Assembly: GCF_001541315.1 (NCBI RefSeq)
Contig: NZ_LMVK01000005.1
Coordinates: 1 to 64,000, forward strand
Length of the DNA stretch: 64,000 nt
Direction: 5' to 3'
Source of the DNA: Agrobacterium tumefaciens str. B6
Lineage (GTDB): Bacteria; Pseudomonadota; Alphaproteobacteria; Rhizobiales; Rhizobiaceae
The notes beneath the pieces are model-generated. The model searched no databases and had not been told where the DNA came from. It was given only the letters and a program-made list of their open reading frames with translations. Positions 1 through 64,000 of the stretch are shown here, in pieces (the stretch's first letter is position 1; every line of letters starts with the position of its first letter). A program made the position numbers and the translations under genes.

Positions 1-1
1 C

Positions 2-280
2 GCCCGCCCCGGCCATATCTTCCCGCTGCGCGCCAACCCGCAAGGCGTTCTCGGCCGCACCGGTCATACCGAAGCGGCCGTCGATCTTTGCCGTCTAGCC
101 GGGAAATTCCCCTGCGGCACCATCTGCGAAGTCGCCAATGACGACGGCACCATGGCCCGCCTGCCCCAGCTCGAAGCCTTTGCCGAACGCCACGGCCTGC
201 TCGTTGTGACGATCAAGGATCTCGTTTCTTACCTCAAGGGCGAGGTTGTCGAGGACGTGGTGCAGAAGCAGGTCGCCTGA
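2..280 (+). CDS. ribB: 3,4-dihydroxy-2-butanone 4-phosphate synthase, C-terminal part
   Basis: The frame is open from the first bases and ends at TGA 278-280, giving the last 92 residues. It reads HIFPLRA, then [20 protein letters not shown] and [16 protein letters not shown], which are the conserved C-terminal blocks of RibB. The enzyme makes the four-carbon precursor of riboflavin from ribulose 5-phosphate in the cytoplasm. The protein ends soon after these blocks, so no complete GTP cyclohydrolase II domain is fused at the C terminus. The start lies outside the window. The family call is firm. Confidence 0.9.
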
Positions 281-307
281 TCTGCGCTTCCTTGTTGTGA
301 ATACGAA

Positions 308-331
308 AACGCCCGGTGCAAACCGGGCGTT
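308..331. terminator. Hairpin between convergent ribB and ABC permease genes
   Basis: A perfect 9-bp stem (AACGCCCGG / CCGGGCGTT) with a 6-base loop lies between two converging genes. The flanks are AT-rich but neither side has an unbroken T run, so it may end transcription from both sides less strictly than a standard intrinsic terminator. Confidence 0.6.
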
Positions 332-355
332 AAATTTTAAAAAAAGCTTTTCCGA

Positions 356-1117
356 TCAGTTTCGCAACCGATACCCCGTCTTGAACATCCAGCTGACAAC
401 ACCGAGGCAGAGCGCCAGAAACAGCGTGATCATCGCCAGACTGATGATCGGATTGACGTCGGCGATCTCATAGAAGCTCCAGCGGAAACCGCTGATGAGA
501 TAAAGCACCGGATTGAAGTGGCTGACCGTCTGCCAGAAGGGCGGCAGCATGTCGATGGAATAGAAGCTGCCGCCAAGGAAGGTCAAAGGCGGCACCACCA
601 GCATGGGGATGAGGTTCAGCTGCTCGAAATTCGTCGCCCATATGCCGATGATGAAGCCGAACAGGCTGAAACTGACAGCCGTCAGCACGAAGAACAGCAC
701 CATCATGAACGGATGAGCGATGGTGATATCCACGAAGAAGGTGGCTGTTATCAGGATGATCGTCCCGATCATCAGGCCCTTGGTCGCCGCCGCCCCGACA
801 TAGCCGGCGACAATTTCCGTCATCGATACGGGCGCGGACAATATCTCATAGACCGTGCCGGTGAATTTCGGAAAATAAATGCCGAAGGAGCCGTTGCCGA
901 TACATTGCGTCAGCAGCGTCAGCATGATGAGGCCGGGCGTTATGAACGCGCCGTAGGAAACCCCGCCAACCTCCTGAATCCGCGAGCCGATCGCGGTTCC
1001 GAAGACGATGAAATAAAGCGAGGTGGAGATGACTGGCGAGACCACGCTCTGCAGCAGGGTGCGCCGCGTGCGTGCCATTTCGAACAGATAGATGGCCTTG
1101 ATGGCTTCGAAATTCAT
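356..1117 (-). CDS. ABC-2 type exporter permease
   Basis: A 253-residue membrane protein of the ABC-2 permease type (YadH/NodJ-like). It has about six hydrophobic segments and the family block [18 protein letters not shown] followed by [13 protein letters not shown] near residues 185-220. It would form the membrane part of an inner-membrane exporter with the ATPase encoded just upstream; the two genes overlap by 4 bases (ATGA), which suggests coupled translation. The substrate cannot be told from sequence. Relatives include the NodIJ lipo-oligosaccharide exporter, but no nod genes are nearby. Confidence 0.88.
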
Positions 1118-2040
1118 TTCTGGCCTCCCACCAGCGAAACGAAGATATCCTCAAGCGAGCTCTGTCGCGTTGAAATATCCTTGAAATGGATGTTGGCGGC
1201 GGAAAGGGCGCTCAGAACATCGGCAATACGGCCCTGCTCGCCATTATCCTCGATTTCATAGGTGACGGTGCAACCGTCTTCAGAAAGCGTCAGACCGAAG
1301 GGCGCGAGGCTTTCGGGCAATTGCTCCACCGGCTGGGCGAGTTCTAGGAAAAGCTGCTTGCGGCCGAGTTTCTTCATCAGCGCCGTCTTTTCTTCCACCA
1401 GCAGCAATTCGCCGCCATTGATGACGCCCACCCGGTCGGCGATTTCTTCCGCCTCCTCGATGTAATGCGTGGTGAGGATGATGGTGACACCCTTGGCCCG
1501 CAGCTCGGACACGACGTTCCACATGTCGCGGCGGAGCGCCACATCAACGCCGGCGGTTGGCTCGTCGAGGAACAGAACCTTCGGCTCATGCGCCAGCGCC
1601 TTGGCGATCAGCACACGGCGCTTCATGCCGCCGGAAAGCTCGCGCAGCATGTTGTCCTTCTTGTTCCAGAGCGACAGGGATTTCAGGATGCGCTCGATCA
1701 GTTCCGGGTTCTTCTTCTGCCCGTGCAGGCCGCGCGAGAAGCTGACGGTGTTCCACACCGTCTCGAACTGGTCGGTCGTCAGTTCCTGCGGCACGAGGCC
1801 GATCAGGGCGCGGGTCTGGCGAAAATCCTTCACCACATCATGCCCGCCGACAAGCACCGAACCTTCACCCGGATTGACGAGGCCGCAGACAATCGAGATC
1901 AGCGTCGTCTTGCCGGCGCCGTTCGGGCCGAGAAGGGCAAGGATTTCACCCTCCCTGATATCGAGGCTGACACCTTTGAGCGCCTGAAAGCCGTTTGCGT
2001 AGGATTTTGTCAGATTCCGTATCGAAACAATGGCATTCAT
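1114..2040 (-). CDS. ABC transporter ATP-binding protein (partner of ABC-2 permease)
   Basis: A 308-residue ATPase. Walker [10 protein letters not shown] is near residue 38, the signature LSGGMKRR near 134 and Walker [13 protein letters not shown] near 155. About 90 residues after the nucleotide-binding domain form the C-terminal extension common in YadG/NodI-type subunits. The start is placed at ATG 2040, where the protein begins [14 protein letters not shown] as in relatives; a 22-residue upstream extension in frame is not supported by family length. It should power the downstream permease, with which it overlaps by 4 bases. Confidence 0.88.
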
Positions 2041-2145
2041 GGCGAATTCTTTCGAAAAACCGAGTAAGATGAACGCCATATAGACCGCAGAGGTTGCAAA
2101 TGCCACCCCAGCGGACCGAACACTGCGTTCGGCAGAGACGGAAAA

Positions 2146-2967
2146 TCAGCCGTAGACGCTATAGAAAAACTGCGCTGCGACGAAGACCAGAAACACCCCA
2201 AAGGCCCGCTCCAGCTGCTTCTTGCTGAGCGCATGGGCGAGCCGAGCGCCATAGGGCGCAACGACAAGCGTGATGGGGATCAGCAGCACCACGGCGATCC
2301 AGTTGATGAAGCCGGTGGAAAACGGCGGCAAGCCCGAATGCCCCCAGCCGGCCCAGATGTAGCCCAGAAGACCCGGCAGCGAAATCAGCACGCCGACACC
2401 GGAAGAGGTGGCGACCGCCTGATGGATCGTGCGTCCATAGAGCGTCATGAAGGTATTGTTCATCACCCCGCCGCCCACGCCCATCAGGCCGGAAAAGAGC
2501 CCGATGCCGGTGCCAACAAGAAAGCGGCCCGGGTTTTGCGGCAGGTCGGAACCGAGATGCCAGCTCGCCCGGTTGAAGATCATCCGGAAGGCGAGCGCGA
2601 GCGCGATGAAAGCGAAGATCAGCCGCAGTGCAACGCTGGAGGCATAGGCGGCAACCACGGATGCGAGGATGGTGCCGAGCGGTACGGCAACGATCCAGCC
2701 CTTCAGCAGATCGATATCAACAGCGCCTTTCTGACGATGCGTGAGAAACGAACGGATGGAGGTGGGCACGATGATGGCAAGCGAGGTGCCGAGCGAGAGA
2801 TGCATGCCCACCGCCTCCGGCACATCCAGAAGCCCGAAGACCTGGTAGAAGACGGGCACCAGCACCGCGCCGCCGCCGATGCCGAACAGGCCGGCCAGAA
2901 GACCGGCGACCACACCCGCTACCGCAAGCGCCGCCGCAAAGACCATCAGCTCTGAAACAGGGGGCAT
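2146..2967 (-). CDS. TauE/SafE family membrane permease
   Basis: A 273-residue protein with about eight hydrophobic segments. The N-terminal glycine-rich block GLLAGLFGIGGGAVLVPVF (residues 22-40) and its repeat GLFSGLMGVGGGVMNNTF in the second half are hallmarks of TauE/SafE (DUF81) permeases, which arose by internal duplication. Members export or take up sulfite, sulfoacetate and related organic anions. No sulfur gene is adjacent, so the substrate is unknown. It stands alone, about 105 bases from the ABC genes on the same strand. Confidence 0.88.
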   Translation of the reverse strand: MPPVSELMVFAAALAVAGVVAGLLAGLFGIGGGAVLVPVFYQVFGLLDVPEAVGMHLSLGTSLAIIVPTSIRSFLTHRQKGAVDIDLLKGWIVAVPLGTILASVVAAYASSVALRLIFAFIALALAFRMIFNRASWHLGSDLPQNPGRFLVGTGIGLFSGLMGVGGGVMNNTFMTLYGRTIHQAVATSSGVGVLISLPGLLGYIWAGWGHSGLPPFSTGFINWIAVVLLIPITLVVAPYGARLAHALSKKQLERAFGVFLVFVAAQFFYSVYG

Positions 2968-2989
2968 AAAGGCAGGCTCCCGAAGGCCG

Positions 2990-3201
2990 TTGTCACAAAC
3001 ATGTGACCCTCATAGCGTATCAGAAGAGCGCGGCAAGCCATGTTGGCCGCAGGTCAGTACGGCGCGATGTCTTTTGCCGCATATCCGCGCCGGATGGACC
3101 ACTCCATGGGATCGTTTTCCCATTGCATGCCCTTGCAAAGACGCCGATATCCCCCCGATAAGGCTGTCTTCTTCAACCGGCCTTCGGGCCGGTCTTTTTT
3201 T
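2990..3201 (+). ncRNA. Candidate small RNA ending at an intrinsic terminator
   Basis: A strong plus-strand terminator ends at about 3201, yet both flanking protein genes are on the minus strand and no convincing plus-strand ORF lies upstream. A possible promoter (TTGTCA near 2990, weak -10 near 3011-3020) would give a transcript of roughly 170-190 bases containing a run of six C before the terminator. The 5' end is a guess; only the terminator is clear. Known rhizobial small RNA families could not be compared. Confidence 0.35.
3176..3201 (+). terminator. Intrinsic terminator with no plus-strand gene upstream
   Basis: A 7-bp GC stem ACCGGCC / GGCCGGT with a TTCG tetraloop, followed by C and seven T. 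This is a textbook Rho-independent terminator for plus-strand transcription. Confidence 0.75.
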
Positions 3202-3247
3202 GTGGGAATGTGACAGAAGAGTTGGAATTCCGGAAAGTGAATCCACA

Positions 3248-3368
3248 CTTCCGTCATTCCGGCCTTGAGCCGGAATCCAGCCGACGCGCGTCGGCGCGAC
3301 GGCAAGGCTCCTTTCAGCTCAAGGACTTCAGCTGGCTGGATTCCGGTTCAAGGCCGGAATGACGGAAG
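3248..3368. repeat. Long inverted repeat, RIME-like intergenic element
   Basis: Two 35-base arms (3248-3282 and 3334-3368) are reverse complements with one mismatch. Each arm is itself partly palindromic (TTCCGGCCTTGAGCCGGAA). The 51-base centre holds a small GC palindrome (GACGCGCGTC). The core resembles repetitive intergenic palindromes widespread in rhizobial genomes (RIME type); assignment to a named family is from memory. Confidence 0.75.
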
Positions 3369-3447
3369 TTGCAAACATGACGCATTATAGCGAGCGTCTA
3401 AAACGCCGCCCGACTATCGCCCCGCCCAATCACGCCTTTCGCGTCTC

Positions 3448-4731
3448 CTAGTCACAATGCCTGTAACCTGACTTGCGCGTGCGCAGGTCGAAGTGAAAAT
3501 GGTTCCAGTGGTTGGGATCGCTGCCCGGTCCGAGAACGGTCGAGAAATATTTGCAGCTGTCGGACCTCACCGCCTTCAGCAGCGCCTTTTCGCGGAAGGC
3601 GAAGAAGCTCTTGCTGCGCACGTCGATTTCCTTGCCGTTCTTCAGCGTGATGGTGCCGATGTCGATGGCGTTACCGCGCGCATGTTCCGACCAGGGATTG
3701 CTGGAACGCGAATTCATCTTGCGGCAGGAATAGCCGCCCATCGGCGTGATGCGACCAACGCCGGAGAGATAACGGAAGCGCGAGGATGGCACGAGTTCGA
3801 ACTTCACCCATTTGGCAAAGGCAAGCGTGACCTGGCAATTGAGCTTCACGGCCGGGCGGATGGCGACGCCGCTGGCGAGACCGCTGAGTTCGATCGGATA
3901 ATCGATACCGCAGGTCGGACCATCGGCAATGCGCGCAACGTCCCGGAAAGCAACGCCGAGGCGGCGCAGTTCGGAGCGGCAGGCAACTTCGGAAGATGGC
4001 ATGACGCCTGGTGGCATCGAGCGGTTGCTTTGCGGCCCACCGCCCGCCATCGGATTATCAGGCATGAGCATGGCGACTTCCTCCACCGGCTGGCGGCGCG
4101 AGGAGGAGCCGAGCGGCGGCGGCGGGATGAGCCGCGACTGGCTGGCCCGTTGCGGCTGGCGGGCCGGAGGCACGGCCATGGGATTATCCGTGCCGATGCC
4201 ATCCACCACCGGCTGCGCGGAAGCACCCTCGGCAATCTCCGCATCCTGTTCTTCGGCAAGTCCGCGGACCGGCTCCACACCCAGCATGGAATCCATGTTC
4301 ACGCCGCCTTCGCCTTCAGCGATCTGGTTGCCGGTCATCTGCTGCGCGGGCATGGTCTGGCTCTGCATGGTCTGCGCCGGCACAGTGGTATGGCCGCTGG
4401 CCGCCATGCGCGCCTGATGCTGGGAATCGAGTGTCGAATAACCCTGCCCGCCCTGCGGCGATTGCAGCAGGGGATCCTGCGAGGCGTAAGGTTCCGGCAT
4501 CGGCTGAGAAATGGCCGCGGGATAGTCACCGCCCTGCCCGACCCGCTCCGCCTGATACACGGCACCCGCCGGCGCGCTGTAACCCTGCTGCCGCGAGGAG
4601 CGGATAGCGCTGACGCGCGTGGTGCCGTCCACTTCCGCCGGTGGCACGAGGCCCTCCGCCGAACACGACACCATGACCGTAGAAATCATCAGCAACGTCA
4701 CAAGACGACGCGGAAGGGAAACATACGCCAT
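3448..4731 (-). CDS. Extensin-like C-terminal domain lipoprotein
   Basis: A 427-residue protein. The start at ATG 4731 gives an N terminus with positive charges, a hydrophobic stretch and the lipobox MVSC near residues 20-23, so it should be a lipoprotein of the cell envelope; a start 13 codons upstream would bury the signal. Residues about 30-240 are low-complexity, rich in Pro, Gln, Ser and Met. The last 180 residues hold the extensin-like domain (PF06904 type), with paired cysteines and the block WSEHARGNAIDIG, which recalls D-Ala-D-Ala peptidase-type metal-binding folds. A role in peptidoglycan is plausible but unproven. Repeats flank the gene on both sides. Confidence 0.82.
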   Translation of the reverse strand: MAYVSLPRRLVTLLMISTVMVSCSAEGLVPPAEVDGTTRVSAIRSSRQQGYSAPAGAVYQAERVGQGGDYPAAISQPMPEPYASQDPLLQSPQGGQGYSTLDSQHQARMAASGHTTVPAQTMQSQTMPAQQMTGNQIAEGEGGVNMDSMLGVEPVRGLAEEQDAEIAEGASAQPVVDGIGTDNPMAVPPARQPQRASQSRLIPPPPLGSSSRRQPVEEVAMLMPDNPMAGGGPQSNRSMPPGVMPSSEVACRSELRRLGVAFRDVARIADGPTCGIDYPIELSGLASGVAIRPAVKLNCQVTLAFAKWVKFELVPSSRFRYLSGVGRITPMGGYSCRKMNSRSSNPWSEHARGNAIDIGTITLKNGKEIDVRSKSFFAFREKALLKAVRSDSCKYFSTVLGPGSDPNHWNHFHFDLRTRKSGYRHCD

Positions 4732-4922
4732 ACGAGAACCTGTACCTTCAGCGGCCGCTATTCGCGGCAATACAGGATAAATTTTAAAGAAATGAGGTAA
4801 ACGAAACCTTATTGGTTACGGGAAATAACGAACCTGGTTGTTGCGTGACGCTGCAAATGAAGAAGGCACGATCGAAATCGCGTCGAAGGTCATAACAGAA
4901 ACGCTGAAACCTCTCCTCCGAC

Positions 4923-4989
4923 ATCCTCGGGCTTGACCCGAGGATCAAGAGCCGCACGAGGAATGAATCCTCGGGTCAAGCCCGAGGAT
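4923..4989. repeat. Paired palindromes upstream of the extensin gene
   Basis: Two 23-base hairpins, 4923-4945 (ATCCTCGGG-CTTGA-CCCGAGGAT) and 4967-4989 (the same with TCAAG), are reverse complements of each other and sit 21 bases apart. They can fold as two small hairpins or one long one. This looks like a mobile intergenic palindrome. The 339 bases between the extensin and chemotaxis genes hold nothing else I can identify. Confidence 0.7.
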
Positions 4990-5070
4990 GACGTCGAGTG
5001 CTGGAAAAGCTTCTCATTCATCTAAGGGCGCAGCCATGGCCGCGCCCTCCACTTTACCAAAACGCATATG

Positions 5071-6885
5071 TCACGCGGCCCGTGAAACCTCGCGCGCAAC
5101 CCCATTTCCAAGTTCGAAACGCGACAGCAGCGAGCGCAGCTGGCGGCTTTCCTCGGCGAGCGTCTGGCTGGCCGCCGTCGTTTCTTCCACCATGGCGGCG
5201 TTCTGCTGGGTCATCTGGTCCATGTGGTTGACGGAGGTGTTGATCTCCTGCAGGCCGGTCGCCTGTTCGCGCGCGGCCGTGGCGATGGAGTTGACATGGC
5301 CATCGACACGGTTGACCAGCGCCAAGATCTCCTCCAGCGCATCACCTGTCGAGCGCACGAGTGCGACGCCGCCGCCGACCTCCTCCGCCGAACGGTTGAT
5401 GAGGGTCTTGATCTCCTTGGCTGCATTGGCAGAACGTTGCGCCAGTTCGCGAACTTCCTGCGCCACCACGGCAAAACCACGCCCGGCCTCGCCCGCACGC
5501 GCCGCTTCCACACCGGCATTCAGCGCCAGAAGATTGGTCTGGAAAGCGATCTCGTCGATAACAGAGATGATCTGCCCGATGCGCTTGGAAGAGTCCTCGA
5601 TGCGGCCCATGGCGTCGACGGCATTACGCACGATCTCGCCCGAGCGGCCGGCGCTGGTTTTCGTGTCCTGCACCATCTGCCGGGCCTCGTTGGCCCGCTC
5701 GGAAGCGGTGCGCACCGTGGCGGTGATTTCGTCGAGAGCGGCTGCCGTCTCCTCCAGCGCCGCCGCCTGCTGTTCGGTCCGGCGGGAAAGATTGCCGGTC
5801 GCGCCGCTGATATCAGAGGCACTGTCATTGACGACATGGCCGGTCCTGGCAATGGCCTCGATCGCACCGTGCAATGCGCCGACGGCACGGTTGAAGTCCA
5901 TGCGCAGCTTTTCATAGTCCGTGCCGATATCGGTAAGCGAAACGGTCAGATCGCCATTGGCAAGCGCTTCGAGCGCATTGCCCAGTTGCTCCATGGCATG
6001 GGCCTGCCGCTCGGATGCGGAACGAAGCACCATCTCGTTGCCGTGCCGCGCTTCTTCCAGCGCCCGTTGCTGGTCGGCCTCGCGGGCCTGCAGCGCGCTG
6101 CGCTCATTGACGCTGTCGCGCAGTACCAGCAGCGTCTTGGCAATCGCGCCGATTTCATTGCGACGGTCGGCGAACTGGATATCCGCCGCGCCGTCACCAT
6201 CGGCGATGCGCCGCATGCTCTGGCGGATGAGATCGATCGGCCGGGTCACGCTGCGCACGACGGCTGCGGCCACGCCGACAACCAGAAGGCCGGCCACGAC
6301 ACAAAGACCGCCATTAAAATAGACGTCGCGCCAGAACACCGCTTCAAGATCGTCAACATAAACACCGGTGCCGACAATCCATCCCCAGGGGGCGAAACCG
6401 GCGACATGGGAGAATTTCTCGACCGGTTCCGGCGCACCGGGCTTCGGCCAGTAATAATCGACAAAGCCCTTGCCGCCTGCCTTGACCGTGTTCACGAACT
6501 CGACGAACAGCGCCTTGCCGTTCGGGTCCTTGTTGGCGGTAAGGTCCGTGCCGTTCATCTCGGGCTTGATCGGATGCATCACCATTTTCGGATGCATGTC
6601 GTTGATCCAGAAATAGCCGCTGCCATTGCCGTAGCGCATTGCCGCAATGGTCGTCTTGGCCTGCTGTTGCGCCGCCTCCCGCGTCAGGCTTCCGCCCTGC
6701 TCCAGCCGGTAATATTGATCGAGAATGGCAACAGCGGTTTCGTTCATTGCCGCAAGCCCGGCTTTCCGTTCGCGCTCCATTTCGTGGTAGCTTTCAAACA
6801 GGCTGAATGTGAGAGCCGCGGCCAGTATTGCCAGAAACAATGCGACGAGCGCATACAGGCGCATAGATATTGTTACGTTTTTCAT
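5071..6885 (-). CDS. Methyl-accepting chemotaxis protein with Cache sensor domain
   Basis: A 604-residue receptor. The start at ATG 6885 has a strong GAGGGGGA ribosome site; the frame extends 25 codons upstream but without support. Order: TM1 about 10-30; a periplasmic single-Cache domain about 35-185 ([15 protein letters not shown] and [13 protein letters not shown] are typical); TM2 about 191-211; HAMP; long coiled coil; signalling tip [21 protein letters not shown]. The C terminus lacks a CheR-binding NWETF-like tail. It would sense a small ligand outside the cell and control CheA. The ligand is unknown, and no che genes are near. Confidence 0.93.
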
Positions 6886-7127
6886 GTTCCCCCTCAACGT
6901 CGCTGATGCACTTCGACCAGCCGATGTTAAAGGCAAAAAATTTATTATTATTAAATACACATATTATACGTTGGTATTATTCTTATATGCTCACATTAAT
7001 TCGCACCGCCATTCCAAACCGGTACAAAAAGCGTGAATTTTCAAACCGGCCGGCGGCATTTAAAGACAGCGTTAACCCTGCCGCCCCTATCCTCCTTGAC
7101 CGAAATTACACTGCAGGGAGGCGCGCG

Positions 7128-7442
7128 ATGGCACGGCCCAATTTTCGCTATACGCATTATGACCTGAAGGAACTTCGGGCCGGCACGGTCATTGAAGTAT
7201 CCCTGTCGGCCGTCAACAATGTCCGGCTGATGACGGGGGCGAATTTCCAGCGTTTTACCGAATTGCTCGACTTCAAATATCTCGGCGGCGTCGCGAAAAA
7301 ATCGCCGATCCGCCTCGCCATTCCAGAGACGTTACACTGGCATTTGGTCATCGACGCCGAAGGCCATAGCGGCCTCGCCGAATCCTCGGTCAAGATGCTG
7401 CCCGCGCAGCCGCAGGCAGCACCACATCGCAAGGCATCCTGA
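7128..7442 (+). CDS. DUF1883 domain protein
   Basis: A 104-residue soluble protein of the DUF1883 family, starting at ATG 7128 behind GGGAGG. It begins MARPNFRYTHYDLKELRAGTVIEVSLS, the conserved N-terminal block. The family has no known function; in larger proteins the domain can be linked to TIR-like or signalling domains, but here it stands alone. The upstream region (6886-7127) is strikingly AT-rich around 6935-7005 and must hold the promoters of this gene and of the divergent chemotaxis receptor. Confidence 0.8.
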   Translation: MARPNFRYTHYDLKELRAGTVIEVSLSAVNNVRLMTGANFQRFTELLDFKYLGGVAKKSPIRLAIPETLHWHLVIDAEGHSGLAESSVKMLPAQPQAAPHRKAS

Positions 7443-7459
7443 TCTTCTTTAAAAACAGT

Positions 7460-7487
7460 GAGTTGCCGCGGTTTTGCGACTCTTTTT
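7460..7487 (+). terminator. Probable terminator after the DUF1883 gene
   Basis: Stem GAGTTGC / GCGACTC (one G-T pair) with a 9-base loop, followed by five T, 17 bases after the stop codon. Confidence 0.45.
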
Positions 7488-7554
7488 GCCAACGGCCTGA
7501 ATCTTTTTCTTAAGATCGACCGCAATACGGTTTCGGCTCAAACCGCGCAAAAAC

Positions 7555-8871
7555 CTAACGCGATCCCCGCTCGCGGCGCAGCTTCGCCCACCAGTCCAGA
7601 CGCTTGCGGATTTCCCTTTCGAAACCCCGGTCCGGCGGATCGTAAAAGGTCGTGCGCCCCATTTTCTCCGGGAAATAATCCTGCCCGGAAAAGGCATCCG
7701 GCTCGTCATGGTCGTAGCGATAGCCATCGCCGTAACCTTCGCCCTTCATGAGCTTGGTCGGCGCGTTCAGAATATGTTTCGGAGGCACCAGCGAGCCGTT
7801 TTCCTTGGCCGCCCGCATCGCCGACTTGAAGGCGTTATAGACGGCGTTCGATTTCGGCGCGGTGGCGAGATAGACGCAGGCCTGAGCCAATGCGAGCTCG
7901 CCTTCCGGTGAGCCCAGATAATCATAGGCGTCCTTGGCGGCATTGCAGACGACGAGCGCCTGCGGATCGGCAAGGCCGATATCCTCAACCGCCATGCGCA
8001 CCAGCCGCCGCCCGAGATAGAGCGGGTCTTCGCCGGCATCGAACATGCGGGCGAGATAATAAAGCGCCGCATCCGGGTCCGAACCGCGCACGGACTTATG
8101 CAGTGCGGAAATGAGATTATAGTGGCCGTCCTGGCTCTTGTCGTAAACCGGGGCGCGGCGCTGCACGATGCGGGTCAGCCCCTCGGTATCGAAGGTCTCA
8201 TCCTTGCGCGCCGCACGCCAGACCTCTTCGGCAAGCGTCAGCACGGCGCGGCCATCGCCGTCGGCCATGCGGATGAGGCTTGCGCGCGCCTCCTCGGTGA
8301 GCGGCAGGGGCTTGCCCTCCGCCTCCTCGGCGCGTTTCAATAATTCGCTCAGGCTCTCTTCGTCATGCGAGCCGAACGTCAACACGCGCGCCCGTGACAA
8401 CAGAGCGGCATTCAGCTCAAAGGACGGGTTTTCGGTGGTGGCGCCCACCAGAATGATGGTGCCGTCTTCCATCACCGGCAGGAAACTGTCCTGCTGGGCG
8501 CGGTTGAAACGATGAATTTCATCAACGAAAAGCAGCGTCTGCCGCCCATTCATCCGACGTGTGCGCGCTGCCTCGAAAACCTTCTTGAGATCGGCGCCAC
8601 CGGAAAAGATCGCCGAAATCTGCTCAAAGGCCACCCCCGCCTCGCCGGAAAGCAGCCGCGCAACGGTGGTCTTGCCGGTGCCGGGCGGGCCCCAGAAGAT
8701 CATCGATCCCAACGACCCGCTATCGATCATGCGGCGCAGAACGCCCTCCTCGCCCGTCAGATGCGGCTGCCCGGTCACCTCCGCCAGCGTCTTCGGACGC
8801 AGGCGATCGGCAAGAGGCCGCCGGTTGGCGACCTCCACGGGCACTTGCGGGGCGAAAAGATCGTCGCTCAT
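7555..8871 (-). CDS. rarA: Replication-associated recombination protein A (AAA+ ATPase)
   Basis: A 438-residue protein of the RarA/MgsA (WRNIP1) family. Walker A GPPGTGKTT is at residues 61-69, Walker B LLFVDEIHRFN at about 113-123, followed by sensor and clamp-loader-like C-terminal parts (VRGSDPDAALYYLARM, and the family-typical NAPTKLMKGEGYGDGYRYDHD). It acts at stalled replication forks with RecA and SSB. Its start overlaps the end of the upstream protease gene by 4 bases, a pairing common in Rhizobiales. Length is usual for the family. Confidence 0.95.
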   Translation of the reverse strand: MSDDLFAPQVPVEVANRRPLADRLRPKTLAEVTGQPHLTGEEGVLRRMIDSGSLGSMIFWGPPGTGKTTVARLLSGEAGVAFEQISAIFSGGADLKKVFEAARTRRMNGRQTLLFVDEIHRFNRAQQDSFLPVMEDGTIILVGATTENPSFELNAALLSRARVLTFGSHDEESLSELLKRAEEAEGKPLPLTEEARASLIRMADGDGRAVLTLAEEVWRAARKDETFDTEGLTRIVQRRAPVYDKSQDGHYNLISALHKSVRGSDPDAALYYLARMFDAGEDPLYLGRRLVRMAVEDIGLADPQALVVCNAAKDAYDYLGSPEGELALAQACVYLATAPKSNAVYNAFKSAMRAAKENGSLVPPKHILNAPTKLMKGEGYGDGYRYDHDEPDAFSGQDYFPEKMGRTTFYDPPDRGFEREIRKRLDWWAKLRRERGSR

Positions 8872-10274
8872 CGCAGGAACTGCCGAATGCGTTGCCCGTC
8901 ACGCAGGATTTCCACGCGCCAGAAGCCGGGATTGTCATCCAGCGCCTTTTCGACCGCAGCGGTGGAGGCGATGTCTGCACCGTTCAGCGACAGGATCACA
9001 TCCTTCGGCTGGAAACCGACACGATAGGCCGGCGAACCGCGCTTCACATCGGTGATCACAACACCCGTCACCTGCGACGGCATCCGCAATTCATCGGCAA
9101 GCTTCGGCGAGAGATTGGCGACTGTCGCGCCGGCAAAGGGATTGCGGCCCTCGATCAGGCGCTCATCACGCGGCGCGGTTTCCGGCGCGGTGTCGAGCGC
9201 AATCGTAACTTTCTTCTCTTTGCCCTTTTCCACCACCGTTAGTTCGGCGGATTTGCCGATACCGGCGGTGGTCACGCGATATCCCAGCGCATCCGGATGC
9301 TCCACCTCGAAGCCATTGACGGCGGTAACGACCTCGCCGGGCTCGATGCCCGCCTTTTCGGCCGGTCCACCCTTGACGACGCTGACGACAAGCGCGCCGC
9401 GGGCCCGGTGCAGGCCAAGCGCTTCAGCAACGTCTGATGTCACGGGATCGAAGGTGGCACCGATATAGGGACGCTCGAAGCTCGCGTCACCGCGTTCAGC
9501 AGCAGCGACGAAAACCCGGACGAGATTGGCGGGGGTGGCGAAACCGATACCGTTCGATCCGCCGCCCCTGGAGAAGATCGCCGTATTGATGCCGATCAGC
9601 TCACCCGCCATGTTCATCAGCGCGCCGCCGGAATTGCCGGGGTTGATGGAGGCGTCGGTCTGGATGAAGAAGCCGAAATCACCCTGCGTTACCTGGTTGC
9701 GGGCGAGACCCGAGACAATGCCGCTCGTCACCGTCTGGCCGACACCGAAGGGGTTGCCGATGGCAAGCACCAGATCACCAACTTCAATCGCATCGGAATT
9801 GCCAAGCGACAGCACCGGGAACTGCTCTTTCGCATCAATCTGCAGAACGGCGAGATCGACCCGGTCATCTTTCAGCAGCACCTTGGAGGAGAACTCACGC
9901 CCATCCGCCAGCGCCACCTTGATGTCGTCAGCACCGTCGATGACGTGATTGTTGGTCACCACGAGGCCGCCGGCGGTCACGATCACGCCGGAGCCGAGCG
10001 ACGACTGTTTTTCCGTGCGGTTCGGCATCTGCTGGCCGAAGAACTGCTCGAAGAAAGGATCGCCGGCAAAGGGCGACAGACGCCGCTGCACGACACGCTC
10101 GGCATAGACATTCACGACAGCGCCTGCGGTGCGCTTGACCAGCGGCGCAAAGGAAAGCTGCATTTCCGTGTGGCTTGAGGGCACGGTCCTGTTGTCCTGT
10201 GCGCCAGCGCCCCCGGGCAGGAGAATGAGCGCGGCAAGAAAGCCGGTGGACAGATACTTCAACACGCTTCGCAT
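8868..10274 (-). CDS. Do-family periplasmic serine protease (DegP/HtrA-like)
   Basis: A 468-residue protease. ATG 10274 is chosen because GAGG lies six bases upstream and the product begins with a clear signal peptide (about residues 1-25, ending GAGA-QDN). The catalytic triad is visible: H110 (VVTNNHV), D140 (DDRVDLAVL) and S215 (NPGNSGGAL). Two PDZ domains follow, about 270-355 and 385-465. It should degrade or refold misfolded periplasmic proteins. Several Do-like paralogues exist in this group, so I do not assign degP. A TATAAC box lies near 10310. Overlaps rarA by 4 bases. Confidence 0.93.
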   Translation of the reverse strand: MRSVLKYLSTGFLAALILLPGGAGAQDNRTVPSSHTEMQLSFAPLVKRTAGAVVNVYAERVVQRRLSPFAGDPFFEQFFGQQMPNRTEKQSSLGSGVIVTAGGLVVTNNHVIDGADDIKVALADGREFSSKVLLKDDRVDLAVLQIDAKEQFPVLSLGNSDAIEVGDLVLAIGNPFGVGQTVTSGIVSGLARNQVTQGDFGFFIQTDASINPGNSGGALMNMAGELIGINTAIFSRGGGSNGIGFATPANLVRVFVAAAERGDASFERPYIGATFDPVTSDVAEALGLHRARGALVVSVVKGGPAEKAGIEPGEVVTAVNGFEVEHPDALGYRVTTAGIGKSAELTVVEKGKEKKVTIALDTAPETAPRDERLIEGRNPFAGATVANLSPKLADELRMPSQVTGVVITDVKRGSPAYRVGFQPKDVILSLNGADIASTAAVEKALDDNPGFWRVEILRDGQRIRQFLR

Positions 10275-10353
10275 GTGATTCCTCATCGTCATCAGTATGA
10301 TGGAGTTATAACGCCAAAGCCTGTAAAGCAAAGAGCGGCAAGATGATGGCTAT

Positions 10354-10415
10354 CCTTTTCCCAAGCCGCGCCTTTTCCCAAGCCGCGCCTTTTCCCAAGC
10401 CGCGCCTTTTCCCAA
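10354..10415. repeat. 17-bp tandem repeat, 3.6 copies
   Basis: The unit CCTTTTCCCAAGCCGCG is repeated exactly three times (10354-10370, 10371-10387, 10388-10404) and then for 11 more bases. It lies between the divergent protease and LprI-like genes. Perfect identity suggests recent slippage. Confidence 0.95.
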
Positions 10416-10434
10416 ATCATGGCAACAGCGAAAT

Positions 10435-10460
10435 GGAACCAGCGAGCCGCCTTTCCGGTT
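10435..10460 (+). promoter_or_regulatory. Possible EcfG-type promoter before the LprI-like gene
   Basis: GGAAC, 17 bases, GGTT, about 35 bases before the start codon. The -35 matches the general stress sigma factor site; the -10 differs from CGTT by one base. Confidence 0.3.
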
Positions 10461-10494
10461 TCATCCGCAACAGCATTTCTCAAAGAGACACGTC

Positions 10495-10845
10495 ATGGAT
10501 TTGAAAAAGCCCCTCCTCGCCTGCGGCCTGCTCCTCGCCCCCTCCCTCGTTTCGCCGGCCGCTGCTGCAAGCTTCGATTGCGGAAAGACCGATCTGGCGG
10601 CCGATGAAAAGGCGATCTGCGACAACCGTGCCCTCAACGATCAGGATGTGAAGATGGCCACCACCTTCGACATCCTCACCCAGCTGATGGCCATGGGTGC
10701 ACGCGACACGCTGCGCGACGAACAGAGCAAATGGCTGAAGAAACGTCAGGAGTGTTCAGCCGACGTTGCCTGCCTGACAGCCGCCTATGAGGAGCGCATG
10801 AAACGTCTCGGAGAGGCGTTCCAGAGCATCAACAGGCCGCTCTGA
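10495..10845 (+). CDS. Secreted LprI-like (DUF1311) protein
   Basis: A 116-residue protein with a signal peptide (about residues 1-25, ending PAAAA-S). The mature part has four cysteines (C29, C42, C87, C93), the spacing typical of the lysozyme-inhibitor LprI N-terminal domain family, with the block LRDEQSKWLKKRQEC. Some members inhibit lysozyme, but the family is broad and the activity here is unproven. It stands alone on the plus strand, with a possible stress promoter and a 17-bp repeat just upstream. Confidence 0.75.
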   Translation: MDLKKPLLACGLLLAPSLVSPAAAASFDCGKTDLAADEKAICDNRALNDQDVKMATTFDILTQLMAMGARDTLRDEQSKWLKKRQECSADVACLTAAYEERMKRLGEAFQSINRPL

Positions 10846-10861
10846 CCATTATCGCCTGCCC

Positions 10862-11863
10862 TTACACCGCACGGATGATGACTTCCATGAGGCCATGCAA
10901 CTGATCGCGATAACCGGTTCTGGCGGAAGGTGCATCCTCACGAGAGGTCATCACGACGGATAGCCGCCTTGCGGGAACGATATAGAGCATCTGCCCGCCA
11001 TAACCCCAGGCGTAATAGACCGTTTCGCCCGCCATTTCCTTGATGAACCAGCAATAACCATATCCGTCGCCGTTGAAGACCGAATTTGTGCGCTGCTGCC
11101 AGGACTGGTCGATCCAGCCTTGCGAAATCAGTCGCTCGCCCTCCGGTGTCGTCCCGCCACGCCGGTAAAGCTCGCCGAAGGCCAGCAACGATCGCGCCGT
11201 CATCGCCATCTGGTTGCCGCCGAGATAGACACCCTGCGGATCACGCTCCCAGCCGCCGATCGCAAATCCCTTGAGCGGACGAAACCAGTCACGTGCCAGA
11301 GCAAGCGTCGAGCGGCCGGAGGCCCTGGTCAATATCGCCGAGAGCAGATGGGTGGAGGCGGTGGAATAAAGCATGCCGCCGCCCGGTTCTCCGGCAAAAC
11401 CGGAACCCAGCGCCATCCGAACCCAGTTGCGGCTGGCGACCCAGCGGCCGTAATTCGGCCCGGACATGCGCTCCAGACCTGACTGCATGGACAACAGGTT
11501 GCCGATGGTGATCCGTTCCAGCCGGGGATCGGGACTTGGCGGAAAATCGCCGCGCAGAACTGTCGCAATCGGCTGGTCTGCACTCTCGATGATCTTGCGA
11601 TCAATCGCCATGCCGACCAGCGCCGAAATGATCGATTTCGAGGCCGACTTGATATTGGTGGAGCCATTCACGCTGGCCCCATGATAGGCGCGGCTTGCGA
11701 CCTCCTCGCCGTCAATGCTGACTAGGACCGTCCTGAGGCTGGAAAGCGCGTCCGCCTCCCTCAGCAACGGATCGAAACGGATGCCATTGCTGGAGCTTTG
11801 CGCGCGGGCAAGTTCAGCAAAAGGCAGGGACGCAATGAGGGCGAGTGCGGTTCGTCTTTTCAT
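10862..11863 (-). CDS. Serine hydrolase, class C beta-lactamase-like fold
   Basis: A 333-residue protein with a probable signal peptide (residues 1-21, ending ARA-Q). The SxxK catalytic motif is seen as SASK in NIKSASKSIISALVG (about residues 71-85), the usual position for class C/penicillin-binding-like hydrolases. The later part has the family pattern WGYGGQMLYIVPARRLSVVMTSRED. Such proteins are esterases, peptidases or unknown; nothing shows real beta-lactam resistance. It ends 16 bases from the converging LprI-like gene, with no terminator between. Confidence 0.85.
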   Translation of the reverse strand: MKRRTALALIASLPFAELARAQSSSNGIRFDPLLREADALSSLRTVLVSIDGEEVASRAYHGASVNGSTNIKSASKSIISALVGMAIDRKIIESADQPIATVLRGDFPPSPDPRLERITIGNLLSMQSGLERMSGPNYGRWVASRNWVRMALGSGFAGEPGGGMLYSTASTHLLSAILTRASGRSTLALARDWFRPLKGFAIGGWERDPQGVYLGGNQMAMTARSLLAFGELYRRGGTTPEGERLISQGWIDQSWQQRTNSVFNGDGYGYCWFIKEMAGETVYYAWGYGGQMLYIVPARRLSVVMTSREDAPSARTGYRDQLHGLMEVIIRAV

Positions 11864-11974
11864 GTCACTGAGCTAGTAAGCCATACGGCGATGAAAAGAG
11901 GTAACTCCGCCAATCACTCCAATGTGACCATATTTCAAGTACCGCATTCCCATACCGCAATTTGATAGTCCACC

Positions 11975-11999
11975 GGAACCTTCATGAAAACAAGGCGTT
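11975..11999 (+). promoter_or_regulatory. EcfG-type general stress promoter
   Basis: GGAAC (11975-11979), 16 bases, CGTT (11996-11999). This fits the alphaproteobacterial EcfG/RpoE2 consensus. A transcript would start near 12006, about 87 bases before the GNAT gene. Confidence 0.5.
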
Positions 12000-12092
12000 G
12001 CCATGCATTCCGGAATCGAGATGCGAAGCGCTTGAATCAGTTTCTGATCTTGAGGACTATCGCCCTGCCACAAATGCAAAAGACGGGAAACG

Positions 12093-12575
12093 ATGCCGCA
12101 ATTGAAATCATCACGCCTTGTCCTCCGACCTTTTAAGATGACGGACTCGCCGCCGCTCGCCCGGCTGACGAACGACCCGCTCATATTGCGCAATCTGCTG
12201 CGCACGACCTACCCTTTCGAACCCGATGATGCACGGCGTCTGATCAGGCGCATTGCTGAACGCCGGCTCCCGGTATGGGCGGTGGATGACGGCAGGCTGG
12301 TCGGTCTCATCGGCCTTTCAGGCGAATTCGGCCTTTGGCTTGATCGCCGTGTTTGGGGAAAGGGCTACGGAGAAGAAGCCGGACGCCTCGTCATCGATTA
12401 TGCCTTTCAGCACATGGGCATCAAGACCCTGCATGCCAATCCCCTATTTGACAACAGGGCGTCGCACCGTCTGATGGACAAGCTGGGTTTTGTTGCGACC
12501 GGCCGTGCAACTGCCCTTTGCAGGCAACGGAGAAAAGTTGTGCCGCTTCGACCTTATCGGCTCGATAAAGAGTGA
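12093..12575 (+). CDS. GNAT family N-acetyltransferase
   Basis: A 160-residue single-domain acetyltransferase of the RimJ/RimL-like branch. It has the opening SSRLVLRPFKMTDSPPL, the acetyl-CoA region LDRRVWGKGYGEEAGRLVIDYAF (about residues 84-106) and the closing block HANPLFDNRASHRLMDKLGFV. The substrate (a protein N terminus, an amine or an antibiotic) cannot be told. The start ATG 12093 has only a weak ribosome site. An EcfG-type promoter upstream suggests stress control. Confidence 0.85.
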   Translation: MPQLKSSRLVLRPFKMTDSPPLARLTNDPLILRNLLRTTYPFEPDDARRLIRRIAERRLPVWAVDDGRLVGLIGLSGEFGLWLDRRVWGKGYGEEAGRLVIDYAFQHMGIKTLHANPLFDNRASHRLMDKLGFVATGRATALCRQRRKVVPLRPYRLDKE

Positions 12576-12585
12576 TCGGCACAAA

Positions 12586-12613
12586 AAAGCCGCCGTTAAT
12601 CAACGGCGGCTTT
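12586..12613. terminator. Bidirectional terminator between GNAT gene and ilvD
   Basis: A 12-bp stem AAAGCCGCCGTT / AACGGCGGCTTT with an AATC loop, with T runs on both strands. Confidence 0.9.
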
Positions 12614-12636
12614 TTATCATCTCGCAGATCCGGAAA

Positions 12637-14472
12637 TTACTCCGGCAGAATCCGCACGGCACCCTTGTCCGCACTGGACGCAAAGGCAGCATAGGCCTTC
12701 AGCGCCGTCGTGACATTGCGCTTGCGCGGTGCTTCCGGCTTCCAGCCCAGCTCTTCCTGTTCGGCGCGGCGCGAAGCCAGTTCCGAATCCGCTACCCTGA
12801 GATTGATCGTGCGGTTCGGGATATCGATCTCGATCAGGTCACCCTGGCGTACGAGGCCGATTGCGCCGCCCTGCGCCGCTTCCGGCGAGGCGTGACCGAT
12901 CGAGAGGCCAGAAGTGCCGCCCGAGAAACGACCGTCGGTGATCAGTGCGCAGGCTTTGCCGAGGCCCTTGGATTTCAGGTAGCTGGTCGGATAGAGCATT
13001 TCCTGCATGCCCGGGCCGCCCTTCGGTCCTTCATAACGGATGACGACGACGTCGCCCGCCTTGACCTCGTTGCCGAGAATGCCCTTCACCGCTGCGTCCT
13101 GGCTTTCGTAAACGACCGCCGGGCCAGTGAATTTCAGGATGGATTCGTCAACACCCGCAGTTTTCACGATGCAGCCGTCGAGCGCGATGTTGCCGTAAAG
13201 CACGGCCAGACCACCATCCTTGGAGAAGGGCTTTTCGACCGAGCGGATGACGCCGTTGTCGCTATCTGTATCCAGATCGTCCCAACGCGAGGACTGGCTG
13301 AAAGCCACCTGTGTCGGCACGCCGCCGGGGGCAGCCTTGAAGAATTCACGCACCGTCTCGCTATTGGTGCGGGTGATGTCCCAGCGGTCGATGGCATCGC
13401 CAAGCGTCGCTTCGTGCACCGTATAGGTATCGCGGTTGATGAGGCCGCCGCGTTCCAGCTCACCGAGAATACGCATGATGCCACCCGCACGGTGAACGTC
13501 TTCCATGTGCACGTCCTGCTTGGCAGGCGCCACCTTGGAAAGGCAGGGAACCTTGCGGGAAAGACGATCGATGTCTTCCATGCCGAAATCGACACCGCCC
13601 TCATGCGCCGCCGCCAGAATATGCAGCACCGTATTGGTGGAGCCGCCCATGGCGATATCCAGCGACATGGCGTTTTCGAACGCCGCCTTGTTGGCGATGG
13701 TGCGCGGCAGAACGGTCTCGTCGTCCTGCTCGTAATAACGGCGCGCCAGATCAACGATCAGGTGACCGGCTTCGACAAACAGCCGCCGGCGATCCGAATG
13801 GGTGGCGAGCGTCGAACCGTTGCCGGGCAATGACAGACCCAGAGCCTCGGTCAGACAGTTCATCGAATTGGCGGTGAACATGCCGGAGCAGGAACCGCAG
13901 GTCGGGCAGGCCGAACGCTCGATGACCTTCACGTCCTCGTCGGAAATCTTGTCATCTGCTGCCGCAACCATGGCGTCGACCAGATCAAGCGCGACCGTCT
14001 TGCCGTGCAGAACGACCTTGCCCGCTTCCATGGGGCCGCCGGAAACGAAAACGGCGGGAATGTTGAGACGCCTCGCCGCATTCAGCATGCCGGGCGGGGT
14101 CTTGTCGCAGTTGGAAATGCACACCATCGCATCGGCGCAATGGGCATTGACCATATATTCCACGGAATCCGCAATGATTTCGCGCGACGGCAGCGAATAG
14201 AGCATGCCGTCATGGCCCATGGCGATGCCGTCATCAACCGCGATGGTGTTGAATTCCTTGGCGACGCCGCCTGCCGCCTCGATTTCACGGGCAACGAGCT
14301 GGCCAAGATCCTTCAGATGCACATGGCCCGGCACGAACTGCGTGAAGGAATTGACGACAGCGATGATCGGCTTGCCGAAATCGCTGTCCTTCATGCCGGT
14401 GGCGCGCCAAAGGCCGCGCGCGCCCGCCATGTTGCGGCCGTGGGTTGTCGTTCTTGAGCGATAGGCTGGCAT
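12637..14472 (-). CDS. ilvD: Dihydroxy-acid dehydratase
   Basis: A 611-residue enzyme that dehydrates dihydroxy acids to the 2-keto acid precursors of valine, isoleucine and, through them, leucine and pantothenate. It is the long enterobacterial-type form. Iron-sulfur ligand candidates are C122 (NCDKTPPG) and C195 ([11 protein letters not shown]); K124 next to the first is the usual carbamylated metal-binding lysine. ATG 14472 is chosen for its GAGGAAA site and for the conserved opening [21 protein letters not shown]; the frame is open 14 codons further up. A monocistronic gene, with convergent terminator downstream. Confidence 0.97.
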
Positions 14473-14704
14473 GGTGTTTTCCTCGATCTCATGGCGAAGA
14501 GCGCATTGCCGCAAAGGCGGTAAAAATAGCTCCTGCCCTATTTTGCGGTTTTTCTAGCGCAAACCGCAAGCCCTGTCACTGTCACCTTCAGGCAAAACAG
14601 TACGGTTCGGTACGGTACGCCGCTTCCCGATGCAGCAATTCACGCGACCACTTATCACAAATGCGCGATTTCCGCCGCCCGGCCGTTGTTTTTGCACGAC
14701 GCGC

Positions 14705-14731
14705 TGAAACATATCTGTGCAGCAGCCGTAT
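14705..14731 (+). promoter_or_regulatory. ECF-type promoter before msrP
   Basis: TGAAAC (14705-14710), 16 bases, CGTAT (14727-14731). The same two boxes occur on both strands at 63.3 kb. Transcription would start near 14739, about 46 bases before the msrP start. Confidence 0.55.
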
Positions 14732-14784
14732 AGCCTATCATAATCGATTTATCGCCGATGCACCCGGCTTTTGTGGAGGTTGAA

Positions 14785-15726
14785 ATGCCCGCCTATCGTC
14801 CGCCCCTGATCGCGGCTACAGAAATCACGCCGAAGAATATCTACCTGTCCCGACGCGGCTTCCTCGGTACGGCGGCAGGACTTGCAGCAATCGGGCTTGG
14901 CGGCCGCGAGGCAATTGCCGCTCCGCTTACGGCGAAACCAGGCGCCTACAAGCTGGATGAAAAGCTCACCCCGCTCGACGCCGTCACCAGCTACAATAAT
15001 TTTTACGAATTCGGCGTCGGAAAATCCGACCCTAAGGAAAATTCCGGCAAGTTCAAGCCCACCCCATGGACCGTGAAGGTGGATGGCCTTGTCTCCAAAC
15101 CGCAAGAATTCGGCATCGAAGAGCTGATGAAATATCAGCTCGAAGAGCGTACCTATCGCATGCGTTGTGTCGAGGGCTGGTCGATGGTCATTCCATGGAT
15201 CGGTTTCCCCCTCGCGGCACTTCTCGATAAGGTGGAGCCGCTTGGCAGCGCCAAATACGTGTCCTTCGAAACCGTGGTGCGGCCGGATGAAATGCCCGGC
15301 CAGAGCGGTCTGTTCCAGCCTCTGTCCTGGCCCTATGTCGAGGGTTTGCGCCTCGATGAGGCACGCCACCCGCTGACCATTCTGGCCGTCGGCCTATACG
15401 GCGAAACGCTGCCGAACCAGAACGGCGCACCTATCCGCCTCGTTGTTCCGTGGAAATACGGTTTCAAGGGCATCAAATCCATCGTCCGGATTTCGCTGAC
15501 CGAGAAACAGCCGGAAACGACGTGGAAAAACTCCAACGCCCGCGAATATGGCTTCTACTCCAACGTCAATCCGCATGTGGACCATCCGCGCTGGAGCCAG
15601 GCGACGGAACAGCGCATCGGCGAAGGCGGCTTTTTTGGCACCCAGAACCGCCCTACCCTGATGTTCAACGGTTATGACGAGGTGGCTGGCCTTTATACCG
15701 GCATGGACCTGAAAGCGAATTATTGA
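14785..15726 (+). CDS. msrP: Protein-methionine-sulfoxide reductase, molybdopterin subunit
   Basis: A 313-residue periplasmic enzyme (formerly YedY) that reduces oxidised methionines in envelope proteins. ATG 14785 is preceded at five bases by GGAGG; an in-frame ATG nine codons earlier is less likely. A Tat signal SRRGFLG is at about 22-28. C128 in MRCVEGWSM is the molybdenum ligand. [12 protein letters not shown] and [19 protein letters not shown] are sulfite-oxidase-fold blocks. It is followed at once by the membrane haem partner msrQ. Confidence 0.95.
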
Positions 15727-15728
15727 TC

Positions 15729-16376
15729 ATGGCCCTCGCCTTTTCGCTTCCGTCGCTGCCGAAGCGTTACCAGCCGGCGGCTATCTGGTCGCTTTATGCG
15801 ATCGGCCTCTGTCCGGGCGTCTGGTATTTCTACCTCGCCGCAACCGGTGGCCTCGGCTTCAATCCGGTCAAGGATTTCGAGCACCTGCTCGGCATTTGGG
15901 CGTTACGTTTCCTCTGCATCGGGCTTCTGGTGACGCCGCTGCGAGACCTGTTCAACATCAACCTCATCGCCTATCGCCGGGCGCTGGGGCTGATCGCCTT
16001 TTATTACGTGCTGGCACATTTCACCGTCTATCTGGTGCTGGACCGTGGCCTGATCATCAGCTCCATCGCCGGCGATATTCTGAAACGGCCCTATATCATG
16101 CTCGGCATGGCAGGGCTTACCATGCTCATTCCACTTGCGCTCACCTCCAACCGCTGGTCGATCCGCAAGCTCGGCAGTAGCTGGAACACGCTGCACAAAC
16201 TCGTCTATCTCGTGCTCATCGTTGGCGTGCTGCATTTTGTGCTGGCGCGGAAATCAATCACGCTGGAGCCGGTGTTTTATATCAGCACGATGGTGGTGTT
16301 GCTCGGATACCGGCTGGTGCGGCCATCGATCATGGCAATGAAGAGGGCAAAGCGCGCCAGACCCGTCCGGCCATAA
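15729..16376 (+). CDS. msrQ: Haem-binding membrane subunit of MsrPQ
   Basis: A 215-residue membrane protein (formerly YedZ) of the ferric-reductase-like domain family, with about six membrane segments and histidines for haem in YVLAHFTVYLVL and NTLHKLVYLVLIVGVLHFV. It passes electrons from the quinone pool to MsrP. ATG 15729 lies two bases after the msrP stop; a TTG at 15723 overlapping that stop is an alternative start. Its last 47 bases overlap the 3' end of the converging DUF2809 gene. Confidence 0.93.
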   Translation: MALAFSLPSLPKRYQPAAIWSLYAIGLCPGVWYFYLAATGGLGFNPVKDFEHLLGIWALRFLCIGLLVTPLRDLFNINLIAYRRALGLIAFYYVLAHFTVYLVLDRGLIISSIAGDILKRPYIMLGMAGLTMLIPLALTSNRWSIRKLGSSWNTLHKLVYLVLIVGVLHFVLARKSITLEPVFYISTMVVLLGYRLVRPSIMAMKRAKRARPVRP

Positions 16377-16758
16377 TGGCGGCGGCCCCAATTCCCGCGA
16401 TATAACAGACCATATTCCACAGCGAAAAAACACGGCCGAGCAGCAAAGCGCCGGAGGTCGTTGCGCGAAACCCATCCAGCGCCGGGAAATGAACAAGCCG
16501 GACGAGTTCCACGAGGATAGCCGCAATAATGGCGGCATGGACCTCATAGCCACGCCAACGGTAGGGAAAGACGGTCGCCAGCAACAGATAAACCATCGCA
16601 CCCCAGAGCACTGATCCGCCATATTTTACCGCCACGAACGGCAGTCCCACATCGTAACCCAAGGTCCGCAGGCAAAGGCCGCAAACGATCACCGCCATCG
16701 CCGCCGCCAGAAACCGGATGCGGGCTAAATAAGATGGGGATACGCGCTGCAGGCCCAT
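16330..16758 (-). CDS. DUF2809 family membrane protein
   Basis: A 142-residue protein with four hydrophobic segments, matching the DUF2809 (YjgA-like) family: KYGGSVLWGAMVYLLLATVFP, VELVRLVHFPALDGFRATTSGALLLGRVFS. No function is established. Its 3' end overlaps msrQ on the opposite strand by 47 bases, so the two transcripts would be antisense there. Confidence 0.75.
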   Translation of the reverse strand: MGLQRVSPSYLARIRFLAAAMAVIVCGLCLRTLGYDVGLPFVAVKYGGSVLWGAMVYLLLATVFPYRWRGYEVHAAIIAAILVELVRLVHFPALDGFRATTSGALLLGRVFSLWNMVCYIAGIGAAAIMAGRVWRALPSSLP

Positions 16759-16813
16759 ACGGCTTCCTTCGGGTTTTCGTATGAAAGGTGACTAACTGAG
16801 ATCGGGGACGGAA

Positions 16814-17686
16814 ATGAGCACAACAACAAGCCCGGCCGCAAGCCGCCTCTCCGTCTTGGACAATCTGCTCTGCGATACCTATCCCTGGGGCGAACTCAAG
16901 GGCATCAGGCGTTTTATCGTCGAGTTTCTGTATTTCGGCATCAAGGAGGCACGGGCCTGCATGTTCGCGGGCTTGTTCTTCGTCTCCATCTTCGTGGTGC
17001 CGCATGGCGGCGTGTTCGGCATCCCCCGATATGACGTGCTGCTGATCATTGCGCTCGGCATCCAGTTCTTCATGATCTGGAGCAGGCTCGAAACGCTTGA
17101 CGAGGCCAAGGCCATCCTGCTGTTCCATATCGTCGGCTTCGCACTGGAAGTGTTCAAGACGTCGAGCGCCATCCAGTCATGGTCTTATCCGGATTTCGCC
17201 TACACCAAAGTGCTAGGCGTACCGCTCTTTTCCGGTTTCATGTATGCCGCCGTCGGCAGCTACATCATTCAGGCGTGGCGGCTGCTGGATGTGCGCATTC
17301 GCCACTATCCCGCCTACTGGATGGCGACCCTGATCGGTATCGCCATCTACGCCAACTTCTTCACCCATCACTTCATCGGCGATTACCGCTGGTACATCGC
17401 CGCCTGCGCCATCGGCCTCTATTCCCGCGCCACCGTCGTTTACCGCCCCTATGATCGCGACCGCAAGATGCCTCTGCTTCTCTCCTTCGTCCTGATCGGC
17501 TTTTTTGTCTGGCTGGCGGAAAACATCTCCACCTTCTTCGGTATCTGGAAATATCCCGATCAGATCGGTGCCTGGTCCGTCGTGCATATCGGCAAATGGA
17601 GTTCATGGTCACTGCTGGTCATCATGACCTTCACCATCGTCGCCCACCTCAAACACATCAAGGCCCGTATTCATATTCCGGAGTGA
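16814..17686 (+). CDS. DUF817 family membrane protein
   Basis: A 290-residue integral membrane protein with about eight hydrophobic segments. It matches the DUF817 (YoaT-like) family: GIKEARACMFAGLFF, HIVGFALEVFKTSSAIQSWSYPD and WLAENISTFFGIWKYPDQ. The function is unknown. The neighbours msrPQ and DUF2809 do not form an obvious pathway with it. The ribosome site is GGGGACGGAA. Confidence 0.82.
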   Translation: MSTTTSPAASRLSVLDNLLCDTYPWGELKGIRRFIVEFLYFGIKEARACMFAGLFFVSIFVVPHGGVFGIPRYDVLLIIALGIQFFMIWSRLETLDEAKAILLFHIVGFALEVFKTSSAIQSWSYPDFAYTKVLGVPLFSGFMYAAVGSYIIQAWRLLDVRIRHYPAYWMATLIGIAIYANFFTHHFIGDYRWYIAACAIGLYSRATVVYRPYDRDRKMPLLLSFVLIGFFVWLAENISTFFGIWKYPDQIGAWSVVHIGKWSSWSLLVIMTFTIVAHLKHIKARIHIPE

Positions 17687-17691
17687 GAAAG

Positions 17692-18210
17692 ATGAATTAC
17701 TCCAAGGCATTTTCAAGTCTCGCAAGTTTTACAACTAAGCGCGTGGGCCTGAAATCCAACAATAGAACTGGCGGCCCTATATTCGCATTCCTAATAATCG
17801 CTTTGGCCGGTTGTGGTGTAGATTCACCTGATCGTTTGCGCAGCGATATCCCGGACGGCATCCCCGCTGGTGAGACGGTCTACTACAATACCAGATGGTT
17901 TGAATGCGCTGTCGCCATTTACAAGCTCGACTCCGTTTTCATGGATGAGGTCCGTCGGAACGGATTGCTTTCTCTAAACAAAGCAACATCCGCGCCTTGG
18001 GCTGAGGCGCCGGTACTGGGGGCGAACTACGCCATGGATCGCTGGGTCGCTGATTTTGTAAGTAGTTTGGACTGTATCGAAGACAAGAAGCTGCAAACGC
18101 TCTTTGAGCGAGCATCAGCCAACGGCGGCTATTTTCAAGTTCAGCTTACAAACTCGACAACCCTAATCGCGCCTGATGAGGGTTTAATGATGGTTGGCGG
18201 ATACGAGTAG
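17692..18210 (+). CDS. Hypothetical lipoprotein
   Basis: A 172-residue protein starting at ATG 17692, five bases after the DUF817 stop. A long basic N terminus (about 28 residues) precedes a hydrophobic stretch ending LAGC, which looks like a lipobox near residue 41. No domain is recognised. Its codon use is less GC-rich than its neighbours (AAT, ATA, TTG, CTA are common), a hint of recent acquisition or relaxed selection. The tail DEGLMMVGGYE is hydrophilic. Confidence 0.55.
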   Translation: MNYSKAFSSLASFTTKRVGLKSNNRTGGPIFAFLIIALAGCGVDSPDRLRSDIPDGIPAGETVYYNTRWFECAVAIYKLDSVFMDEVRRNGLLSLNKATSAPWAEAPVLGANYAMDRWVADFVSSLDCIEDKKLQTLFERASANGGYFQVQLTNSTTLIAPDEGLMMVGGYE

Positions 18211-18300
18211 CTGCATCGCTAAGTATGGATTTAACTATCCCACTCCAACATTTCGCCGCGACGCAAACCTTAATCATTCTGTCGGTTGATATCTGAACGC

Positions 18301-18328
18301 AAAAAAGCCGGGTGATCTCTCACCCGGC
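18301..18328 (-). terminator. Terminator of the alpha operon (after rplQ)
   Basis: A 9-bp stem GCCGGGTGA / TCACCCGGC with a 4-base loop; read on the minus strand it is followed by six T. The plus strand also has five T, so it can also serve the upstream lipoprotein gene. Confidence 0.9.
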
Positions 18329-18362
18329 TTTTTAACTCACGACGCCCTGAAGGCGTCAGAAC

Positions 18363-18788
18363 TTATGCGGCTTCGGCGGCAGCAGCTTCTGCGGCAACGC
18401 GAGCCTTGTCGGCTGCGCCCTTGGCATCAACGTCGCGCTCGACGAATTCAACGACGGCGAGAGCCGCGTTGTCGCCCTGGCGGAAGCCGGCCTTCATGAT
18501 ACGCAGGTAGCCGCCGTTGCGGGTTGCGTAACGCGAAGCGATCGCGTCGAACAGCTTGCGAACGGCGTCCTGATCCTTGATCTGCGAGATCGCCTGACGA
18601 CGAGCGTGCAGGTCGCCGCGCTTGCCGAGGGTCACGAGACGCTCGACGATCGGACGGATTTCCTTCGCCTTCGGAAGGGTGGTTACGATCTGCTCATGGG
18701 TGATGAGCGAAGCAGCCATGTTGGCAAACATTGCCTTGCGGTGGCTGGCGGTTCTATTGAGCTTGCGGCCTGAATTTCCGTGGCGCAT
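18363..18788 (-). CDS. rplQ: 50S ribosomal protein L17
   Basis: 141 residues, opening [20 protein letters not shown], the L17 signature. L17 lies near the peptide exit tunnel on 23S rRNA. An alanine-rich tail of about 20 residues (AEAAAAEAA) extends beyond the compact form seen in enterobacteria, as is common in alphaproteobacteria. Last gene of the alpha operon, 119 bases after rpoA and just before the terminator. A small hairpin around AAAGGCAG / CTGCCTTT lies in the rpoA-rplQ gap. Confidence 0.98.
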
Positions 18789-18907
18789 TGCTATTCTCCT
18801 TTAGTGCAGGCTTCCTATCCGGACCTGCCGTTTCCTGGCACATGCAGGTGACTTACCTGCTGTTTGACGGGGAAAGGCAGTCTTTAAAGGGTCTGCCTTT
18901 TTGATTG

Positions 18908-19918
18908 TTAGTATTGGTCTTCGTAACGCTTGGCGAGATCTTCGATGTTCTCAGGCGGCCATGCCGGTACTTCCATACCGAGGTGCAGACCCATGGAAGC
19001 GAGAACTTCCTTGATTTCGTTCAGCGACTTGCGACCAAAGTTCGGCGTGCGAAGCATTTCGGCTTCGGTCTTCTGGATCAGGTCGCCGATATAGACGATG
19101 TTGTCGTTCTTCAGGCAGTTAGCCGAACGAACCGACAGCTCCAGCTCGTCGACCTTCTTGAGAAGCGCCGGGTTGAACGCGAGTTCGGTAACCGATTCTT
19201 CTTCTGCTTCCTTCTGCGGCTCGTCGAAGTTGACGAAGACGCCGAGCTGGTCCTGAAGAATACGAGCGGCGAAGGCAACGGCGTCTTCGCCGGAAACCGA
19301 ACCGTTGGTCTCGATCGTCATGATCAGCTTGTCATAGTCGAGAACCTGGCCTTCACGGGTGTTTTCCACCTTGTAGGACACTTTCTTGACCGGAGAATAG
19401 AGGCTGTCCACCGGAATGAGGCCAATCGGGGCATCTTCCGCGCGGTTGCGCTCAGCCGGTACGTAACCCTTGCCGTTGTTGACGGTGAATTCCATGCGGA
19501 TTTCAGCGCCATCATCCAGCGTGCAGATCACGTGGTCGGGGTTCAGGATCTCGATGTCGCCAACCGTCTGGATATCACCAGCTGTTACGGCACCTGGACC
19601 CTGCTTGCGCACGACCATGCGCTTGGAATCGTCACCATCCATCTTAATGGCGATTTCCTTGATGTTGAGCACGATATCCGTCACATCTTCCCGAACGCCG
19701 GGGATGGAGGAGAATTCGTGCAGGACACCGTCGATCTGCACGGCCGTTACAGCGGCGCCGCGCAGAGAAGACAACAGAACGCGACGCAGCGCGTTGCCGA
19801 GGGTGAGGCCGAAACCACGTTCCAGCGGCTCGGCAACGAGCGTTGCCTTGGTGCGGCTGGACGAGGTGAACTCGACCTTGTTCGGCTTGATAAGTTCCTG
19901 CCAGTTCTTCTGAATCAT
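18908..19918 (-). CDS. rpoA: RNA polymerase alpha subunit
   Basis: 336 residues. The N-terminal domain (about 1-235) dimerises and binds beta and beta'. The C-terminal domain (about 250-325) holds [15 protein letters not shown], which contains the arginine used for UP-element contact, and [15 protein letters not shown] short alpha-proteobacterial tail follows. It lies in the usual place between rpsK and rplQ. A hairpin in the 195-base gap after rpsK may lower or time its expression. Confidence 0.99.
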
Positions 19919-20064
19919 CTTTAAACCTTCCGTTCGCCGCCACCATCCAATCGTGACGGACCGAGCATGAAAACACCGAGAGGAACCTAATTCAGTGGTT
20001 CATCGGTGGGTTCTTGAGCGCAAGTCCGTCGATCGAAATCGACGCGCACACGCCAGATACACGA

Positions 20065-20097
20065 AAATTCCGCCTGACCTGGGGAAAGGCGGAATTT
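20065..20097 (-). terminator. Possible attenuator between rpsK and rpoA
   Basis: An 11-bp perfect stem AAATTCCGCCT / AGGCGGAATTT with an 11-base loop; read on the minus strand the stem runs into TTTT then CG. The T tract is short, so partial termination or RNA processing is as likely as full termination. Confidence 0.45.
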
Positions 20098-20113
20098 CCG
20101 AACCACGGTCGCG

Positions 20114-20503
20114 TCAGACGCGGCGCTTCTTGCGCGGACGGCAACCGTTGTGCGGGATCGGCGTCACGTCGCGAATGGAGGTGATCATGAAACCGGCAGC
20201 CTGCAGAGCGCGAAGTGCCGATTCACGACCGGAACCCGGACCGCAAACTTCAACTTCAAGCGACTTCATGCCGTGTTCCTGAGCCTTCTTCGCGCAATCT
20301 TCAGCAGCGATCTGGGCAGCGAACGGGGTCGACTTACGCGAACCCTTGAAGCCCTTGGCACCAGCAGACGACCAGGCAATAGCATTGCCCTGTGCGTCGG
20401 TGATGGTGATCATCGTGTTGTTGAAGGTCGAGTTGACGTGCGCGACGCCCGACGTGATATTTTTACGTTCGCGACGGCGAACGCGTGCGGCTTCCTTGGC
20501 CAT
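20114..20503 (-). CDS. rpsK: 30S ribosomal protein S11
   Basis: 129 residues with the S11 core [22 protein letters not shown] and the ending [14 protein letters not shown]11 forms part of the platform near the E site and contacts mRNA upstream of the A site. Second gene of the alpha operon. Confidence 0.99.
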
Positions 20504-20641
20504 TTTATACCTTTCATTGATCTCTTCACCGCCGTAACACCAGCGGCTACACCGGCGATCGACCCGTCTCCGAGCTTCACGCCAAACTCAGAAAGGCTGG
20601 CGCGGACTGCACCAGCCTCCCCTTTCCGGAGAACCGGAAAA

Positions 20642-21010
20642 TTACTTCTTCTTACCAGCGATAGCCTTCGCCGGACCCTTACGGGTGCGGGCGTTGGTGT
20701 GCGTGCGCTGACCGCGGACCGGAAGGCCACGACGGTGACGCAGGCCGCGGTAGCAACCGAGGTCCATCAAACGCTTGATGTTCATCGACGTGTCGCGACG
20801 CAGGTCGCCTTCGACCTGGTAGTCGCGGTCGATGGCTTCGCGGATCTGAAGAACTTCAGCATCCGTCAGCTGATGAACGCGCTTGTCAGCCGGAAGACCG
20901 ACCTTGTCCATGATTTCCTGCGCGAATTTCGGACCAATCCCGTGAATGTAGGTCAGCGCAATAACAACGCGCTTTGCAGTCGGGATGTTGACGCCAGCGA
21001 TACGTGCCAC
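20642..21010 (-). CDS. rpsM: 30S ribosomal protein S13 (GTG start)
   Basis: 122 residues. The start is GTG at 21010, giving (M)[14 protein letters not shown] as in all S13 proteins, with AGGAG eight bases upstream; an ATG 16 codons earlier would add an unrelated leader. The head protein S13 contacts the large subunit and P-site tRNA; the basic tail [21 protein letters not shown] is present. First gene of the alpha operon; rpmJ (L36) is absent here, which is normal in this group. Confidence 0.98.
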
Positions 21011-21182
21011 GTCTTTTCTCCTTGGTTCCAGTTGCCATCCGGCAAGTGGTGATTCCATTCGAGCGGCCGAGACCGCCAGTTCAAAATTGATGTCCGCGAC
21101 AAGTCAAAACGACCGAACCCGGATCTCCCTTCCCTCAGGGAAATCCGCGCCAGTCGCTTGGGATGTCGCGAGTTGGCGCGGT

Positions 21183-21210
21183 GTTTAACGGAATCAGCGC
21201 AAAAAAGCAA
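21183..21210 (-). promoter_or_regulatory. Possible sigma-70 promoter of the alpha operon
   Basis: TTGCTT (21210-21205), 16 bases, TTAAAC (21188-21183) on the minus strand, in the 299-base gap between adk and rpsM, about 170 bases before the rpsM start. I see no strong terminator after adk, so read-through from the spc operon is also likely. Confidence 0.4.
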
Positions 21211-21309
21211 CCGGCTCCGCCAAGATTCTTTTGCGATCCAAAGGATCAGTCGCCATGCGGAAGCGAGATATGGGCAAGAACACAACAGCCTCGCCCATCC
21301 GCTCCATGA

Positions 21310-21900
21310 TCAGGCGGAGGCTTTCTCGAGAACGCGCTCGATGGCCTCGGTGACAGCATCGACGTCAGCCATACCGTCAAGCGTTACGAGTTCGCCCTGT
21401 TCGCTGTAATAGGCAGACAGCGGCGCGGTCTTCTCGCGATATTCCGTCAGGCGCTTGCGGAACGCTTCCGGATTGTCATCCGAGCGAACCGTGCCGCCGG
21501 CGGCAATGGTTTCAGCCACACGGTTTTCGATTCGGCGAATCAACGCCTCTTCGTCGACCTTGAGTTCGATAACGGCATCTAGGACCAGATTCTTCTTGCG
21601 CATGTTGTCTGCAAGCGCCTTGGCCTGCGGAACGGTGCGCGGATAGCCGTCCAGAATAAAGCCCTTGGCACAGTCCGGTGCTTCGATGCGTTCGGAAACG
21701 ATCTGATTGACGATATCGTCGGAAACAAGCCCGCCGGCGTCCATGACGGCCTTGGCGCGTTTGCCGATTTCGGTGCCCGCGCTGACCGCAGCGCGAAGCA
21801 TGTCACCGGTGGAAAGCTGCGGGATCCCGTACTTATCAGTCAGGCGCTTGGCCTGGGTTCCCTTGCCCGCACCCGGCGGACCCAAAAATATCAGTCTCAT
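21310..21900 (-). CDS. adk: Adenylate kinase
   Basis: 196 residues. P-loop [14 protein letters not shown] at 7-20, AMP-site [10 protein letters not shown], and the short LID around [21 protein letters not shown], which lacks the zinc cysteines of longer forms; this is the alphaproteobacterial short type. It interconverts ATP, ADP and AMP in the cytoplasm. Its start overlaps the secY stop by 4 bases, so translation is probably coupled. Confidence 0.98.
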
Positions 21901-23237
21901 CGTCCCCTCTTTCCTCCACGCAACTTCGACTTCTTGATCAGCCCTTCATATTGCTGCGCGATCAGGTGGCCCTGAATCTGCGCAACCGTATCCAGAGTTA
22001 CACTGACAACGATCAAAAGCGAAGTACCACCAAGGGCTAATGGAATGCCCGTGCGTGCGATAAGTGTCTCAGGAAGGATACACACGAAGACCAGATAAAT
22101 CGCGCCGACCACGGTGATACGGGTCAGGACGTAATCAATGTACTCCGCGGTGCGCTCGCCCGGACGAATGCCCGGAATGAAGCCGCCATGCTTCTTGAGG
22201 TTATCTGCGGTGTCCTTCGGATTGAAGACGATCGCCGTATAGAAAAACGCGAAGAACGCGATCAGCAGGCCATAGAGCGCCATGAACAGTGGCTGGCCGT
22301 GCTGCAGCGACGCGATGATCGAAGTCGCCCAGGCCGGCAGGTTGGTGTTGCCGGCAAAACCAGCAGCCGTTGCCGGCAGGAGCAGCAGCGAAGATGCGAA
22401 GATCGCGGGAATGACGCCGGCCGTGTTGAGCTTCAGCGGCAGATGCGAAGTATCGCCCTGGAACATCCGGTTGCCGACCTGTCGCTTCGGATATTGAATG
22501 AGCAGACGGCGCTGGGCGCGCTCCACGAAGACGATAAGAGCGATGACACCGATGGCGACCACGACAACCATCAGGATGAGCGGGGTCGAAAGCGCACCGG
22601 TGCGGCCGAGTTCCAGCGTGCCGGCGAGCGCCTTGGGCAGGCCTGCGGCAATACCCGCGAAGATGATCAGCGAAATACCGTTGCCGATACCACGCGAAGT
22701 GATCTGCTCACCGAGCCACATCAGGAACATCGTGCCGCCGAGCAGCGTGATGACGGTGGAAACGCGGAAGAACCAGCCGGGATCGACCACAAGGCCGTTG
22801 CCGCTTTCAAGGCCGACCGCAATACCATAGGCCTGCAGCGTGCCGAGCAGCACCGTGCCGTAGCGGGTGTACTGGTTGATGATCTTGCGGCCGGCTTCGC
22901 CTTCCTTCTTCAACGCTTCGAGCGACGGCACGACCGACGTCATGAGCTGCACGATGATCGAAGCGGAGATGTAAGGCATGATGCCGAGGGCGAAGATCGC
23001 CATGCGCTCGACAGCGCCACCCGCAAACATGTTGAAAAGACCGAGAATACCGTTGGCCTGGCCACGGAAGGCCTGCGCATAGGCTTCGGGGTTCAGGCCC
23101 GGAAGCGGAATATGGGTGCCGAGACGGTAGACGAGAAGTGCGGCAAGAGTAAACCAGAGACGCTTTTTCAGATCCTCCGCCTTAGCGAAGGTCGAAAAAT
23201 TCAGGTTCGAAGCCAGTTGTTCCGCTGCTGAAGCCAT
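21897..23237 (-). CDS. secY: Protein translocase channel subunit SecY
   Basis: 446 residues, ten membrane segments. Recognisable blocks are [11 protein letters not shown]-type [15 protein letters not shown] near 40-55, the plug region [17 protein letters not shown], and [21 protein letters not shown] near the C terminus. With SecE (52.5 kb) and SecG it forms the inner-membrane export channel. It follows rplO after an unusually long gap of 331 bases. Confidence 0.99.
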
Positions 23238-23568
23238 AAATTTCTCCGAATGACCCTTGCCAGCCAGCGCAACCGGCCGATGCGGAAAGGTCTAAAAGAT
23301 ACTGGTCAAAACCGGGCTTCGGACAAATGCGGCTCTCGACCGCCATCATGCCTCACCCTGTTTTTTATGTCCTATCCCCTCCCCTACGGAAGTTCAAGAA
23401 CTGTGAGGCTCTCCCTGCAGCACTTTCTGCCGCAAGCGGGGCCAAGGAAGCACACCGCGAAGAGATTGCCCTGATGCTCTATAAATCGATTTAGATCGAA
23501 AGCACCATAGGCCAGGGAGCGCAAACGCCCGGAGCGACTATGCGCCCCGGGCGTCTGAAGTGTATATA
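23238..23568 (-). other. 331-base gap between rplO and secY
   Basis: No ORF here is convincing. Just after the rplO stop an 8-bp stem ACGCCCGG / CCGGGCGT (23525-23532 and 23547-23554) with a 14-base loop could act as an attenuator; it has no long T run. An AT-rich palindromic stretch (ATCTAAATCGATTTATAGA on the minus strand, near 23480-23500) may hold a secY promoter. Both readings are tentative. Confidence 0.35.
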
Positions 23569-24048
23569 TTACTCGGAAGCTTCTACTGCAACAGCGAGAA
23601 GCTTGATCGAGCCGCCGGCCTTTTCGATCTTTTCGATTGCAGGCTTGGAAGCGCCGGCAACTTCGAAAGCGACCTTTGCCTTCAGCTCGCCGTCGGCGAG
23701 AATGCGAACGCCGTCCTTGGCGCGACGGATGATGCCGGCAGCCTTGAGAGCTGCAGCATCGATCGTTGCGGAAGCGTCAAGCTTCTTGGCGTCGATGGCG
23801 GTCTGAATGCGGCCGAGCGATACAACAACATATTCGGAAGCGAAGATGTTGTTGAAACCGCGCTTCGGCAGACGACGGTAGATTGGCATCTGACCGCCTT
23901 CAAAACCGTTGATGGCGACGCCCGAACGAGCCTTCTGACCCTTCACACCGCGACCACCGGTCTTGCCCTTGCCAGAACCGATACCGCGACCTACGCGGAT
24001 ACGGTCCTTGGAGGAGCCTTCGTTGTCTCTGATTTCATTGAGTTTCAT
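23569..24048 (-). CDS. rplO: 50S ribosomal protein L15
   Basis: 159 residues. It opens [22 protein letters not shown] and has the glycine- and lysine-rich stretch [20 protein letters not shown] that threads into 23S rRNA. L15 is a late-assembly protein of the large subunit. 16 bases after rpmD in the spc operon. Confidence 0.98.
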
Positions 24049-24064
24049 GATAGGTTACTCCGTC

Positions 24065-24271
24065 TCACTTCTCGTCAACGACGCGAACGAGATGCTGGAC
24101 CGCACGGATCATGCCGCGAACCGCAGGAGTATCTTCCAGGGTGCGCTGACGATGCATCTTGTTGAGACCCAGACCGACCAGCGTCTGACGCTGGATTGCC
24201 GGGCGGCGAATAGGGCTGCCGATCTGTTCGACCGTAACAGTCTTCTTGGCTTCAGTAGTCTTCTTGGCCAT
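24065..24271 (-). CDS. rpmD: 50S ribosomal protein L30
   Basis: 68 residues, with the core [28 protein letters not shown] typical of bacterial L30. The nine-residue lysine-rich N-terminal extension is common in Rhizobiales. Between rpsE and rplO with short gaps. Confidence 0.97.
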
Positions 24272-24282
24272 GATCCAGCTCC

Positions 24283-24852
24283 TTATTCTTCGGAAGCGTT
24301 GCCGGACGCGGCACGGCGAGCCTGAAGCGTCGCATACTTAAGACCGCGCTGTGCAGCGATGTCCTTCGGATGAACCTGATGCTTCAGAGCGTCGAACGTT
24401 GCGCGAACCATGTTGTACGGGTTCGAAGAACCGGTCGACTTGGCAACAACGTCGTGAACACCCAGCGTTTCAAAAACAGCGCGCATCGGGCCACCGGCGA
24501 TGATACCGGTACCGGCCTTGGCCGAACGCAGCAGAACCTTGCCAGCGCCGTGACGGCCATTGACGTCATGATGCAGAGTGCGGCCATCGCGCAGCGGAAC
24601 GAAGATCAGATCGCGCTTTGCGCTCTCGGTAGCCTTACGGATGGCTTCCGGAACTTCGCGAGCCTTGCCGTGACCGAAGCCAACGCGGCCCTTCTGGTCG
24701 CCAACGACGACGAGAGCGGCGAAGCCGAAGCGACGGCCACCCTTAACAACCTTTGCAACGCGGTTGATCGCGACCAGCTTGTCGACGAATTCGCTATCGC
24801 GCTCTTCACGGTTCTGGCGATCGTCGCGAGAACCTCTTTTTTCCTGTGCCAT
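24283..24852 (-). CDS. rpsE: 30S ribosomal protein S5
   Basis: 189 residues. The double-stranded-RNA-binding fold begins near residue 20. The loop [19 protein letters not shown] is the site where spectinomycin-resistance mutations fall; the wild-type lysine and glycines are present. S5 takes part in decoding fidelity. The N and C termini carry extra charged residues. Confidence 0.98.
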
Positions 24853-24971
24853 TGTCCTTGTCCTTTTTCTTTTACGGGTGGAACGGCAAACGAAAAGACC
24901 ACCGGCCTCGATAAAGAGACCCGCATGGCCCGGTGAAATTCCGCCCGGATCGTTGTCCGGGCGGAAAAAAA

Positions 24972-25334
24972 TCAGAAGTTCAGACCGCTTTCGCGGGCAG
25001 CGTCTGCCAGGGCCTTGATGCGGCCGTGATAGATGAACGCGCCACGATCGAATACGACATCCTTGACGCCAGCCTTGACGCCACGCTCGGCAACCAGCTT
25101 GCCTACGACAGCTGCTGCTGCAACGTCGGCGCCAGTCTTGAGCGAGCCGCGCAGATCTGCTTCGAGCGTGGAGGCAGACGCAAGCGTCTTGCCAGCAACG
25201 TCATCGATGATCTGGGCGTAGATGTTCTTCGACGAGCGATGAACCGACAGGCGCGGGCGGCCGTTGGCAACCGCCTTGATCTGGCGGCGCACACGGCTCG
25301 CGCGACGTGCAAGTGCTTCTTTCCTGCTAGCCAT
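24972..25334 (-). CDS. rplR: 50S ribosomal protein L18
   Basis: 120 residues; [30 protein letters not shown] and the ending [26 protein letters not shown] identify L18, which binds 5S rRNA together with L5. 119 bases before rpsE. Confidence 0.98.
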
Positions 25335-25346
25335 TTCGCGTGATCC

Positions 25347-25880
25347 TTACTTCTTCTTGCCTTCTTTGCGGACAATACGCTCTTCAGCGTACTTCACGCC
25401 CTTACCCTTGTAGGGCTCGGGACCGCGGTATTCGCGGATTTCCGCGGCTACCTGGCCAACCTGCTGCTTGTTGATGCCGGAAACGATGATTTCCGTCGGC
25501 TTCGGAACGGCAATGGTGATGCCGACCGGCGGCTCGTAAACCACGTCGTGGGAAAAGCCGAGAGCCAGCTGCAGGTTCTTGCCCTGCATGGCGGCACGGT
25601 AACCGACGCCGTTGATTTCGAGCTTGCGCTCGTAACCGTCCTTAACACCCTTGAAGATGTTCTCGATCATCGTGCGGGACATGCCCCACTTCGAACGAGC
25701 TTCCTTGGTGCCGTTAGCCGGCGTTACGGAAACGCCGTTATCTTCGAGCTTCAGCTGAATGTCGTCGTTAGCGACGAAAAACAGTTCACCCTTCGGGCCC
25801 TTCGCAGTGACCTTCTGGCCGTCGACATTGGCCGTCACACCTGCGGGAACCGGAACGGGCTTTTTACCGATACGAGACAT
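25347..25880 (-). CDS. rplF: 50S ribosomal protein L6
   Basis: 177 residues. Two L6 repeats; the opening [15 protein letters not shown] and the C-terminal block [13 protein letters not shown] are diagnostic. L6 lies at the base of the L7/L12 stalk near the factor-binding site. 12 bases before rplR. Confidence 0.99.
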
Positions 25881-25923
25881 TATTCAATCCTGTCTGTTCG
25901 TTATGGAGATCCTTGCTCGGGTC

Positions 25924-26322
25924 TTAGAAGACCGAGCAAAGAACCTCGCCACCAACGTTCTGTTCGCGAGCCTGGTGATCGGCCATCACGCCCTTCGGGG
26001 TCGAAAGGATGGTGATGCCGAGGCCGTTCGCGACCTGCGGAATGGACTTTACCGAGACATAAACCCGGCGGCCCGGCTTGGAAACGCGGCCGATCTCACG
26101 GATCACGGACGCGCCTTCGTAGTACTTCAGCTCGATGGTGAATTCGGACTTGCCGTTTTCGAAATCGACCTTGGAATAACCGCGAATGTAGCCTTCAGCC
26201 TGCAGCACGTCGAGAACGCGTGCGCGGAGGCTGGAAGCAGGCGTGCTTACCGCAGACTTGCGGCGAGCGGCACCATTGCGGATGCGGGTGAGCATATCAC
26301 CCAAAGGATCAGTCATGGTCAT
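25924..26322 (-). CDS. rpsH: 30S ribosomal protein S8
   Basis: 132 residues, opening [15 protein letters not shown] (after two extra residues) and ending [15 protein letters not shown]8 is a primary 16S-binding protein; in enterobacteria it represses the spc operon by binding mRNA near the L5 start. Whether that holds here is unknown. Confidence 0.99.
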
Positions 26323-26334
26323 GTGCCCGTCTCC

Positions 26335-26640
26335 TTACCAGCTCGACTTGACAATGCCCGGCACCTTGCCGGAATTGCCCAGCTCACGAAGCGCGATACG
26401 CGACATCTTGAGCTTGCGATAGAACGCGCGCGGACGGCCCGTTACTTCGCAGCGGTTGCGGATACGCGTCTTCGAGCCGTCACGCGGCAGCGAAGCGAGC
26501 TTCAGAGTGGCCTTGAACCGGTCTTCGATCGGAAGGGACTGGTTCATCACGATCGCCTTCAGTGCAGCGCGCTTGGCGGCCTGCTGGGCGACCGACTTGC
26601 GGCGGCGCTTGTTCTTTTCAACTGCGCTTGTTTTCGCCAT
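26335..26640 (-). CDS. rpsN: 30S ribosomal protein S14, zinc-free form
   Basis: 101 residues with the S14 signature [21 protein letters not shown]. Only one cysteine is present, so the four-cysteine zinc site is missing; this is the C-minus long form. S14 sits in the head of the small subunit. 12 bases before rpsH. Confidence 0.99.
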
Positions 26641-26673
26641 ATCGGAGTTCCTTTTCTACGCTCGTCGTTACGG

Positions 26674-27228
26674 TTAGTGACGGAACGGGAAGTTGAACTC
26701 TGTCAGCAGAGCCCGAGCTTCGTCGTCCGACGTCGCCGTCGTGCAAACGATGATGTCCATGCCCCACATCTGATCAACCTTATCGTAGTTGATCTCAGGG
26801 AACACAATGTGTTCCTTGATGCCCATGGCGAAGTTGCCACGGCCGTCAAAGCTCTTCGGGTTCAGGCCCCGGAAGTCGCGAACGCGCGGCAGCGCGATGT
26901 TGACCAGACGATCAAGGAATTCGTACATGCGTGCGCCACGAAGGGTAACCTTCGCACCGATCGGCATGCCTTCGCGAACCTTGAAACCAGCGATCGAGTT
27001 GCGAGCGCGGGTAACGACCGGCTTCTGGCCAGCAATTGCAGCCAGATCGGCGGCAGCAATCGTGGGCTTCTTGGAGTCGGCAGTTGCCTCGCCAACACCC
27101 ATGTTGATCACGATCTTTTCAAGCTTCGGGATCATCATCACGTTGGCGTAGGAGAACTTCTCCTGCATGGCGCCACGGATACGGGAAACGTATTCCGCCT
27201 TGAGACGCGGCTCGTACTTATCAGCCAT
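26674..27228 (-). CDS. rplE: 50S ribosomal protein L5
   Basis: 184 residues; [37 protein letters not shown] and the ending block [20 protein letters not shown] are L5. It binds 5S rRNA and contacts S13 in the bridge to the small subunit. Its start overlaps the rplX stop by 8 bases. Confidence 0.99.
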
Positions 27229-27529
27229 CGATCACTTCTCCCGAACGCTTGGCCACGCGGACCTTCTTGCCATCCACAACAGAGAAGCCAACGCGGGTCG
27301 GCTTGCCATCCTTGTCGACGATGGCGATGTTGGAGATGTGCAAGGATGCTTCCTTGTTGATGATGCCAGCTTCCTGTGCCTGGGTCTGGCGCTGGTGACG
27401 CTTCACCATGTTTACGCCACGCACAACGGCACGGTCTTCTTTCGGCATCACCTGGATTACTTCGCCGGTACGGCCCTTGTCCTTACCGGTCAATACGACA
27501 ACCTTGTCGCCTTTACGAATTTTCTGCAT
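27221..27529 (-). CDS. rplX: 50S ribosomal protein L24
   Basis: 102 residues, with the KOW motif [22 protein letters not shown] near the N terminus. L24 is an assembly initiator of the large subunit. It overlaps rplE by 8 bases and follows rplN by 12. Confidence 0.98.
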
Positions 27530-27541
27530 CGCTATAGCTCC

Positions 27542-27910
27542 TTACAGCACTTCTGGAGCCAGCGAGATGATCTTCATGTGGTTCTTGGCGCGAAGTTCAC
27601 GCGGAACCGGTCCGAAGATACGGGTGCCGATCGGCTCTTTCTTGTTGTCGATAAGAACGGCTGCGTTGTTATCGAAACGGATGACGCTGCCGTCAGCGCG
27701 GCGGATGTCCTTGGCGGTGCGAACGACAACCGCCTTCATCACGTCGCCCTTCTTGACGCGGCCGCGCGGAATAGCTTCCTTGATGGAAACGACAATAATG
27801 TCGCCAACAGAAGCATATTTGCGCTTCGAGCCGCCCAGCACCTTGATGCACATGACACGACGTGCGCCGGAATTATCCGCCACGTCGAGGTTTGTTTGCA
27901 TCTGAATCAT
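27542..27910 (-). CDS. rplN: 50S ribosomal protein L14
   Basis: 122 residues, opening [28 protein letters not shown], the L14 signature. It forms an intersubunit bridge. First gene of the spc operon: a terminator-like hairpin and a 235-base gap separate it from rpsQ. Confidence 0.99.
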
Positions 27911-28051
27911 GTCAGGTCGCCTTCTTGTTGTTACCGGAACGGTTGGGCAAACTCTCCCGAGCGAGCCCCCTGCCCCAGCTTATGAATATATCTTCGTCTT
28001 GCGCGGAAATGTCGTGACAGGGTGGTTTCCCGAAGGACCTTCCGTGCGCAT

Positions 28052-28082
28052 CAAAGCAAAAGACGCTCGATTCACGAGCGTC
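28052..28082 (-). terminator. Terminator between rpsQ and rplN (S10/spc border)
   Basis: An 8-bp GC-rich perfect stem GACGCTCG / CGAGCGTC with a 5-base loop, followed on the minus strand by TTTTGCTTTG. It lies where the S10 operon ends and the spc operon begins in enterobacteria. An AT-rich stretch (TATATTCATAAG on the minus strand, near 27990) downstream could hold the spc promoter. Confidence 0.7.
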
Positions 28083-28145
28083 CTTGCGGTGCTTCATACA
28101 GGAATTCGCGCCAAGTTCAAGAGACCTGGCGCGATTCTGATGAAA

Positions 28146-28382
28146 TTAAGCCTGGGCGGATACGACCGTCCAGCGCTTGTCCTTGGAGATCGGTGCGCAT
28201 TCCTCGATGGAAACGACATCGCCGACCTTATACTGATTGTTCTCGTCGTGTGCCTTGTACTTCTTCGAACGACGAACGGTCTTCTGAAGCAGCGGGTGAG
28301 CGAATCGACGCTCAACACGAACTACGACAGTCTTCTCGTTCTTGTCGGACACAACGACGCCCTGCAGAATGCGTTTCGGCAT
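28146..28382 (-). CDS. rpsQ: 30S ribosomal protein S17
   Basis: 78 residues; [34 protein letters not shown] is the S17 start block. It is a primary binder of the 5' domain of 16S rRNA. Last gene of the S10 operon. Confidence 0.99.
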
Positions 28383-28393
28383 ATTATTTTTCC

Positions 28394-28594
28394 TTAGGCC
28401 TTGGCTTCTGCCGCCTTCTGGCGGGCAATGGTTTTAACGCGGGCGATATCCTTGCGGACTTCGTTGATGCGCGAGGACTTCTCCAGCTGACCAGTTACCT
28501 TCTGGAAGCGCAGGTTGAACTGCTCCTTCTTCAGATCGGCGAGCTTGTCCTTGAGCTGGTCGGCGCTGAGGCCGCGAACTTCATCGGCTTTCAT
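28394..28594 (-). CDS. rpmC: 50S ribosomal protein L29
   Basis: 66 residues, a two-helix protein: [14 protein letters not shown]-type opening ([30 protein letters not shown]) and the ending [16 protein letters not shown]29 lies at the tunnel exit next to L23 and helps dock trigger factor and SRP. Confidence 0.98.
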
Positions 28595-28606
28595 GTGCCT
28601 TGCTCC

Positions 28607-29020
28607 TTACTCTGCGATGCGCTGTACGAAGCGCGTCTTGACCGAGAGCTTGGCAGCGCCGAGACGAAGCGCCTCACGGGCGATCTCCTCGGTAACACCG
28701 TCGATCTCGAACATCATACGACCGGGCTTGACCTTGCATGCCCAGTAATCGACCGAACCCTTGCCCTTACCCATACGAACTTCGGTCGGCTTGGCCGTAA
28801 CCGGAACGTCTGGGAATACGCGGATCCACACACGACCTGCGCGCTTCATGTAACGCGTGATCGCGCGGCGGGCCGCTTCGATCTCGCGTGCATTCACGCG
28901 GTTCGGTTCCTGCGACTTCAAGCCGAATTCACCGAATGCCAGGTCAAAGCCGCCCTTGGCGACGCCTTTGATGCGTCCCTTGAACTGCTTACGGTACTTA
29001 GTACGCTTTGGCTGCAACAT
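28607..29020 (-). CDS. rplP: 50S ribosomal protein L16
   Basis: 137 residues, opening [19 protein letters not shown], with [28 protein letters not shown]16 organises the A site of the large subunit. 12 bases before rpmC. Confidence 0.99.
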
Positions 29021-29058
29021 TTTCTTACTTCTCCGAGCTTATCTTTCGCCAGCGTCAA

Positions 29059-29790
29059 TCAAGCGTTTTCGCGACGACGATCGGAACGATCGCCACGCTC
29101 ACGGCTTGCAGGGCCCTGTGCGTCGCCTTCGAGACCGCGACGCTCAGAAGCCATCGGATCGTGCTCAAGGATTTCGCCCTTGAAGATCCAGACCTTGATG
29201 CCGCAGATGCCGAATGCGGTTTCAGCTTCGGCTGTGCCGTAGTCAATGTCCGCACGCAGCGTGTGCAACGGAACGCGACCTTCGCGGTACCATTCGGTAC
29301 GAGCGATTTCTGCACCACCGAGACGGCCGCCGCAGGTGATCTTGATGCCTTCGGCGCCAAGACGCATTGCGGACTGAACAGCACGCTTCATCGCACGGCG
29401 GAAAGCCACGCGGCGCTCGAGCTGCTGAGCGATCGACTGGGCAACCAGCGTCGCGTCGATTTCCGGCTTGCGCACTTCAACGATGTTGAGGTGCGTTTCG
29501 GAGTTGGTCATCTCGGAAAGCTTCTTGCGAAGCTTCTCGATGTCTGCACCCTTCTTGCCGATGATCAGACCCGGACGAGCCGAGTGGATCGTGACGCGGC
29601 ACTTCTTGTGCGGACGCTCGATGACGACCTTGGCGATGCCGGCCTGCTTGAGTTCCTTGATCAGGTAAGCCCGGATCTTCAGGTCTTCATGCAGAAGCTT
29701 GCCGTATTCAGCGGTGTCAGCGTACCAGCGGCTGTCCCAGGTACGGTTGATGCCGAGGCGGAAGCCGATCGGATTGATTTTCTGACCCAT
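29059..29790 (-). CDS. rpsC: 30S ribosomal protein S3
   Basis: 243 residues. KH domain with [18 protein letters not shown] near 75-92 and the C-terminal domain block [37 protein letters not shown]3 lines the mRNA entry site. The tail of about 25 residues is rich in Arg, Glu and Asp. Its start shares one base with the rplV stop. Confidence 0.99.
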
Positions 29791-30179
29791 TATGCGGCCT
29801 CCCCTTTTTCCTCAACTTCACGAACAACGATCGTGAGGTGAGAGAACGGCTTTTCAATGCGGGAAGCACGACCACGGCCACGGGCGTGGAAACGCTTCAT
29901 GGTGATGGACTTGCCAACATAGGCCTCGGCGACGACGAGAGCGTCGACGTCGAGGTCATGGTTGTTTTCCGCATTGGCAATTGCAGATTCGAGCGTCTTC
30001 TTGACGGTGCCTGCAATGCGCTTGCGGGAGAATTCGAGCTCGGCGAGAGCGCGATCAACCTTCTTGCCACGGATAAGAGCGGCAACCAGGTTCAGTTTCT
30101 GGGGGCTGACGCGGAGCGTACGGGCAATGGCCTGAGCCTCATTGTCCTTCAGCCGGCGTTCGGTCTTAGCCTTCGCCAT
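29790..30179 (-). CDS. rplV: 50S ribosomal protein L22
   Basis: 129 residues. [26 protein letters not shown] is the L22 core; the extended hairpin [21 protein letters not shown] lines the exit tunnel and is a known site of macrolide-resistance changes, none of which I can judge here. Confidence 0.99.
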
Positions 30180-30181
30180 GA

Positions 30182-30460
30182 TTACTTCCTCTTTGCCTTC
30201 TTGTCCGCGCCGTGACCGTAATAGGTACGGGTCGGAGAGAATTCACCGAACTTGTGTCCGACCATGTCTTCGTTGACGGAGACGGGCACATGCTTGCTGC
30301 CGTTGTAGACGCCGAACGTCAGACCAACGAACTGCGGCAGGATCGTGGAGCGACGGCTCCAGATCTTGATTACTTCGTTACGTCCGCTCTCGCGCACCTT
30401 CTCAGCCTTGGTGAGAAGATAGCCGTCAACAAACGGACCTTTCCATACTGAACGAGCCAT
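30182..30460 (-). CDS. rpsS: 30S ribosomal protein S19
   Basis: 92 residues, [16 protein letters not shown] and [22 protein letters not shown]19 sits in the head of the small subunit with S13. Two bases from rplV. Confidence 0.99.
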
Positions 30461-30475
30461 TAGTGACTACCTCTC

Positions 30476-31312
30476 TTACTTCTTACGCTGATGGCGCGAG
30501 CGCATGATGAACTTGTCGGTCGACTTGTTCGAACGGGTGCGCTTGCCCTTCGTGGGCTTGCCCCACGGAGTAACCGGGTGGCGACCACCCGACGTGCGAC
30601 CTTCACCACCACCGTGCGGGTGGTCGACCGGGTTCATGACGACGCCGCGAACGTGCGGACGCTTGCCACGCCAACGCGAACGACCGGCTTTACCGTCGTT
30701 GATGTTGCCGTGATCCGAGTTCGAAACAGCGCCGATCGATGCGAGGCAGGAGCCGTGCACCAGACGCTGTTCGCCCGAGTTGAGACGCAGGATGGCCATA
30801 CCGGCATCGCGGCCGACGAGCTGGACATACGTACCGGCGGAGCGAGCGATCTGACCGCCCTTGCCCGGCTTCATCTCGACGTTGTGGATGATCGAACCAA
30901 CAGGAATGTACTGAAGCGGCATGGTGTTGCCGGGCTTCACGTCCACTGCCTTGTCGGAGGCGATCACCTTGTCACCGGCAGCGAGACGCTGTGGCGCGAG
31001 AATGTAAGCCTGTTCGCCGTCGGTATACGTAACCAGCGCGATGAACGCGGTGCGGTTGGGGTCGTATTCCAAACGTTCAACGGTGCCTTCAACGTCGAAC
31101 TTGCGACGCTTGAAGTCAACCAGACGGTAGGTCCGCTTGTGACCGCCACCCTGGAAACGGACGGTGATCCGGCCCTGGTTGTTACGGCCACCCTTGGAGC
31201 TGAGGCCCTGGGTGAGAGCCTTTACCGGCTTGCCCTTGTAGAGCGAAGCGCGGTCCACGATAACCAGCTGACGCTGGCTCGGCGTGGTCGGATTGAAACT
31301 TTTCAATGCCAT
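30476..31312 (-). CDS. rplB: 50S ribosomal protein L2
   Basis: 278 residues. The C-terminal block [33 protein letters not shown] contains the histidine needed for peptidyl-transferase activity. L2 is a primary 23S-binding protein and an intersubunit bridge. Full family length. Confidence 0.99.
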
Positions 31313-31355
31313 ATTCTTGTTCCCTTTTGGGTCTTTGCCCGCTTGGGCCTAACCT

Positions 31356-31649
31356 TTAGAGTCCGGTGGACACGTCGATGGATTGACCTTCGGCGAGCGT
31401 AACGACGGCTTTCTTGACGTCCTTAAGCTTACCGGCGAACCCACGGAAACGACGGGTCTTACCCTTGCGGATAAGCGTGTTCACAGCCGTGACTTTGACG
31501 CCGAAGAGAGCTTCCACGGCAGCCTTGATTTCAGGCTTGGAAGCGCTTTTGGCGACGTTGAATACGACCTGGTTCTGTTCGGATACCAGCGTCGACTTTT
31601 CCGTGATCGAAGGAGATACGATCACATCGTAGTGGCGAAGATCCGTCAT
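31356..31649 (-). CDS. rplW: 50S ribosomal protein L23
   Basis: 97 residues; [27 protein letters not shown] and the flexible loop [16 protein letters not shown]23 is the main docking site for trigger factor and SRP at the tunnel exit. Its start overlaps the rplD stop by 4 bases. Confidence 0.99.
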
Positions 31650-32266
31650 TTGAACCGCTCCTCCAGAGCCTCTACAGCAGCCTTGGAAAGCACGAGCTTG
31701 CCACGACGCAGGATGTCGTAAACATTGATGCCCTGAACCGGCAGAACGTCCACATTCGGGATGTTCTGAGCTGCGAGCTTGAAGTTGCCATCAAGTTCTG
31801 CGCCACCGATAACGAGAGCGTTGGTCAGGCCAAGCGAAGCGAAGCTGCCCAGCAGAGCCTTGGTCTTTGCTTCGGACGCGACGAGCTGATCGACGATGAT
31901 CAGTTCTTCAGCCTTCAGCTTTGCGGACAGGGCGTGACGCAGAGCAAGCGCACGAACCTTCTTGGGAAGGTCATGTGCGTGGCTGCGAACGACCGGGCCG
32001 TGGGCCTTGCCGCCGCCGCGGAACTGCGGTGCGCGAGCCGAATGGTGACGAGCGCGGCCGGTACCCTTCTGCTTGTACATCTTCGCGCCGGTGCGGGAAA
32101 CTTCCGACCGGTTCTTGGACTTGTGGGTTCCCTGCTGCTTCTTTGCAAGCTGCCAGCGAACCATACGGGCCAGGATGTCCTGGCGGGGGTCGAGGCCGAA
32201 GATCTCATCCGACAGAGAAACCTTGCCGGCGTCTTTTCCCTCGAGGGTTTTGACGTTCAATTCCAT
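31646..32266 (-). CDS. rplD: 50S ribosomal protein L4
   Basis: 206 residues with the tunnel loop [27 protein letters not shown]. In gamma-proteobacteria L4 represses the S10 operon through its leader; whether the long rpsJ leader here responds is unknown. Overlaps rplW by 4 bases. Confidence 0.99.
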
Positions 32267-32278
32267 GATAAGGCTCCC

Positions 32279-32920
32279 TTACTTCGCAGCCGACTTGACG
32301 GCGTCGCGGACGATGATCCAGGAACCCTTCGAGCCGGGAACTGCACCCTTCACGAGGATGAGGCCACGGTCTTCATCGGTCGAAACGACTTCGAGGTTCT
32401 GGGTCGTAACGCGCGTCTGGCCCATATGACCAGCCATGCGCTTGCCCTTCCAGACGCGGCCCGGATCCTGGTTGTTACCGGTCGAACCGTGTGCACGGTG
32501 CGATACGGAGTTACCGTGCGAAGCGCGGCCACCACCGAAGTTGTGACGCTTCATAGCACCGGCAAAACCTTTACCGAGCGTGGTTCCAGTGACGTCGACC
32601 AGCTGGCCGGACTGAAAATGATTTGCGGTCAGTGTTGCACCGATGTCGATCAGGTTCTCGGGGGAAACCCGGAACTCGACGAGCTTGGCTTTCGGCTCGA
32701 CGTTGGCAGCGGCAAAATGACCGCGAAGCGCCTTCGTCGTGTTCTTGACCTTGGACTGGCCGGCACCGAGCTGAACTGCGGTGTAGCCATTCTTGTCTTC
32801 CGTGCGCTGGGCAACGACTTGTACGTTATCCAGTCGCAATACTGTTACAGGGATATGTTCACCTGCGTCGTTATAGACGCGTGTCATACCCACTTTCTGT
32901 GCAATCACACCTGAACGCAT
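32279..32920 (-). CDS. rplC: 50S ribosomal protein L3
   Basis: 213 residues starting at ATG 32920 ([21 protein letters not shown]); the frame is open 48 codons further up but that part is unrelated to L3. The loop around [26 protein letters not shown] reaches the peptidyl-transferase centre and holds the glutamine that is methylated by PrmB. The 204-base gap after rpsJ contains GC-rich self-complementary stretches but no ORF. Confidence 0.98.
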
Positions 32921-33124
32921 TGGTTCATCCTCTTGCGAGCCTTGAAGGGAAAACCCTCTCTGGCCTTTGTTAAGGAGTGCCCTTCGACATCTCACGATGT
33001 TTCCGGTCTCCGGTTTGGAAGTCGTTGGATTTCTCCACGTACCTTCCTTGTTATTGGCCCTCACCCAAAGGTGAAGTCCGGCCTTTTACTTCAGCCCTCA
33101 CCCTGGATGGGGTCGGGCCGGGTC

Positions 33125-33433
33125 TTAGAGCTTGATTTCCACGTCAACGCCGGCAGCGAGGTCGAGCTTCATCAGAGCATCGACAGTCTGCGGGGTGGGG
33201 TCAACGATATCGAGAAGACGCTTGTGCGTCCGCATTTCGAACTGTTCACGGCTCTTCTTATCAACGTGGGGAGAGCGGTTGACGGTAAACTTTTCGATGC
33301 GGGTGGGGAGCGGAACCGGGCCGCGAACGCTGGCGCCGGTGCGCTTTGCGGTCGACACGATTTCACGGGTAGAGGCATCGAGGATCCGGTGATCGAACGC
33401 CTTGAGGCGAATACGGATATTCTGGCCGTTCAT
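33125..33433 (-). CDS. rpsJ: 30S ribosomal protein S10
   Basis: 102 residues, [27 protein letters not shown]10 is also NusE, the partner of NusB and NusG in antitermination and transcription-translation coupling. First gene of the S10 operon; about 190 bases of leader separate it from the likely promoter. Confidence 0.99.
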
Positions 33434-33623
33434 TCGTCTTGTCCTTGTTCTTTGTTATTCGTTTCCGCACGCGGAAACACATGAACTTCTATTGATCGTG
33501 GCGCCGCAGATTTTCAAAAATCGAGAGGGATGAGCGTTACACCCCAATCATTTCGGTAGTCTGTATTGCTAAAAACACCGCGCTCCGCAATCGCTTGCGA
33601 ATCCAGCGGTGATTGTGAGTGCG

Positions 33624-33652
33624 CGTTTACGCGCTTTCACCGAATTTTTCAA
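33624..33652 (-). promoter_or_regulatory. Likely promoter of the S10 operon
   Basis: TTGAAA (33652-33647), 17 bases, TAAACG (33629-33624) on the minus strand, between the tufA terminator and rpsJ. The implied leader is about 180 bases long and could carry control by ribosomal proteins. The rest of the 311-base gap holds nothing else I recognise. Confidence 0.45.
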
Positions 33653-33694
33653 GCACTAAAAATGCAACGCCGCCAGGCTTTTTACTAAAAGGCC

Positions 33695-33721
33695 GGCGGC
33701 GGTGTTGTTCACACCGCCGCC
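33695..33721 (-). terminator. Terminator after tufA
   Basis: An 11-bp stem GGCGGCGGTGT / ACACCGCCGCC with a 5-base loop; on the minus strand it is followed by GGCC then TTTT. It lies 24 bases after the tufA stop and separates the str and S10 operons. Confidence 0.65.
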
Positions 33722-33744
33722 AGTCAGAATTTCAATGGTCGAAA

Positions 33745-34920
33745 TTACTCGACGATCGAAGCCACGATGCCGGCGCCGACGGTACGGCCGCCTTCGCGGA
33801 TAGCGAAGCGCAGCTTTTCTTCCATCGCGATCGGAACGATCAGCTCGACTTCAACGGTGACGTTGTCGCCAGGCATAACCATTTCCGTGCCTTCCGGAAG
33901 CGACACGATGCCGGTCACGTCAGTCGTACGGAAGTAGAACTGCGGACGGTAGTTCGTGAAGAACGGCGTATGACGGCCGCCTTCTTCCTTCGTCAGGATG
34001 TAGGCTTCTGCCATGAACTTCTTGTGCGGCTTGACCGAACCCGGCTTGCACAGGATCTGACCACGCTCAACGCCGTCACGGGTAACACCGCGAACCAGTG
34101 CACCGATGTTGTCGCCAGCCTGGCCCTGGTCGAGCAGCTTGCGGAACATTTCAACGCCGGTAACAGTCGTCTTCGAAGTCGGACGGATGCCGACGATTTC
34201 GACTTCTTCACCAACCTTGACGATACCGCGCTCAACGCGACCCGTCACAACCGTACCACGGCCAGAGATCGAGAACACGTCTTCGATCGGCATCAGGAAC
34301 GGCCGGTCGATCGGACGCTCAGGCGCCGGGATGTAGGCGTCAACAGCAGCCATCAGCTCGCGGATCGCGTCTTCACCGATCTTCTTGTCAGAATCTTCAA
34401 GAGCAGCAAGCGCCGAACCCTTGATGATCGGGATATCGTCGCCCGGGAAGTCGTAGGACGACAGAAGTTCGCGAACTTCCAGTTCAACGAGCTCGAGAAG
34501 CTCGGCGTCGTCAACCTGGTCGACCTTGTTGAGGAATACGACGATCGCCGGAACGCCAACCTGGCGAGCGAGCAGGATGTGCTCGCGGGTCTGCGGCATC
34601 GGGCCGTCAGCTGCAGAGCAAACCAGGATCGCGCCGTCCATCTGGGCAGCACCGGTGATCATGTTCTTCACGTAGTCGGCGTGGCCGGGGCAGTCGACGT
34701 GCGCGTAGTGACGGGCAGGCGTCTCGTATTCAACGTGTGCCGTCGAGATCGTGATACCACGAGCCTTTTCTTCCGGAGCCGCGTCGATCTGGTCATACGC
34801 CTTGAACTCGCCGAAGAACTTCGTGATTGCTGCCGTCAGCGACGTCTTGCCATGGTCAACGTGACCGATCGTGCCAATGTTGACGTGCGGCTTATTGCGC
34901 TCGAACTTGCTCTTTGCCAT
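33745..34920 (-). CDS. tufA: Elongation factor Tu, copy A
   Basis: 391 residues, three domains. GTPase motifs: GHVDHGKTS (19-27), DCPGH (76-80), NKVD (131-134), SAL near 169-171. It carries aminoacyl-tRNA to the ribosome. Last gene of the str operon, 65 bases after fusA. It differs from the copy at 54109-55284 at only two amino acids, A199 (Thr in the other) and R206 (Gln in the other), each from a single base change; I saw no other difference in the coding bases. Confidence 0.99.
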
Positions 34921-34985
34921 TAGTGGCTCTCCATTCTTGTCCCTTGACGGGAATAATCTTCAAAATTCGGTGGGGCGTACCCCGA

Positions 34986-37085
34986 TCACTTCTGACCGGA
35001 GTACTTTGCCTGGATTTCCTGCGCCACGTTCGACGGAACCGGCGAATAGTGGTCGAACGTCATCGAGTACTGTGCACGGCCCTGCGACATGGAGCGCAGG
35101 TTGTCGACGTACTTGAACATGTTCGCGAGCGGAACATGCGCGTTGATGACGACGGCGATACCACGGCTTTCCTGGCCCTGGATCTGACCACGACGGGAGT
35201 TCAGGTCGCCGATAACGTCACCGACATAGTCTTCCGGCGTTACGACTTCGACCTTCATCATCGGCTCGAGAAGCTGTGCGCCAGCCTTCTTCGCTGCTTC
35301 ACGGAAGCAGGCACGCGATGCGATTTCGAAGGCGAGAACCGACGAGTCAACATCGTGGAATGCACCGTCGACCAGCGTCGCCTTGACGCCGAGCATCGGG
35401 AAGCCAGCCAGCGGACCGGAAGACAGAACGCTTTCGATACCCTTCTGAACGCCCGGGATGTATTCCTTCGGAACAGCACCACCGACGATCTTCGATTCGA
35501 ACTTGAAGTCTTCGCCTTCGGGGTTCGGTTCGAAGATGATCTTCACGCGAGCGAACTGACCGGTACCACCGGACTGCTTCTTGTGCGTGTAGTCTTCTTC
35601 GTGCTGACGCGTGATGGTTTCGCGGTAGGCAACCTGCGGAGCGCCGACGGTAGCTTCAACCTTGAACTCGCGACGCATACGGTCAACGAGAATGTCGAGG
35701 TGAAGTTCGCCCATGCCTGCGATGATCGTCTGACCGGATTCTTCATCCGTCTTGACGCGGAACGAAGGATCTTCAGCAGCCAGGCGGTTGAGCGCGAGGC
35801 CCATCTTTTCCTGGTCGCCCTTGGTCTTCGGCTCGATGGCGATCTGGATGACCGGCTCGGGGAATTCCATGCGCTCGAGGATAACCGGCTTCAGCGGATC
35901 GCAGAGCGTATCGCCAGTGGTGGTTTCCTTGAGGCCAGCCAGAGCAACGATGTCGCCGGCAAAGGCTTCTTCGATGTCTTCACGGCTGTTGGAATGCATC
36001 TGCAGCATACGGCCGACGCGCTCGCGCTTGTCCTTGACCGTGTTGATGACCGACGTGCCCTTTTCGAGCTTGCCGGAGTAGATGCGGGCGAAGGTCAGCG
36101 AACCGACGAAGGGGTCGTTCATGATCTTGAACGCGAGCATGGAAAGCGGCTCGCTGTCATCGGCATGACGCTCGATTTCGGCTTCGGTCTTGAAGTCGAT
36201 GCCCTTGATCGCCGGAATGTCCAGCGGAGAAGGCAGGTAGTCGACAACAGCGTCGAGAAGCGGCTGAACGCCCTTGTTCTTGAACGCGGTACCGCAGAAC
36301 ATCGGGTGGAACTTCACGTCGATGGTGCCGCGGCGAACGAGCGCACGGATCTTTTCGTTGTCGGGCATGATGCCGTTCAGGTAGTCTTCCATCGCTTCTT
36401 CGTCGATCTCGACAACGGTCTCGATCAGCTTTTCGCGATATTCGTCAGCCTTGGCCTTCATGTCTTCAGGAATTTCGACGACGTCCCACTGAGCGCCGAG
36501 CGATTCGTCGCGCCAGATGAGTGCGTTCATCTCGATCAGGTCGATAACGCCCTTGAACTCGGTCTCAGCGCCTATCGGCAGCTGCATGACAACGGCGATG
36601 GCGCCGAGACGGGTCTTGATCATTTCTACCGAGCGGTAGAAGTCAGCGCCGGTCTTGTCCATCTTGTTACAGAAGATCATACGCGGAACATGATACTTCT
36701 CGGCCTGGCGCCAGACGGTTTCCGTCTGCGGCTCAACACCGGCGTTGGCGTCGAGCAGCGCGATGGCGCCGTCGAGAACGCGCAGCGAACGCTCAACTTC
36801 AATGGTGAAGTCGACGTGGCCGGGGGTGTCGATGATGTTGAAGCGGCGCATCTTGCCGTCGCGACCCTTCCAGAAGGTCGTGGTGGCAGCGGAGGTGATG
36901 GTGATACCACGCTCCTGCTCCTGTTCCATCCAGTCCATCGTGGCTGCGCCATCGTGAACTTCACCGATCTTGTGCGACTTACCGGTGTAATAAAGGATAC
37001 GCTCGGTGGTCGTCGTCTTGCCGGCGTCGATATGCGCCATGATACCGAAATTGCGGTAGTCTTCGATTTTATATTCGCGAGCCAT
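34986..37085 (-). CDS. fusA: Elongation factor G
   Basis: 699 residues, five domains. GTPase motifs [19 protein letters not shown] (17-35), [18 protein letters not shown]; domain IV block [24 protein letters not shown] moves tRNA and mRNA after each peptide bond and helps recycle ribosomes. Third gene of the str operon, 34 bases after rpsG. Confidence 0.99.
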
Positions 37086-37119
37086 AATGGACTGCCTTTC
37101 GATATGCGACCGGTTAAGA

Positions 37120-37602
<483 letters not shown>

Positions 37603-37667
37603 TCAATGTTATTGACGCTTTACCACGCGGAGAACCTCGCGCAGCGCCGGAATTTGTTAAACCCGAA

Positions 37668-38039
37668 TTACTTCGGACGCTTCGCACCGTACTTGGAGCG
37701 GCGCTGCTTGCGGTTCTTGACGCCCTGGGTATCGAGAACACCGCGGATGATGTGGTAACGCACACCCGGCAAGTCCTTTACGCGGCCGCCGCGGATCATG
37801 ACCACGGAGTGTTCCTGAAGGTTGTGACCTTCGCCCGGAATGTAACCGATGACTTCGAAGCCGTTGGTGAGGCGGATCTTGGCAACCTTACGCAGAGCCG
37901 AGTTCGGCTTCTTCGGGGTCGTCGTGTAAACGCGGGTGCAAACACCACGCTTCTGCGGGTTTTCCTGAAGAGCAGGAACCTTGTTGCGCTTTACCTGTGC
38001 CTGGCGAGGCTTGCGGATCAGCTGGTTTACGGTAGGCAT
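37668..38039 (-). CDS. rpsL: 30S ribosomal protein S12
   Basis: 123 residues, [16 protein letters not shown]. The decoding-centre loop [11 protein letters not shown] (lysines 43 and 44 counting the first Met) and the second loop [13 protein letters not shown] keep the wild-type lysines, so streptomycin sensitivity is expected at this gene. First gene of the str operon, 77 bases before rpsG. Confidence 0.99.
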
Positions 38040-38306
38040 ATAACCATCCCTTGCAAAAACTACTTAAGCCACCCTCACGGGTGGCGGCTATGCCGTTGCC
38101 GGCGACGATGCACGCATATATCCTCATGCGCAAAACGTGGCCCGATCCGGTTTCACGGATGGACCACCAAGAGCAGAGGACACCGGATGAGGCGTCTTGC
38201 GTGCAACATTCGTGTCTTCTACGTGCAATGGAGACCCGTTTGAGATGATGTTCGGGAAAAAGCTTTCCGAACGGCCAGCACCCACAGAGGCTCCGATGGC
38301 GGGCGT
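38040..38306 (-). promoter_or_regulatory. Long structured leader of the str operon
   Basis: About 260 untranslated bases lie between the promoter and rpsL. They contain a 7-bp hairpin GCCACCC / GGGTGGC (38068-38085) only 28 bases before the rpsL start, and a second hairpin TTCGGGAAA / TTTCCGAA around 38250-38272. Both could be sites for control by a ribosomal protein. From 38336 to 38565 I see no further feature apart from the ribosome site of the next gene. Confidence 0.4.
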
Positions 38307-38335
38307 ACTACTGTTTTAGCCAGCTTTCGTCAAGG
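38307..38335 (-). promoter_or_regulatory. Sigma-70 promoter of the str operon
   Basis: TTGACG (38335-38330), 17 bases, TAGTAC (38312-38307) on the minus strand. The -35 is part of CTTGAC, the preferred alphaproteobacterial form. Confidence 0.6.
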
Positions 38336-38565
38336 GCGAATCCGCATTTTGCCCGCGCGCCCGCGGCCACGAAGCCCGCGTCCGGGCCATTTCCAGCCAG
38401 CTTTAACATAAGTCGGCGCAGAAGGTTGCGATTTCGACCTCCACGCTTTGGCTTTTCATAAAATCCGTCTATTGATTCCCTGTGGCGAGCCGGAGCAGCG
38501 CCGCCACGGGCGGAACCGATTCCATCGGCCCCCATTACAGCAACGAATGATCAAGGAACCGCGTC

Positions 38566-38859
38566 ATGAGCACCCTCCCCGACAACGACAACGGACGCGA
38601 AGAGCCGATGGTCTTCATCGTCATCGGCAAGGCCTATGAGCACGACAATTCCGAAGGCATCGACATCCACGTCATTTTGCGGGCGCCGGACGACGATACC
38701 GCCGTGCGCGAAACGCTGAACGCGCTTTCCGAGGAAGGCTTCATCGAAGCGGACCTCGACCAGATCGGCATGCTGACCGAAGTTCCCGATGAAGAGCCGC
38801 ACGCTTCCGCCTATCAGGGCGCGCTCGAAGGCGAAGTCGCCATCATCCGTTTCGCCTGA
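38566..38859 (+). CDS. Conserved hypothetical protein, 97 residues
   Basis: A small acidic soluble protein starting at ATG 38566 behind AAGGA. It has no signal peptide or membrane segment. The pattern EEPMVFIVIGKAYEHDNSEGIDIHVILRAPDDDTAVRETLNAL suggests an alternating beta-alpha fold. I do not recognise a function. The next gene follows after 11 bases on the same strand, so the two may be co-transcribed. They sit between rpoC and rpsL, against the direction of the ribosomal genes. Confidence 0.7.
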   Translation: MSTLPDNDNGREEPMVFIVIGKAYEHDNSEGIDIHVILRAPDDDTAVRETLNALSEEGFIEADLDQIGMLTEVPDEEPHASAYQGALEGEVAIIRFA

Positions 38860-38870
38860 GGCGCAAATCC

Positions 38871-39221
38871 ATGGCGGTAAGACGGGTCGTCGCCAATATA
38901 GAAACGCCCGACCCAGCGCGGGCGAAGGCGTTTTATTGCGATATTCTCGGCATGCCCGTCGCCATGGATCACGGCTGGATCGTCACCCATGCCAGCCCGC
39001 TCGAAGCAAGAGCACAGGTCAGCTTCGCAAGTGAAGGCGGCTCCGGCAATGATGTGCCGGACCTTTCGATCGAGGTTGATGATTTCGAGGAGGTCCACGC
39101 CAGAATCCTGAAGGCCGGGCTGCCCATCGAATACGGCCCCGCCGTCGAGGCATGGGGCGTACGCCGCCTTTTCGTGCGCGACCCCTTCGGCAAACTTATC
39201 AATATATTAAGTCACTCATAG
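38871..39221 (+). CDS. VOC family (glyoxalase/bleomycin-resistance fold) protein
   Basis: 116 residues in the vicinal-oxygen-chelate fold: FYCDILGMPVAMDHGWIVTH in the first beta-alpha-beta unit and AWGVRRLFVRDPFGKLINIL in the second. Such proteins include glyoxalases, dioxygenases and antibiotic-binding proteins; with no clear full set of metal ligands visible I leave the activity open. GAGGCG lies before ATG 38871. Confidence 0.85.
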   Translation: MAVRRVVANIETPDPARAKAFYCDILGMPVAMDHGWIVTHASPLEARAQVSFASEGGSGNDVPDLSIEVDDFEEVHARILKAGLPIEYGPAVEAWGVRRLFVRDPFGKLINILSHS

Positions 39222-39319
39222 ATTATATACTTTTAATACAATAGTATTATTTCTTTATCCGTTGAACAATACCAAAATATGAGCTTACAATAGTACCGGC
39301 GCAAAATTCCGGTGGCGGG

Positions 39320-40405
39320 TTGGATAATATATCTTCAGCAGACATTATCGATGACATTTACGAGGCGGCACTTTTCCCTGATCGCTGGGCTGAGGTCATA
39401 GAGACAATCGGTAACCGCCTGGATTTCTGGGGCGGTGCGCTTACCTGGGGCAAGGGTGAGGAAGAGGCATGGCTCTTTACCCCCAATCTGCAGGACGTGA
39501 TGCAGGCCTTCATGGAAGGCGGCTGGAACAGGCGCAACGATCGCCTAACCCGCGCAATCCGCGAAGGACAGTTTTCCTTCGTACAGGATTTTGACGTCTT
39601 CACCCATGACGAATGGGCCGGATTGCCGATCGTGCGTGACTTCCTGATGCCGCGCGGATTGGGATATGGCGCGGCAACGCAGATTGCGCCACCGGATCAT
39701 CCGGAAATGACAGTGCTTTTCGAACGCAAACTCGATAGCGGCGTCATCGGGCCGGAAACCATGGCGGCGCTGGGCCGGCTGAGGCCACACATTGCCCGCA
39801 GCCTCACCCTCGCAACCCGGCTGCAGCGACAGAAGGCCGACGCCATGACGCTCGGGCTGAACGCCATAGGCGCGCCAGCGGCGGTGCTACAGGCGAGCGG
39901 GCGTATCCTCTCCGCAAACGACATGTTTCTCTCTCTCAGGAAATGTATTTCCACCCGTGCCCGCGACAGGATCGTGGTGTCAGACGAAAGAGTAAACCGG
40001 CTGCTCTATAAGGCGCTCGCCGGAGATAATGTCGGCTCTTTCCCCCTCCCGACCGGCGAAGATCGGTCCTGCATCCTCCACGTCATACCGTTGCGCAGGA
40101 ACGCACTGGATTTGTCCCCGAAAGGTTCCGCCATCGTGCTGATATCGCAACCCATGGGCACCATCACCGATGCAACGTCACTGTTAAAAGGGCTATACGA
40201 TCTCACCAAGGGCGAGGCCCGCGTGGCTCTGGAAATCATGAAGGGGCTCTCGCTTCCCGCCGTGGCGAAGCAATTGCAGATTTCCCATGAAACGGTGCGC
40301 AGCAACGCCAAGTCGATCTATGCGAAGACTGGCAGCACCGGCCAAACTGATCTCGTTCGCCGGCTCTCCGTTCTCACCCGCTATAACATCCGCGAACAGA
40401 GCTGA
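39320..40405 (+). CDS. LuxR-type helix-turn-helix transcription regulator
   Basis: 361 residues. The C-terminal DNA-binding domain (about 290-350) reads LTKGEARVALEIMKGLSLPAVAKQLQISHETVRSNAKSIYAKTGSTGQTDLVRRL, a LuxR/FixJ-type HTH. The N-terminal 250 residues are not a recognisable autoinducer-binding or receiver domain; a PAS-like segment is possible (GAPAAVLQASGRILSANDMFLSL). The best start is TTG 39320, because no ATG or GTG fits near it. The upstream 100 bases are very AT-rich and carry an inverted repeat ACCGG-N9-CCGGT (39295-39313). Confidence 0.82.
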   Translation: MDNISSADIIDDIYEAALFPDRWAEVIETIGNRLDFWGGALTWGKGEEEAWLFTPNLQDVMQAFMEGGWNRRNDRLTRAIREGQFSFVQDFDVFTHDEWAGLPIVRDFLMPRGLGYGAATQIAPPDHPEMTVLFERKLDSGVIGPETMAALGRLRPHIARSLTLATRLQRQKADAMTLGLNAIGAPAAVLQASGRILSANDMFLSLRKCISTRARDRIVVSDERVNRLLYKALAGDNVGSFPLPTGEDRSCILHVIPLRRNALDLSPKGSAIVLISQPMGTITDATSLLKGLYDLTKGEARVALEIMKGLSLPAVAKQLQISHETVRSNAKSIYAKTGSTGQTDLVRRLSVLTRYNIREQS

Positions 40406-40485
40406 CCCTCGCCGCGCGGCTGAAGATAATCTCAAAGACAAATCGTAAAATCGCGCTGACTCGCCGGTGGCTTCCACACAAACAA

Positions 40486-40511
40486 AAACGCCCGGATTGC
40501 TCCGGGCGTTT
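40486..40511 (-). terminator. Terminator after rpoC
   Basis: An 11-bp stem AAACGCCCGGA / TCCGGGCGTTT with a TTGC loop; on the minus strand it runs into TTTTTGTTTG. It also lies 80 bases after the convergent LuxR-type gene and could serve both. Confidence 0.88.
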
Positions 40512-40559
40512 CCATTGAACCTTTGGCGGGGCTTCGTAAAGCCCCTGCCCTGTCTGACC

Positions 40560-44768
<4,209 letters not shown>

Positions 44769-44949
44769 GCCTTGTCTCCTTGAGAGGCTAGCTGCTGCCC
44801 CTGTTTGCATCTGGACCGGCTTCTTCCCGGGTCACCGTCCAGAGCTTTAAATACGGATTAACCGCACAATGCGGCGAAAGTGTCCCTCGGCAACCGCAGG
44901 CTGCCGGAGGAACCGGCAGGCGCCTAAAAGGCGCCCACCTCTCTCAATT

Positions 44950-49086
<4,137 letters not shown>

Positions 49087-49247
49087 CGTCGCTCCTTTAA
49101 AAATTGCATCCGGGCCTGCAACGGACGGGAACCGATGGCCAGTCGATCCCGTCAAGCAATGGGTGTCATCAATCTCGTTCCACATCCCGGATCGATCAGG
49201 CCGGATTGCCTAGATGAGCCGGTTCGGAACCATTCTCTTGAAGAACC

Positions 49248-49287
49248 CATTACCCAAAAGCCATTTTCACGCGGCTTTTGGGTAATG
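49248..49287 (-). other. 15-bp hairpin between rplL and rpoB
   Basis: Perfect 15-bp inverted repeat CATTACCCAAAAGCC / GGCTTTTGGGTAATG with a 10-base loop. No T run follows on the minus strand, so RNA processing (an RNase III-like site as between rplL and rpoB in E. coli) is more likely than full termination. Confidence 0.6.
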
Positions 49288-49311
49288 AGTTTTAAAAACG
49301 ATGACGACGGA

Positions 49312-49330
49312 AAGGGGCATGGAGCCCCTT
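49312..49330 (-). terminator. Possible attenuator just after rplL
   Basis: A 7-bp stem AAGGGGC / GCCCCTT with a 5-base loop, 20 bases after the rplL stop. The minus strand then reads TTTCCG, a short T tract suited to partial termination. Confidence 0.4.
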
Positions 49331-49349
49331 CCCGCCAGCAATCGCAAGA

Positions 49350-49727
49350 TTACTTAACGTCGACCTTAGCGCCGGCTTCTTCAAGCTTCTTCTTGAGATC
49401 AGCAGCTTCAGCCTTGGAAACAGCTTCCTTGACAGCCTTCGGAGCGCCTTCAACGAGGTCCTTGGCTTCCTTCAGGCCGAGGCCCGTGATAGCGCGGACT
49501 TCCTTGATGACGTTGATCTTGTTGGCGCCAGCGTCAACCAGGATCACGTCGAATTCAGTCTTTTCTTCTTCAACAGCAGCAGCAACGCCAGCACCGCCAG
49601 CAGCAGCAACAGCTACCGGAGCAGCAGCGGAAACGCCCCACTTTTCTTCGAGAAGCTTCGACAGTTCTGCAGCTTCCAGAACGGTCAGGGTGGAGAGGTC
49701 TTCTACGATCTTTGCGAGATCAGCCAT
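49350..49727 (-). CDS. rplL: 50S ribosomal protein L7/L12
   Basis: 125 residues. N-terminal dimer domain, alanine-rich hinge (about 36-52) and C-terminal factor-binding domain ending [14 protein letters not shown]. Several copies form the stalk that recruits translation GTPases. 59 bases after rplJ. Confidence 0.99.
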
Positions 49728-49786
49728 TTTGATAGTTCCTTTTGTTCAGTTCGAACCAGTTTGAATATTTACAGCGAAAAACCGCC

Positions 49787-50305
49787 TTAAGCGGCTTCGT
49801 CCTTCTTGGCGTAAGCCGAGAACACCCGTGCCAGCTGGCTTGCAGGTGCGGCGACAACCGTAGCGACGCGAGTTGCCGGGGCATTGAGAAGGCCCAGCAG
49901 CTTTGCGCGCAGCTCGTCCAGCGAAGGCAGGGTCGCAAGCGACTTGACTGCTTCGGCGTTGAGCGTGGTTGCACCCATGGAACCACCGAGAACAACGACC
50001 TTGTCGTTGGTCTTTGCGAAATCCATGACGACTTTCGGAGCGATCATCGGGTCGACGCTGTATGCAATCAGCGTCTGGCCCTTGAAGAGATTTGTCATCC
50101 CTTCCGACTCCGTGCCCTGAAGAGCGATCTTGGCCAGGCGGTTCTTCGCGACCTTGACGGTGCCTCCGGCAGCGCGCATCTTCGAACGGAAGTCGTTCAT
50201 CTGCGCAACGGTGACACCAGCATAGTGGGCCACGACAACCGAACCGGAAGCCTTGAAGACTTCGTTCAGCTCCGTGACGAATTCGCGTTTTTCCGCTCTT
50301 TCCAC
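49787..50305 (-). CDS. rplJ: 50S ribosomal protein L10 (GTG start)
   Basis: 172 residues starting at GTG 50305 (product (M)[16 protein letters not shown]), with GGAG seven bases upstream. L10 anchors the L7/L12 dimers to 23S rRNA. In many bacteria the L10-L12 complex represses its own leader; the 355-base region upstream is long enough for that. Confidence 0.97.
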
Positions 50306-50660
50306 TGTCTGTCTCCAGTAGACGGGACCACATGATTGTGAACCCGTCGGGTTTGCCTTTGCCCCAAGGGACCTTTTTACAAAGATCCCGAGCGACGCTC
50401 GAGGATCCTGTCCCCCGCTCTGTCGCCGCAAACGGCTTCAGGCACAGGCACACCAGGTTCGAACCGGACAGTCAGGCATCAGCAGATACCTCAAATCCAG
50501 CCTCACCCGTCTCATGCAGGTTGAATGATTAAGGCCAGGCCCCGAAGGAAATGGCCACCCGCAATCTCGGACAGGAGTTCCGGGTTTCCCCGGAAATCTC
50601 CGGCTCCTGGGAGCCGGAAATTCTTTTATTCACACTTCCCTTGGGAAGCGCGAGAATTGA
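50306..50660 (-). promoter_or_regulatory. Leader region of rplJ-rplL
   Basis: The gap after rplA has no convincing ORF. Near the rplA end are two hairpins: CCGGCTCC / GGAGCCGG (50600-50617) and TTCCGGG / CCCCGGAA (50578-50595), which may end or process the rplKA transcript. The half next to rplJ is GC-rich and could fold into the L10 autoregulatory leader found in many bacteria. I could not identify a promoter with confidence. Confidence 0.4.
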
Positions 50661-51356
50661 TTAAGCCGTAACCGACGAAGGGTCGATCTTGACGCCCGGA
50701 CCCATGGTCGAGGAAATGGCGACGCGCTTGACGTAGTTGCCCTTGGCGCCAGCCGGCTTTGCCTTGATGACGGCATCGGCGAAAGCCTTGATGTTTTCCT
50801 CAAGAGCCTTGGCGTCGAACGAAGCCTTGCCAACGCCAGCGTGTACGATACCGGCCTTTTCGACGCGGAACTCGACAGCGCCGCCCTTGGACGCCTTGAC
50901 GGCGCCGGCAACATCCATGGTCACCGTACCGACCTTCGGGTTCGGCATCATGCCACGCGGGCCGAGTACCTTGCCGAGACGGCCGACGAGCGGCATCATG
51001 TCCGGGGTCGCGATGCAACGATCGAAGTCGATCTTGCCGCCCTGAACGATTTCAACCAGTTCTTCTGCACCAACAACGTCAGCGCCAGCAGCCGTGGCTT
51101 CATCAGCCTTGGCGCCACGTGCGAAGACGGCGACGCGAACGTCACGGCCCGTGCCGTTCGGCAGGTTGACAACGCCACGAACCATCTGGTCCGCGTGGCG
51201 CGGGTCAACGCCGAGGTTCATCGAAACTTCAACGGTTTCATCGAACTTGGCGACAGCACGTTCCTTGACCATCGAAATGGCGTCGGTGAGAACGTAAAGC
51301 TTGTTGGGATCCACACCTTCGCGGATCTTCTGAATGCGCTTTGCTACCTTGGCCAT
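50661..51356 (-). CDS. rplA: 50S ribosomal protein L1
   Basis: 231 residues from ATG 51356 ([16 protein letters not shown]), two bases after the rplK stop; a TTG two codons earlier is the alternative. Key blocks: [19 protein letters not shown] and [19 protein letters not shown]1 forms the mobile stalk that releases E-site tRNA. Confidence 0.98.
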
Positions 51357-51358
51357 GA

Positions 51359-51790
51359 TCAACCTACCACTTCCAGGCCCATGGCGCGGGCGGAGCCCTC
51401 AACCATTGCCATTGCGCCTTCGATGTCGGCTGCGTTCAGATCCTTCATCTTGGCTTCTGCGATCGTCTTGACCTGAGCCTTGGTGATGGAGCCGATCTTG
51501 GCGCCCTTGCCAGGCGTCTTGGAACCGGAGGTGATCTTGGCTTCCTTCTTCAGCCAATACGTCATCGGCGGCTGCTTCATGACGAAGGTGAAGGACTTGT
51601 CCTGGTAATAGGTGATGACGACCGGAATCGGCATACCCTTTTCCATTTCCTGCGTGGCGGCATTGAACGCCTTGCAGAATTCCATGATGTTAATGCCACG
51701 CTGACCAAGTGCCGGACCGATCGGCGGGGACGGATTGGCCGCCCCGGCCTTTACCTGCAACTTGAGCTGGCCTGCAACTTTCTTAGCCAT
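51359..51790 (-). CDS. rplK: 50S ribosomal protein L11
   Basis: 143 residues; [29 protein letters not shown] is the L11 N-terminal block with the proline-rich thiostrepton-site switch. L11 helps GTPase activation and is needed for RelA. A small hairpin CCGGCTT / AAGCCGG (51822-51840) lies before the gene. Confidence 0.99.
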
Positions 51791-51934
51791 ATCTCTCTGC
51801 CTTTCAATTCAAACCGGTTACCCGGCTTCTCTTAAGCCGGATCGCTCCGGCGGCTGCGGTTGCGTGGTGCGGCGCCCTGCTCCGGCTTAAAGAGCCAGTT
51901 TGCCTTCCACGCGCTTGGGGTCTTGCCCCGCCAA

Positions 51935-52465
51935 TCAGACCTTCTCGACCTGATTGTATTCCAGCTCGACCGGCGTAGCGCGGCCGAAAATCGAAACTTC
52001 CACCTTCAGGCGCGAACGCTCTTCGTCGACATCCTGAACAACGCCGTTGAACGACGCGAACGGACCGTCGGAAACGCGAACCTGCTCGCCGATCTCGAAC
52101 GAAACCGAAGACTTCGGACGCTCGACACCTTCCTGAACCTGACCGAGGATACGCTCGGCTTCATAATCGGGAATCGGAACAGGCTTGCTGTCCGAACCGA
52201 GGAAACCGGTAACCTTCGGCGTGTTCTTGATGAGGTGATAGGCCTCATCCGTCAGGTTGGCGCGCACCAGCACGTAACCTGGAAAGAACTTGCGCTCGCT
52301 GTCGACCTTACGGCCACGACGCACCTCGACAACCTTTTCGGTCGGCACGAGGATTTTCTCGAACAGATGAGAAAGACCCTTCTGACGGGCCTTCTCTTCG
52401 ATCGACTCAGCGACCTTCTTTTCGAAATTCGAATATGCGTGAACGATATACCAGCGCGCTGCCAT
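51935..52465 (-). CDS. nusG: Transcription termination/antitermination factor NusG
   Basis: 176 residues. The NGN domain opens AARWYIVHAYSNFEKKVAE and includes FFPGYVLVRANLTDEAYHLIKNTP; the KOW domain near the end reads EIGEQVRVSDGPFASFNGVVQDVDEERSRLKV. NusG stabilises elongation and links RNA polymerase to Rho or S10. 22 bases after secE. Confidence 0.99.
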   Translation of the reverse strand: MAARWYIVHAYSNFEKKVAESIEEKARQKGLSHLFEKILVPTEKVVEVRRGRKVDSERKFFPGYVLVRANLTDEAYHLIKNTPKVTGFLGSDSKPVPIPDYEAERILGQVQEGVERPKSSVSFEIGEQVRVSDGPFASFNGVVQDVDEERSRLKVEVSIFGRATPVELEYNQVEKV

Positions 52466-52487
52466 TTTTTATTCTCCGTTCAATCCG

Positions 52488-52688
52488 TTACCGGCCGACG
52501 TTCAGCACGAGGCTAAGCACCCAGCCGATGAGCTGGTCAGCAGCAAAGAAGAACAGAGCCGCAAAAATGACCATCACCAGCACCATAGCCGTCGAAATCA
52601 TGGTCTCGCGGCGCGACGGCCAAGTGATTTTTGACGCTTCGGCGCGAACCTGCTGCAGAAACGTAAACGGATTGGTTTTGGATGCCAT
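52488..52688 (-). CDS. secE: Protein translocase subunit SecE
   Basis: 66 residues from ATG 52688 (MASKTNPFTFLQQVRAEASKITWPSRRET), the short single-membrane-span form. The amphipathic helix with KITWPSRRE clamps SecY and a single C-terminal segment follows (MISTAMVLVMVIFAALFFFA). Usual position before nusG. Confidence 0.97.
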   Translation of the reverse strand: MASKTNPFTFLQQVRAEASKITWPSRRETMISTAMVLVMVIFAALFFFAADQLIGWVLSLVLNVGR

Positions 52689-52760
52689 TGACTGCCCACG
52701 CAATTACGGCGCGTAAAGCCGAACTAATCAGCCCCACGCACCGCGTGTCTGTTTTGACCT

Positions 52761-52789
52761 TACATAAACACCGATTCCACTTTTAACAA
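52761..52789 (-). promoter_or_regulatory. Sigma-70 promoter of secE-nusG
   Basis: TTGTTA (52789-52784), 17 bases, TATGTA (52766-52761) on the minus strand, about 70 bases before secE and after tRNA-Trp. Confidence 0.5.
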
Positions 52790-52871
52790 GAGGAAATCGA
52801 CATTCGGCGAAATTCGCCGGAAATCCGGCCCCATCTGCCATGCAGCGAAAACCGCGCTTGCGAATGGAAAG

Positions 52872-52947
<76 letters not shown>

Positions 52948-52997
52948 TCAGCACCTGAATCGGCCGCGAAATCGCTTGGCCAATTCGGTATGCGCTC

Positions 52998-53025
52998 CTT
53001 TAAGGTGCAGGGAAAGGAATGGCAA
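52998..53025 (-). promoter_or_regulatory. Possible promoter of tRNA-Trp
   Basis: TTGCCA (53025-53020), 16 bases, TTAAAG (53003-52998) on the minus strand, about 50 bases before the tRNA. The stretch just above is rich in A and T runs. Confidence 0.4.
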
Positions 53026-53072
53026 GTGTGTTTTTTGTTTTTTCCACTCCGCCCCCGAAAATCCTGCGCCTC

Positions 53073-53966
53073 TCAGGTTTTAACGTATTTCCGCCAGTCA
53101 TGTTCTTCGCTGAAGCCCAGGACCTCGCGAATCTTGCGGTTGGAGATCAACCCCTCATGATCCCCGATCTCGCGGCGGAATTGCACGTCAGGGAAATAAG
53201 TCTGCGCAAGCTCGCGCGTGGGGACCGTCGCTGTCGCTGTATCATTGACGGCGTTGAAGACCTGATAACCGAGGCCGTCCTTTTCGATGCACAGATGGCA
53301 GATCTGGCCAAGATCGCGCGCATCGATGTAACCCCAGGCATTGCGTTTGCGCGTTTCCGGACGGGCGAAGAAGCCGGGAAACTTCTCATATTCATGCGGC
53401 TCGATGACATTGCCGATTCGCAGCGCGTAAATGTCGCATCCGCTTCGCTCGGCAAATGCCCGTGCCGTCTTTTCGTTCACCACCTTCGACAGCCCGTAGG
53501 AATCCATCGGATCGACATCATAGTCTTCCTCAAGCGGGAAATGGTGGAAATCCTTCTCGCCCTCGGCAAAACAGACCCCGTAGGTGGTCTCGCTCGATGC
53601 GATGACGATCTTGCGGATACCAAGCTTCACCGCAGCCTCGATGACGTTGTAGGTTCCCATTGTATTGATGCGGAACGTCTCGTTGTCGGGCTTTATCAGA
53701 ATGCGCGGAACCGCGGCGAAGTGGATCACCGCATCATAGGGCAAAACACCCTTCCCGCTTTCGAGCTCTGCAAAGTTCCTGTGCATGGACAGGGCATTAA
53801 AGACCTGCCCGCTGTCGGTGATGTCGACAATGAGATTGGTGACGCCCGGCCTGTCGAGCGGAACGAGATCGATGTTGTGGACCTCATAACCCTTGTCGAT
53901 AAGCCACGGGATCACATGCCTGCCGGCCTTGCCGGAACCACCGGTAAATAGAACGCGCTTCTTCAT
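53073..53966 (-). CDS. NAD-dependent epimerase/dehydratase (extended SDR)
   Basis: 297 residues from ATG 53966, behind GAGGAG. The nucleotide-binding motif FTGGSGKAGRHV is at 6-17 and the catalytic YxxxK is YGLSK near 140, with the Ser/Thr of the active site in IASSETTYG. This is the extended SDR family of UDP/GDP-sugar epimerases and dehydratases. The exact sugar is unknown. It sits between tufB and tRNA-Trp, an unusual place for a sugar enzyme; a strong terminator separates it from tufB, so it must have its own promoter. Confidence 0.87.
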   Translation of the reverse strand: MKKRVLFTGGSGKAGRHVIPWLIDKGYEVHNIDLVPLDRPGVTNLIVDITDSGQVFNALSMHRNFAELESGKGVLPYDAVIHFAAVPRILIKPDNETFRINTMGTYNVIEAAVKLGIRKIVIASSETTYGVCFAEGEKDFHHFPLEEDYDVDPMDSYGLSKVVNEKTARAFAERSGCDIYALRIGNVIEPHEYEKFPGFFARPETRKRNAWGYIDARDLGQICHLCIEKDGLGYQVFNAVNDTATATVPTRELAQTYFPDVQFRREIGDHEGLISNRKIREVLGFSEEHDWRKYVKT

Positions 53967-54056
53967 GATACTCCTCATCATCTCCCCGGCAACGAAGTAG
54001 CAGCCCGGACAGGGAAGCGAAAGCCACCCTCCCCCTAACGCGCAATACAAAACAAA

Positions 54057-54082
54057 AAACCCCGCTGTCTCCAGCGGGGTTT
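54057..54082 (-). terminator. Terminator after tufB
   Basis: Stem AAACCCCGCTG / CAGCGGGGTTT with a TCTC loop, followed on the minus strand by TTT then GTTTTG. 26 bases after the tufB stop. Confidence 0.92.
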
Positions 54083-54108
54083 CCGTCAAGCCTTTTCAGG
54101 CCCGAAGA

Positions 54109-55284
54109 TTACTCGACGATCGAAGCCACGATGCCGGCGCCGACGGTACGGCCGCCTTCGCGGATAGCGAAGCGCAGCTTTTCTTCCATCGCGATCGGAA
54201 CGATCAGCTCGACTTCAACGGTGACGTTGTCGCCAGGCATAACCATTTCCGTGCCTTCCGGAAGCGACACGATGCCGGTCACGTCAGTCGTACGGAAGTA
54301 GAACTGCGGACGGTAGTTCGTGAAGAACGGCGTATGACGGCCGCCTTCTTCCTTCGTCAGGATGTAGGCTTCTGCCATGAACTTCTTGTGCGGCTTGACC
54401 GAACCCGGCTTGCACAGGATCTGACCACGCTCAACGCCGTCACGGGTAACACCGCGAACCAGTGCACCGATGTTGTCGCCAGCCTGGCCCTGGTCGAGCA
54501 GCTTGCGGAACATTTCAACGCCGGTAACAGTCGTCTTCGAAGTCGGACGGATGCCGACGATTTCGACTTCTTCACCAACCTTGACGATACCGCGCTCAAC
54601 GCGACCCGTCACAACCGTACCACGGCCAGAGATCGAGAACACGTCTTCGATCGGCATCAGGAACGGCTGGTCGATCGGACGCTCAGGCGTCGGGATGTAG
54701 GCGTCAACAGCAGCCATCAGCTCGCGGATCGCGTCTTCACCGATCTTCTTGTCAGAATCTTCAAGAGCAGCAAGCGCCGAACCCTTGATGATCGGGATAT
54801 CGTCGCCCGGGAAGTCGTAGGACGACAGAAGTTCGCGAACTTCCAGTTCAACGAGCTCGAGAAGCTCGGCGTCGTCAACCTGGTCGACCTTGTTGAGGAA
54901 TACGACGATCGCCGGAACGCCAACCTGGCGAGCGAGCAGGATGTGCTCGCGGGTCTGCGGCATCGGGCCGTCAGCTGCAGAGCAAACCAGGATCGCGCCG
55001 TCCATCTGGGCAGCACCGGTGATCATGTTCTTCACGTAGTCGGCGTGGCCGGGGCAGTCGACGTGCGCGTAGTGACGGGCAGGCGTCTCGTATTCAACGT
55101 GTGCCGTCGAGATCGTGATACCACGAGCCTTTTCTTCCGGAGCCGCGTCGATCTGGTCATACGCCTTGAACTCGCCGAAGAACTTCGTGATTGCTGCCGT
55201 CAGCGACGTCTTGCCATGGTCAACGTGACCGATCGTGCCAATGTTGACGTGCGGCTTATTGCGCTCGAACTTGCTCTTTGCCAT
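54109..55284 (-). CDS. tufB: Elongation factor Tu, copy B
   Basis: 391 residues with the same GTPase motifs as tufA. It differs by Thr for Ala at 199 (codon 54688-54690) and Gln for Arg at 206; both are single transitions in neighbouring codons. Identity of the rest, silent sites included, points to ongoing gene conversion between the copies. It has its own promoter region and terminator, so it is a single-gene unit upstream of the secE group. Confidence 0.99.
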
Positions 55285-55341
55285 GTGAATTGCTTCCTGT
55301 GAACGTGAAGTAGTTTCCCCGGCGCACCGGTTTGGTGTCGC

Positions 55342-55370
55342 CGTTTAAGGCTTTGTAAGCGAATGCGCAA
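55342..55370 (-). promoter_or_regulatory. Possible promoter of tufB
   Basis: TTGCGC (55370-55365), 17 bases, TAAACG (55347-55342) on the minus strand, about 55 bases before the tufB start. Its -10 is the same as that proposed for the S10 operon. Confidence 0.4.
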
Positions 55371-55434
55371 GACTTAATTATGAAAGCGTCTTCGCGCGCG
55401 CCTTAAGCGTGCCTTGAGGCCTGTATATGGTGTC

Positions 55435-55686
55435 TGGTTTGCGACATTTAAACCCTCGCGAGGGTGAGGCAGACGTCGGCCGGGAGCCCCCCTCCGTCAG
55501 CCTAGCTAATCACTAAACAAGATATTTCTATCACAACTTCTTTACCTGCACCGGCATGATGGCTTAAGTGCATTCCATCGCCGCGGGGAGACGGGCGATT
55601 GGAATCCGGCGCGCGCGCCATCCCATGCCATATCTCGATCCGTCGCTTTTCCCTCGCGACATCTCTATCCGTTTCAGGACTATCCC
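55435..55686 (+). promoter_or_regulatory. Long structured leader before the TerC-family gene
   Basis: About 250 bases lie between a plausible -10 (TATATG near 55427) and the start codon. They hold a perfect 12-bp palindrome CCCTCGCGAGGG (55453-55464), a GC-rich block ending CTCCGTCAGCC, and a hairpin ATTCCATCGCC / GGGCGATTGGAAT (55570-55600). Genes of this family often carry a manganese (yybP-ykoY) riboswitch; CCGTCA resembles part of it, but a standard GGGGAGTAG element is not seen, so the identity is open. Confidence 0.3.
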
Positions 55687-56319
55687 ATGGAAATCTTCAC
55701 AGCTGCCGGTTTCACGGCATTTTTGCAGGTCATTGCAATCGACCTCGTTCTGGCGGGCGACAACGCCATCGTCATCGGCCTTGCCGCCGCCGGTCTGCCT
55801 GCTCATCTTCGCCGCAAGGCGATCCTGGTCGGCATCATCGCCGCCACGGTCCTTCGCATCGGCTTTGCCGCCGTCACCGTCCAGCTTCTTGCCATTGTCG
55901 GCCTGCAATTGTTCGGCGGACTGCTGCTCGCCTGGGTGTGCTGGAAGATGTGGACGGAACTGCGTGACGCCGCAGGTTCCATCGAAGACGAGGTGACCGA
56001 CGAAGAGGCCGACCTGACCAAGGGTCACAAGACCTTCTTCCAGGCCGCGACCCAGATCGTCATCGCCGACGTCTCCATGTCGCTGGACAACGTCCTTGCC
56101 GTCGCCGGCGCTGCGCAGGAACACGTGACGGTGCTGATCATCGGCCTCGTCGTGTCGATCGCGCTGATGGGCCTCGCCGCCAACTTCGTCGCCAAGCTCC
56201 TGCACCGCTATCGCTGGATTTCCTACCTCGGCCTCATGGTCATCATCTATGTGGCGCTCAACATGCTCTACCACGGCACGCTCGAGGTTCTGCCTTATAT
56301 CCAGGCCTATCTCGGCTGA
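55687..56319 (+). CDS. TerC/YjbE family membrane protein
   Basis: 210 residues, about six or seven membrane segments. Two conserved acidic motifs, DLVLAGDNAIVI (about 19-30) and DVSMSLDNVLAV (about 129-140), are the metal-binding signature of TerC proteins. Related proteins export manganese or help load metals onto secreted enzymes. The charged loop DEVTDEEADLTKGHK separates the two halves. ATG 55687 follows AGGA. A strong terminator is 27 bases downstream. Confidence 0.88.
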   Translation: MEIFTAAGFTAFLQVIAIDLVLAGDNAIVIGLAAAGLPAHLRRKAILVGIIAATVLRIGFAAVTVQLLAIVGLQLFGGLLLAWVCWKMWTELRDAAGSIEDEVTDEEADLTKGHKTFFQAATQIVIADVSMSLDNVLAVAGAAQEHVTVLIIGLVVSIALMGLAANFVAKLLHRYRWISYLGLMVIIYVALNMLYHGTLEVLPYIQAYLG

Positions 56320-56345
56320 CACCGCCAGTAGAAACGCTTTTGCAC

Positions 56346-56378
56346 AAGGCCCGGAAACGCCAGTTTCCGGGCCTTTTT
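56346..56378 (+). terminator. Terminator after the TerC-family gene
   Basis: A 13-bp stem AAGGCCCGGAAAC / GTTTCCGGGCCTT with a GCCA loop and five T at its end. Confidence 0.93.
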
Positions 56379-56582
56379 CGTGACCTGCGACCGTCAAATC
56401 TCTCACCTGGTTTCGCCGTTGCAGAACAGGAAGAATCAATCGCCGCACTTGCTGCAACATCAGGAGAAGACAGGGAAATCGTGAATTCTCGCCGGTGGAT
56501 TCTGACAATTGAGGTCAGCCACAGGCAAGCCTACGGAGCTAGTCAATAAGTCATAATAATAAAAAGAAAGGTAAAGCTGCCA

Positions 56583-56696
56583 ATGGCTTATGACTGGAGC
56601 GGCGGTCGTACCCGCCGCCTTCGCAGGGTGAGGCTCGGTGTTGTCGCCAGCTCTCTTATCCTGCTGGCGCTTCTTGCGTCGCTCGTTCTTGGCTGA
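56583..56696 (+). CDS. Small membrane protein, 37 residues
   Basis: ATG 56583 to TGA 56694-56696. The product begins MAYDWSGGRTRRLRRVRLG, a basic N-terminal half, and continues with one hydrophobic segment (about residues 20-37, rich in Leu, Ala, Ser). AAGGTAAAG lies 11 bases before the ATG. The positive-inside pattern and codon use support a real protein. I do not recognise a function. Confidence 0.5.
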   Translation: MAYDWSGGRTRRLRRVRLGVVASSLILLALLASLVLG

Positions 56697-56789
56697 ACGC
56701 GCCGCGCGCGCACTCCCACGCTGACCGGCGGCATGGCAAGGTTTTCAGGAACCGCCCTGCCGCCGCTCCTTTGAGGGAAAGTCCAGCGC

Positions 56790-57158
56790 TCAGGATTTCT
56801 TCACGTCCACGCAATGAACCGGCTTTTTCATCTCCGGGTCCGCCATCAGATCGTAAAGATCCGCCTCGTCACCCTTCGACCACCAGACATAAATACCGCC
56901 CTGATATTTGGCGCCCGAGGCCGAAATGACATTTGCGGCGACCGTCACGCCATCCTTCAGCCCCAGTCGCACGAGGCTGACCTCGCCCGCATTAAAATAG
57001 ACGGCCTCCACCTTGTCGGCGACGCATTGATAGACGGTCTCCACCTTTTCGACCGTCGTGTCCTTCGGAAGCGGAATCACCAGGTCTTCAGCCATGGCGC
57101 CGGTAGCGAGCGATACGGAGAAAGCTGCAACAGATATCGCGGCAACGGTTTTATTCAT
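56790..57158 (-). CDS. MliC-type periplasmic lysozyme inhibitor
   Basis: 122 residues from ATG 57158 (AGGA upstream), with a signal peptide ending AMA-ED near 24. The mature part has the MliC pattern: VYQCVADKVEAVYFN at the start, ISASGAKYQGGIYVWWSKGDEADL in the middle, and a second cysteine (HCVDV) near the end that should pair with the first. MliC proteins block C-type lysozymes through the Ser in SASGAKY. There is no lipobox, so it should be soluble in the periplasm. Confidence 0.87.
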   Translation of the reverse strand: MNKTVAAISVAAFSVSLATGAMAEDLVIPLPKDTTVEKVETVYQCVADKVEAVYFNAGEVSLVRLGLKDGVTVAANVISASGAKYQGGIYVWWSKGDEADLYDLMADPEMKKPVHCVDVKKS

Positions 57159-57333
57159 GATGATCCTTTCCTGATGTGACCGGATCATAAGGTCATGCCA
57201 GCAAAGCCGAAATGGGGCCGCCGCCTCGCGCCTATCAAATTTTCAGGAAAACCGACCTTGCAAACATGCGGCAGATCTATCGCCGCACAGGCCATGCGGT
57301 ACCTTCATTCGGGCCGGCAAACTGCGGCGAAAC

Positions 57334-57429
57334 CTATCGAAACAGCCAATAAACGACGCCAAGGATCACCGTCCACATCAGCAGCGATATGGCCAGCACC
57401 GTGAGATAGTTTCGAAATCGTCTGGTCAT
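57334..57429 (-). CDS. Possible very small membrane protein, 31 residues
   Basis: ATG 57429 to TAG 57334. The product, opening MTRRFRNYLTVLAISLLMW, has a basic start, one hydrophobic helix (about 8-28) and a final Arg. The ribosome site (GGGCGG) is poor, so expression is uncertain. The rest of the 57159-57809 gap holds no other ORF I believe in; it includes a 12-bp inverted repeat at 57741-57771. Confidence 0.35.
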   Translation of the reverse strand: MTRRFRNYLTVLAISLLMWTVILGVVYWLFR

Positions 57430-57740
57430 CCGCCCACATTGCCGGCGAGCCGTCATCAGACAGCCGTAACCGTTGAATTGCTGGATGCGGATCAAGCCGC
57501 AGGGTCAATTCGTTCTATCAAGAGATTGAATCTCAAGCCATTCGCAGTTTTTACCCGTCCTAAAACGTGGTTGCCCGTCTAGGGAGTTTCACCACATCGA
57601 GAAACAGGTCCATCCGCGAACAGGTTCTGATCGCGGATGGGACGTCATATCCTCACATGCCGGCGACGGCAGCAAAGGGCCATGGGCGAGGAGGCGCAGG
57701 CAAAGACGATGCGGGACAGTCGATCGCAACCGAGACCACA

Positions 57741-57771
57741 CGCGTTATCCGAATCTATCTCGGATAACGCG
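57741..57771. repeat. Perfect 12-bp inverted repeat
   Basis: CGCGTTATCCGA and TCGGATAACGCG around a 7-base loop, 38 bases beyond the 3' end of the next minus-strand gene. No T run follows on either strand. Confidence 0.7.
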
Positions 57772-57809
57772 CCAATAGCGGAGCAGCGGTCATTGACCCG
57801 CCGCCTGCC

Positions 57810-58259
57810 TCAGCTCTTCAGGGCGGTGTTGCACAGGCTCCAGTAACCGCCGCCCTTCTGGATCCATTTCAGATCGCCGAGCGTGCCGTCACTCTTGTTC
57901 TTGTGGTAGGAGTCGACGCAGGTTTTCAGGCGGGCCTTGCCGGGCGTCTCGCTTGAATATTTCTTATCGACAGCGCTCGGGAAAGCGACGCCCTTCGGGG
58001 CTTTTATCGTCGCTTTTTCGGGTTCTTTTTCGGTGGTGGCCGCGACCTGCTTGTCGTCGGCCGCATCCTCAGCGGCCGCCTCGCTGCCGCAGAACTTGGC
58101 GCGATAGTCGTTCCACTTGACGTCCTTGGCGGACCCGTCGGCTTTCGCCGCCTGATATTTCACGCTGCACTCTTTCATGGTGAGTGCGGCTGCGGGGGAG
58201 ACGAACGCCGCCGATGCCAGCAGCGCAAAGGATGAGAGAATGACAACCCTGTTAAACAT
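57810..58259 (-). CDS. Periplasmic protein with duplicated cysteine motif
   Basis: 149 residues from ATG 58259 (GGGAG upstream). A signal peptide ends near 25 (AAA-LTM). Two related segments follow: ECSVKYQAAKADG...VKWNDYRAKFC (about 30-56) and TCVDSYHKNKSDG...LKWIQKGGGYWSLC (about 112-144), each bounded by two cysteines. A lysine- and alanine-rich linker lies between. The pattern resembles PsiF-like duplicated-cysteine proteins only in outline; I cannot name the family. A good sigma-70 promoter precedes it. Confidence 0.75.
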   Translation of the reverse strand: MFNRVVILSSFALLASAAFVSPAAALTMKECSVKYQAAKADGSAKDVKWNDYRAKFCGSEAAAEDAADDKQVAATTEKEPEKATIKAPKGVAFPSAVDKKYSSETPGKARLKTCVDSYHKNKSDGTLGDLKWIQKGGGYWSLCNTALKS

Positions 58260-58290
58260 TGAAGACTCCCGTGTGCATGATTGCCGGCCG

Positions 58291-58319
58291 ACTATCTGAC
58301 CGGATTTTCCGCTTGTCAA
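58291..58319 (-). promoter_or_regulatory. Sigma-70 promoter of the duplicated-cysteine gene
   Basis: TTGACA (58319-58314), 17 bases, GATAGT (58296-58291) on the minus strand, about 32 bases before the start codon. Confidence 0.6.
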
Positions 58320-58499
58320 CGAGCAGTGCGGTAAGGACGGAAACTCAGATCAACGGGCACGGCACTTGCTCACCGGGCGCACCATATTCGTCGTCAAGCC
58401 GGCAAAGCGCCGTCATTTTCAACGCCCGTCGCAGGAACCGGTGCACCCGCAGCACCCAGCCTCAAGAATCACGTGTTCGTGTGAAGTCAATCCTTCACC

Positions 58500-58524
58500 G
58501 GAACGAATTTCCTAAGTTTTCGTT
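58500..58524 (+). promoter_or_regulatory. EcfG-type general stress promoter of the BA14K gene
   Basis: GGAAC (58500-58504), 16 bases, CGTT (58521-58524), ending 31 bases before the start codon. This is an exact match to the alphaproteobacterial general stress consensus. Confidence 0.65.
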
Positions 58525-58555
58525 AGCATACCGAACGAATAACGAGGATTTATCG

Positions 58556-58882
58556 ATGTTGAGGATGCCGAAGACTATCTCCGCGCTCGCTCTTGGCGTC
58601 GCAATATCTGCCGCTTTTGTCGTGCCAGCCCATGCTTTCAGCCTCATACAGCCGGCCTATGAGACACAGCAACAGGCGCAGACCTCAGACCAGCGGGGTT
58701 ATCCTGCCTCAGCCTTTGCGGCAGGAAAAGGCGAAGACGCCACGCCCAACGGTTACGCCCTGTCGCAGGCCGAGATCAACCATGTAAAATGGTGTGCGAC
58801 GCGTTACACATCCTACCATCCCACCGACAACAGCTATATGGCGGCTGGCGGCACACGGATGCAATGTCTCTCGCCCTATTGA
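58556..58882 (+). CDS. BA14K family protein
   Basis: 108 residues from ATG 58556, with GAGGA seven bases before it; a second ATG three codons later is possible. A signal peptide ends AHA-FS near 29. The C-terminal block HVKWCATRYTSYHPTDNSYMAAGGTRMQCLSPY is the BA14K signature, with two cysteines. The family was first described as an immunoreactive Brucella protein with lectin-like activity; the role here is unknown. The EcfG-type promoter fits stress expression. Confidence 0.88.
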   Translation: MLRMPKTISALALGVAISAAFVVPAHAFSLIQPAYETQQQAQTSDQRGYPASAFAAGKGEDATPNGYALSQAEINHVKWCATRYTSYHPTDNSYMAAGGTRMQCLSPY

Positions 58883-58999
58883 TTCGGCTGCGGCCCAGGC
58901 CGCGCCGTTTCCGACAAGATAAAATTTACCTTAAATTCTACCGATTTGAACCATTCCCCCAACTGGCCGTTTGAGCCGCGTGCCAACGGGGAAAATGCG

Positions 59000-59194
59000 A
59001 TGTTGTGGAATCTGGAAAAGCTTGAGCAGGAGCGACTAGACCTGATCGAGGTCATTACAGCCCTGCGTCGCGTGGAGCGCCTGTCGCAAACGGATCGCAC
59101 CTCGATCTTTGATGAAATCACGGCGCATATGGCAAGGCTGAGCGAACTGGATGCGGAGAAACTGCGGGTTCAATCAGCGCTCGATGCAATCTGA
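59000..59194 (+). CDS. Small hypothetical coiled-coil protein
   Basis: 64 residues from ATG 59000 (GGGGA upstream); a TTG 18 codons earlier is an alternative. The sequence is charged and helical (NLEKLEQERLDLIEVITALRRVERL), with leucines at coiled-coil spacing and no signal. No family is recognised. It ends about 85 bases from the convergent ABC exporter. Confidence 0.5.
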   Translation: MLWNLEKLEQERLDLIEVITALRRVERLSQTDRTSIFDEITAHMARLSELDAEKLRVQSALDAI

Positions 59195-59279
59195 AGGCAC
59201 GCCACGCCAGCCGGCTTGTCGCCATCGGCGTCGCCCAATGCGGCCATCCCAGGGGCTTGCAGCCGCAGATTTCACCTGA

Positions 59280-61130
59280 TCACTCGTCTTCCGGTATGAA
59301 CCCGCCGATCTGGCGTTTCCAAAGGCGCGCAAACAGCCCGCCCTGCTCAACCAGTTCCTCCGGCCTGCCCTCTTCGATAATCCGGCCATGATCCAGCACG
59401 ATGATCCGGTCCATTCGTGCAATGGTCGACAGGCGGTGCGCGATGGCGATCACCGTCTTGCCCTCCATCACCAGATTGAGCTTGTCCTGAATGGCGGCTT
59501 CGGACTCGCTATCAAGGGCGGAGGTGGCTTCATCGAGGATCAGGATAGGCGCGTCTTTCAACAGCACGCGCGCAATGGCGACCCGCTGCCGCTGCCCGCC
59601 GGAAAGCTTGATGCCACGGTCTCCGACAAAAGCCAGATATCCTTTTCGCCCCTCACTATCGGCGAGATCGGCGATGAAGGCATCGGCCTTCGCCACTTTC
59701 GCCACCTGCTCCACCTCCTCCCGCGTCGCCTCTGGTCGCCCGTAGCGGATATTGTCGCCAACCGACCGGTGCAGCAGCGCCACATCCTGGGCAATCACCC
59801 CGATATTGCGGCGCAGGCTCATCTGCGTGACCTCGCGAATATCCTGACCGTCGATGCGGATGGCGCCATCCTGAATGTCGTAAAACCGCAGGAGCAGATT
59901 GACCAGCGTCGTTTTTCCCGCACCTGACAGACCCACAAGGCCGACCCTCTCTCCCGCGCGGACCTTAAGCGACAGATCATCGATCACCGGTCTGCCGGAC
60001 TTGTAGGCAAAGCGGATGTGGTCGAAATCAATGTCTCCACGCGCGACATTCAGTTCAGCCGCGCCGGCCCTGTCGGTAATGGTCGGCGGCGTCGTCATGA
60101 CAGGCATGGCGTCCTTGATGGTGCCGATCGCCTGGAATATCTGCTGGCCCATCTGCAGGAAGGTGAATGTGTGCCCTGACAGCCGCTGCAATATATAGAC
60201 CGCGCCGACGAATTCTCCGACCGTGATGAAGCCCTTCACCAGACCGGAAAACCCCACAGACAGGATCGCCAGCCACAACGCCATGTTGAGCGCAACCACG
60301 ACCAGCTCGGACGCGCGGTAGACACGCTGCTCCCTGTGCTGCGTCTGCACCGCCTTGTTCAGAATGCGGCGGATTGCGCCCGCCTCGCTGTCTTCGGCAG
60401 CGAATTGCTTGATCATCTGCATGTTGCTGTAGAGATCGGTAATCGCGCCCGAGACAAGGCTCTTTTGTTTCGCCGACCGGCGTGACCGTTCCGTGAAGAC
60501 GGGAGCCAGTTTGACGGCGAGAACCACATTCAGCACGATCCAGATGAACACCGGCAGCGCCAGCTGCCAGGACAAGGCGGCAAGAAGCGCAAGAGAGCCG
60601 ATCATCTGCAGCAGAAAACGCGGTCCGATCTGGAATGCGTTGATGATCTGCTGCTGAACGGCTGACGAGACCTGCGAAAGACGCGAGGCGACCTGTCCGG
60701 CGTAGAGCTCATGGAAAAATGCCAGATCCTGCCGCTCCACGGCCTTGTGGCCCTGCCACTGGATGGCCACCGGCATGGCGATGCCGAGCGTGTGCGAATT
60801 GAGCGTATTGAGAAGAAACGAAGCCACCGGCATGGCGGGAAAGATCAACAACCCAAGGACGGTAAGCAGCGGCCATTCATCGCGCAGAAAAGCCTCCGCC
60901 CCCTGCGCCGTCACGCCATCAACGATAACGGACAATCCCCAGATGATCGACAGGTTGATGGCTTCCACCGCCATGGACGACAGGGCAAGAGCAATGAGGA
61001 CGCCGCGAAACATCTCAATGAAATGCAACAGCACCGCGACGGGGCCTTTCGACGGCAGCGGCCGGAAGGGAATGTCGAGCGGCCGTATCAGCGTCTCGAA
61101 AGGGCGAAAAATCGTATCTGAAATCGACAT
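59280..61130 (-). CDS. ABC exporter, fused membrane and ATPase domains
   Basis: 616 residues. Six membrane segments (about 30-330), then an ATPase with Walker A GLSGAGKTT near 400, signature LSGGQRQR near 507 and Walker B ILILDEATSALD near 528. This is the homodimeric MsbA/lipid or multidrug type. The substrate is unknown; the lipid-modifying genes next to it make a lipid possible, but its promoter and strand arrangement do not show a shared operon. Confidence 0.9.
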   Translation of the reverse strand: MSISDTIFRPFETLIRPLDIPFRPLPSKGPVAVLLHFIEMFRGVLIALALSSMAVEAINLSIIWGLSVIVDGVTAQGAEAFLRDEWPLLTVLGLLIFPAMPVASFLLNTLNSHTLGIAMPVAIQWQGHKAVERQDLAFFHELYAGQVASRLSQVSSAVQQQIINAFQIGPRFLLQMIGSLALLAALSWQLALPVFIWIVLNVVLAVKLAPVFTERSRRSAKQKSLVSGAITDLYSNMQMIKQFAAEDSEAGAIRRILNKAVQTQHREQRVYRASELVVVALNMALWLAILSVGFSGLVKGFITVGEFVGAVYILQRLSGHTFTFLQMGQQIFQAIGTIKDAMPVMTTPPTITDRAGAAELNVARGDIDFDHIRFAYKSGRPVIDDLSLKVRAGERVGLVGLSGAGKTTLVNLLLRFYDIQDGAIRIDGQDIREVTQMSLRRNIGVIAQDVALLHRSVGDNIRYGRPEATREEVEQVAKVAKADAFIADLADSEGRKGYLAFVGDRGIKLSGGQRQRVAIARVLLKDAPILILDEATSALDSESEAAIQDKLNLVMEGKTVIAIAHRLSTIARMDRIIVLDHGRIIEEGRPEELVEQGGLFARLWKRQIGGFIPEDE

Positions 61131-61431
61131 GGGCCTCTCGGATCGCGGTTTGGCATCGACGGGGAGGAATCAGCTACGCGTCCGGCATGGAACCATGACC
61201 GGCCCTTGACCTCAATTGTAAAGAATAGCTGGTGCGCGCCCTGAACATGGCGTGAAATGAAACGTTCGCACGATCATGCCGATCATCGGCAAGTCGAAGC
61301 AGCGAAAATGATTGCGGGTGAACATGCCTGCAATGGAGAGCAGACAAGGCAAAACGGCGCAAAATCAACGTTTAACGGTTGTCTTCAATTTTCAAGGGCG
61401 AACACAGCGCCTTTTTTTTAGTGTTTCGAAC
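61131..61431. other. 301-base gap between ABC exporter and methyltransferase
   Basis: No believable ORF. It must hold the exporter promoter, but no clear -35/-10 pair is seen. Near 61398-61421 a weak plus-strand hairpin AAGGGCG / CGCCTT (one bulge) is followed by seven T, which could end a short plus-strand transcript. Confidence 0.3.
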
Positions 61432-62457
61432 TTAACTGGGCATCAGAAGGTAATGTCCGACACCCCAGACCTCCCCACCCTGATGCCCGAACAGCCCGGC
61501 GGTTGCGAGGAAGAAAAGTCGCCAGCGGCGTTCCCACAGTCTCGCGTCGTTTCCGTAAACGCGCTTCAGGATCGGCCGGACACGGTCAATCTCCCGGTCA
61601 AAATTCGCCAGCCAATCAAGAGCTGTCCGTCGATAATGTAGACCGGACCATCGCCAGTCCTGTTCTACAGTGAAAATCTTCCCAAAACGATGGGGAAGAT
61701 CGAAGGCAGGCATGATACCGCCGGTGAAGAAGTGCCGGGCGATCCAGTCTGCCGGATTATTGTGGTCAAAACGGTAGGATCGGTCACGGTGGTTGAAGAC
61801 GTGCAGGAAGAACCTGCCTTCCGGCTGCAGCCAGGAACGAACCCGCTCGAATAACATCTGCCAGTTCGACATGTGCTCGAACATCTCCACCGACACGACA
61901 CGATCGAAACGATTGCCTGTCGTGAAATCATTCATGTCGGCGGTTACCACCGAAAGGTTGGAGAAGCCGCGCTCCCGGGCGCAGCCGATTATGTAGTCAC
62001 GCTGCGATGCTGAGTTCGAAACGGATGTGATCCGCGCATTGGGAAATCGGCCCGCCATATACAGGGAAAGCGAACCCCAACCGCAGCCGAGTTCCAGAAT
62101 ATCCATGCCATCACGCAGCCCGGCATGGGCCACTGTCTCGGAAAGCGCCACGGTCTCGGCTTCATCCAGCGTCGTCGTGGCGTCGGGATAATAACAGCAG
62201 GAATATTTGCGCTGCGCTCCGAGAACCAGCGAGAAAAACTCCGCTGGGACTTCGTAATGTTGTCTGTTCGCCTCGTCGGTGTGGCTGGCTATGGGAAACG
62301 TCGCCATATCCTTCGCAAAGGCCAATTCGGCATCATCGGGAATATTTGCAAGCCGCCGTTTCGTTCGCACGCAGAGCATATCTATACCGGCCAGTGTGAC
62401 CGCGTCAGTGAGCGGTGCGCGTTCTGCGGCATTGATGGCGAAGGCGAGCATATTCAT
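61432..62457 (-). CDS. CFA-synthase-like SAM-dependent methyltransferase
   Basis: 341 residues of the cyclopropane-fatty-acid synthase family. The SAM motif ILELGCGWGSLSLYMA is near 120-135; FDRVVSVEMFEHM and LHVFNHRDRSYRFD are later family blocks. The N terminus is shorter than in typical CFA synthase and resembles the branch that also contains plant coclaurine-like methyltransferases. It should methylate unsaturated fatty acids of membrane lipids, though the product could be other than a cyclopropane. It overlaps the upstream DUF1295 gene by 4 bases. Confidence 0.85.
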   Translation of the reverse strand: MNMLAFAINAAERAPLTDAVTLAGIDMLCVRTKRRLANIPDDAELAFAKDMATFPIASHTDEANRQHYEVPAEFFSLVLGAQRKYSCCYYPDATTTLDEAETVALSETVAHAGLRDGMDILELGCGWGSLSLYMAGRFPNARITSVSNSASQRDYIIGCARERGFSNLSVVTADMNDFTTGNRFDRVVSVEMFEHMSNWQMLFERVRSWLQPEGRFFLHVFNHRDRSYRFDHNNPADWIARHFFTGGIMPAFDLPHRFGKIFTVEQDWRWSGLHYRRTALDWLANFDREIDRVRPILKRVYGNDARLWERRWRLFFLATAGLFGHQGGEVWGVGHYLLMPS

Positions 62458-63242
62458 GGCGTTTCCTCGTTCTTGCGCGGGCCCGGAAAGAAGGCGTTGA
62501 CGCGGCGTTGCAGGACGCGGAACCTCTCTCCGCGCGATTTCAGCATGTGCTCTTCAAGCGGCGGAATGCCGGAGACGTGGACGAGCAGCCAATACATCAT
62601 GATGGGTGCAGCAAGCGACGCCCAGGACAAGACCTGCTCCTGAACGGCGAGCAGCGGGAAACTGCACCAGAAAAGCCATTCGAAGAAATAATTGGGATGG
62701 CGGGAATAACGCCAAAGGCCGGTTTCACAGACGCCGGTTTTTGCTTCCGGCGTTTTCCTGAATTTTGAAAGCTGGGCATCCGAGAGCGCTTCACCGGCCA
62801 GTGCGGCAAAAGCGACCGCCGTGGCGAAAATATCGATGAGACGCGGAAAACCCTGGCCGTTGCCGGAAGCGAGATAAACCGCAAGAACGAGCACGAAAGC
62901 GGCAATGGCCTGTATCTGGAGGAAGATGAAAAGTCTGAGAGGGGCTGCGCTGCCCCATTGCTTGATGAGCTTTGCATAACGGGGATCTTCTCCGCCGCCC
63001 TGCGTGCGCATGCCTATATGCCCGGCAAGTCGCAACGACCAGACGACGACAAGGGAAAATACGACCGCGCGCCGCCAGCCTTCTCCTTCCGCGAATAAAA
63101 CTGCTAAAACTCCGCCAAACCCGACACTCGCCGACCAGACGGTGTCGATCCAGCCGCTCGAACCGGTTGCTCTTTGCAGCGCCCACGCGCCTGCCATCAG
63201 AAGCGACATGAGAATGGCAAGCGCCAGGATCACAGACAACAT
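62454..63242 (-). CDS. DUF1295 (steroid-reductase-like) membrane protein
   Basis: 262 residues from ATG 63242; the frame continues far upstream but that part crosses the promoter and is not coding. About six or seven membrane segments; the C-terminal block CETGLWRYSRHPNYFFEWLFW is typical of DUF1295 proteins, related to steroid 5-alpha reductases and isoprenylcysteine methyltransferases. It probably reduces or modifies a lipid, in one unit with the methyltransferase that it overlaps by 4 bases. Confidence 0.85.
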   Translation of the reverse strand: MLSVILALAILMSLLMAGAWALQRATGSSGWIDTVWSASVGFGGVLAVLFAEGEGWRRAVVFSLVVVWSLRLAGHIGMRTQGGGEDPRYAKLIKQWGSAAPLRLFIFLQIQAIAAFVLVLAVYLASGNGQGFPRLIDIFATAVAFAALAGEALSDAQLSKFRKTPEAKTGVCETGLWRYSRHPNYFFEWLFWCSFPLLAVQEQVLSWASLAAPIMMYWLLVHVSGIPPLEEHMLKSRGERFRVLQRRVNAFFPGPRKNEETP

Positions 63243-63294
63243 CACTACTTCACTCACGGTTTGAACAGATGGAGACCGGGTTTCGTGATGGCAA

Positions 63295-63322
63295 ATACGA
63301 CCGAACCGGCAAAAGAGTTTCA
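63295..63322 (-). promoter_or_regulatory. ECF-type promoter, minus strand, before the DUF1295-CFA unit
   Basis: TGAAAC (63322-63317), 17 bases, CGTAT (63299-63295) on the minus strand. It would start about 45 bases before the DUF1295 start codon. Confidence 0.6.
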
Positions 63323-63357
63323 GGTTTCGGAAAAGATTCCAAAAAAACACCAGCCGC

Positions 63358-63385
63358 TGAAACTTATCCGCCCCCTCCCTCGTAT
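63358..63385 (+). promoter_or_regulatory. ECF-type promoter, plus strand, before the FAD oxidoreductase
   Basis: TGAAAC (63358-63363), 17 bases, CGTAT (63381-63385) on the plus strand. It would start about 40 bases before the FAD oxidoreductase start codon. The boxes and spacing are identical to the divergent site 36 bases away. Confidence 0.6.
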
Positions 63386-63431
63386 CTGCGCTGTCCCAAG
63401 GCAAATTTCTGTAATGCGATGGCGAGGATAG

Positions 63432-64000
63432 ATGACCGACACGGAAACGAGACAAAAAGATAGCCGGTACCGCATCGCAATTGTGGGAACAGGAATTTCC
63501 GGCCTGTCGGCAGCGTGGCTTTTGTCGAAACGGCACGATGTCACGGTCTTTGAGGCGGCTGATCGCGTCGGCGGCCACAGCAACACGGTGACATTCGATA
63601 CGGATAAAGGACCGGCTCATGTCGATACCGGGTTCATTGTCTATAACGAGTGGACCTATCCCAATCTCACCGCGCTTTTTCGAACGCTTGACGTACAGAC
63701 CGCAGCGTCGAACATGTCTTTTGCCGTTTCCCTCGACAATGGCGACTTTGAATATTCCGGTGGAACCGGTCTTGGCCTGCTGGCACAGAAGAGAAATGTG
63801 CTCAGACCACGTTTCTGGGCGATGGTTGCGGACCTCCTTCGGTTTTACCGCAATGCCCCTCGCGACCTGCATTTGATGGGCAATACATCGCTCGACGAAT
63901 ATCTCACGCACAACCGGTACGGATCGGCGTTCCGCGACGATCATCTTTACCCCATGGCGGCAGCCATATGGTCCACGCCGGCCATGGAGGTCGGCCGTTA
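63432..64000 (+). CDS. FAD-dependent amine-oxidase-like oxidoreductase, N-terminal part
   Basis: The first 189 residues; the frame runs off the window. ATG 63432 follows GAGGA. The dinucleotide-binding motif IAIVGTGISGLSAAWLL is at about 15-31, followed by the second FAD block ADRVGGHSNTV and VDTGFIVYNEWTYPNL. This is the COG2907 type, which in many proteobacteria sits with a DUF1365 protein and a CFA-like methyltransferase in lipid-modifying clusters under ECF sigma control. Divergent from the DUF1295-CFA unit. Confidence 0.88.
   Translation, partial: MTDTETRQKDSRYRIAIVGTGISGLSAAWLLSKRHDVTVFEAADRVGGHSNTVTFDTDKGPAHVDTGFIVYNEWTYPNLTALFRTLDVQTAASNMSFAVSLDNGDFEYSGGTGLGLLAQKRNVLRPRFWAMVADLLRFYRNAPRDLHLMGNTSLDEYLTHNRYGSAFRDDHLYPMAAAIWSTPAMEVGR

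Follow-up and report, generated by a model that had tools for sequence, protein, structure and literature searches.

The locus examined here raises the question of which sigma factor would read two matching sequence motifs that lie, one on each strand, between two divergent sets of lipid genes in Agrobacterium tumefaciens str. B6. The window, that is, the whole analysed stretch of 64,000 nucleotides, corresponds to C5:1-64000, and the genome to which it belongs (5.65 Mb, 52 contigs) was scanned as well. An earlier note on this DNA had proposed that a pair of ECF promoters faces the two halves of the locus, and this arrangement was borne out. The start codons of the DUF1295 gene (63242, minus strand) and of the FAD oxidoreductase gene (63432, plus strand) bound a gap of 189 bases, in which TGAAAC-N17-CGTAT is read as one exact copy per strand, as the note had said (Table 1). 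The two strands agree over a greater length in the fuller form CTGAAACT-N16-CGTAT. The end of CGTAT is separated from the start codon by 52 bases at the minus site and by 46 bases at the plus site, not by the 40-45 bases first estimated. EcfG promoters carry GGAAC and CGTT boxes, and the assertion that TGAAAC/CGTAT belongs neither to this type, as quoted there, nor to sigma-70 was upheld, the gap being free of sigma-70-like sites. In the region, no excess over shuffled sequence was observed for sigma-70-like sites (2 versus 2.5) or for terminator-like sites (7 versus 8.2). The A-rich stretch that separates the two -35 boxes could possibly act as a shared upstream element for both promoters.

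Table 1. Features of the divergent lipid locus and of the msrP region (plain positions refer to the window, C5 positions to the contig).
Feature	Position	Strand	Basis
CMAS/CFA-like SAM methyltransferase, gene 2 of the minus unit, overlaps gene 1	61432..62457	-	PF02353, 144 bits
DUF1295 (steroid 5-alpha-reductase-like) membrane protein, gene 1 of the minus unit	62454..63242	-	PF06966, 259 bits
Putative SigK-type promoter, CTGAAACT-N16-CGTAT, facing the DUF1295-CMAS unit	63295..63322	-	matrix score 23.6; genus recurrence
A-rich stretch separating the two -35 boxes	63323..63357		34-37 bases across 19 loci
Putative SigK-type promoter, CTGAAACT-N16-CGTAT, facing the FAD-oxidoreductase (ufaD-like) operon	63358..63385	+	matrix score 23.6; recurrence
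FAD amine-oxidase-like, UfaD-like oxidoreductase	63432..64000 in the window, ends C5:64805	+	PF01593, 93.5 bits
sigK, ECF sigma factor, likely ATG at C5:67879	C5:67879-68421	+	PF04542, PF08281; NF009167, 311.7 bits (cut-off 265)
rskA, RskA-type membrane anti-sigma factor, overlaps sigK	ends C5:69128	+	PF10099 (RskA_C), 81.8 bits (cut-off 29.4)
msrP, methionine sulfoxide reductase, followed by an msrQ-like frame	about 14758-15726	+	NF003767, 470.2 bits

Dinucleotide shuffling of the intergenic segment 63255-63431 (177 bases) produced an inverted pair, defined as non-overlapping inverted copies of any 6+5 shared bases at a spacing of 15-19, in 31 of 3000 rounds; when the window was cut into 361 tiles as long as this segment, 7 contained one. 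By itself, the inverted pair is an event of about 1-2%, and it is the recurrence of both sites in relatives that settles the matter.

When the genome was scanned, TGAAAC-N16/17-CGTAT gave 4 matches versus 1 for the reversed control. The shorter TGAAAC-N16/17-CGTA was not enriched (5 versus 10), nor was TGAAACT-N15/16-CGTM (6 versus 8), and since the genome-wide count did not rise above the reversed control, the motif alone is poorly predictive. A motif as common inside genes as before them had been named beforehand as evidence against the promoters, and genome-wide this is formally what the 5 versus 10 matches amount to; we read this count as reflecting a tiny regulon, not a false site. The other matches to TGAAAC-N16/17-CGTA (C24 and C52), which are antisense to or inside the starts of coding regions, were put down to chance. 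Further matches to TGAAACT-N15/16-CGTM lie inside long reading frames (C34, C50) or early in a reading frame (C8).

The plus-strand operon is ordered as FAD gene, DUF1365/UfaO-like gene, CMAS/UfaM-like gene, DUF2147, DUF2177, sigK and rskA. Its genes overlap or are closely spaced, the largest gap being the 125 bases between DUF2177 and the likely ATG of the sigma factor. In profile searches, the DUF1365 protein reached 264 bits with PF07103 and the CMAS-type methylase 279.6 bits with PF02353. Amine-oxidase-like, DUF1365 and CMAS-type genes are encoded together, which is the combination expected for UfaM-UfaD-UfaO, and by family resemblance the operon is a presumed furan fatty acid operon (ufaD-ufaO-ufaM-like), the three roles being assigned from this resemblance plus published descriptions of the pathway. 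In these reports, UfaD, UfaO (DUF1365) and UfaM are the furan fatty acid synthesis genes (PMC7380195), singlet oxygen reacts with furan fatty acids, and the genes are core targets of ECF11 sigma factors (PMC7380195, PMC6852236). For the DUF1295-CMAS unit, our guess would be that it methylates or reduces lipids in a second step. Past rskA, response-regulator and kinase-like frames occupy C5 about 69214-76448 (8214-15448 of the extracted locus L008), among them a histidine kinase resembling bacteriophytochromes (324.7 bits with the BphP model, cut-off of 1040 not reached). This cluster may possibly give the furan-lipid operon a light-sensing neighbourhood.

The sigma factor had been reported as absent from the window. 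It does lie outside, 3.9 kb beyond the edge, but it is not remote, as sigK is the last-but-one gene of the FAD-oxidoreductase operon itself. The encoded protein contains ECF regions 2 and 4 only (PF04542, PF08281), and among solved structures its best match is SigK of M. tuberculosis (4nqw, E 4.6e-27). In the alignment, residues Cys170 and Cys220 of the protein (P0001) fall on Cys150 and Cys200 of 4nqw, which we take to be Cys133 and Cys183 of SigK, assuming a native length of 187. According to PMC7509140, cysteines at the SigK positions occur in 94% of ECF18 and 56% of ECF19 members. The RskA protein has one predicted hydrophobic span (residues 104-122) and is devoid of cysteines. The suggestion of a SigW-type system holds for the promoter boxes, but not for the protein, which gave 70.8 bits with the SigW equivalog model TIGR02948 (cut-off 243.1); by its sequence relationships, the sigma factor is classed as SigK-like, not SigW. 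Searching the genome for ChrR (TIGR02451) gave 0 matches at E 0.001. Upstream of sigK, no TGAAACT-type site of its own was found, and the gene would be reached by read-through from the plus promoter. In the family, a SigK-like gene is present in 141 of 247 genomes (E 1e-40).

The FAD gene was matched in 35 of the 39 genomes of the genus, with 71-100% identity in 19 of them and 54-57% in the other 16. The closest named relative among the matches listed is a locus of Agrobacterium pusense (L010; FAD protein, 88%), and the wider collection of FAD loci comprises at least 80. In all 19 loci of the first group, sigK starts 4390-4472 bases past the start of the FAD gene on the same strand. The plus site, TGAAACT-N16-CGTA, is present in 19/19, and so is the minus site, TGAAAC[T/C]-N16-CGTA, with T in 17 loci and C in 2. 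As the sites were located by TGAAAC[T/C]-N16-CGTA, the invariance of the boxes (11/11 and 10/11 positions) restates their presence, and what counts as independent evidence is that the spacers drift: only 3 of 16 spacer positions are invariant at each site, and 2 of 13 and 1 of 13 flanking positions at the two sites. The distance from -35 box to -35 box stays at 34-37 bases. That the boxes recur at a fixed N16 while spacers and flanks drift argues for two bipartite promoters at work. Ten of the 16 loci with 54-57% identity, which are of the ChrR type, were read; all 10 have a minus-strand TGATCC-N16-CGTA and lack TGAAACT.

The motif was linked to SigK through a different set of genes. Among 40 SigK-like loci of the family taken with about 4 kb of flanks, one was lipid-linked (L244, of genome G190), and in 38 of the 39 remaining ones a fasciclin match follows rskA; the exception, L224, was left out of the fasciclin set. 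TGAAACT-N15/16-CGT[AC] was found upstream of 36 of 56 fasciclin genes and in 0 of 20 rounds of shuffling of the same regions, the exact motif being absent from 20 of the 56. A SigK matrix was built solely from the 43 fasciclin regions adjoining sigK-rskA, of which 42 fit the motif (TGAAACT and CGT intact in 38, one base off in 4) and 1 showed no site. With this matrix, both window sites reach 23.6, level with the highest-scoring training sites, for a 99% background of 7.8. Furthermore, 13 genomes of the genus possess the lipid-linked sigK as their sole sigK and have a strong fasciclin match elsewhere; the fasciclin gene is preceded by the exact motif in 10 of them and by a CGAAACT variant in 3. 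The 6 genomes of the genus that lack sigK gave no fasciclin match, and neither did the B6 genome. We take the TGAAACT-type motif to be the SigK motif of the family. In one genome (G275), sigK is present twice, at C1:1139816 and C2:1052620, one copy being fasciclin-linked (69%) and the other lipid-linked (91%). The matches listed in our literature search included neither a SigK motif in rhizobia nor regulation of furan fatty acid genes by SigK; in a survey of S. meliloti ECF factors (PMC6180224), the headings name no ECF18/ECF19 group and the text mentions neither RskA nor fasciclin.

A third match in the window, TGAAAC-N16-CGTAT (TGAAACA-N15-CGTAT in 7+5 notation), lies on the plus strand at 14705-14731, before msrP. 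This gene is present in 39/39 genomes of the genus; 30 of these loci were read, and the site was seen in 23, inside a leader that is conserved throughout. Because it is also found in two genomes devoid of both sigK and the FAD oxidoreductase (G259 and G280), and because the leader is conserved as a whole, it was rejected as a SigK target and probably belongs to another sigma factor.

In the family, 107 of 247 genomes contain a ChrR match that reaches the TIGR02451 cut-off. The FAD protein occurs in 116 family genomes, from which 40 loci were taken with long flanks, and the ChrR-linked set that was read comprises 57 loci with at least 50% identity in the FAD protein, those below 50% having been dropped. 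TGATCC-N16-CGTA, which PMC5507510 reports as the consensus for PSPTO_1043, an ECF11-type factor of P. syringae, occurs in the upstream 350 bases of 39 of these 57 loci. It is present in 37 of the 39 loci that lack a divergent DUF1295 gene (on both strands in 21) and in just 2 of the 18 that share the DUF1295 layout. A clean switch of motif with sigma type was therefore discarded as too simple. The 16 TGATCC-less loci of this layout, which belong to R. tropici, the R. leguminosarum group and Brucella/Ochrobactrum, carry CGAAACC, TGAACC, AAAACT or similar boxes, intermediate between the two motifs. Within the clade with this layout, the difference in boxes between sigma types would thus amount to about two bases and not be wholesale. 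An A-rich stretch between the -35 boxes is also present in ChrR-type loci with divergent DUF1295.

A SigK-matrix site scoring at least 15 and facing the FAD gene was found in 21 of 22 RskA-linked loci versus 4 of the 50 ChrR-linked loci scored. The 22 loci are the 19 of the genus plus L020, L021 and L023; L010 was omitted because its proteins equal those of G258. In L020, the site is exact on one strand and has C for T on the other. L021 shows degenerate sites alone (scores -0.0 and -4.3), and its sigma factor was not found. The 4 ChrR-linked loci (L175, L177, L183 and L189) also contain TGATCC-N16-CGTA, and L175 is the only one of the 57 with an exact TGAAACT-N16-CGTA. In L175, L177 and L183, the SigK-type site (TGAAACT/CGAAACT, N16, CGTA) lies 11-13 bases upstream of the TGATCC site, and in L189 72 bases; dual promoters are possible in all 4. 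In two other loci (L171 and L172, of G084 and G224), a SigK-type site precedes the FAD gene and neither sigma factor lies within the flanks. On each of these contigs sigK lies at a distance, about 122 kb and 86 kb respectively, and control by SigK in trans is possible.

Taken from the motif, the sigK-rskA linkage and the absence of a ChrR match, the locus is very probably under SigK-RskA control. We hold with considerable confidence that the head-to-head pair would act as promoters for one SigK-type ECF sigma factor (motif CTGAAACT-N16-CGT[A/C]) and drive both halves of the lipid locus, sigK-rskA included. The minus promoter would serve DUF1295-CMAS, and the plus promoter the ufaD-ufaO-ufaM-like genes, DUF2147 and DUF2177, then sigK and the membrane-bound anti-sigma factor rskA. 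RskA would release SigK upon a signal whose likely class is oxidative or photo-oxidative membrane damage, SigK-RNA polymerase would fire both promoters and thereby yield furan/methylated-fatty-acid enzymes, and more SigK and RskA would be made, so that positive feedback of SigK-RskA on its own operon is likely. The response to oxidative membrane damage, as well as transcription from both sites, its extension as far as sigK, the signal and the lipid product, are what we infer from this arrangement.

The alternative that survives best, although unlikely, is that the sites serve another ECF sigma factor (ECF11-like without ChrR, or EcfG-like) and that sigK-rskA is a mere hitch-hiker. Orthologous loci elsewhere are indeed ChrR-linked, with TGATCC-N16-CGTA or CGAAACC/TGAACC variants; the B6 genome encodes further sigma-like candidates, and it contains 9 TGATCC-N16/17-CGTA matches (L157-L165) versus 0 for the reversed control. 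However, all 9 fall within reading frames of at least 100 codons, no TGATCC-N16-CGTA was found upstream of the B6 FAD gene, and ChrR was not found in this genome. Furthermore, the window motif is that of the sigK-linked fasciclin genes and coincides with sigK linkage in every one of the 19 same-genus loci, whereas the 10 ChrR-type loci of the genus have TGATCC on the minus strand and no TGAAACT. It is still less probable that the two sites are the halves of one inverted repeat, recognised by a dimeric regulator (repressor or activator), and not promoters: the copies are inverted about a centre at a nearly constant distance, but two boxes at a fixed N16 persist as spacers drift, a single unit stands alone upstream of fasciclin genes, and in L020 the two strands are not identical. 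Chance resemblance of two strings in a short gap, for which the shuffles and tiles left some room, is refuted by the recurrence of both sites with variable spacers in all 19 relatives and hardly deserves further credit.

The history of the locus was followed in trees. In that of the FAD oxidoreductase, from which rows with stops or fewer than 380 residues were left out, the Agrobacterium-type loci group together (20 rows, support 100/99), and the RskA-linked L023, L021 and L020 branch off basally to the ChrR loci of Rhizobium/Brucella (support 94/65, 95/69 and 96/90). Seventeen genus loci (L246-L262) were marked 'na' in this tree solely because their flanks end before sigK. In the SigK tree, the lipid-linked factors group (21 rows, 90/78), L020 excepted, and this tree would allow a single origin for them. 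Either SigK control is old in the clade and was lost in Rhizobium/Brucella, or it was gained more than once; old SigK control later given up would explain the intermediate boxes of Rhizobium/Brucella. It may be that the furan operon passed from ECF11 sigma-E-ChrR to SigK-RskA in Neorhizobium, Pararhizobium and agrobacteria, its promoters changing accordingly, and that the B6 genome is now without ChrR. We put this forward tentatively, giving it somewhat less than even weight: bridging states exist (double SigK-like/ECF11 sites, a SigK-type site with an unlinked sigma factor, and the intermediate boxes of ChrR-linked Rhizobium/Brucella loci), and the odds of such a handover are lowered by the presence of TGATCC in so few ChrR-linked loci of the same layout.

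Several known systems resemble this one in part. In M. tuberculosis, the SigK targets MPT70 and MPT83 are fasciclin-domain proteins, and the mycobacterial SigK promoter boxes differ from the TGAAAC/CGTA type. The pair described here shares with M. tuberculosis SigK-RskA (ECF19-type) the nearest solved sigma structure, an RskA_C partner with one span and the aligned cysteines; in relatives, the gene after rskA is a fasciclin gene with the same promoter. It differs in that the adjacent targets in B6 are lipid genes, in a genome without a fasciclin match, and in that the B6 boxes are SigW-like. As in the ECF11 sigma-E-ChrR systems of R. sphaeroides and P. syringae (PMC7380195, PMC6852236, PMC5507510), UfaD, DUF1365 UfaO and UfaM are targets under a sigma-anti-sigma pair, but at the B6 locus RskA replaces ChrR and CTGAAACT-N16-CGTA replaces TGATCC-N16-CGTA. 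The 'RpoE-ChrR' of R. capsulatus, which PMC7074977 describes as singlet-oxygen-induced and closer to SigK-RskA, is similarly a SigK-RskA-like pair in place of a relative's ECF11-ChrR; unlike in B6, the lipid operon is not included, the table in PMC7074977 holding no homolog of RSP_1090/RSP_1091 (UfaO, UfaD). Finally, the B. subtilis SigW promoter, given in PMC2375139 as TGAAAC-N16,17-CGTA, is alike, whereas the B6 sigma factor is not SigW and its partner is RskA-type.

The picture that emerges, with good confidence as regards the identity of the sigma factor, is of a presumed furan-lipid locus that is very probably controlled by SigK-RskA and probably amplifies its own expression, whereas in many relatives the corresponding locus is under ChrR. 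This names a sigma factor for an orphan promoter pair and provides a tight consensus for the widespread SigK-RskA-fasciclin systems of rhizobia. A further suggestion is that a protective furan-lipid operon changed its regulator together with the promoter sequence, with intermediates still visible. If this is true, SigK-RskA would be the membrane-oxidation sensor of agrobacteria, and the locus would record a traceable natural swap in which the same genes exchanged their stress sigma factor. The passage of genes between sigma factors, usually a theoretical question, would thus become directly testable in easily handled bacteria.
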